Below, piece after piece: positions 1-64,000 of a stretch of DNA of 64,000 bases. The notes beneath the pieces were generated by a model that had not been told where the DNA came from, did not search any database, and saw only the letters and a program-made list of their open reading frames with translations. Made by a program: the position numbers and the translations under genes. The DNA lies in the NCBI RefSeq assembly GCF_964204645.1, contig NC_134027.1, positions 6,622,485 to 6,686,484 of the forward strand, given 5' to 3'. The stretch comes from Tubulanus polymorphus (lineage: Eukaryota > Nemertea > Palaeonemertea > Tubulaniformes > Tubulanidae). Position 1 is the first letter of the stretch, and each line of letters opens with the position of its first letter.

Positions 1-2723
1 TTTCCTCACTGGCATGCATGGTGCCTGAAATTTTATCCGTTGTTTCGTCGATTGTCTCGCTGTTATGAGATTCATCCTTCTCTGCGCGGAAATCGAAAGG
101 AAAGACAAGATCATCGAACGATATTGCATCTTTCGACCAATAGACACGTTTCGTGTCGCGCTGCAACCACCATTCATTTTCTGGTTTGAAACAACAAGGC
201 TGTGATGGCCACGTGTGTCTTAGACTAATTCTTAAAGGTTTTTCGAGATCCTGCTTTTCCTGAGTAATAATGTATGAAAATTTGAAATGAAGCATAAGTA
301 GAACATATTAATGAATTCAAGCATTCCAGAAAATGGTTCGGAGTTCAAGGACCACATGCCCGCCTAAGGAATATGGACACAATACCTAACTTACGATTCG
401 TACTCGCAATTCAAGTTATTTAGCGATGATAAGTTGAATGATGCAACGGCCCACTGGGGCTAAAAACGTGCTTCAAATGAAAATAATGTTTTTTTGGAAT
501 GGCACTCTTGCTCTACACAAAGGTACGTTTAACATAAGCTGTCATACATAATTTACCAAAGACACGCAGCATCAATATACGATATCATTGTTATAATTGC
601 ATTGAATTATTACTAGCAATTCATACTTACAAGAGGTCGCACGCCTAAATCATCTCTCTTGTGAGATCCCCGATTCAGCAAGTGTAATCTCGATGATGAA
701 GAACGATAAGGAGGAATATGTTCAATAACCGTGGGCTGTTTGAATACTTCAAATTGTGGGGGTAAAAATGGGTTTTCTGAAATTGGAAATACAAAAAAAT
801 ATTACAGGCAGGTACCAGAAGGTTAAATCTCTTAAAACCTACCCCTAACAAGCCTCTTTATATCGCTTTAAAATGCTAAACTTACTTCTAATACATAAAA
901 ATGTGAGGAAATCTTCAGTCTTTTGAAGTCGCTTTGTGGGAGGAATATCGCCATGCGACATTGTAGATAGCATTGTTGGAGATCCAAGAGGATCCTTTAA
1001 TTTCACTGGCGTGACGCATGGACTGTTAGGACGAGAACCTTCGGCAAACTTCCTTTGAGCACGCACCTTACTTCTACAATTACCAATCAATGATTAGCAC
1101 AAATTAAGATTCAAGTTACAATCTACAACATAATAGACAAAATGAATAACTGTTCATCATTGATTCATACCTGTTTGAACTGTTTGGTTTTAAAGAATTC
1201 TTGTCCTGACAGAACGATCCTTCTGAAATTTTTGATCCATTAATCTGAAGACTTCTTTTATCAGCCTGAAAAATGATGAAGATGCATTTTTATGAACCTA
1301 ATACATAGGTAACAAGTGAATCAAATGAATAAAACTACTAACAAGAGTTATTTAATTACAAGTACTTAATTCTAAGCAAAGCCAAGTGTTTGATTACAAA
1401 CTAATTATTCAAATACATTTAAGATAAAGGATGAGCCGTTTTGCAATAATTGTAGATTTATTGATTTAATAATTAATAATGAGGTTAATCTACTTAAATA
1501 ATTTGTAGATGTTCATTGGTTTCGACAGGATTGATGATTTTAAATGACGAAGTGAGGTCCCCACTTTATATCAGACTTACTGCTGACTGTGAGGATTCCG
1601 ACAAATCTCCAGATTCTGATTCTTTGATTTCTTTCGAAAGACTTCGCTGCAGTTTACTCTCATTCAGAGAGGCGTACAAAGCCTTTTTCAATTGAGTCTC
1701 TTCGCGCCATGATAATCCTGTCACGCTATTTTCCTGAAGGAAATGAAATTGATAATATCTTTAGAAATTTATCTACCACACCAGGAATCAGTTCGGCTGT
1801 AAACATGTCTGAACTCGTTCTTAAATTTCATACCATTACTAATATAACAAAGAAATCCACAAGGCTTAAGCAAAAGTTAGCACTTTTGGTGCAGGAAAAG
1901 TAACACTTTTTAGTGAATTGCGCCCAGGACAGACATTGTAACTGCTCATCATTATTTGTCAAACCATAACAATAAAACGATGACATAATTAAAACAACGT
2001 AAAATCACTAAGGCTATGTCATTTATGCACTAGGACAAAAGTAAAAGAATCACACTTTTCAGCACTGATTGATAACGTCACACTTTTCTTCAGCACTTAT
2101 TGATGTTTTTGTGATAAGTAAGCATAAATCAGTGCCTCAACAGATTTTATAAAAAAATTCGCACTTAGTCGACTTGCTACAAATCATGATCCATGAAATA
2201 CGAGCACTAGCTAAAAGTGAAGCTTAACTTCATTGACTTACCGGTGACTTAGGAACAATTTGACGCTTCGGACGTTCTGCCAACATCGGCGCCGGCAGAG
2301 AAGATGAACGCCTGCTTCGACTATTAGCAGGCATGGCATAAGAGGTTCCCGGACAAACGCTGCTGCTATCCGTCGAACTAACCGATCCACTCGCACTCGT
2401 ATTACTCGCTGTATCTTCGTCCCTTGCCCGTTTTCGAACTGCCTTCGAGCCTGCATACATCGACGGTGTAGGCCTACCTACAGTGCTGCTACAACGTCGG
2501 CTCAATTTCTCATCGCTGATCCGCCAATCACCACACTCCTCACCGCTGCTCGTCACTGCCTGAATATACCGAAAATTCAGAAACTCTGACTGAAAATCTA
2601 AGAAATATCGTTCGTCAAATTAGAAAAAAATCGAGCGTCCTGAAAACGAGCCCAATAAAAAAAATTTAAAATATTTTGTCCTCAATTTAACTCGCTTAAA
2701 TGATTAAACTCACCAGTATTCAT
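1..2723 (-). CDS. JARID2: JARID2, N-terminal part (Polycomb PRC2 cofactor), 3' end outside window
   Basis: JARID2 is a nuclear cofactor of Polycomb repressive complex 2; its jumonji domain is catalytically dead. Exons seen: 2714-2723, 2242-2555, 1581-1733, 1171-1265, 886-1073, 631-776 and 1-261, all phase-consistent, giving the first ~389 residues. The recognisable parts are [12 protein letters not shown] followed by a [15 protein letters not shown] block, and later RAQRKF, PNSP, TPVKL and [10 protein letters not shown], in the order of the family's conserved N-terminal region. A Ser-rich stretch lies between about residues 45 and 90. The ARID, JmjC and zinc-finger parts would lie beyond position 1. 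The tiny first exon (ATG AAT ACT G) is an inference: it joins in frame only if the second AG of a CAGGCAG acceptor is used. Family assignment is firm; the first exon is less so. Confidence 0.88.
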
Positions 2724-3105
2724 CTATATGGACACGAATGGCGCTACTGACGACATCGCGTGTGGTATGTGTAGTCGATGATTTTAAAATTGTTGAGTCT
2801 GAGAGCCTTCTTCATTCAAAACATACAAAGCAATCCCACGAATTTAACTGTCGCGCGCGATGAAACACTAATTAAACCGATTCAATCATCTCTCGTTGAA
2901 CTCATAGACGGTAGACACATACAAGTTTCATCAAACGACGGATAACATTATTTTTCTGACGTATAGACGATCGAAATATAGGAAAATGAAAAAAAAAATC
3001 GTCCAATATTATCTTAGTCGGCATTTTAAGTAGTCCCTAAACTCCGGTCGATAGCTTCGGACTTAGTCCTTGGCCGTGATATACGCATATTAGACTAAAC
3101 TCAAT
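2724..3105. promoter_or_regulatory. Divergent promoter region between JARID2 and GPATCH1
   Basis: Only about 380 bp separate the inferred JARID2 start (minus strand) from the GPATCH1 ATG (plus strand), so the two genes probably share a bidirectional promoter. I see no clear TATA box. The stretch is richer in CG dinucleotides than the surrounding introns. Confidence 0.55.
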
Positions 3106-6100
3106 ATGGCCGCGCCCAGTGAAGACGACGACGACGATTTTGTTTCGATTGGAACTGCTCTGCAGCCCCTAGATGATGGTGATTATGCCGAATTGTTAAA
3201 CAACGTTAACATAAAATATCTTAAGCTATTCTCTTCTATATTTGATCCTTGATGACGATAAATTAAGATAATTTTCTCCATCTTGAGACGATTCTTCTCA
3301 ATCCGGAAGTAACATTTTGCTAATTGCAAAAAAATGAACAAATAAATAGATGGAGTAGTTTGAAAAATTTGTTGGAAGTCAAAAAGGAAGTCTTATTTGA
3401 AGTCTACCTAATGAATATTGCCAATAAGATTTCACAATACAAAAAGAAAGACAAGTCAGAAGAAAGGTTTCTTTGAGCTACCACTAGTTGTTTTTCAATC
3501 TTTAAATAGCCGATTTTCATTTCACCACTTCATTTACTTCTTTTCACAGATGAAGAGTTAACGAGAAGAAAGCCTCAGAATGTTCAAGATCAGACTGTTC
3601 GCGATGAACAAGGGCGGCAACGCTTTCATGGTGCTTTCACTGGTGGATTTTCTGCTGGTTACTTTAATACGGTTGGATCTGAAACTGGTAAATCTTTTAG
3701 TTTTCTGGTCTAAAGATTAGTCAAACAAAGCAGCAAAGTCAAACTATAGCTCCTCCCTTAAATATGGTGATTATGAGGAATCTGAAATCTATAGAATCAA
3801 AAATTCTTTCTCAGGATGGACTCCTTCAACATTTGTTTCATCGAGAAATAAAAGATCTGAAAATGTATCACAACAACCTGAAGATTACATGGATGCTGAG
3901 GTAGGATTATATGTGAATTGTAATTTTTCTACTGTCCCCGGAGATGCCCAAAGTTCTTGGGATAATTTTAAGTAACTTTATTCAAGGATTTGGGCCAATT
4001 CGGAATTGCTCCTAGGAAAATTGTAACTACTGATAAGTTTGCTGGAGATGAACGCAATAAGGAACGAAAAAGACGACTCGGTGAATTTAGTTCTGGTATA
4101 GCGGGTTATTTGGATGATCTGATTAAACCAACAAAGTATGTAACAAACGGGTGGCTGCAACATCAGATGATGAGCCTTACTGTCCTACACTGCCACAGTA
4201 GTATCTACAATATTAACATATTCTCAAACATTTCCTTTCATATTCATAGACTTACAGTTGGAGTGAAGCTGTTGACAAAACAAGGATGGAAGCAAGGACA
4301 AGGAGTTGGTCCAAAACTGAAAAAGCAACTACCATCAGGTGAACTTACCTATATTTCCATAACTATAAATGAACTAGTCCCAATGCGCTTGTTAGATGAA
4401 TATGTTGATCTGTGAAATTTTAGCAAATGCAGTTAGTCAGAAGATGTATGGTTGTGCCCTACCTCCGACCCCGGATGATGGTGAGATTGATCATAACGTA
4501 TTGGGATTGATGTTTGCTCCGAAGGATATAACACCTTTCAGTTTCAATCAAAAAAATGACAGACACGGTATTGGTTACCATGGTATCGACCCACAAACTG
4601 CTATTTCCGGTGGCCATGTGAATTTGTTTGAACCGGCACCACCTATAAAACGGACTGGTCGGAAAGGCATCAGAGGACAGGTAAGTTTACAAGTTAGTAC
4701 ATATATATGAGATCACATTCACTAGGTATTCTTCAGATGATTTCATACTGTAATAATGACTTCTTCAGGCGTTCGGGACTGGAGCTTTAAATGATGAAGA
4801 TGCAGATATCTATGGCACTGATTCTTTGGCTAACTATGATATGTGTTTAGATGATGAAAAAGATGTGAACAGGTCTAACCATGGTTGGACTGCTCCCGTT
4901 CATCTAGGTATATTTGTTTTCTTAATCTACCCTTACAATCCTCTTTAGCATAAATCCCTATTTATCCAAGTGCTCTATTTTTATATATTCAGCAATAACA
5001 AATGCACCATCGAAAAATGAAGTGTTAGCGTTAAGCGGATTTTCTGGGGCGACAAAGCCACCTCCTCGGCAAAAAACTTTCTATCCGTGTAAAATACCCA
5101 AGGATTACAAACCAATTCACGTGTTTACTACACAAAATACACCGTTAATTGCTGGTATACAGTCCGATGTCAAAGTAATGGATCCGCTCACAAGGGCCAT
5201 AGCACTTGGAGAAAAAACAGGTAAATCTTTATTTCTATCATTGCATTGCTATGTTTTCTTATAGATTACCATCGGTATTCACTAAATTGTACATGTGTAT
5301 ATTTTTTCATTCTCAGGATCTGTATTTGAATTGATTTCAAAAAGCGAAAAGGAAAGAATCGAAAAAGTGAAGCAGGTTGGGGCACGTACCAGTGTGGATG
5401 AATATGTATCGCCACATAAACCCCAAGAATCATCAAGTGTTCCTGTGGCAATGAAGCAAACCCCTCCTGAAAAGAGTGCACCTTTGTTCAAACCGGGGCA
5501 AATAACATTTAAACCCTTCGCAAAAAATCCGGAAAAACAAGAACGGTATGAGAAATATCTTCAAGTTCGACAGCAGGGAAAAACATGTATGTATAGCAAT
5601 GTGCATTGTATATTCTTGTTATATTGGATTATGATAGAATGAAACCGATTTCAAAACTAACATTACCTCTTGACAGATGGGGATGATGAAATACCAGAAG
5701 GAAGCATGACTGAGTGGGAACGAGATCAAGAAAAGGAAGAATTTGCTCGCGCTGCTAAACTGTATAAACCAATGTCTAATTTCATGGCTTCCAGATTTAC
5801 TGCAGCTAAGTATGAGGATGATGCAGATAAAGTTGAAGTACCTGCAGAACAAGGGGTAAATTCATGCCGTGTAATGGTCATGGCCTCATGAGAAAAAGTT
5901 ACTATGATTTTTTATTTTCATTTGATACATAGGGAGATAAAAGTGATCAAATGAAAGCAGCAAAAATGAAAATGTTCGGCCACATGACCCGTGATCATTT
6001 TGAGTGGCATCCTGATCGTTTGTTGTGCAAACGTTTCAACATTGCAAATCCGTATCCTCAGTGAGTATTCATAGCTGTCTCCATGGGACTGCTTCTTTCT

Positions 6101-7936
6101 GGCTTCTATTCACAATTGTACTTAAGATAACATTTTCCAACCTCAATCTACGATTTTTCTTATGATTTATAGGTCATCATTGACAGGATTACCAAAAGTG
6201 AAGCGGGATAAATTTTCGGTATTTAACTTCCTCAATTCACCTGCAAATGAGGAGCCTTCAAAGCAACCTGGATTCCTTGCTGATGAAACAAGCTCAAGGC
6301 CTAAGATTAGCTTCTCAATTGGAGCTAGTAAAAAATCCGATGAAAGCACTACAGCCCATTTTGATTCAGTGTCAAAGGATACTACATCAGAAACTTCTTC
6401 AAATGATCTAGCTCAGCCTTCAGTTGATGTATGTAAAAGTTTTTAATTTTGAATTATCCCGAGTGGTTTTTAATGAGAGAGTAATTGTTAGGTCTCACAC
6501 AAAAAAAATCGGCTTACAATAAGTGTGCAATGATTGGTTGAATTGCAGGAGCCTGCATCCTCAACTCCTTCGACAGATCTGTTCCAGGCTATATTTGCTT
6601 CGACTGATTCTGAGAGTTCTGATGAAGAGAATACTGAAACAAGTCCAGACAAATCAAATAAATCGGATACAAGTAGTGCCGTCTGTATGGATGTCAAATC
6701 TGATAGTATGATGGAAATTGAAGAAACCGACAATAGCAGTGATTTGATGAATACCAAAGCGATTAGTGTTAACACTGGTATGTATCATAATTTCATAGAT
6801 ATTTTTGAATTTGTTTTCTCATTAATGAATCTATTTATACCAAATATCTATTGCAGTAGTTCAACCTGAAGACGAGGAAGCAAAGACGCCTAGAAAAAAA
6901 ACATCACGTTTTAATCTGTTTGAGCCATTTCTGCAGCAAGCAAACACAAATACACCAACGACATCACAACCATTAACCTCAGTTACAGCAAGCACACCAT
7001 CAATTAATGACCTGAAAGATCGTCTGTCTCCTTTATTGCCTGATCAAGATGATTCTTTTCTGAAGTATGGTCCGGCATTACCGCCTTCATCATCTTCAAG
7101 AATAAATATATCGTCTGGTAAGTTTTTCCATTGAAATTTGTTCAATATTACTGATAGTTCTTTATATGCAAGTCCTAACGCATAGATTTTGAATATTCCC
7201 ACTTGCATACATGATATCAGCGATGTTGATAATTCAATTGATTGTAGATTCTGATAAAGATGTCCAACCCAATAATTCAAGGGCTCAGTATTCGGAAGCC
7301 TCTGCTAGTAGCCACAGAAAACAAAAACATAAACACAAAGAAAAGAAAAAGAAGCATAAAAAAGAGAAAAAGGTCAGTATCAGTCTTTTGATGAATTTTT
7401 CACCATTAGGAGATATTTTGTAGCCAATATTCTTTGTTTATTCAGAAAAAGAAGAAAGTAAAGAAGAAAAAACGCACTGATATGTCTAGTAGTAGTGATG
7501 GGGAAAGTAGTGATGATGCAGATGATGAAGGTAGTTCAACCGACGCACGTCTGCTGTCCATGTAAGTTCACATGCAAGTGATTGGTTCTGTTCAAATCGA
7601 AGGGTGGAATACAATATAACAGTAACCCAGCAGTGATGTATTTAAGCTTTGAAGTTGTAATAACTGATTTTGGTGGGTCTATTAAAGCACAACTCATTCG
7701 GTAATCCATTCAAACTGGTAGAATGATAAAAAGATTTTCTTTTCTCTACCGTTTGTCTATGTGAAAATATTCAAAAATTAATATCGGTATTTGTCTTAAT
7801 ACCGGTAACATTTTGCTGGCCCAGACGCTACTGCTAGATATACCTCTTTATATATGCCGATTCTCCATAAATTGTATCTTCCAGGCTGACCGGCTTATCT
7901 GCAGGGAAACGAATGACAGCAGCCGATTTCATGTAA
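3106..7936 (+). CDS. GPATCH1: GPATCH1, G-patch domain protein 1 (complete, 17 exons)
   Basis: Nuclear RNA-processing factor; G-patch proteins bind and stimulate DEAH-box helicases in the spliceosome. Exons: 3106-3178, 3550-3687, 3815-3900, 3987-4135, 4250-4338, 4424-4680, 4769-4907, 4993-5220, 5317-5586, 5677-5855, 5933-6060, 6173-6428, 6549-6777, 6857-7117, 7248-7372, 7446-7561, 7885-7936. The sum is 2775 nt, 924 residues, close to the ~930 of vertebrate GPATCH1. The protein starts [19 protein letters not shown] and has the N-terminal block with [15 protein letters not shown]. The G-patch (residues ~149-180) shows the glycine pattern [30 protein letters not shown] block follows, then an acidic, Ser-rich region, a Lys/His-rich basic tail (~residues 830-880), and a C-terminus [11 protein letters not shown]. 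All junctions keep frame. Confidence 0.95.
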
Positions 7937-7961
7937 CAACACATGTACATCCAGTGTAAAA

Positions 7962-7967
7962 AATAAA
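7962..7967 (+). terminator. GPATCH1 poly(A) signal
   Basis: AATAAA lies 26 nt after the GPATCH1 stop codon, implying a very short 3' UTR. Confidence 0.7.
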
Positions 7968-8593
7968 GATATTTCTTATTTTATATAAAAATAGAGATTT
8001 TATTTTCCTTCAGTAGCAGAGATTCATGATTGTTATACTTCATTATAAAAACTTCAGGAAAACTTCTCCACCAGAAATAATACATCAATTTAAATACAAA
8101 TAACCTCTCAAGTGATGCGCTCTCAAGTGATTTGATTATTCTTCAGGTGAAGAATGTTTATCAAAGAAACAATTAAATTATTAAAGCTTTGTACATATAC
8201 CGGTATGTGTAATGGCTTTATTTATTACAATTCTTATTTGCCTGCAAGTACCGCTATTAGAAATACATATATCCCATTGTCGTTGATAACATTGCATTGC
8301 TGAAGCAAAATTTATACATAGAATAATATTGTAAATGTTTTAACAGAGCTGAAATATTTACAATAAACATTAAATAATCTTTAATTTGCGAACATAAATT
8401 ACCGTCATTACATCACGATGACTACCAATAGAAACACAAAAATATCTGTGACCGTGCATAATTTATCAATATATAAATAAAGCTCCAGTAAATTTGTACC
8501 AATTTGCCAGAATTAATATACCCCTGGAAATTGGGCAAGTTAACAGGCGCTACCAGTGGTTCCTAGACTAGAGCCCGAGCCGGTTGATAAGTT
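7968..8593. other. Convergent 3' region of GPATCH1 and ITFG1
   Basis: No gene is seen. On the minus strand a canonical AATAAA (plus-strand TTTATT at 8217-8222, with a second at 8221-8226) lies about 370 nt after the ITFG1 stop and is the best candidate for its poly(A) signal. The rest is AT-rich and featureless. Confidence 0.55.
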
Positions 8594-11500
8594 TTACATA
8601 GCATCAAAATGAAACTTCTGGGCTTCTTGTAACTTTTCAATCTTATCTTCTCTCTGAAATCAAGGATAAATGAAGTTCATTTTCAATCATGCTTATGAAA
8701 CTGCAATAAGATTTTACGATGAGAGGGATATTCTTACCTTTTCTCTCCAGTGCAGAATTCCAACAATTCCAGCCACAAACCCACAAGTTCCAATCAGTGT
8801 AGCACCTGTATACAAGACTTGTTTATCATGGAGTGGTGATATAAACAGCTTGGAGACCCATCTATAAACAGAAATGTCATGAACAATTAGCATTTTTTAT
8901 CCAGTCTGGTGAAGAGACATATTCGGTGTCCTACTATACTCACGATCCTGGTACGTCAATTGGATATGGAATTATAATTATCTGTGAATTTGGAATGATA
9001 CTCTTCCAAGTTTTTGTTCTTTTCTGAAAGAAGTATTTACGGATTACAATTTGGTTTTCTTTGAAAAATATACATCAGATACATGAGGAATTGTAATCAT
9101 AAAATGCAGAGATATGATGAGCATTGAAATACAATTCAAAGTAAACTAACCTCTTTCTTTGGTGATGAGATACCAACTCCTAGTGATTCAACGTAATTTG
9201 GTGTTTGACCAAGTCCGAACACAGTATATGGCATTTGTAGAGCGAAATGGGTTGATTGTGATAGCTGGCCCTCTAATGAAATAAAACCATAATGTATTAA
9301 ACATCTATAGAAAGAAGAAAGGCATGTAAATGCAATTATGACGTACCAACTCCTTTGAGTAAATTGCCTTCACTATCATAAATCATGTAGTTAATCGTCG
9401 GCCCGACAACATTTGTCCCTTGTGGCTGCAATGAATGATGTGACAAACACATTCAGTACCTAACAAATAGCTATAGGCTACACACTGGCAGAATTTTTCC
9501 ATTTAATTTGTTAGAAAATCGATTCCTTACTTGTTCCTTTCCAGGGCAATCATCTAAACATAAGCCATTCACCACTGCAAATGCAAATAATGGAAAACAA
9601 TAAGCTATTGATAAATAAAATTATGTTAATGGTGGAATGGTATTGCAATGAACTTTATAGCACCTGGCATAATTTGGTCCCATCATGGTGCATTTTATTA
9701 ATTCATACCTGTTACTTTGACAAAATATGCGTCTCCATTAAAAGTGTGATAAAAAGCATGAAGACCTCCTTTTGGTCCACTATTATGAAGAAATATGTCT
9801 AATATTCCCTGGGAAAATACATTACAGACATTACATTTCAATTTTTTTAAAATATCATAATGTTGTATACTTGTACGTATGAAATTGTTTCACTTACATT
9901 TTCATAGATATCAAAGAAAGCAGCAACATCCACATTCTGAACATTACTGAGAGCTGGTGTGTGCCATTCTGCTTGAAACGTTCGTCGGATTTTACTACAG
10001 GCCCTTGTTGTACAAGCAACATTATTCAATATGAATGCTTTCTGTTGTACTTTCCTAAATATAATATGCCATTTGATAACAATAATCATAATTGTAATGA
10101 TGATGATGATAATGAGATTCAAATAGTAGTTAACCCAGTTCAGCTGCTCAGGAACTGTATTACTCCTGAGGTGTACAGTCGACTATAGGCCTATATGCTC
10201 TTACCCTTTGTTTTCTGTCCGTAACACCGCCAAAATATCTGGGTAGCCATCTAGATTAAAGTCACCCAGTCTCAAAGTGATGGGTATTCTTGGTTCAGTG
10301 GAAATCTTAGTTTTAGGTAGAGCAAAACCCCATGTCTGACCAGCTTCATCGGCTGGTATGGACTCCATCATCAAGCTCCAACTCCATTCACCCTAAAGTA
10401 AATTAGGTAAAACGTTTAAAGAGACTAGCAGGGATAACTGATAGAGATAACAATAGAGATTGAGATGCAGTTTTATCCATCAAAAGTATTCGGTACCTCA
10501 CTTGCTTGTTGAGAATGAACATATATCTGTGATTGATTACAATCTTTATCCAAGCACACCGGCAACAAATGATCAATCAATCCATCACCATCTGTAACAA
10601 GTATTTATGGCACAGGCGTTAATTGTAATCTTAAAGCTAAAAAGAATTGGCTATGTGTCTTTGAAGAGACTTACTGATGTCGATGAAAGCTGACTGGCCA
10701 ACTTGTTTTATTCCGTTGGTAGGCAATGAAATATCGGTGGAATTTTTCACAAAATTCCCATCCTAAAATCGCAAATTTTATTTGAAATCATGTTTGTACC
10801 AGTAGATATCGAACTATACTTGCAACTTAAAAATGAAAACCAATATGAAAAATGATTTGAGATCTATAGTGGCTTTTGACAACATTCATCCATACCTTAT
10901 TAATCCAATATTCAAATCTTATATGCTCATTGCCAGTGGCCTTATCTTCAACAGTCACCATCATATCTGAAAGGCCAATGCCAATATAGTTCACTAGATG
11001 AGAGTTCATTAATAGACCTATTGTAAAGCAATTAATTAAGCATAGAAAAATAGAATACCTGGAATGAGATCATTATTAAGATCAATAAAAGCGTTACAAC
11101 TCGGAAACTTGAAAGGAGCCATTGGCTTTCCTGGAAATTTTTCCATAGTGAAATTCCGGTGTCCTTTCCTGAAAAAAGGGAGCATAGAGCAAGAATAAAA
11201 ATAAACTGAAATATAGCTCCCAGGTTATTACAATGAATTATCCGCTGATGCACCTACTTTCCGCGCCAAACTCGCCGCATTCCACTCGAAATTTCACCAA
11301 ATATGTCAGTCACCATATCTCCATCATAACTGAAAATTCAATTTTGATGTCATAGTATCTCATCGTACGAAAAATAATAATTAGAGCGAATAGATATTGT
11401 TCATCGATCATAATCTCCATGGCTTACTCAAGTAATGATGGCTGATCTCTCAGCATTTGTGGCAATCTGTAGCGACCCTCTGAAAAAGATATGTAGCCTG

Positions 11501-13278
11501 TAGAAATTTTATGCTGAAGAACCAGTTTGGCCATTCACCTGTACCCTCTGCCACATTCACACAAATTAAAGTTTTCATTTCCATCAAAGAAGTGAACGAG
11601 CTTCAGATGTATCATTTTTGCTTAAACAGATTGATAAATGCATAGCTATACATACGAACACGATATCCAGTGTCAGTTCCCCAGTAAATATCTACAATTA
11701 CGGCATCTGGATTTTGATGTGATTGCCTGGTAATGAGAGTATCAGTGTGACCATCCCCATCAAAATCCGACGGCATTACACTAGTTATTCTTGTGTCTTT
11801 AGTTTCAGCATCGTCATTTTCGATCAACGTTTGTCTGAAATATTTTCCCTCCTTTTGACCGGCGACTAGTAGAACGCTTGTTCCTATATTGTACAAATGG
11901 TTGTTCATCAACATTACCAAGTAAGAACTTCTTCAAAAGAATAATATACCACAGGCACTTGAATATAGGCTTTGATAATGGAGAAATATTCAATAATTCA
12001 CCAGTGATATGTTATTCCTATTTCAATCATCTGCCAGGTTTCATAAAGAATTTATCAATGGTGCAACTATCTATACCAATACAAAAAGTAGGAGATGATC
12101 CTATCTCTGTAATGCTTAAATCTACCCGCAAAACTCGGAACAGCCAAACACTGCCGACGATTACCGAAGTATCAATATTTTTCTGAAATATGAGGAGCAC
12201 CAATAATTCCAATCCTATATAATTAATTATTAGACAATATAAACACTGTTTAAGTACTGTTCAAGATTATAAAATAATCAACATAATTGATCTTTATAAA
12301 TTTGCAGGAAGTATTACCACCAAATGCGTAGCAAGAGCGCTGTGTAGGAAATAACCCAATGCCTCTTTAGGATTGCTGTGATGTCAGCTGTTGGTAGTTT
12401 AGTGGGTAGATTTAAGCATTACCGAGATTGGAGCATTTCCTGCCTTTCTGTAATAGTAATAAGCATTTAGTACAGATAGATGCACATTGGATCATCGGTA
12501 AAACAGTTGTACCATAGTAAGATAGTTAAGACGGTGAACCTGATGAATTTCTTTTTTAAAAGTTCATAATTTTCAACACTCCAACAAGCTAAAATTCCAT
12601 ATTCAAGTGCCTGTGAATATACTGACATTGTTAGTTACGAATTACGAAGCCACCCAAAAAAATCGACCAAAATCTGATAATACTACTATTATAAGTAACA
12701 AAGTGGCTATTTTTACGTCGCCCGTAAGAATTTTACTTCCGGCTATATTTACGTCCGGGAAGGGATAGGTTTTTAGGGTAAGGTGAGGCTATATGTAGTT
12801 AAAACATTTGGCCGACTGTCAGCGAGCTCGGTGGTCTAGTGGTATGATGCTGCGCTAGTAATTTACTGGCCAGGGTTCGAGTCTCGCTCGATCCGCTCTA
12901 TTTTTCTCTAACTCTATTCTCCACACTTTCCTTGAATTTTCTAAGTCGCGCACCTCTGTACGCATGCGCGTCAGTTATTAGCGTACAGATCGCAGTTCCA
13001 TAGGTACGGATGTAAATATAGCCGGCAGTTAATTCTTACGAGCGACGTAAGAATAGCCACTTCGTCTTCGTATAATATAACGTAAAGACAAAGTACGTAC
13101 CATTATTTGTAATCACCAATAAATCTGCGTTTTTATCACCAGTGAAGTCCGCAAATGCGGCCAAAATACCATTATCAATTCCTCCTAATAGAGAACTCGT
13201 AACATCATTCAACCCTCCCTCCACTACCAATACGAGAGAAGCGCAGACTATCAACGAAAGTAATTTTTTTCTAGTCAT
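8594..13278 (-). CDS. ITFG1: ITFG1 / TIP / LINKIN, FG-GAP repeat membrane protein (complete, 17 exons)
   Basis: Type I membrane protein with an integrin-alpha-like beta-propeller; family members act in cell adhesion and were first described as T-cell immunomodulatory protein. Exons (transcript order): 13101-13278, 11656-11883, 11428-11479, 11258-11329, 11059-11168, 10896-11017, 10675-10762, 10497-10591, 10205-10392, 9898-10054, 9709-9808, 9531-9574, 9347-9425, 9151-9272, 8944-9023, 8738-8861, 8594-8653. Total 1899 nt, 632 residues (human ~612). Visible parts: signal peptide MTRKKLLSLIVCASLVLVVEG; FG-GAP calcium loops DFTGDKNADLL, DFDGDGHTD, DYDGDMVTDIFG, NGDGLIDHLLP and DFNLDGYPDIL; a Cys-rich segment with CTTRAC; one membrane helix at about residues 587-608; and a short cytoplasmic tail ending FHFDAM, as in the family. 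Every junction is phase-consistent. Confidence 0.95.
12701..13062. mobile_element. MITE-like element with ~57 bp terminal inverted repeats in ITFG1 intron 1
   Basis: The left end (AAGTGGCTATTTTTACGTCG and on to GGCTATATTTACGTCC) is matched as an imperfect reverse complement by the right end (GGATGTAAATATAGCC to ATAGCCACTT). The arms are ~57 bp and the whole element ~362 bp. No transposase and no clear target-site duplication are seen. It ends only 38 bp from the donor site of ITFG1 exon 1. The centre contains a tRNA-like stretch. Confidence 0.7.
12825..12894 (+). other. Degenerate tRNA(Pro)-like region (pol III A and B boxes) inside the MITE
   Basis: The A box TGGTCTAGTGG (12832-12842) and B box GGTTCGAGTC (12874-12883) are well preserved. 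The D-arm reads like eukaryotic tRNA-Pro. The acceptor stem has 5 of 7 possible pairs (one a G-U wobble) and the T stem 3 of 5, so it is not a working tRNA. It looks like a SINE-type tRNA-derived head captured in a DNA transposon. Confidence 0.6.
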
Positions 13279-13319
13279 TTTGTAGAAATTTGACAACCCG
13301 GAAGTAAATGAATGATGGC

Positions 13320-13450
13320 TGTCTGCAGAGTTTCCAGAACCTGTCATACAGGTCTTACCTGTCATGTCAGGTCCCGAAAAAACCCAAACTCACAACAATA
13401 TTTGACGAAACGGCGAAATATCTAGGCATGTGCTAGACGAATGGAAGAAC
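13320..13450. repeat. Dispersed palindromic repeat upstream of ITFG1
   Basis: Contains nested palindromes of the type CCTGTCATACAGG and CCTGTCATGTCAGG, then CCGAAAAAACCCAAACTCAC and a GACGAAACGGCGAAAT-like tail. A related block with the same order occurs at about 25405-25645 (CTCCAAAAAACCCAAACTCA, then GGACGTAAGGGCGAAATGG). The region lies just upstream of ITFG1 and may overlap its promoter. Confidence 0.55.
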
Positions 13451-13737
13451 ATTTTGAGTTAAATGAATATTCTGATCAGTCGTAAATATCGAAAATGATT
13501 CAACATTAACGTTAAGGAAAATGTTCTGACTAATAATTCATTTGAAAGGTTGATTTATAAGAAGAAAATATTTATGTGTAAAATGACTTATTTCTGTATT
13601 AAACTTAAAGGGAAAAAATAAGTTTCAGGCATAGATGAATTAATTAATGTAGAAGTAAGGGGATATTTTCGATAGCTGAATCGAGGTCTTGATATTTCGT
13701 TTCCGCAATAAGAAACTGAAAAATATCTGCTCACTAT
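13451..13737. other. Spacer between ITFG1 upstream repeat and the inverted-repeat element
   Basis: AT-rich sequence. I see no gene or RNA here. It ends in CACTAT, the putative target-site duplication of the next element. Confidence 0.4.
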
Positions 13738-14036
13738 TATGGAATACTATGGAATACCTCAAGGGCCATACGACTTACGAGTTACGTTTTACGAGTTACG
13801 ATTTACGTTTTACGAGTTACTTATACATTTCCTTGAATATTCGTTACGACTTCCGTTTTATGAGTTACGAATTACAACGAAAATACGTTTTACGAATTAC
13901 GAGTTACGATTTACGAGTTAGGTGTTGGAGTTTCGGTTCGCAAGAGTTCAAGGACAGTGGCCATGTGGTAGGCATTTCACTGTGTGGGTGTAATTATTAG
14001 ACGAATAACTGTAACGATGATGGATGGCTGTATGCA

Positions 14037-14273
14037 ATGAGGAGAGAATCCCACAATGATAATAAAAAGTCCGAAAATGAAACTTCGAGATAGTAGTTTA
14101 TTTCAACGTTTCGACTATATCCTAATAGTCCTTATTCCTGAAGATGACTATTAGGATATAGTCGAAACGTTGAAATAAACTACTATCTCGAAGTTTCATT
14201 TTCGGACTTTTTATTATCATTGTGGGATTCTCTCCTCATCGCGTCAACACGGATATTGTGTTCTACCTATCGT
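14037..14273. mobile_element. Head-to-head inverted insertion with 14 bp flanking direct repeat
   Basis: Two perfect 94 bp arms (14037-14130 and 14146-14239) surround a 15 bp loop. A 34 bp tail ending TATCGT follows. The direct repeat GATGGCTGTATGCA flanks both sides (14023-14036 and 14274-14287), the signature of a target-site duplication. Inside the right arm, CTGAAGA, a six-pair hairpin (GACTAT/ATAGTC) and GAAAC occur in series, resembling the conserved parts of a hammerhead ribozyme core. That, with the inverted layout, suggests a Penelope-like or related retroelement end, but no reverse transcriptase is present. A relative lies at 34466-34674. Confidence 0.7.
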
Positions 14274-14639
14274 GATGGCTGTATGCAGCCCAGTGTTTTC
14301 AAAAAATAAATACATTTTTTCTAAATTGATGAATCTTGTTCTAATTATCAAAATCATTTCCAGCTAAGATCTATTGAAATATCGTCTATTAAAATCATCG
14401 TGCACGTAACGGGACAGTCATCAGTCAGTGTGAAATGTATTGTCAGCATTTAATAGATTTTGAGAAGGTTCGCACAGCAGATGGCCAACGCGCAGATTTT
14501 TTGCCCTGTAATAGACCACTGCAGTCGAGATTGATTCACTATGTACAATAAATTACTCTTATCATGCTGTTTGAAATGACAATTCGACTTCATTTTGAAA
14601 CCCGTTCTTTGAATTACGCGCTTCGGATATCCGAAGCCA

Positions 14640-14845
14640 ATTAGTGAAAAACGTGTAATTCGTAAAACGTAAGTCGTAAATCGTAAGTCGTAACGTATGG
14701 AAGACCTCAGACGACATACAAGATATGAGATATAACATACGAGATATGAGATGCAACATACGAGATACGACATATGACATACGAGATACGACTTATTTAC
14801 AGTACGGGTGTCCGTCTGCTGGCGCCACCGCAGTGTATGTTTTTT
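14640..14845. repeat. Inner left arm of the ~3 kb element
   Basis: This stretch (GAAGACCTCAGACGAC, then ACGAGATATGAGAT-type repeats, then ACTTATTTACAGTACGGGTG and CGCCACCGCAGTGTAT) is the reverse complement of 16545-16690, with few mismatches. Confidence 0.7.
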
Positions 14846-16544
14846 CAATATTTACTGCATATAAATCGTTTAACATGGTGACGCGTACAGTCATCGTCAA
14901 TTATATGAAAACCAACATAGTCAACATTTTATTCAAACCAGAAATAGATTTCTTTTGGATAATGGACACCTGGACCGGACACAACGATATTAGGCCATAC
15001 TGTGAACACCCTGGACTAGGCGCGCCGCCGGCCGTTCCTCTCCCGCGGGCGACGAAAAGTTTTTCAAATCACAAAACTAAAAAGATATCAAACTGTTCAA
15101 GTTCATAATATTATGCTATTTCTTGTCTTCCTTTGGTCTTAAAACGGCCTGGTGTTCAGGAGCCGGGGTTCCGGTTACTCAATGCCTGCAGAAAACTACT
15201 GTTCACCGCCCGCCGTAACCGCCTGCTTTTCTGCATCAGAAATCAAAATTCTAAAAAAAACTCCGCAGCCGGAAATCCCGGCCCCCTTGTACCCCTCCTC
15301 CGCTGTTTGACACCCCTGCCTGAGTTCTTGAATCCCAAACAACCTGGGAACCCGTACATCGCCCTGGTATCCAGATTAAGAACTCCCGTGCTCTCTCTCA
15401 AGGTTTGAAATCCCCAGCTAAATTCCATCCCTATCGAGCTACTGGGGCAGACTGGTGAGTCCACTAGACCAGCCATTGAGAGTCGAGACTGGCCAGTTTT
15501 CGCTAACCGCCAGGGCAGTATGCGGTACTGTCTTTCTGAAGCCATAGTCTGGGGTCCTCCCCTGAAAATTTGTTCAATTTAGGTACTTGTGTATTCTGAG
15601 TGCTTTTTGGCTATCTTTCTTTTCTGACATCTTTCATGAAAAGGGCCAATGGCTGAATCTGAATAACTTTCATAATCGGAGAATCCAATTTAAGATCATT
15701 TTTATCAATTGTCATGGCCAGTTTTAAAACTGTTTATTGACAAAAGTACAGGAACCACATAAATAAGTCTTCAGCAAAACACAACAGCTCTTACATTTGT
15801 AAAGATAAGAGATCCATGGAAATATCAAGTAACATTTCTTTAGACAGGGGAATTAGCGGAACACCGGAACGTTGCTCGTATGGTGCGTTTGCACCCGTCG
15901 CAAAAAACGTCGTGATAAATGAAATCAGCTGGACTAGGGCCAGGAGCTGAGAGTGATACAATGGAACTCCATTCTGATATTTAATGAATAATTCATTCAA
16001 TAGATCTATGTTATCTTTAGTATTTTTAATTCATGTCCATGTTTCAATTCATTCGTTGAAATCATAGTACACTAAACACAGATTCCGCGTGTGTCGGACT
16101 TTTTTTTTAACTCTTTGGTCATCGGCATTCGTAATATACATACATCTTTCATTCTTCATCGAAAACCCTCGATCGAACGCGAAGTTTAAACCCTTGACTA
16201 GGCGCAATTCTTAGTGACCACCAATTTGAAGGGGCCATGGCTAACTCTTTTTGAGGGATTTTTGTACACTAAAAAATGAAATTTGAGGCGTTTTTGGTGG
16301 ATTTAGGGGCTGTAGCCCTGTATTTGGAGCCAACTCGAATCACCGGACCATCGGTGTCTCACACTAACAGTGGCCGCCCACTGACGTCACAGCGAGAAGC
16401 CGGTCCCCGGGAGTGGTTGATCAAATATTTTTAAATGTTTTTCGTTTCAAATGAAACGTTTTTCGCATATTGATATTCATAGTTAATGTATACGCCACTG
16501 CCTGCGCACGTGTCGTAGTATACGCCGCAACGCCGAGTAGATGT
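14846..16544. other. Interior of the ~3 kb element, no recognisable gene
   Basis: The part from about 15000 to 15560 is noticeably more GC-rich than its surroundings, with stretches such as GGCGCGCCGCCGGCCG. Its ORFs (for example 15133-15408 plus, 15243-15545 minus) overlap on opposite strands and match nothing I recognise. I see no DDE-type transposase or reverse transcriptase. It may be a captured segment or a worn non-autonomous core. Confidence 0.4.
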
Positions 16545-16786
16545 TGGAAAATATACACTGCGGTGGCGCTAGCGGACGGACACCCGTACTGTAAATAAGT
16601 CGTATCTCGTATGTCATATGTCGTATCTCGTATGTTGCATCTCATATCTCGTATGTTATATCTCATATCTCGTATATCGTCTGAGGTCTTCCATAGTAAC
16701 GTATTGTAGGAAATGTATTAGTAACTCGTAAATCGTAACTCGTAAAACGTAACTCGTAAGTCGTATGGCCCTTGAGGTATTCCATA
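16545..16786. repeat. Right terminal arm of the ~3 kb element
   Basis: Contiguous arm whose inner half pairs with 14640-14845 and outer half with 13738-13846. It ends in GTATTCCATA followed by CACTAT. Confidence 0.7.
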
Positions 16787-16958
16787 CACTATCACAGTGC
16801 GCCGGCATCACTCCTCACTGTCCCGAAGTCTCACTATTTATATTCATTGATGTTCATGTAAAAGAGCCGAATGCAATATAGAGACTGATTTTAAATCAAC
16901 TCATCAATTTAAAGCAAATTTGAAATTTTTCTTTCTATTTATATCAGTTTTAATGCAG

Positions 16959-17257
16959 ACCTGTCACCACAGGTCGCGAGAAATTCTGCAAAATGGCGCG
17001 AGCTGCCGTGTGAGGTCTCGCTTCAAAATTATTGCTTTACAGTAACTTAAGATTTAATCTATCTATGGTAAGCAATATATATTATACTCATTACTATAAT
17101 GAGACCAAAAAAATTAAAGTTTTCCTTCATTTCATCAGTTTAATAATGCAGACCTGTCACCACAGGTCTAGAGACGCTCTGCAAAATGGCGCGAGCTGCC
17201 GTGTGAGGTCTCGCTTCAAAACTTGTTTTATGTAACTTAAGATTAACCATATCCATG
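16959..17257 (+). ncRNA. Two tandem exon-like units (family X) upstream of the exon array
   Basis: Two copies, 16959-17067 (109 nt) and 17152-17257 (106 nt), each begin after a pyrimidine-rich tract ending in GCAG and end at ATG followed by GTAAGC or GTAAGA, so each looks like an internal exon. Both begin ACCTGTCACCACAGGTC (a palindrome) and share CTGCAAAATGGCGCGAGCTG and GTGAGGTCTCGC. The only ORF common to both is six codons long. Whether they are spliced to the array downstream is inference. Confidence 0.35.
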
Positions 17258-17712
17258 GTAAGAAATTTTTTTTTATGGCCTTATTAAAGTTCCACGATAT
17301 TGTTTAGCTGGCTACTGGCGTGTATTCAACCCGGCAGTAGAACCTTTTCATTCAACTTCTACTTTATAAACCCCCAAAATTTTCTAGTTTCTATTTATCT
17401 GAGTTGACCTCATTACCTGAACTACATTGAATGTGATTGGCTGTTTGTTTGATATACCGGAAATTCCGGGAACTTCTGATGTAATTGGGAAAGCCCCATT
17501 GGGAAAACCCAATGTGGAACCCAAAACAAAATGGCGAGCATTTCATTCGACTAGGTATCGTATGTTCGCTTATAATATGTTCGGTGTTACGAATATAACC
17601 GAGTAGGCTATTCTAGGTATATCATTTATGGAAATTATTATGATAAATTCTAAATGAAATATTTTGTCATTACAGGATATCTTCTTTTAATCATTGCAGC
17701 TAAATTTCAACT

Positions 17713-17790
17713 ATGAGAAAAACCCAGTTTGAGATCAACTACTCGTCTAAAATCGACCAACTGGAACAGTGCACAGATGAGGCCAACTAA
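17713..17790 (+). CDS. Recurrent 25-codon short ORF in the exon array (copy 1 shown)
   Basis: The ORF starts MRKTQFEINYSSKID and continues QLEQCTDEAN. It begins at the same place in seven of eight exon copies: starts 17713, 17936, 18159, 18702, 18929, 19172 and 19394. Copies 1 and 2 are identical. Copies at 18159 and 18702 stop after 15 residues (CAA to TAA). The 18929 copy has QTEQH in place of QLEQC. The 19172 copy loses one base near the end and terminates as TDRPTN. The 19394 copy diverges to KIYKLERCTEKART. Start-proximal residues are the best conserved. The two premature stops and amino acid changing differences make translation doubtful; no signal peptide or known domain is seen. Confidence 0.25.
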   Translation: MRKTQFEINYSSKIDQLEQCTDEAN

Positions 17791-18383
17791 CTAACCAACT
17801 AATAGGATAATCGCCGATTACCAAGCAATCATAAAAGGTAACTTGATATACATGGAATTATTTCGATAAATTCTAAATGAAATATTTTTTCATTACAGGA
17901 TATCTTCTTTTAATCATTGCAGCTAAATTTCAACTATGAGAAAAACCCAGTTTGAGATCAACTACTCGTCTAAAATCGACCAACTGGAACAGTGCACAGA
18001 TGAGGCCAACTAACTAACCAACTAATAGGATAATCGCCGATTACCAAGCAATCATAAAAGGTAACTTGATATACATGGAATTATTTCGATAAATTCTAAA
18101 TGAAATATTTTTTCATTACAGGATATCTTCTTTTAATCATTGCAGCTAAATTTCAACTATGAGAAAAACCCAGTTTCAGATCAACTACTCGTCCAAAATC
18201 GACTAACTGGAACAGTGCACAGATGAGGCCAACTTACTAACCAATTAATAAGATAATCGCCGATTATGAAACCAGCAATCATAAAAGGTAACTTGATATA
18301 TGTGGAATTATGTCGATAAATTCTAAATGAAATATTTTGTCATTACAGGATATCTTTGCTCATTTCAGCTAAATCCTATCTAT

Positions 18384-18521
18384 ATGAAACTGCCCAGCTT
18401 TAAATCAACGACTTATCAAATATCTACAGATAAGCTCCGCCCACTGAACAATCCAAGCTTGAATCAAATGCATCAACCAATTGTTCTAACCGATACTGAA
18501 CCCAGCAAACTTGAAATGTAA
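18384..18521 (+). CDS. Longer 45-residue ORF in the divergent fourth exon copy
   Basis: In the 255-nt exon (18349-18603) the aligned start gives MKLPSFKSTTYQIS and continues to a C-terminus EPSKLEM, 45 residues. The first part aligns loosely with the short ORF of the other copies (Met-basic, Phe, Tyr, Ile). It is not recognised. It may be the older form of the repeat or a drifted copy. Confidence 0.2.
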   Translation: MKLPSFKSTTYQISTDKLRPLNNPSLNQMHQPIVLTDTEPSKLEM

Positions 18522-20299
18522 GATGAGGCCAACTAGAATCCAATTTATCAACAAACAAACTTAAGATGATCCACGCCGATTACGAACCAAGCAATCATAA
18601 AAGGTAACTTGATATACATGAAATTATTTCGATAAATTCTAAATGAAATATTTTGTCATTACAGGATATCTACTTTTAATCATTGTAGCTAAATTTCAAC
18701 TATGAGAAAAACCCAGTTTGAGATCAACTACTCGTCCAAAATCGACTAACTGGAACAGTGCACAGATGAGGCCAACTAACTAACCAACTAATAGGATAAT
18801 CTCTGATAACAAACCAAGCAATCATAAAAGGTAACTTGATAGACATGGAATTATTTCGATAAATTCTAAATGAAATATTTTTTCATTACAGGATATCTTC
18901 TTTTAATCATTGCAGCTGAATTTCAACTATGAGAAAAACCCAGTTTGAGATCAACTACTCATCTAAAATCGACCAAACGGAACAGCACACAGATGAGGCC
19001 AACTAGAATCCAACTTATCAACAAACATACTTAAGATGATCCACGCCGATTACGAACCAAGCAATCATTAAAGGTAACTTGATATACATGAAATTATTTC
19101 GATAAATTCTAAATGAAATATTTTGTCATTACAGGATATCTTCTTTTAATCATTGCAGCTAAATTTCAGTTATGAGAAAAACCCAGTTTGAGATCAACTA
19201 CTCCTCCAAAATCGACCAACTGGAACAATGCACAGATAGGCCAACTAACTAACCAACTAATAGGATTATCACCGATAACCAAGCAATCATTAAAGGTAAC
19301 TTGATATACATGAAATTATTTCGATAAATTCTAAATGAAACATTTTGTCATTACAGGATATCTACTTTTAATCATTGCAGCTAAATTTCAACTATGAGAA
19401 AAATCCAGTTTGAGATCAACTACTCGTCCAAAATCTACAAACTGGAACGGTGCACAGAAAAGGCCAGAACTTAACCCAGCAATCTTTAAAGGTAAGTTGA
19501 TATACATGTAATTACCTGTATATAGAAATTTCAGTCCTCATATGAATATCATTTCATAAGTGGCTATCATCAAAATCTATTTACCGGTCCACATGGCTGA
19601 ACTTTTATCTTCACTAGTCTTAAACAGTGATGAACTAGTCCCACCTACTGCAATTAATTATTGGGGTTTAACTCAGCAATTGACGTCAATGAATTTTACT
19701 TTGTGTAAAACAGGGTGGCTTGTAATTTGAAATGACACGTAAATTATGATAAATCTGTCTGAAATGTTTTGCTTTCTTCACTTTGTTTCAGCCAAACTAC
19801 ATCTCGGAAAAATTGGGGGAATTATTATTGTCTGAAGAAGACACTCACAAGTAGATGAATACTGATCGACCCATTTGCTGATGAAAACTGCAGAAGTCCA
19901 GATGAAAAGTTGAGGAACCAGTTATGGATTAATCACTCAATGATGGATTCGACAATCGGCGGTTGATTTCTATAAAACATTAAATATCAGGAGCAGCAGA
20001 GACAATAGTGAATCTTATACACACTGATTCAAGCGACAAAGCTAATGAATTATCTCATAAACACTGATTCAGGATAAACACTGTTTTAAAAGCAGCAAAG
20101 ACTATAGTGTATCTTATTAGGAGCAGCATAGATAATAGTGCATGTTATAAACACTGAAATCCAGGAGCGGCGAAGACAATAGCGTACTTCTGTAGTAAAG
20201 TATTGATTTTTTGCTTATCACCTTTTTCAAACCAGTCTGATGGATGATATAGTGTTTTCGAGGAAAGTATTTGATAATGTTTATGCAATGTGAGAGTCT

Positions 20300-20305
20300 A
20301 ATAAA
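20300..20305 (+). terminator. Poly(A) signal of the exon-array transcript
   Basis: AATAAA follows a ~510 nt presumed last exon that starts after a strong acceptor (CTTTGTTTCAG, 19781-19791). Confidence 0.5.
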
Positions 20306-21261
20306 AGCTAAGCTCCATTAATTCAAGATATTGGTCTTCGATCCATGGTTGATAGATAAGTCTAGTTAAGTTAGTCACTAGGGGTAAATGGTTGTGTTGA
20401 GTGCCTAGTTTTGACTCGTAGGTCTGTTGAGTTAACTCCTAAACTGAGATATAGTTTCAACATGAATTGTGAGTTTAATCTTCCAACTTACCATAGTTAA
20501 ACATAGTCAACTGTGGCTATTTGTCCGCGTACATATCACATAGTTAGGAAACAGAACATAACATTAGACCAGTGTTGTACAAATATTAACTATTTGCTGA
20601 ATTGTAGATTTACAAATTTGATGGCATTGATATTTTCGAAGGTAACCAATTTGAAAAATTTGAAACGAATCGTAGATTTCGATTTAAGCCTCCATCAATC
20701 TGTTTGATGATCATATCTACGTACTTGAAAACTAAAGCTTTATCTGAAAGGAGACCATTATTTACATTTGAGAGGTATAGCTAGGAATAACAAGGCATAA
20801 AGTTATAGCTAGGACTAATTTTTAACGTTTTAACATTGTTTATAGCTGTTTGAACTTCTTTTATTGTAATGGGTAAATCCATATCACGAGATGGCTCTCG
20901 TGAATAATCACTTAGCTTCAAATTGGGTGTATAATGATTATTAAGGAGTGGCAGTGAATCAGTAGCGCTTTCTTAAAATGGGCCCAGAACTTTACAGTGA
21001 AAAAATGCCTGCAGTTGTAAATAGAGGAGTATAAATAATACATAACTACAAACTACAAGTACATAAATTAATTCTAAAAAATAAGAAAAAACCAATAAAT
21101 AATGAACAGAATAAACAACAATACAAACAAACATACAAACAAACAACAAATTAATATTCTATTTACATGAAAAGGCATTTTTTCAAATATTTATCAACAA
21201 GGTTCTTCATTTATCGAACAACCTTCCCTAAGTATAGCGAAAACCCGAGATCTTTTCTGTT

Positions 21262-21380
21262 GTTATTCAAAGCATTCTATCTACTCAGTTATTGTAATGA
21301 ACGAAACAAATAACCATAAACCTTTACTAAATCGAAAACATTTTAAAAAATAACTGATATGATAGAATGCTTTGAATAAC
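21262..21380. repeat. Short inverted-repeat element (119 bp)
   Basis: Perfect 20 bp inverted ends, GTTATTCAAAGCATTCTATC (21262-21281) and its reverse complement (21361-21380), around a ~79 bp centre. It looks like a minimal MITE or a solitary snap-back repeat. Confidence 0.6.
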
Positions 21381-21603
21381 TGTGATCAAAGATCGACCCG
21401 TCCTTTCAACTAGCCGCGCTCAATCACTGCTGTGACTGTTTATTGTTATACATGGGTAGACTTACTATCTAAAATGTGGTACATACATTTTACTTTTTAG
21501 AAAGAATTTAAAACAGCTATAAACTTAAGTTATTGATGTTATTGATTAGTTACCGATTGTATAATTATGTTGAAGCTGCCAGGAAAAACGTCAGAATACT
21601 TAG

Positions 21604-24290
21604 TATGTAATGTCAAGGTGTTTGGAAATCTTTAAGACAAGGCAAAGTTGGCAAAATTCTAGTTTTCCAGTGAAAGTAATGATTAATTGATACTAAAGAG
21701 TTCCAGAGTGAATCTGAGTTTCTCATCTCTAGTTTTAATGTTAGCTTTTATGTTGGAGACTTATTGTAACACAGTTCACGTGTTTGTAAATTAGGAACTT
21801 GCATGACGATTCCTCGGTTAAGATATTATTGTTGCGTGAATAAAACGATGTACATTTTCATCATTCATGTTAAAACTTTTCAGTTAGGCCTAAGTTTTAT
21901 AGCAAAAATTTCACTTTGGTGCTTTTCAGTGGTTCACAAAATACTGATCTAATCAAGGCCCTGTCGAAAATAGCGAGAGCATAGAATAATTGTCCTAGCT
22001 TTGTTTTGATTATCAGTTTAACCGCGTCCGTGTGGGGCCTGTAATATCTGGACAAGAAGAATTTCTGATCTTTATAAAGAGTTGTATTTATATCTACTAT
22101 CAAGTTAAATAAAAAACAATTAAGAAGTTACCGAAGCTTCGTCAATCAAACCATATTTATTTGAAGATACTTGATTTATCTTAAATTGTGACGAAGAAAA
22201 ACCTTTTTAATAGTATGCAGGCTTCGATCTGAGGAATAAATGCCACTTGACCTTAGGGCAAGCATATACCGGTATGTAATATCACTTGCCCCCTCAAAAA
22301 TCAACTTGCTCTACATGAATAGTCCGATTGTGACACAATAATCCCTTGCATCGAGTGGGATAAAAGCTTTGAGACATAGAATTACACAAGCCCGGTGGAT
22401 GAGTGATTATAATAACCTTCATGCCCTAATGAAAATATACTTGTCCCGGGCAATTGGACTAGTGCTTAAATCAGACCCTGCTTTGTTTCAAATGTAAAAT
22501 TTGTGAAAAAGTAGTTAATAATGTTTGAAGAAATCTCTTAAAGACGAGGAAAATTTGGCAATGTTTTTAGTTTTCTAGTAATAATTAGGATTAATTAGTT
22601 AACCTTACGCTTTCCAGAGTGAGTGAATTTGTAGGTTTAATGTTTTTTGACGCCTTATAAAACGTTACCATTATGAAACCTAAACAATGTTAACCATTCA
22701 GCGTCATTTTACAAACGACAGCCGTAAATCGATGTGCAAAACGTCACAGGTCTATGTGTACACAAACAAGCTATCTGGCAAAATATTATTGACATAGATG
22801 TAGAATGGCTTCCTGTGATTATATAATGACCTATATTTGAACGTCGAAATGTTATATTGCATTGAATATCATTAGAAGACGTATTGTAATAGTAAAGGAT
22901 GTATGATTATATCAGAAGGGGCAGGCATAAATAGAAATGATAAGTAAATCGGATTATTCGGTTAAATGGCGGATGTATACACGATTTGGAAGTCTGATAT
23001 AAAAGTCAGACCCTGACGTGGGCATGCCGGTGGAATGACGAAGCTATCTACGATGTGTGTAGGGCCGGCGTGAATTTCATCAGCGGCTAAAAGCGGTCAA
23101 TATGAAAATGTGTAAACATATAATTTCAATATTCAAACGTTTTAGAAAATATGTTTGATATTAGGAGTATGCAGGTTTCGTGAGATTAGCAATTTATAAT
23201 AGCATAGCTATCATATACGGCTCCGCGTCCTCTGATGGCATGTGTATTAGGTGACAATTCAATTCAATTCTTTATTGATCCTTATTACATTGAAATTTCG
23301 GGATAAAATTCCCAAATTCAATAAATACAAATTTTAAAATAAATTAATACAACATACATGACACACGGGTAATTCATACAGAACAACATAAGCATGTTAT
23401 TTTAAATGACAATGTCTACTTCAACCCACCCAGACTCAAGACTCTAGGATTTCGAGTGACAGCCAAACCCGTGGCCCGGGCCGGCTGGCTAGGCCACACG
23501 ATATGCTCGAAGTCATGATGAAGCAGACATCAGAAGAGCTCGTTCTTCAACCATGGAGGCAATGAAGTTGCAGACCAGCTTAGAGGCATAAGTAAATGAA
23601 GTCGGTCGCAAGTTCGCGATCAATTATTGAGAATTGTCAATAAAAAAATTTAAACCACTACTAGAGTCGAAGACCCGCTGTATCATCTACCCATCATTCC
23701 CCAAATTTCTTAAAACTTCGATTTCAAATTTGCAATTCCACATTAGCTTAGCCCAGAAATTATACATTTTTTTCGCAGGCGTCAAATAATTTTCTAAAAT
23801 TAATTTTCTTGTTTCTTGATAATTAAGATGTCCTCAATCTCGATGTCATTTGAAAAGTTGATGATGATAGATTCATATTTCATGAAATATAACAAAGTGT
23901 CGGTTATATTGACCTCATGAATTGTCAAATTCATAATCTTAGACTTTCAGACTAGTCCTTTTTTCGGTGTTTTATGGATCAAAATTTATAATTCTTTGTG
24001 TATTTTCCCATTGATGCAAATTGTATGAATCAGCTGTAGTGGAAATGTATCATATATAAACACTTATAAGTACCTTACATGTAACTTTTGTGATTTTAAA
24101 GTTAGTACAATTTCATACAGAGTAATAGAAATAAAATTGCTACATGTATTAAAATTTGAGAAAATAGCTAAAAGTTAATAATTTGATATGTGAAAATAAA
24201 CTGATGTTAAGAATGTAAATCAGATTGATTAATCCTACGCTTTCCAGAGTATTTGGCCAGGTTTATCTCTGGTTTTAGTGCGGGGGCCAT
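21604..24290. repeat. Degenerate interspersed repeat, three copies
   Basis: Copies near 21600-21740, 22510-22640 and 24190-24290 share ATTAATT, the block CTTTCCAGAGTGA (or near variants) and a following TAGTTTTAATG-like segment. The first two also share an AAATCT-TTAAGACAAGG-like start. They are too diverged to assign to a family. Confidence 0.4.
23255..23400. repeat. AT-rich retroposon-like tail
   Basis: Begins CAATTCAATTCAATTCTTTA, followed by ATTGATCCTTATTACATTG and a long A-rich stretch. This is a common form of the reverse-complemented 3' end of non-LTR elements in invertebrates. No coding part is present. A similar A-rich stretch lies at 21020-21170. Confidence 0.35.
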
Positions 24291-25404
24291 GGACAATTGA
24301 GTCCATGGTTGGGCCATAGACTTTTTTGTCTTAGAGTCTATGTTTGGACCAAGGGGCGTATAAACACTCATTTATAGTTTATACGCCTATGGTGGTTGGA
24401 CTAGTTGTTTTTTGAAAGTCCACGTGTTTGAGGAGCTTACGTTTTAATTCCTCGAGCAATCCTGGCATTTTGTATAATTGTTGTATGAGAATAAATATGA
24501 TTTTGAAATTTGTCATTCGTTGAGTTAAGCAACAAGTGTTACTAAAACGAAGCACTACTAAATAAAAAGACTATATGCACCAGAGAAAACCGACCAATTT
24601 ACGTTTCACATGCATTTGTTTATATCTGGTATTGCCTACACTAATTAGCTGAGGTGGTTGAATACACAGATAGCACCCCTAGTGATGATTTCTAATGAGT
24701 GCAATAGCTCATCGGACTTCGTTTTAGTCATGCATAGTTCTTACACCTCTAAGTGCATAGGTCTTAGTTTTAGTAGTGCATAGTTTTAATAACACCCCCA
24801 TTTCACTGCCCTTCTATTAAATTCACTGCTTTTCACGGCCGGTCCGTGAATCATTTACAAACCCTGGCAGTTGAATCAGATGCAGTTTTCTGGAAAACTT
24901 TTAACAAGGCCACCACATGAGGTACGTTTTTCATATACAGTACGCTCACAGATTACATCGCAGCGAGTCTTGTGGCGCGCACGTCTGTGAAGCACGGCGG
25001 AATATACGTGAAGGCGCATATTCTTCTGAACAAAAAGTAGTTTCAACGACAAATAGATTGATTCATGTGGATGCCCGAGGCCTTCTTTGATGGTAAATTA
25101 TGTGATATGATATAAAATAAGTGACGCATTCTGATGAATTCAATAGGGAAGAGGAGATGGAGAGGGGAGTCTGTAATTCAACGGGAAAAGTTTCAAAAGT
25201 TTGAAGAACACATGAAGATGCCAAAAGCAAGATGAGCTTAGATTATCCTGGTTGTACCGCCTGTTTTTGAATAATATATTCAGAAAGCACTACGATATGT
25301 TCTTTGTGTTCTCATCGGCTTTCATGTGTTCTAAATCCGCGCCTATCATGTCTTCTAATCGCCTATCATCGGTTCAGTCATAACGATTCTCATTTTTAGC
25401 GAAT

Positions 25405-25645
25405 CAACCTGTCACCTGAGGTCCCACGTCATGTCAGGTCTTGGGCCCTGACATGACAGGTTCTGGAGACTCTGGAAACTCTGCAGACAGACCTAAATCA
25501 AGTAAATCGGAAGTCGTCGAACGATGCCTACGCAGATCTGTCACTACAGGTCTCCAAAAAACCCAAACTCATTACTATATATGGACGTAAGGGCGAAATG
25601 GTTATTCATATGTAAGACGTATTTAAGAAAATATGGAGTTGTATA
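25405..25645. repeat. Dispersed palindromic repeat, second locus
   Basis: Contains CCTGTCACCTGAGG, the paired ACGTCATGTCAGG...CCTGACATGACAGG, and CTGTCACTACAG, followed by CCAAAAAACCCAAACTCA as at 13371. The part CTGGAAACTCTGCAGACAG matches the reverse complement of the block at 13320 (CTGTCTGCAGAGTTTCCAG). Confidence 0.55.
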
Positions 25646-26456
25646 GACAGTCTAATCCGTAACATAGAACTCAGTTCTACGTCCGTATTAACTTATTGAT
25701 AAATCAAAATTGGTTTCGAGCCGTTGTTCTGCAGACTTTACATACCGATATAGTACAATGGTACGATGTAGGTTGGTTCACCGTGAACGTGCGGCTAACC
25801 AGTGAGCCTACGGATAGAAATCTACAGTAGCCTCTATCTTTAACATTATATATTTTCATATAACTTAGCAAGAAATTTCTTAATATCAATCTTTTTTAAC
25901 ACTGGCTCGGGCCGTGCGCGAGGACAACAGTGCTGGACCTGGTGGGGACGCCGGATCGAAACGTGACCGCACCCCAGCGACTTCCTTCGTACCAGCTCGA
26001 AAATGGGTTGCAAAGTGTGCAAAGATTCACGAATATCTCATGTGACATCCTTTAACATAGTCAGAGCATTCAATCCTGGTGTCCAGCTGATTGATTCCCC
26101 CGCATGCTTCACCAAAATAACTTGAAAAACAACAACAAAACAATCGATTTGTTACGCATAGTTTTGTTTTATGTTCTTAATGCAATATGGTTCTACAAAC
26201 TGCAAGAGGATAGGTTACGACTTCCAGATAAATTCGTGAAAATCATTGTATCTTATAGACAAGCCAATGTCACCGGATCAAGGGACTGGTCACATGAATG
26301 ACGTCGCTATGTAAGTCAAACAGTTATCGTCCGGGTGGTTTGGACGATACCTCCGGCACGATTGGAACTAACATTTTCATATCAAGGGAATGCCTTATGT
26401 TATATACGGTTCAGCACGAACAGGGATGTGGTTAAATCAAATCGAATGAAAAACGT

Positions 26457-29160
26457 CTATTTTATAATCGAAATTTGTGTTAAAAAGTAAAAGATTATCA
26501 ATAAGAAAATACACTCGTACATCGCAAATGAAGATATTCCCATTCCACTGTGTACGGCGTACTCAGCGTTATTTGGTACTATAGTAGTACCGGTAGTTGA
26601 GATGGATTTAGTTTTGATATTGTTTTTGTGTTTGAATTCAACTGTAAAAGTTATCGTCTTTTTAACTTCCCGTTTGATAGCATAACACGTGTACGACGAA
26701 ATAGACCGTTTGTTTCCCAAGATGAGAAACTGCGCTGTCCAGTAAGAATTTCCACGACGTATCAATATAGTGTCAGACCAGATTGTCCGATTGTCGCGAG
26801 TCCTTTGCAAAGCTATTTCAGGTTTTCCGCCCGCAATCGCTGTACAATAAATACAATCCTCTGCGCCTTTTCTAATTTTCAAAACCCGAGTGTTTTTATC
26901 GTAGTTCCCCGAACAAGACTCCAAATATACAGCTTCGACAGCGGTTGGGGATTTTTTCAGATTTACCTCGGCGTACAAAGTATAATTTATATCTAAACCG
27001 TAACGTTTAAGTCGCGTATCTGTAATCGTCGTAAAATACAGACCCTCGTCTGCTCTGGAGAACCGATCAAACCTTAGCCGGGAAAATGCATCACGAGCGG
27101 TAGCATTCAATTTGGTTGATCCGATTTCCGAAACGGCACCGGGTGGTACAGTAACAGTAGCTGCTTGGTTGATGTTCTGATGTGATAATCGCCGTCGCAA
27201 AACTAAAGGCTTCCATTTAGATACTAGGCCCGAAATGGCCATTGAGGATGGATCGTTGATCGAGAATTCCACAACCAAACTAGCTTTTTTGCCGTAATCG
27301 TGGGTTTTGAATCTTTGCACCCGAGGTGACGCAGTTCGAACAAGTATTGGATCCTGCCTTCCGACTAGTAAGGGACTTAATGTTACAGATAAATCTACCT
27401 GGAAACTATAACATCCAGATGCAAATATCGAGATTCGCGTCGCCTCCTTATCCCGCCTCCCGACATTGTACATGTATCCCATGAAATGATATTTGTCGGC
27501 GATTTTCGTCAAAACAGTTTGCACGGCTCGATCTAGAAATAAATACAAATAATCACACGTTTTTATGGGGATCTTCTTTTTCATCAAAACATTTCCCGAA
27601 ACTTAAGAAAAAAACAAAATCATCGGGATTCACTTCATATCATCATTTGAATTTGATTCATCATACCGAGATCTACAACGCGATAAGACAGCTTCGGCTT
27701 GCGATGCAGTCGAGCTTGGCGATACCACTGCACGGTTACGCTGTCAGCATTAGTCTGGAAACGAAGGTCTATAGACGCCCTGCCGCCGACTTCCATTTTG
27801 TCCAACGTTAGAACCAGTATCTGTGGCAACACCACAGTGGGACCACAGTCATCCGTATTAGCGGGCTTAAAAGGAATAAAGAGATTTATCATCAATCACT
27901 TTGATTACAATGTTCATGTCATGTCGCTTTAGTGTCTTATCAGCCTAACCACAGATGTCACACCGCATGGGCGAGAATTTCAGAACTTCAAATCGCGAAT
28001 CAAATATTAAAAAGGTTTCAGATAAGATGGTCCGTATTGAGAGACACCTTATGATAAACATTGGCGCGATCCATTAGGTAATTGATGAAATGTTACGTTA
28101 CTCGCAGCGGGAATAGTGTGGGTATACTAATATATATTAGACCTTTTTGTCGATTGCATCGTTGGTTTTTAACGGCATAGCGTAACTTATTATGAATAGC
28201 AAATAGTACTATTACTACCGTATTAAGTGCAAATTCTGACTTGAACGAGATTGTGCCTGAGGCGTTCATATTCGACATTAAACTGGATTGAATACAGTAC
28301 TTTATAAATAGTACACGGGCGTAATTGAATAACGCGTCGTGTTGCGAAAAACACGAGATCGTGACCAATTGCTTCATGCAATGGATTTATGATGCAGATG
28401 TAATCGACGACGATGCATTATTTTCTCGCTCCTCCGCACGATTTATGTTCAGACTATAGCTAGAAAAAACCCCAACTTTATTCCCATTTTTTATTTCAGA
28501 GCTTGTCTTAAATATGATATATATACACGTAGACAACTAGAACGAACTTGTTCAAAGCTCGAGCGCTATACAATAGCATATATATTTTACTATACGTTAT
28601 TTATTCAATTGTGTACATACACGTTGCACGGTCTCTTGTTCAGTTCATGGAGCATTTTAATGTCGGCTTGATCGACATCATTTTGCTGTTTAAGTGCGAT
28701 TTAGGTATCTGGTGAAAATGCTTCGCCGAAAAACCCGTTATAAAATGCCAGTCGGAAAATCAGCAAAAGTGGTCACTCCCTTGATTAAATATTACTACCC
28801 TACGAGTGTACTATAATATTAAATTTATCAATCTGGGAGCAAATCTACGATAGCTTCTTGTTACTACAATGCAAATTAGCAACTTAATAGTTAGGCTTAG
28901 AATTTGAATTAGATTTCGGAGCCAGTTCCTTAATTAGTAAGATGGAGTCTGGAATTAATTCATGTAATATTTTTCCTTTCATGTATTTATTTAAGAGTTA
29001 GCGTCAAACGTAACTTTCAACGCTGTATATCTGGGCCCTGCGCTTTGAATTTATAATATACAAGTTTCAATTATTAAGTTGTCCATAACGTAAAACAGCT
29101 TACCTTGATTAAAAAAGCAGCTAGAATATAGGATAAAACTAGATACGAAGCCACGGCCAT
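26457..29160 (-). CDS. Unrecognised secreted or membrane-anchored Ig-like protein (3 exons)
   Basis: Exons: 29104-29160, 27667-27865, 26457-27532; 1332 nt, 443 residues; phases fit exactly. Residues 1-19 (MAVASYLVLSYILAAFLIK) form a signal peptide and all of exon 1. The next part has DDCGP...SVTVQWYRQ, like an Ig-domain start. The middle has RADEGLYFTTI, the Asp-x-Gly-x-Tyr motif of an Ig F strand. Nearer the C-terminus, AEDCIYCTAIAGGKPEIALQ and SSYTCYA form another Ig-like unit. Two possible N-glycosylation sites are LNATA and INYTL. The last ~20 residues are hydrophobic (CIFLLIIFYFLTQISIIK) with almost no cytoplasmic tail, fitting a GPI signal or tail anchor. I cannot name an orthologue; invertebrate-specific Ig surface proteins evolve fast. 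Confidence 0.75.
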
Positions 29161-30889
29161 ATTCGATGCTCCTCTCCTCGTTTTTTTAGATTTATCACCA
29201 CTTTAGTTAGATACGTAGTCTCTTTTCTAATCTACGCTAAAACTGCTGTAGACCGAAGCGAAGAACAAGCAACGAATTAAACTCGAACTCACTGCTTAGA
29301 TACGAACATTCTGAACGACGCATAGAATTCGTCTGCAACGTGCGTTCACGTCATTTACTTCGAAGGTAACGACACGACAGGCGAAAAACGAATGAATGTC
29401 CTGTCATCTAATTTCGTCGTATATCTTTACCAGAAAGTAATTAGCGCAATATGCCTTTGAAGCTGGATCATCTTCAAAGGAAAGAATTTCGATGTGTCGG
29501 AAAGCTGAAATATTCGACGCGTTATGTGGGCAGATTTTACGATTGTTGCTGTTCAGAGCTCCTTCCAACGATTTCCGCGTATAACTGTCGGATATTTCAT
29601 ACGTCTTTCTCTAATGCAAGTGTTGCTGCAATAAATCCTTCATTTTGTGTAATTGCAAAATGATGACGATAATAAACATTTAAGTAATTATTCATCCACA
29701 ATCAACACTGCCATCTGAACAACGGCACTAAATAGTAACGAAAAGTTTTATATGGGACATCTTTTGTTTGTTTTGCTAGTTTTATTTTGTTCCATATAGA
29801 TCTAATACAATCTGCTATGTTTGGGAATTTTTAAGGCTATTTCCACAATTGAAATATGTCCTATTATGCCTACATACATCATTTGTGACATCTACAGGCA
29901 TGATTGTTATTGTGTGGCTGGATTTCGGAGGCTCCGTAAAGTCTCTACTTGGTAGATGAATCCGCGCATGTTAGTAGCGGTCCGCCACCTAGTTTTACCT
30001 CGTTATCCTCATCGACAAAGCAAAATACGTTATCTCGCGTACGAAAAAACACTCGAACATTGCATGGAATCTTTAAATAAATTATTTATTCAACCAAACT
30101 GGTTTTGTTAATAAAACACAGTCATTAAAATGATTAATGAAAATAACATCGTATATTTAAATAAATATACTTAAGAACTTTACCAGTGTTCAACAATAAA
30201 CAGTTATCGACTAATTTCACAATTTCCATAAATCACATGTTTATATTATTTCAAGAACATTATTCCTGAAAAATGATAAAACCTAAATAATATGCAGAGT
30301 TCTAACTCGACACTCAAATCAAGCGTATTTAAAAGTTCTTAAAGTCTAAAATCGATCTAAAGTACCAAATGGGTTGATCTGATATATTCCATTCGATATT
30401 ACAATATTTCTTTCAAATTTACATATTTTGAGATGACGTTTGACATATTACAGATTTACAGAGAACGACGCCTTGCAACATAACGCAAACTATAATACCA
30501 CTTTACAATACTGTAGACGACATATTCGGAAAGGCAACGTACATGGTACAAATCATTTTAGTTACTTATTAAACCAACAAAATTATGAAAAATAACGCTG
30601 ACAAGATAGGCCACTTTTTATCATTGATCGACATTATTCCATTACGTTCACAACGGACAAGCTTATCATACAGTGACATGGTTCATGGAAATTCAATTTT
30701 ATCGTTGAATTGTCTTTCCATTCATTAATACCGATCTAATTATGTGACTATGTACATTTTATATGTTACCATTTCATGCAGATATGTCTATGTTTAAAGT
30801 TTTTTTATTTATTCATTTATATAACTACAGAGGCGCACGAGGCAATCTCACAAAATACCACATAACGTAAAGTACACATCTCAATCAAC

Positions 30890-30923
<34 letters not shown>

Positions 30924-31234
30924 TAATATACGTATATGTTTAAATCACCAGAAATGAAATTGATCAGTAGGCTACAACTATACTGGCTGTTTAATATTGC
31001 ATAAATAATCGCAGATTGAGGAATCTACGAATGATATACATTAAATATATTATCGCCTTCAACGAAATATTTCTTGTAATTTCTTGTAAGTATTTACTTG
31101 ACTCTAATTCTTCTATGATGAATCAATCTCACAGCAGGAGAATGTATGATATATTCGATTTTTTTATTTCTCGTTCGTCTTTAATTCGAAGCTATTAGTA
31201 AGCAACGAGTTGTTTAATATCTATTAAAGTCTAA
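29161..31234. other. Intergenic region between Ig-like gene and MFSD4-like gene
   Basis: AT-rich, no convincing gene; ORFs are at most ~70 codons and unrecognised. The proximal 300 bp, upstream of the Ig-like gene's first exon, should hold its promoter, but I see no clear TATA box. An (AT)n microsatellite lies at 30894-30926. Confidence 0.45.
30894..30926. repeat. (AT)n microsatellite
   Basis: Run of alternating TA with flanking CATATATAATATACG. Confidence 0.85.
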
Positions 31235-31407
31235 TCACTTTGTCGTCAGTTCATCTTCTTCTTCGACGTCTTGACCGACCATCTCGATGCTGCTGTTACT
31301 TTCGGACATACGGGAATAATATTTAATCGTAGTTGGCACGGTGCTCTCATTTTGTAGCTTCTTCATAGCGATACTTTGGCACCAAATGAAAGAGCTCGGT
31401 CGACCGA
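31235..31407 (-). CDS. Alternative last exon of the MFSD4-like gene
   Basis: The exon follows a good acceptor (TTTTCAG) and is open for 57 codons to a TGA. Joined to the exon 10 donor (33015) it continues in frame, giving a tail with RPSSFIWCQSIAMKKLQ and an acidic end VEEEDELTTK. The other last exon (32332-32510) has the same phase, so the two would be mutually exclusive C-terminal tails. It could also be a decayed duplicate, but open frame, phase and acceptor agree. Confidence 0.5.
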
Positions 31408-32331
31408 CTGAAAATGAAAGAAAATGCATCCTTTATTTCATTGGACGGGGGTGAAAGCTACTAGCTGGCTCTTCAGTCAGTATCCTAGAGATGGTAAAGA
31501 ATTAAGATAAAAGATGTTTAAAAACAAAGAGTATTTTTCCCACGACTGAAAAGCTGTAAGGAAAATCGACCCACAGACACAAAAGAAACGCTTGTTTGAC
31601 ATATTCTCAAAGACCGAAGAGCAAGAGACGTATTTCATAGAAAAATAACCACTCGCTATCGATGATCACGAGGGTGAAGGAATTTGTACCTAAATAAATA
31701 CAAAGATGACCTTAAATATAGGGTCAGCAGTTTGATATTTCGAAATTTTATTTCACCGTTGACAAATCATGAATACGCACGTCTCTACGGCCTTCGGTTT
31801 GAAGATAGATTTTTCCTTCGTTACAGATTACAGGATGTGTATGAGAATACAAACAAGATTATCTTTCTAAAAAGTTATGTGTACACGGAAAATCAAAAAT
31901 TCTTCCACCTAGAGATAAGGCAGGCAGATAGTGGAAAGGTTCACCTTGGGGACAGTTACTAAGGTTAAGGGACCACGAAGTGCGGGTAGTTAGTTTGATG
32001 TAGTTTGAAATTGCATCCTTTATGTCAACTTACAAATCTTTCCCATATAGATCGACATAATGATGCATGTTTAATCTGGCAGCGTATCAGGAAACATGGT
32101 TTAGCACGATTAAGACAATGACTCAAATTGTAAATTGTATAGGCCTATAACAAGGCGATACACGATTATATAGATCTATCATGATTATCAATTATCACTT
32201 TAGATTCTCATAATAAATATAACCATATGAAGATGAGATCATTGTCTACAGCTAACACTGTTTTAGAGACGACGCCCATGCAGAAACATCTGTCACTGTC
32301 AAATACGTTTCAAACCTTTGGAGACGGGTAA

Positions 32332-35300
32332 CTACTGAGATTTATCTTTTCCCTCGCCAGTATCTGTTACCGAATCATCGTTTTCCCCGCTTTTATCGTT
32401 GTTCACGTCTTTATCGATGTTATTAGTATCACACCCTGGGTGACTAGGGCTGGATTCCCTGTCTTGCAGATGTGGTGGAAGTTTAAAATGATGCCCATTC
32501 TGCACAGACACTGAAAGTGAGGAGTATCGAGTACAAATCGCTATTATTTTGAAAATGCTTATATGCCTTGAAAATATAAGTTTATATGAGTAAAGCACAA
32601 ACGATTAATGTCTAAATAAAGATATTGTTCATGTTCATATGTAAGATCCACAGTTTTAGATATAGGGTTTATCCGTATTTTTTTCAATTTGTGTGTATAT
32701 ATACATATATCATACATATATCATACATATATAAATGAATAAAGCAGACTAGCAAACCCGAATGCAAAACACTTCAAACTGAGAGGTATAAATCACACAT
32801 TTGAAAAATTCTTACAAACATTATATCATGAGATCATGCATTGCTTCGGAAGCCGATCTTGGATCCTTCTTGCTATTTCAGGAATTTAAAAAAATCCAAG
32901 ATGGCTGTCAAAGGCATATATACTTATCATGCATTGCTTGGCGTACATTGAACAATTCACGAGATTGAATAATCTTAATATTATATATGTATGTATAACG
33001 AAAGGGTTTCTTACGCTGTTTCGGCGTTTGGCGTCCGATAATCGTAATTGGTATGAACACCAACAGGGAAGATATGCACATGATGTTTCCAAAGACTAAA
33101 AAACTAACGGGACCCAACGAAACAAATATCTGAAACAACAATTCAAGGCAATTTGAATAATAGTAGACATCACGTTATTAACAAAGTTTCAGCAAATGAA
33201 TACGAATGATCAATCATTGTCAGTAGCTCTTTCCTACAGTGCCAAATGTATGCTGGATGTTGACAACGACTGACAAACTATAGAATATCTTACATTTCCA
33301 ACAACGACTGGAAACACCATTTCTCCCATAGCGGCTATAGTTACGATGTACGCTGTTATGGTAGCTGTAGAATAATGTGTTTTGATGTTAGAATATTCAC
33401 TGGGATCGGAGATGAAATTGGAAAATTTGCAACAATTTTAGAATCGAATCATAGAGGAACAAATTGGAGAACAATATTTACATGTGACGTCGATATATTG
33501 TTCAGCTAAAGCAAGGGCGGTTGGTGTTATACTACTTAAAAACATGCCGAATGCGCATGTTCCAACATACAAGGCTGCGTGGTCGTGACGTAAAGCTAAC
33601 ATCAGCGCCATAGATCCTATACAACCTATCTGTAAATACAAAAAAATATATACAGCCCGAATCAGATTTCATCTAGATGGGCCATTTAATTGCGAATCTT
33701 CAACGAACACTATCCCGCAGTGATAGAGGGACCGGGGGCCATTTAATGGCCGCATACTTACAATGTTACCTAGCAGCATGCAACCAGGAGCGACTTTAGT
33801 AGCGACAAAAACAGCGAAGAGGCGCCCTAAAGCAAATGCACCCTGAACAGAAAAAGCATAATGTGTGTAAGACAATACGAAGTACAGTTTTGTATGCATA
33901 ACCAGGATTAAGGGGGCGGGGCAATCTATTTTTGAATGCTCTCTCTTAACAAATTCAGACGTTGGTGATTTTTTATTTTACCCAATAGGCCGCATTTAGA
34001 TAGGCTCCTTCGGTTCGCTGCATACCAGCAATGCTCTTCAAACCATATGTGTACACATAACCACCAAATGCTGACTGGAAACGATCGGAAGAAAAATACA
34101 TATCAATATATAATTCACATCGGTTCATCGATTTGTCAAAATAATGTTCTTGTCTCGAACAAGACAATACGACATGTTCAGAATAATGCTTAGAATAAAG
34201 AAAAGATTTAATGAATAAAGCTAAAATAGATTACTCACTTGTAGACCATCGAATAGGAACAATAATATTCCGCTGAATATCGTGATTGTGATGACTTGCG
34301 ATCTACTTGATGCACAGCACCTGTTTTTGTTCTGGTGAAGATATTCTTGTTGTTCCCACATCCACTGACCAAATCTACCAGCCCCATCTGAACAAGAGAA
34401 TGAAATGAAAATGTGCCAGAAACGTTTCACAATCATCCTTTAATCACCTGACATATCACGCAGTAGATAAGATAAAAACCCACTATTTAAAAATTAAAAG
34501 AAATCTAAAATCGAGAATTTATTTATTGAAACAATCTAAAATATAAGAACACGACGTTTCGATCTCACACTAGAGATCATCGTCGACGATGATCTCTAGT
34601 GTTCTTTTAATTTTTAAATAGTGGGTTTTTTATCTTATCATTTGTTCACCACGTTTGAGTGCGGTTATCGTACCATCACGCAGTACAGTGCTATTAGCAC
34701 CTACAATTTAGTGGCAATTTTGTTAAGTGGCAAAAATATGATGTATTGACAAAATTTATTTATTTCATTTATTTCTCTGGATTTCACCTGAATTGATTGA
34801 ATAAAATATGTATCATTGCTGCTGGTTTTGCAATTGAAGAGCTTTGCTTTAAAATGTTTTAAGGTTATTCAGTCGAGACACCAACGACGGTGTTTGAAAT
34901 GGTTAAACGCGAAGTGCTGCATGGACGACGATTCAAATCAGCTGAACCGCCCCAAACCAAACCATCATGGTAATAACTAACCTTTACGGGAGCTTTGCTT
35001 ACTCTTGTCAATATCATCGTATCCATCTTTCTCCTCGGTTGCATCTTCATCAGGCTCGACTAGATTACCGTGGTCATTACGTGTTCGGTACGCGATATAC
35101 GTCGCCAAAAGTGGTATAGGCACCTGGAAATGCGATTACGATATTGTTTCAGTACTGCAAGCTGAATTAGTTAACTCGATTTTAAATATATGCATCCTTT
35201 TGAAACAAACAGTAACAAAAAATGACATCTATAACTTTATCTATAGCAATAAGAGGGAAACTTACTTGTAGAAGAGCCATTATCCAAAACGCGTATTTGA

Positions 35301-38300
35301 CATGAGTTTCTATCTGAGCTTCGAATAGCTCTTCTTTAACTAATGTGACGTTGACAGCTAGAGCTTGAAGTTTTGGTGTATCTGGAGATTCAGCCATCGT
35401 GATGTTTCCGATAAACGTTGAACAATCTTCGTTCAATAGAAACGGCTCCGCAATCATAGGACTAACAAAAGCACCAAGCCCATAACAGAAATGCATTGCC
35501 TAAAAAAATCAAAGTTGATAGAGTTCATCGAATAAAAAATTGGCTGATACTAATCAAAACAATGCAAGGAGTCTTAGATTAGAAGACAGTTAGTTGATAT
35601 TCACTTATTATTTTACGTCGGTTTATTGACGCAATATGAACGAACAATCATCTGTATCCAGAATCTTGTAGTTGCTTTTATTCTATCAAGCAGTAAATTG
35701 CCGCGGTATTTGTACTATTTGTACTAATTTCTACAATTTCGAGTGTTTATGTTTTCCTAGCCATCAGAGTAAGCAAACATGCAAATTATTTTGCTTACTT
35801 GTAAGAAAGGCGTGACAAATTCCCCATAAAGTTTTATCATTAGCAGATTAGCCAGGCAGTCTATACATCCCATATTGAGACCCATGACAGCAAGGACAGC
35901 CGCTAATACACCTATACTCCCACAGAAAGACAGCAGAAACATACAAGTTGGCAATAAGATGGTAGCTACTGTCAACATCAGGTTCGCTCTCAGTCTGGAA
36001 AAAAGATATCGAGTTATCATTATTGTTTAGACAAGGGGAAATGAAATTATTCACGATTCTTGACTTTCAGATATCTTATGCATTGAAACGATTTTTATGA
36101 GGTTTTTCATTTATCAAGTATACTATTCCAATATGTCCTCCTGGGGTATTATAGCCATCACCGAGACAGCCCCATCACCAACAGAACCCAAAGCCTGTGT
36201 CACGGGAATCCAAATAGTAACACCAGAGGTAAAAATGCCAGAAGGAAATATGCCGAAAATTAAGTGAACATGAGAGTTCAGTGCATTGGATAGATATTCT
36301 CATTTACACTAGATGACATACTATAAGATTTTACACATTGGATGCACCGTTTAGATATAACATATTCTAGAAAATACAAAATTAGGATTAAATGCACAGT
36401 CATTTATTCCTTTCACACAATCATTGCTTATCGTTGATGGATATTTTGTCCGATTCTAGATCAAAAAGTCAGATGATATATCAAATCTACAATCGAATGT
36501 GCATATTTTCTTCTGGCATTTCTACCGCTGGCATTTTACCTTTTAGATTTCTACCTCTTGTATTATTACCGTGTTTCGATCATGATATAGTTTTTGAATT
36601 AATGATTATTAAATGAGGATATTTTGTTAGTATTAGCCTAAACCGTGAAGAGCGTTAGTTGGACTTATTGATAGCTTTAGATGAAAAATAAGGATAGGAA
36701 AGGAGCATTTCAGACAATTCATATATGTCGAGTGTATTTCATATATCAGTTGATGCTTTGGACTTATACTGCGTTCCGTAAAGGTAATTCGGTTATACGT
36801 ATATCAAATCTGTCACCAGAAGACAGATTCTATCTAAGACAAGGGAACGTAGACAAGAAAATCAGATCATTTTCTGACGAAAATTGTTGCCGACGTTAGG
36901 AATCTGATTATGTAACCCATTATCCAAGCTCGGCTTGCCCATCAAAGTCTAATGGTCTCACCAAAACCGTTCAAACGAACTTCATACTTACAAAGACATT
37001 TGGCCGCTAGAAGACAAAATGAAGAAATAAATAGATCTTACGACTGACGTAAATGACTTAGGTCTGAATGTGTGGAATTGGTGCGTAAGGTGGTCGTTAG
37101 TTAATCCTATGCGTGTCTTAAGAAATAATGTTTTAACACCTACAAAAATGAAGTATACTAAGACCCACAATTCTATCTACGCTGGTCATCATTTCAAGTA
37201 AATCAGTTGTCATTAGCAATATCAGATGTGGCTTTCTCATGGATATTGATTCTCGTTTTATGATGTCATTTTTTGGGCATAAACTACACAATTCTTTTCG
37301 CAGGTGGGATGGCGAAATCCGACTTATAGAGCAACTTGCTTTGAAACAAATTGGTTGTTTTTCTATGTTTTTCTTTTTAGAACTCAAATTGTCACAAGCG
37401 CAATCAGTTTCTTGGAACTAGCGTGACGTTGGCCTAATCAGCAGAAAGTAGGTTTCGCGCACGTAGGCGTTCTTCCGTGATTCTATAAATCGTTCAAGGA
37501 AATGAGAGTTCTCTGTTCTGATAAACTGAAATCTTGATGACTGCCCTCGAGATCTGGACTGGCTGCTTCTATTTTTGGGAGGAGATTCAGTCCGAGTTCA
37601 ACGAAATCCCCAAATTTAATCACCGGATCTCTTTATACAAATGGACGATAGAGAATGATCTCCGCTGATTCTGAGTTTACGCTTCAATTAGTTTCTAATC
37701 AGTCATCGGAGACATTAGTGACGTTATAGCCTAGAAATAAGCTACTATCTCGATCGAAAAGGCTCCATATAAAACCGAGTCGTCACAATTAAAGATAGGT
37801 CGCTATACCCAGAAGTCTGCCGTACTACGAGACAGATGTCGCGTTTGATTTATGAATTGAATTTTCCGGCAATTTCGTTTCGATTACGTTTATAGGAGAC
37901 ATATTGCGCTAGTAGTCTCGTCAGGGTTAGGGTTACATAACAAAATGATGATTCCTTGTGAATTTTCGGTTTAATCCACGGCGATCCAACGTCTGCCGAC
38001 GTTCTGAAGGTTTCCCATACATATTTTTTACTTCATCGCATTATATTCCACTAATCAATCCAAGTGCGTTTCGTCTTTCGCTTCAGTTGTTTGATGTAAA
38101 CATGGAAACTGTCACAATAAACAAATCATAATTGCCGTCGCTCGGCGGTGCACGGATTGCTTCGTTTGCATTGCGATATCAACGCCTATACATACTCCTC
38201 CTCGTACCAGGCATATTATCATGGAGATGTTGTTTGAAACGAAAAAGATTCTATATCACTTTCGTAAAATTGGTTCTAATCTACCAAACTCAAAAAGTGA

Positions 38301-41300
38301 TTGTAATATTTAAAGACCAATTGCGTAGGTTGATCTAGTCCATTTTTAACAACAGTAAAATAGTGCCTAGCAGCTGTTCGTATGTTACTTCTCCCCAGGG
38401 AGAGATGTCCGATAAATGGTTTGAGTAATAAGCTGTGGGTAATAATACCAATTTAATGGAACGTTGATTATTAAAGAATTATTAAAGAAGTTTCCAGTTT
38501 CTAGGCGCCATTTTGTGGCGGTCCCTCGAGGTCCCCATTGTTGCGATAATTTGCGCTCATTTTTAAAACATAAGTTTAGATTGAATATCATATAGTTCTG
38601 CAGTCCCTTGCTTGACGAAATCAATTTATACACCATTTTAAAGGAAATGAAATTCAAATATTTGCTGGCGATTCTTGGAATTTTTGAACGCAACAATGAT
38701 GAACAGTGACGATGTGAAACCAAGGACCGCATATCTTAACCGCGCGTAAAAGAAATCGCAATATCTATTAATTTTAAAATATCTAAGTATCTCTTAAAGC
38801 TGTATTTCCAATTTTCACAGAGGTTAAAGAGGGTTATTTGCAGTTTAAGCCTGCGTTTAATTTTTTTGAATATCTTTACTGACGACTGATCTGTACCCGC
38901 TTGAGTTTGAGATTACGCGCAAAAGGGGTCTCCCACTGCGCGCCGCCATTTCACTGAACATTGAGATTTGTGAAAAGAAATCGCAGAAATAAGATTTTAT
39001 ACTGGTTTGTAATTATTAATATTGCTTCTGATGGTTATATATTACCTTTATTTTCGTATGGTTGAAAATGGACTATGAGTGCTTTGATGAATTTGAGTTT
39101 TGTAGCGTTGGGAAATTAAAGGATTTCCTGTAAGAGTGGGGACTTTCCGTGTTGGTTGCAAATGTGGCCTAGTTGAGAACCTAATTTGCGTTTCAACCGA
39201 ATGTACCACTCATGGTTGGACACTAGAAAAAAATTCTAAGTTTTTATATATTTTTGAATATGTGGCGCAGCTGAAAGTTGCCAAACTGGACGTTGACCCC
39301 CTAAAACAGAATATCAAATGGGGGACAGATATGAACCCCTTTAAATATTATATTGGAATTTTATATCAGTAAGGTTTTCTGGTCGATGTTTTCCAGCAAG
39401 AAGGTTGAGATTCAGTAAATTCATCGTATGATCCCAGAATGAGGGATTACCAGAGAGGGAAATGTGTTAAATATGTCCTAAGCGTTTAAATTGACTGGCA
39501 CATTTCACCATCGACTCTAAAGCGTTTGATTTCACCGAACACAAAATCGGCGCTAGGCTGGACGGGCTGTATACGACAATTCCTCAACTGGGTCACTCAA
39601 ACTTCAATAGCGGGACAAACCGGACCCCGAAACCAGCTAAACGAATTGCCCCGCCAAAATACGGTACAAACAAGATATGGATTATCATCTCAAAATATCC
39701 CCATGGAAAATGTGAAGAAATCAAATTGCATTTAAAGATTTCTTGTCGCAAATCTCAATGTTCAGTGAAATTGCAATGCGCAGTGGGAGACCCCTTTTGC
39801 GCGTAATCTCAAATTCAAGCGGGTACAGATCAGTCGTCAGGAAAGATATTCAAAAGATTTTAACGCAGGCTTAAACTGCAAATTACCCTCTTTAACCTCT
39901 GTGAAAATTGGAAATATAGCTTCAAGAGATACTTAGATATTTCAAAATTAATAGATATTGCGGTTTCTTTTACGCACGGTTAAGATATGCGGTCCTTGGT
40001 TTCACATCGTCACTGTTCTCAATTGTTGCGTTCAAAAATTCCAAGAATCGCCAGCAAATATCTGCATTTTATTTCCTTTAAAATGGTGTATAAATTGATT
40101 TCGTCGAGCAAGGGGATGCAGAACTATATGATATTCAATCTAAACTTATGTTTTAAAAATGAGCGCAAATCATCGCAACAATGGGGACCTCGAGGGACCG
40201 CCACAAAATGGCGCCTAGAAACTGGAAACTTCTTTATTGTATAACAGTGAAAAGGGTGCTATAGAAATAAGATCACTATCATTAAACGAGAAAACAATTT
40301 TATGTTTATAGACGAAATGGCTAAATTTTCAAATTATTATGAAATAGATATACTTAAAAAAGAAAAACAATTGAAATATACATAAACATGTTATTCTACT
40401 CATATTGAAACCACAAACAGGTTAGTAGAATAGTTATACCAAAGCAATTTCGTGAAAGATTCATACGTTATCTATCTCTGCTAATTGATAAAAACCTGCA
40501 TCTCGTGTATTTAGCAAAGCAAGAACATAATGTATATTTTTATTTCAGAACTGTTGATGGTCACGTTGATTAGCATCTCATACTGATGGCCACCGGGATG
40601 TTTACCGCCAGATAATCCCCCATTAGAACTCTTGATCTAGTCGGTACTCAGGAAATTGACTGCACGGTGATTTGGGGTGGATTGATGGTTAAGCCCCGAC
40701 CGCGACTGAACATCGACCTAAAACTCAATGAGCCTGAAAATACGCATTCTATAGCTGAAGATGACGTTTAGCGCACACGAGGAAATGGTGACGTAGACAC
40801 ATTTTGAGCTAGCTGTATAGAGATTTAATATCGAATATCGAATATTGAGTTGTGTTTTCTCTAGTGCGATGCATTGACTAAAGACCATATTGCGTTTTGA
40901 AATATGAAAATATGAAATATGAAATATGTCACAAATAAACCATCGACAGGAAAAGCACCTGTCGCCCGTCGTATTGTGTATGACGTTCAACAGTAAGGAA
41001 TGTGTCTAAATGTATAATTTTCATATTAATGGCATCAGATTCATCGATCATTGGATTCAATTTATTTCCAGAATGTAAACCACTAGCTAGAAATCACTAG
41101 AAATTGAAGAAATATTTGAATTTCAATTCAAATTCATACAAAGGGCGCCAAACAATTTATAATTCCACTCGTATCCGTTATTTCAAATTGTTGATTGATC
41201 TTTTCCCCTAGAATCCCTAGAGGAATTCATTCACTAATGTTCCAATGGCTCGTTTAAGCACATGTGAATTATGGAAATTGTTTGGAGATCATTGAAATTC

Positions 41301-44300
41301 TTTATTTACCGAGCCTCTAAAAGAGCGCTTTCTGAAACACTGTGATGTGGAGAGGAAACAGTTTATTTGTTTCTAGGTGATCTTTATAAAGAATGATTAA
41401 TTTGGTCCTCACCAGACCAATTCCATTAGGCAGCTTGTGTTGCGTAACACGAAAAAATTGTACACGTCTCACTCAAATTTTCGCATATCGGAATCAGTTT
41501 CACAGTTGTGGCTTTATATCTGGATTTAGTAACTGACAACTCAGTGTAGAACAGGGTGTTCTATCAAAAGGGTTCGAAAATATGTTGAAGAGATTTGGTC
41601 GATAATATATATATGTTCTATTATATTGACAGATTTTGCTGGCCACAGCTGCCGCTGTCAAACAATAGGCCTATTGACGATGGTTTATTATTTTCAATTT
41701 TTTCAGCCCGTGGGGTTCGAGATATAAGATTAAACATAGATATAGCGAAATAGTGCATTGTGTAAAAAAAATCTAATACATCTATACTGCTACGGATCAA
41801 CTAATTTGCCATTATTTGCCAACTATTTTCTTTTTCGGAAGTGAAACAGCACAACTTCAGGCATTGACCAATCCTCATCAGTAACACCTTTCATGGAATG
41901 AAAATTTCAAATATATCCTCAGATGTAAGACCAGAATGAGACAAATTTTATCAATATTTTAGCCTTGAATAGTACTTGATGCTGTTGCAGACATCGCTTT
42001 GTGGGTTTCTGATGGTAACGTGTGCTTCAAACAAACTAGCCCATTTGTGGACCGTGATTTCAGCAATCATTCACCAAAATCGGGAAGACTTATTAAAAAA
42101 GAAAGTTTCATAATGATTCCTCATTTCCCGATTAAAGTGTGTAGCGCACCATCGCCGTCTTGCCTCAGGGCGTCATAACACGTGAATCATTTCAATTTTT
42201 CAGACGGATAGCTTACAACGTCAGCGAGGGCTTCATCAAAAATCAGTATACAATCGCACACGAACCACCTGATAGGAATTTCATATGGTACAGCAAGATG
42301 ACGCCTAGCGATTTCGGGGTTTATCAAGCGAAATAAATGATGATTGTGCGTGATTGACCGGCAGGACATTATCAATTCGAAGTAGAGACATCGCTGAGCT
42401 TCGCGCAATATGGCACAAAATTTTAAAGCTCCAACTAAATAATAATAATTGTCATCTGTACGGAAATTATATCGTATAGTGTGCTTAATTGTATTGAAAC
42501 ACCTCTTGATTTTCTCGAGTGAATTATTAAGCGCACACATACCAGCATCGCCACAGCTGTCAAATAAGCACGTACAAATTGAACATAGTCTATAACTCTT
42601 ATTAATTTAACAAAAATAGTTAGGTATATGTTGTAATACCGAGTCGGTATCGGTATTTACTACTCAATGTCGTCTATATCATCTGTTTATAAATTTTGAT
42701 GCATCGTACATCTCAAAAGTTTGAAATACTTTGCGATACGGCAAACAATCAACAACGCCTTGATATATCACAAGATTCACAGGAAGGTGATATATCACGC
42801 AATTAAGTATCTCATAATAACATCCATTATTCATGGGTATGCACCTAGAATGGGAAACCTACACGGTCAAATTGCTCCCAGTAGAACTAGATATTGAAAT
42901 TAATAACCATATTATGTAAATAGCGTTTAGAATTGAAGATGTGTAAATCGTTACATGCGCTTTAGTTGACCCCACAACATGTGAACCTAACGGGCGAAAA
43001 TATGTTTGGAAGACCACTTTTCAATTCTTGATTAATATGTCCAATATTCATTTGATATCCACGTAACGTGAAATGTATATATTTAGAACAACATTTTAAT
43101 GGGCTTTAAGCAGAAGAATTTGCTGGTTAATGTTCCAACTGCATTAAAAAGTAAATTTTACGTATACGAATTGATTAGAATGGGATTCAATATTGAATCT
43201 AGCTCGTCGCGCACGTTGATTAAAATCGCTTGATGGCCATCACATTTTGCGATACGAATTTAGTTTGAAGCGTGAAAATAAATCGTTTTTATAGTCTTCA
43301 ATCGTCTGAAAGTGAATCGTGGTGATAAAGTCTGTATTTGTAACCATTTCCTACTGCTATTTCAATAAAAACAAACTCGTCTCCAAGGACAAAGAGAAAG
43401 TTTGCGTTATATCAATTATAACAAAAGTGTATTTTGTCTGAATTTTTGACAAAAATAACACCTTCATTTTCCCGTAAATAAAATAGAAATAAACCTATTT
43501 CGAAATAGGTCAAAACGTAATTAGCTATTCTACCTAAAAGTATAAATATGATAATGCTTCACCATCATAAAATTGATATCATTCTATGAATATTGAATTC
43601 ATTGAATTCAATTATAGGAAATGGGTAAAACAGCTTGCAGTTATTTCGGGATATGTCACAGACGTAAGGACGGAGGTCTGTATCAGAATTTATGAGTTTA
43701 ATTGATTACACCGATATATAAATAAATGATTTTTAGGAAACCTTCAAATGTAGCTTAGTTAAAATGTTTAATACTCGCTCTATCCGAAATTACTCGTGTT
43801 ATGCATATACACATTGATAGGAGACGCTGATCGTAAGTTTAGTAAGAACAAACGTTCGAAATTTCAAAGTCGCCCAACAGCGTTCTGAATTTCATTATGG
43901 TATCGCGCAGTGATAAGGTACTAATGTTATTAACTCGCGCTCTTTCAAGCTTTGGTGCTCGTGAGGATTGCAAACAGAGGCATGGCAAATGCAAGTTGAT
44001 AATTCATCGGTTATTCGCACGCGCAGCTGAACAAAAAATTCTTCAAATATTTGAATTTCTGTATACATATATATTCACATTTTTTAAAGATTGACACATT
44101 AGATATTTTCTGATATTTTGTATTGATATTTTAGGTAAATTAAGTGCAATATATAAATGAAAGCAGACAGGAAAATAGTGAAAAACCCATCAACAATCAT
44201 CAATTGGATTATTCTAAACCCAAAACCTGATGACCAGGTATTGAGTAAGAGAATGACCACTCCCATAAACATTGCTCCAATTATGAATGGAGTTGATTTC

Positions 44301-47300
44301 TTCCCGTCTAAACAGAAACCTTGTGGGTAGTAAAGCACGCTGCCGGTGACTCAGGAAAAGTTACAAAGCGCCACTCTTTCATCCTACTTGTCACGGGCGG
44401 CCAAAATCTTGCTACGCGGCCGCGGGACAGACTAAATCTGAACTGACGGTATTGGTTGAAAATGAAATCGTAAACCGTAATTGATCTCATTCAAGATTAC
44501 CCACTACTTTATCTATATTTTGGTGGGAAACAGAGACGTAACTTATTCAAATTTGAAAAATTCAAATTCACGCAATCATTATAGCGAAACCAAATGACGT
44601 CAAATATGATTGATCTGAACTATTGAATACACTATATATACGCCAGTTGTGCTAACTTCTTCATCGTATACATAATTATCTATCTGATGGCGAGCCGCAT
44701 AAAAATCACGAAAGGCCAAGCTGACACATCTTCGTGTCGCCAATACGCAGGGCAGACGAATCGAAACGATTTCCCTTCAGAAGCAGATGTCCTTATATCA
44801 CTTCATATACTTAGTAGCGTTTGCACAGGCAAGTTAAATAGCCCTCGCATCTGTCCATATTTATATGATAAAGAAAATAGCATATTTGTCTAGAATAATG
44901 AGCATTCATATGTATGGACATTTATATTTGTTGCACGAAAATACTAAATATGTAACGTATATGAATTATTGATTAGAGTTGAATCGCAAATTCCAGAATA
45001 AAAAATTGTTTATTTCTTGCCGAAATGACCCTTTATTAGGCATGTGAACGAACTTATATATTTTGATACACGCTAATATTCCCACGCAAAATTCTACTAT
45101 CCAGCCGCTACTACATATATGATTGAGGATGATTGTATTACGCATTATACGTACGTACTTTGCGTATTGGTTACTACTTTTCATTCAACGCGTTTCAAAT
45201 TACGGTGAAATCGTTTGGATTAGTGAAATAATGCGCGCGCTTATTACCATAATTCATTCATTCCATCGTCAAAAAGGGTTAATCTTATCGTTGAATCGGC
45301 TTACACCACTACCACATAATGCTAAGCTAATCAAACCAATGAAAGAGTTTAAACTTTCTACTTCTATCCCCGTACATGCGGACTTTGTCTACAGCATCGA
45401 GCAAATGAAACGGGACCAATCCAACAGGTGTGTCCACAAACCTCGTTCAGAAAAAACTGGTATTCCAACATATACATACATATACATACAGAATCGTAGA
45501 ATATATAACTATAGATCTATGGATGGGAGTTGAGAACGAAATAGTAAACCCAATTTGTCTTTATATGAATATTCTGAATATTGTATCCGCTTAGCACAAA
45601 GGCATCATCTTACGGGTAAATAATCTCCATGAATGATTATTATCGCGTTGCTTGTTTGATCAAATATCAATCATGACCAACGTAATGGAAATTATCAAAT
45701 CGTATCAATTGGTGATCACGAAATCTCTTAAGACACTGTTGTGTTCGGATAGAGGATTCGTGCCCGTGTTTCGCAGTTAGTCGACATTTATCAACATTTA
45801 TCGCCCTGCACTATAATCAATCACTCTATGAAACTCATCATCAAACGTGCGCAAACAACTCTGAAGATTTTAAGAGATTTTTTTTTCAAAATTGACTCGA
45901 AACGAAACTATCATCAAAATACGCATGCATAAATCTCATTAATTCACATGAAAAATCTGTTAACATCAAGTTTTTTCAAGACAGTTCAAGACGAATCTGG
46001 TGGCATAGGACCACAATTAGGTTGGTAGCTTCAGGAGGCGTAGGGCAGGACCCGAAAAATGATACCTAGAATTCTGGAATTCAAAAGTGAGGCTGGGTAT
46101 GTGGGGCGACCACTTCTATGCGTATCTAAGATGCTGGCCTAGCACTCATATTAGCAGGATTTCCCCTGGATTTATACACTTATATATGACCTTAACGCTC
46201 GAATTTCTTGTTTTTACGATAGGATATAGAAGATTTTGGAATAGCATGGTCTTCAGGAGCTCATTGCAAGACTATGAGATATTCACCACCCAGTACTGAT
46301 ATTCTATAAGTAATCAGTAACTATGTAACGACCACAGTGTGTCAACCATCCGATAACAAAGTCATCAAATATGATAAGCGAACTATACTGACAATAGCTT
46401 TCATCAATATGTTTCGAGCAACACTGAAAAAATAATACCTATAATATAGGGTTGTTTATATACCACTTGTTTTTATGATTCGAATATCATTACTGAATTA
46501 CGCGTGTGATCTACAAGAGTAGGGCAAAGTCACAAAAACTATATCATATTTCCGCCATCACATCATCGACTAAGGCATGAAGTCAATTGTTGTTGATGAA
46601 TTCAAAATGATTTTTTCCGAAAACATCTAGTTGCTTTAACCAGTGAAAATACCTTAACGCATAGCCTTACTGGGGGTTCCCGATAGAGACTATGGCCAAT
46701 AAACCCCTTTATATATCTCATTTGAGACTTGTTGTTTGTTCCTATCTCGAATATTTTTGGTCGCAAAAGTGCTATTATACAATACATAGAACTGTAAACA
46801 AACTTCTCTTGCGGGTATGAAATGGCGTGATGATGGTGATGATTATATTAGACTAGTCAAATCTAGCAGGCGGTTCCTATCGATTTCTGCGTTAACACAT
46901 GTTTGTGATCAGATTTATGATCGATTTCTACATGCACATGTTTCAATCGAGTAGTCTAATACACATGCTTAATAATAATATTAATACTTGTAATGCGAAA
47001 TCGTTTGTATAGGTATAAAACAGATGGACGAGTTAATGCATTTGTTTGCCAGTAAAATTGTACCGCCTTTAATAATCCGATAATCTATATGAAAAGTTAA
47101 AAATTCGTGCACTCACGACACATGAAATAAACAGTTTGAGGCGTGAACCTTCGCATTTAAAAAGAAATAATCATTATCTTAACTTACTTATTTGCCATGT
47201 AACCAGAAATCATCGAACCAATGAGAACAAAAAATAACTGGGCAAAAAATACCCAGCTCATTGTCTTCATATCGGAGGCAGTTTGACACCCTAAATCCAA

Positions 47301-47507
47301 AAGGGTGGGGCCCAGGAACGCCACGCACATGCCGAAACTCCAAAATACTGAGCACAAGATAATCGTCGATAGCCATTGTTTTTTGAATAAGGCGGTGAAA
47401 CTGACTCCTTCAGGAATTCCAGATAACGGAGCACTTTCGCCACGGGTTGATGTTTTTACTGGGAACGGTACCCCCGATGCGGAGGCTTCCAAGTGAGTTT
47501 GGGTCAT
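32332..47507 (-). CDS. MFSD4-family major facilitator transporter (complete, 11 exons)
   Basis: Twelve-helix plasma-membrane transporter of the major facilitator superfamily. The MFSD4 family includes MFSD4B/NaGLT1, a sodium-linked glucose carrier, so a sugar substrate is plausible but unproven. Exons: 47188-47507, 35799-35994, 35266-35499, 34982-35123, 34239-34387, 33982-34074, 33762-33842, 33482-33629, 33294-33364, 33015-33129, 32332-32510; 1728 nt, 575 residues. Family marks: SVFWSFGMCVAFLGPTLLDL with SWVFFAQLFFVLIGS in exon 1; GLNMGCIDCLANLLMIKLYG; FCYGLGAFVSPMIAEPFL; KYAFWIMALLQ; LFLFDGLQ followed by SAFGGYVYTYGLKS; ALGRLFAVF; AAMGEMVFPVVVGN. The ATG at 47507 has a good context (CACCATGA). 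A charged cytosolic loop is encoded by exon 4. The first intron is 11.2 kb. Choice between MFSD4A and MFSD4B is left open. Confidence 0.92.
34466..34674. mobile_element. Second inverted-arm insertion, 11 bp flanking direct repeat
   Basis: The outer arms GATAAGATAAAAA...CCACTATTTAAAA (34466-34502) and their reverse complement (~34603-34639) enclose a perfect inner palindrome at 34571-34602 (ACTAGAGATCATCG and its complement). A 35 bp tail with TTATCGTACC follows. ATCACGCAGTA flanks both sides (34455-34465 and 34675-34685). On the minus strand, GATGA, a GATCTC/GAGATC hairpin and CGAAACGTCG appear in the same order as in the 14037-14273 element, so both belong to one family. It sits in an intron of the MFSD4-like gene. 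Confidence 0.65.
38488..40232. mobile_element. Foldback-type element with ~500 bp terminal inverted repeats
   Basis: The left arm (38488-~38980) starts GAAGTTTCCAGTTTCTAGGC and runs through ACGACTGATCTGTACCCGCT to AACATTGAGATTTG. The right arm (~39740-40232) is its reverse complement and ends CTAGAAACTGGAAACTTC, with a few per cent mismatch. The centre (~38981-39739) shows a 78-codon ORF (39136-39372) of no recognised family and no transposase. Arms this long point to a foldback or non-autonomous DNA transposon. Target-site duplication is not clear. Mirror-image ORFs in the two arms are a result of the inverted repeat. Confidence 0.85.
42187..42540 (-). CDS. Hypothetical 117-codon ORF in the MFSD4-like intron
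   Basis: An ORF with ATG context at 42540 and plausible amino acid composition (YYYLVGALKFCAILREAQRC, then WFVCDCILIFDEALADVV). No known domain is recognised and no splice partners are identified. Its length is modest, but unusual for this AT-rich intron. It may be a gene fragment or chance. Confidence 0.2.
   Translation of the reverse strand: MCALNNSLEKIKRCFNTIKHTIRYNFRTDDNYYYLVGALKFCAILREAQRCLYFELIMSCRSITHNHHLFRLINPEIARRHLAVPYEIPIRWFVCDCILIFDEALADVVSYPSEKLK
44099..44307 (-). CDS. Putative orphan exon encoding two membrane helices
   Basis: After an acceptor-like TTTCTGTTTAG the frame reads DGKKSTPFIIGAMFMGVVIL, then a second hydrophobic segment IVDGFFTIFLSAFIYILHLI and stop. Two closely spaced helices suggest a fragment of a small multi-pass protein. 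No partner exons are recognised upstream. It could be a pseudogene remnant. Confidence 0.25.
44632..44893 (+). CDS. Weak candidate small gene with TATA box
   Basis: TATATATA around 44632 is followed 55 bp later by an ATG (44687) opening a 68-codon frame (MASRIKITKGQADTSSCRQY...). The codons are unremarkable and the product is not recognised. Kept only because of the promoter-like spacing. Confidence 0.15.
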
Positions 47508-48807
47508 GGTGATTATCCGTCTCAACACAACTGTCCGCTCGATAAAGTATTTTCTAGTCAAATAGTTGAATCTGTGATTGAAAACTCCCTTCTAGGATCC
47601 ATGGCAGTGTTATCGTTTTTTTCAAAAATATCAAGCGCGAGTCTATCGGAAATGCAGTGCCAGGGTAACAGCCATCTGCGCTCTTACTAGGCTATAGCAG
47701 ACACTGTTTCAAATTATTGAATCGATGTGAGCGCTTCGCGCGACGGCTGTGTTTACTCGCATTTTATGCCCACAAAACCGACGCGAAAACCTCACTAAGA
47801 AATTATCCGAACCTATCAAATTCCGACCTTTGCTAAATTCAAACGGGTGTAACCTGATTATCGCACCAGTGCGTTTCGGCGACACTGAAGTCAGTCATGT
47901 AACTGGCGTCTTTTCTGTGGTCAGTATTGAAGTACTCGTAACCGCTACAGTTTACCGGCGACGGGCTTAACTTTTTGCGTGAAATTAACTTCCACATTCA
48001 GATTTATACTCGTGGTCATTCAACGACCTCATTAATTCAAAATGTACAGATAGTGATACAGAAAGAAATTGATATTCGTAATTCATCGTAAAGAAGCATA
48101 TATATATATATATATATATGTATATATCGGGCGGTAGATCGGGAACCCGGACGGGCCATGCACACAATTTTTCAGTAAATTTCCATTTTCACATCTGTAA
48201 ATTTAATTCCAGCGCATATGAGTGGAACGTAACGGAATACGAAAAAGGACTGTGAAACAAGGTATTTCGCTTCGACTTATCACGATAACGGTCGGTGCAC
48301 ACCCCGCCGGAGACTGGTAAATGTTTAAATAATATTTAATTGAATTATATTTGTTTCCATGGACTTCTCCGGTTAGACCGGTTGCCGGTCTCTGACTGCG
48401 TTTGCAGGTGGCGCAGCTTTTGACAGGTAACCAGTCTAGGTTTTCATACGGAGTACCACGTGCTTTTTGTTTACCGAACTAAAACGTCAACATAGCGCAG
48501 AGTAGAAATAGTTCGCAAATATATTGAGTCCCCATCCAACCAGAAATAAATATTTCGAAATAAGTCCTACATTTGTATATGAATCAAACTGGTTTAAAGT
48601 GATTGACGGATAATTATTCTTGGATTTCAAAATGCTCTGCTAATTCGACTTCGGGGTAAGATTAAAGCGCTGGCGGCGTACCACGTAAAATTGAGCAGTT
48701 CGGTCAGAAACACGTATTCATTCATCCACTTATCTAAAAAGTGGAGCAGATTTTCAGCGAACTAGCGAACAGTACTGGCTGACTATTCTAATATCTAATC
48801 GCCAGCT
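47508..48807. promoter_or_regulatory. Divergent upstream region of the MFSD4-like gene and ALDH1L
   Basis: 1.3 kb between two divergent starts. It holds a (TA)n microsatellite (48098-48126) and a more CG-containing stretch around 47730-47970. Nearer ALDH1L, several TTGAC/TTAATTG-like blocks show nothing diagnostic. The 5' UTR of each gene must lie here, but I cannot place the transcription starts. Confidence 0.4.
48098..48126. repeat. (TA)n microsatellite
   Basis: Alternating TA run within GCATATAT...ATATATGTATATATC. Confidence 0.85.
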
Positions 48808-55869
<7,062 letters not shown>

Positions 55870-57388
55870 AGCAATCTTCAATAGACGATACCATAGGTAG
55901 AATATGGGTTTATACTTTAGGTGTAATTACGGTTATTAGTTTGACTTAGTAAGAGAAAAGATATTCCTATACACTTGGTACCAGGTGCAGCTTGGCAGAA
56001 AATTTAGCACTCTTTGCAATCTTTGCTATAAAGATGCGGTTATGTATTTCCTTAATACATGTGATGATGAATGTGCTATTACGAAATGTGCAACATGAAA
56101 TATACCTTATTTGTGTTTATATGTTATTAGTTATACAGGTAGATTACAGAATTTTATGTTACTTAGCAGTTTTATTGGGGGCTTTGCTTTTTTGCTAGAA
56201 TATCAAATGCTATTTGTTGCTAATGCTTATAGTATAGGTGTCTCATATCTGTCTCGACAAAATTCTACATTTTGAGATATTTGTAACCGTGAAAGTATTG
56301 GATGACTGTGTAGTATTGAAAACTGCTGATTGTTTATTTCATTATGTACGGTTGTACATACGTATACATTGTATATTAATGTTTTATTTCTTTGACAAAA
56401 TTCATATACATAGCCACAGGGTGTGGATGAAGATTTGAGAGAATTATTTGAATTTTGAATTTTTTCTTGAAGCAGTAAAGAATTTAATGCTTTTGTTTAA
56501 TTTGTTTGCTTTTTGTTGAACTCGATTCGAGTTGTAAATACCAATCTGAGAATTATTACATTCATTGTAATGGTCACATTTTTTGCTATTCATGTTTTTC
56601 ACAGTCGTTCACAGGTCGGTTGTAGGTGTATCATGCAGTATATTTTTCTATTGCATTGCTGTATCATTCCCATTGAGTATATAAGACGTCATGAATTCGC
56701 CCAGCGAAATTACATACCTAGTACTTGTACACATAGTCATGCTGTCTACCACTTGCAGTTCGAGCTAAAACGTAATCAGAGTATCTTATGCTCTAAGTAG
56801 TGTTGGAAGAGATTTTTTCCATTTTGAAAAAGTATTTTCGACGACTGGCGTATGATAGACATTCTGTCCAATTGATAAATAGATATAATGTATATAGAAT
56901 ATATGCACTAAATGTACATATAATGTAATGATGTACATAATATATGTAAACGCTCAATGAAAAATCTCCCTCGTTCTATGAATACAGCACTAACTTTCAT
57001 TATCCCTACAGTACAGAGTATTTTAATGAAAGAATATATTTCATTTCATGTTATCGAGTTTCTCATAGTATTTAAAGTCATTGTACACTTAGTGTTTAGG
57101 AATTGTTGTGCGGTTGCTAATTATCAATAGAATACTCTATGCAGATGTACAGAAAATACTTGTATCAACATTGACAAAATCCTATAAATACCTTACGCCA
57201 TATATTCCTCGCCATGACTTCAAATATCCTTAATGTAAGATACATTAATGTAAATTTTCAACATGTACGCGTTATTATTGAACTTGTACAGTTGTGACAA
57301 CAGATTCTTCAAATTACCTTTAATTTGTTAAGTGCACCATGATACGTATTTTGTTTTATGAACTGAATATTATATTCTTAAAAATAAA
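55870..57388 (+). other. ALDH1L 3' UTR with poly(A) signal
   Basis: AT-rich, no ORF of note. A clear AATAAA sits at 57383-57388, giving a ~1.5 kb 3' UTR if it is the one used. Earlier weaker variants cannot be excluded. Confidence 0.5.
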
Positions 57389-57869
57389 CTATAAATTTAT
57401 GAAAAATTATCATGAGTTGTTAGATGATTGTGCGTGTATATGTATCGTCTGGTCTTGAAATGATAGCGATATCGAAAAAAAGAAAACATTTCAGTTGTTC
57501 ATCGACATGTATTTACAACAATATGGTCATTTACAGGAATAGTTGAATATGTAGAGGTTAGATGATTCTGTATCGAATCAAGTTCGGCCAGACCGCACCG
57601 TGCGCGATAACGGATTTATCCGTTAATGATTTCTTCAATGACAATTTACGATGAAAATATATTCCTATTATTTCTATGTTTTGTTCATAGCCGCGACGAG
57701 AGCAAATGATTGGGATTTATGCGATGCACGCAGCGGTAGAACAACTGTTGAGAATTAGGACGAAACGCGTTATACTTCCAAAAAAAGATACACAAGTATT
57801 CAACCAGAGAGATTCGCAATGGCGTTATTTTTCTCAGTAACAGTTAATTGACATTCCAATCAAAGTTGA
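57389..57869. other. Convergent intergenic spacer between ALDH1L and the protease gene
   Basis: No gene is seen. It should contain the 3' UTR of the minus-strand protease; no canonical signal could be chosen with confidence. Confidence 0.35.

Positions 57870-64000
<6,131 letters not shown>

Follow-up and report, generated by a model that had tools for sequence, protein, structure and literature searches.

The window, as we call the whole 64,000-nt stretch of Tubulanus polymorphus contig NC_134027.1 that was analysed, contains exons of a G-patch gene (PF01585; 3990–4415) and of a formyltransferase-domain gene (PF00551; 50546–50872). It also contains an array of tandem cassettes with the layout of a spliced gene (Table 1). 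Direct reading and unit alignment place eight acceptor–exon–donor cassettes at 17676–19491, with seven 61-nt GT..AG introns between them, exactly where the original prediction had put them. The acceptors read TCATTACAG and the first seven donors GTAACTT, while the eighth donor, GTAAGTT, is stronger than these. TRF scores of 1308 and 1328 put the repetition of the cassettes far beyond chance. An upstream donor at 17555 (with an alternative, TC/GTATGT, slightly downstream), a long last intron ending in the acceptor TTTGTTTCAG, and a poly(A) signal frame the array, and the gene-like layout first proposed is in this respect confirmed.

Table 1. Features of the cassette array and of the repeat that carries it (positions in the window; splice-site positions by direct reading).
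Feature	Position	Strand	Details and basis
Left scrap of dispersed element	17267–17346	+	Matches BIG8 9379–9460 (L053/L044), L041 793–837, L028 174–252
Right part of dispersed promoter/exon-1 block	17361–17613	+	CCAAT-like boxes, AAAATGGCG; ends inside intron 1
Putative exon 1	17480–17554	+	Direct reading, start inferred; donor TAG/GTATCG at 17555
Cassette exon 1	17676–17837	+	162 nt; acceptor end 17675, donor 17838; reading and alignment; start 17700 if second AG used
Cassette exon 2	17899–18060	+	162 nt; acceptor end 17898, donor 18061; alignment
Cassette exon 3	18122–18287	+	166 nt; acceptor end 18121, donor 18288; alignment
Cassette exon 4	18349–18603	+	255 nt; acceptor end 18348, donor 18604; alignment
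Cassette exon 5	18665–18830	+	166 nt; acceptor end 18664, donor 18831; alignment
Cassette exon 6	18892–19073	+	182 nt; acceptor end 18891, donor 19074; alignment
Cassette exon 7	19135–19295	+	161 nt; acceptor end 19134, donor 19296; alignment
Cassette exon 8	19357–19491	+	135 nt; acceptor end 19356, strong last donor AAAG/GTAAGT at 19492; direct reading
Long last intron	19492–19791	+	300 nt; final acceptor ends 19791; direct reading, copy comparison
Last exon	19792–20320	+	AATAAA at 20300; at least 40 dispersed copies at 84–95%
Further element body	20321–22647	+	At least 40 scored copies, 1161 candidates
Separate repeat nested in element, 1.16 kb	22648–23811		Absent from L036 and L033; elsewhere in L027
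Element body, continued	23812–25247	+	Copy comparison
Short high-copy MITE-like repeat adjoining element	25262–25498		Many copies at 90–93%

The array lacks coding potential. No reading frame is shared across the cassette exons, whose lengths are of mixed phase and which have stops in all frames, and the longest ORF of the spliced transcript is 64 aa (mononucleotide shuffles: mean 54 aa, 95th percentile 83). A protein-coding or repeated-domain gene is rejected because the exons are neither open nor phase-compatible, as had been foreseen. A polycistronic micropeptide gene, which had also been suggested, would carry MRKTQFEINYSSKIDQLEQCTDEAN in each cassette, and a 25-codon ORF does come back in several of them; however, the ATG occurs in that context in only 17 of 105 units, several of these 17 are interrupted by stops, the ORF falls short of the longest that the transcript would contain by chance, and exon lengths keep no constant phase, so that such a gene has next to no credibility. 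A snoRNA, tRNA, or other known RNA in the array is likewise rejected, since no Rfam family matches anywhere in the window, and no RNA fold of exon or intron rises above chance (z −0.02 to −0.67).

A search of the 268-Mb genome, in which the 12 largest contigs are chromosome-sized, reveals that the cassettes are dispersed. One unit yields at least 256 matches, up to 99% identical, on contigs C1–C10 and C55, and the matches listed define at least 38 array loci. The last exon with its poly(A) region and the downstream segment 21200–22647 are each present in at least 40 scored copies (1161 candidates for the latter), mostly at 84–95% identity. Tandem units at many unlinked loci share nonrepeat flanks, flank comparisons find ends and truncations common to copies, and the order of parts is the same in each array locus fetched. 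This constant order argues that the module moved as a block with its introns kept, and a module that kept its introns would have been copied as DNA, not through spliced RNA. Tandem amplification is equally evident, with the number of units varying from about 2 to 28 per locus. The original prediction treated the array as a single special locus, giving rise to a lncRNA or to circular RNAs, and had itself named occurrence of the unit elsewhere in the genome as a finding that would speak against it. The gene model in the window does look complete, but the same unit and its flanks recur at all these loci, which refutes uniqueness; a single-locus origin of this kind is very improbable, though an RNA from the locus could exist.

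The array sits in a long noncoding repeat that spans about 8 kb of the window and at least 10 kb in fuller copies and that extends through the 3′ exon and its poly(A) signal into the DNA downstream. Relative to other copies, this one has lost about 2.2 kb, so that the scrap at 17267–17346 is joined to 17361. Another copy of the nested repeat (Table 1) sits within array locus L027. A diverged subfamily, represented by BIG8 (L053, L044, and L054) and BIG4 (L056, L045, and L055), which are 97% alike, has a single unit and is ~72% identical, with the intron/exon layout unchanged. There is no ORF longer than 104 aa inside BIG8 8729–21085, and the Gypsy-like ORFs in L037 are rejected as the element's own, as they are not common to other copies. 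The ends of BIG8 are also rejected as clean element termini, the same ends being internal to other copies. On the left, the element continues beyond the block shared among copies. On the right, BIG4-type copies end in AACTCATAATG, with a hairpin and without CTRR, and this end is part of a terminal repeat that is very common (1697 candidates) and known here from BIG4-type copies. Copy comparison indicates that the window contains one degenerate copy of a large dispersed, TE-like repeat. Transposition would be the means of spread; segmental duplication is an alternative, given that neither a transposase nor terminal inverted repeats nor target-site duplications could be established in the array-bearing element, which was followed to points short of its outer left end.

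The promoter/exon-1 block has a distribution of its own, with at least 40 scored copies among 312 candidates. Many of these have no array, and many have other DNA after ~17613, where the boundary was aligned. Judging from its motifs, 17361–17613 may act as a Pol II-like promoter. In arrays without the promoter block, intron 1 opens with CTTAACATG/TAAGTTTATTTTTATGG, i.e. the original first-exon donor, which indicates that in the window's subfamily the promoter block was joined into intron 1 and replaced the upstream first exon; despite this swap, intron 1 retains a donor upstream. Cassette exon 4 is probably a fused exon, because it contains AACTTGAAATGTAAG, which resembles the stretch around the first-exon donor in copies that lack the promoter. 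At another locus, the promoter block lies upstream of both a different tandem repeat (period ~154) and what we take, from our reading of the sequence, to be a beta-galactosidase-like exon (L040, 3195–3776).

Comparison of 105 units from 15 array loci reveals how well the splice signals are kept. A second acceptor-like site, TTTTAATCATTGCAG, lies at unit position 85, 24 nt past the first AG (position 61), which is the acceptor originally predicted. The AG at position 85 is intact in all 104 units in which it was scored, whereas breaks of the first AG affect 8 units, from several loci. Because the second AG is the more constant, true introns may be ~85 nt rather than 61 nt, if splicing occurs, but by itself the constancy of an AG counts for little, given that 12 of 162 unit dinucleotides are invariant anyway. 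The GT donor is intact in 89 of the 105 units, and all 16 exceptions, with GA instead of GT, fall in one array of ~26–28 units (L031; G000:C8:247000-256900), where one broken-donor unit was amplified. Beyond the unit, the last-donor window is 0.6% diverged among copies, compared with mostly 2–10% in neighboring windows, and the poly(A) windows are ~3% diverged. The diverged subfamily retains the GT and both AGs of the unit; a deletion has removed the last donor from BIG8, and L026 has no exon-1 donor.

Length differences per bp between loci are lowest in the intron (0.0001–0.0055), rise over the initial ~100 nt of the exon (0.006–0.015), and peak in its last ~60 nt (0.018–0.029). Specifically, in the 105 units the donor and the stretch of intron immediately upstream of the first acceptor show few substitutions and few length changes, the exon's first 24 nt show few substitutions, and change is greatest in the exon's last 60 nt. 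The claim that exons drift and introns do not is therefore right only in part, the first part of the exon being intermediate. All seven introns with intact signals are present, but they stem from one ancestral intron multiplied by tandem duplication, and near-identity that results from duplication of the unit makes them one observation, not seven. The evidence for selection on splicing, at which the original prediction had hinted, is mixed: the second AG, the last donor, and the poly(A) region are well kept, but 16 of the L031 donors are dead, the first AG is broken in places, and BIG8 and L026 have each lost a donor.

Among the best-scoring matches listed, 30 of 38 array loci lie in the outer 40% of chromosomes (KS, P = 1.7e-6), whereas copies of the promoter block alone lie toward the centers, with 1 of 23 in that outer zone (Mann–Whitney, P = 2.8e-9), figures that describe a trend on the closest copies. 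Decaying TEs are not usually found in chromosome arms. This strong bias toward the arms would suit a multicopy family of functional spliced lncRNAs, spread by duplication in gene-rich arms, in which promoter, cassettes, and splice and poly(A) signals are selected; so would the layout kept in the ~72%-identical subfamily, the invariant second AG, the well-kept last-donor and poly(A) windows, and the upstream donor that survives the promoter swap. However, the dead GA donor was multiplied in 16 units of L031, donors were deleted in BIG8 and L026, the first AG is broken in several loci, and RNA folds have z near 0, and we regard such a family as quite unlikely. It also seems doubtful that we are dealing with a mobile family of multi-exon noncoding genes, i.e. 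a TE whose satellite is a spliced cassette selected for splicing, with exchangeable promoters, kept in the arms, and producing repeated-exon RNAs from dozens of copies.

The reading we favor, with a probability of roughly 80%, is a TE-embedded satellite array with a spliced-looking, noncoding, gene-like architecture that is plausibly transcribed, although array copies in chromosome arms and the modest conservation of signals, set against the share of invariant dinucleotides, count against it. On this reading, one ancestral exon with its intron was repeated side by side to the unit numbers seen today, probably through unequal crossing-over or slippage during replication. The whole module (first exon, cassettes, long last intron, and last exon with poly(A) signal) spread as DNA, introns included, and in the window's subfamily a second dispersed repeat, which brought a Pol II-like promoter together with a first exon, was grafted into intron 1, with a usable donor kept upstream of the array. 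The array would, on the same reading, be transcribed and spliced.

Satellite arrays inside TEs are well described, especially in the centers of Helitrons and Helentrons (review PMC12628747). As there, outer parts are shared, the central short-repeat array varies in number, and copies are mixed, nested, and truncated; unlike there, the unit here consists of intron plus exon with usable-looking splice signals in a promoter-to-poly(A) layout. Helitrons also have characteristic termini (5′ TC and 3′ CTRR, or Helentron-type ends, with a 3′ hairpin and no target-site duplication), and the array-bearing copies were followed here to points short of their termini. The SNORD116/SNORD115 host-gene arrays of the Prader-Willi region, with their repeated noncoding IPW exons (PMC4742849), resemble the present case in having noncoding exons tandemly repeated with introns between. 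By contrast, they form one imprinted locus with intronic C/D snoRNAs, whereas here the introns are 61–85 nt, none carries a snoRNA recognized by Rfam in the window, and the module is dispersed genome-wide. Introner elements place introns of near-identical sequence in many host genes (PMC3488318) and are similar in their repeated, near-identical introns, but here exon and intron are duplicated together within one dispersed repeat. Our literature search on tandem exon duplication in TE-derived lncRNA found no matching case. The locus thus appears to combine a TE-embedded satellite with tandem noncoding exons, the satellite unit being an exon–intron cassette.

A convincing gene model can therefore arise from a repeat: tandem duplication carries splice signals along in bulk, so that introns repeated in this way do not count as separate evidence of function. 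Should the array be transcribed, its product would be a spliced noncoding RNA with a variable number of repeated exons. In that case the natural copies, at least 38 in number, which differ in cassette number (~2–28), in whether their donors are intact or dead, and in which of two promoter types they have, could be compared to learn at what point a satellite turns into spliced RNA and whether splicing has a bearing on the spread or control of the repeat.

Other repeats lie upstream of the array. An inverted repeat of 148 nt (14696–14843 and 16548–16695), 97% complementary with its arms 1.7 kb apart, is built of a 7/14/21-bp minisatellite of ACGAGAT type, and 14696–16695 looks like a TIR-flanked element. 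Closer to the array, a ~160-bp repeat occurs as two direct copies (16916–17076 and 17111–17266; 84%) with the palindrome-like CAGACCTGTCACCACAGGTC, and a similar motif is also found in the repeat at 25262–25498.
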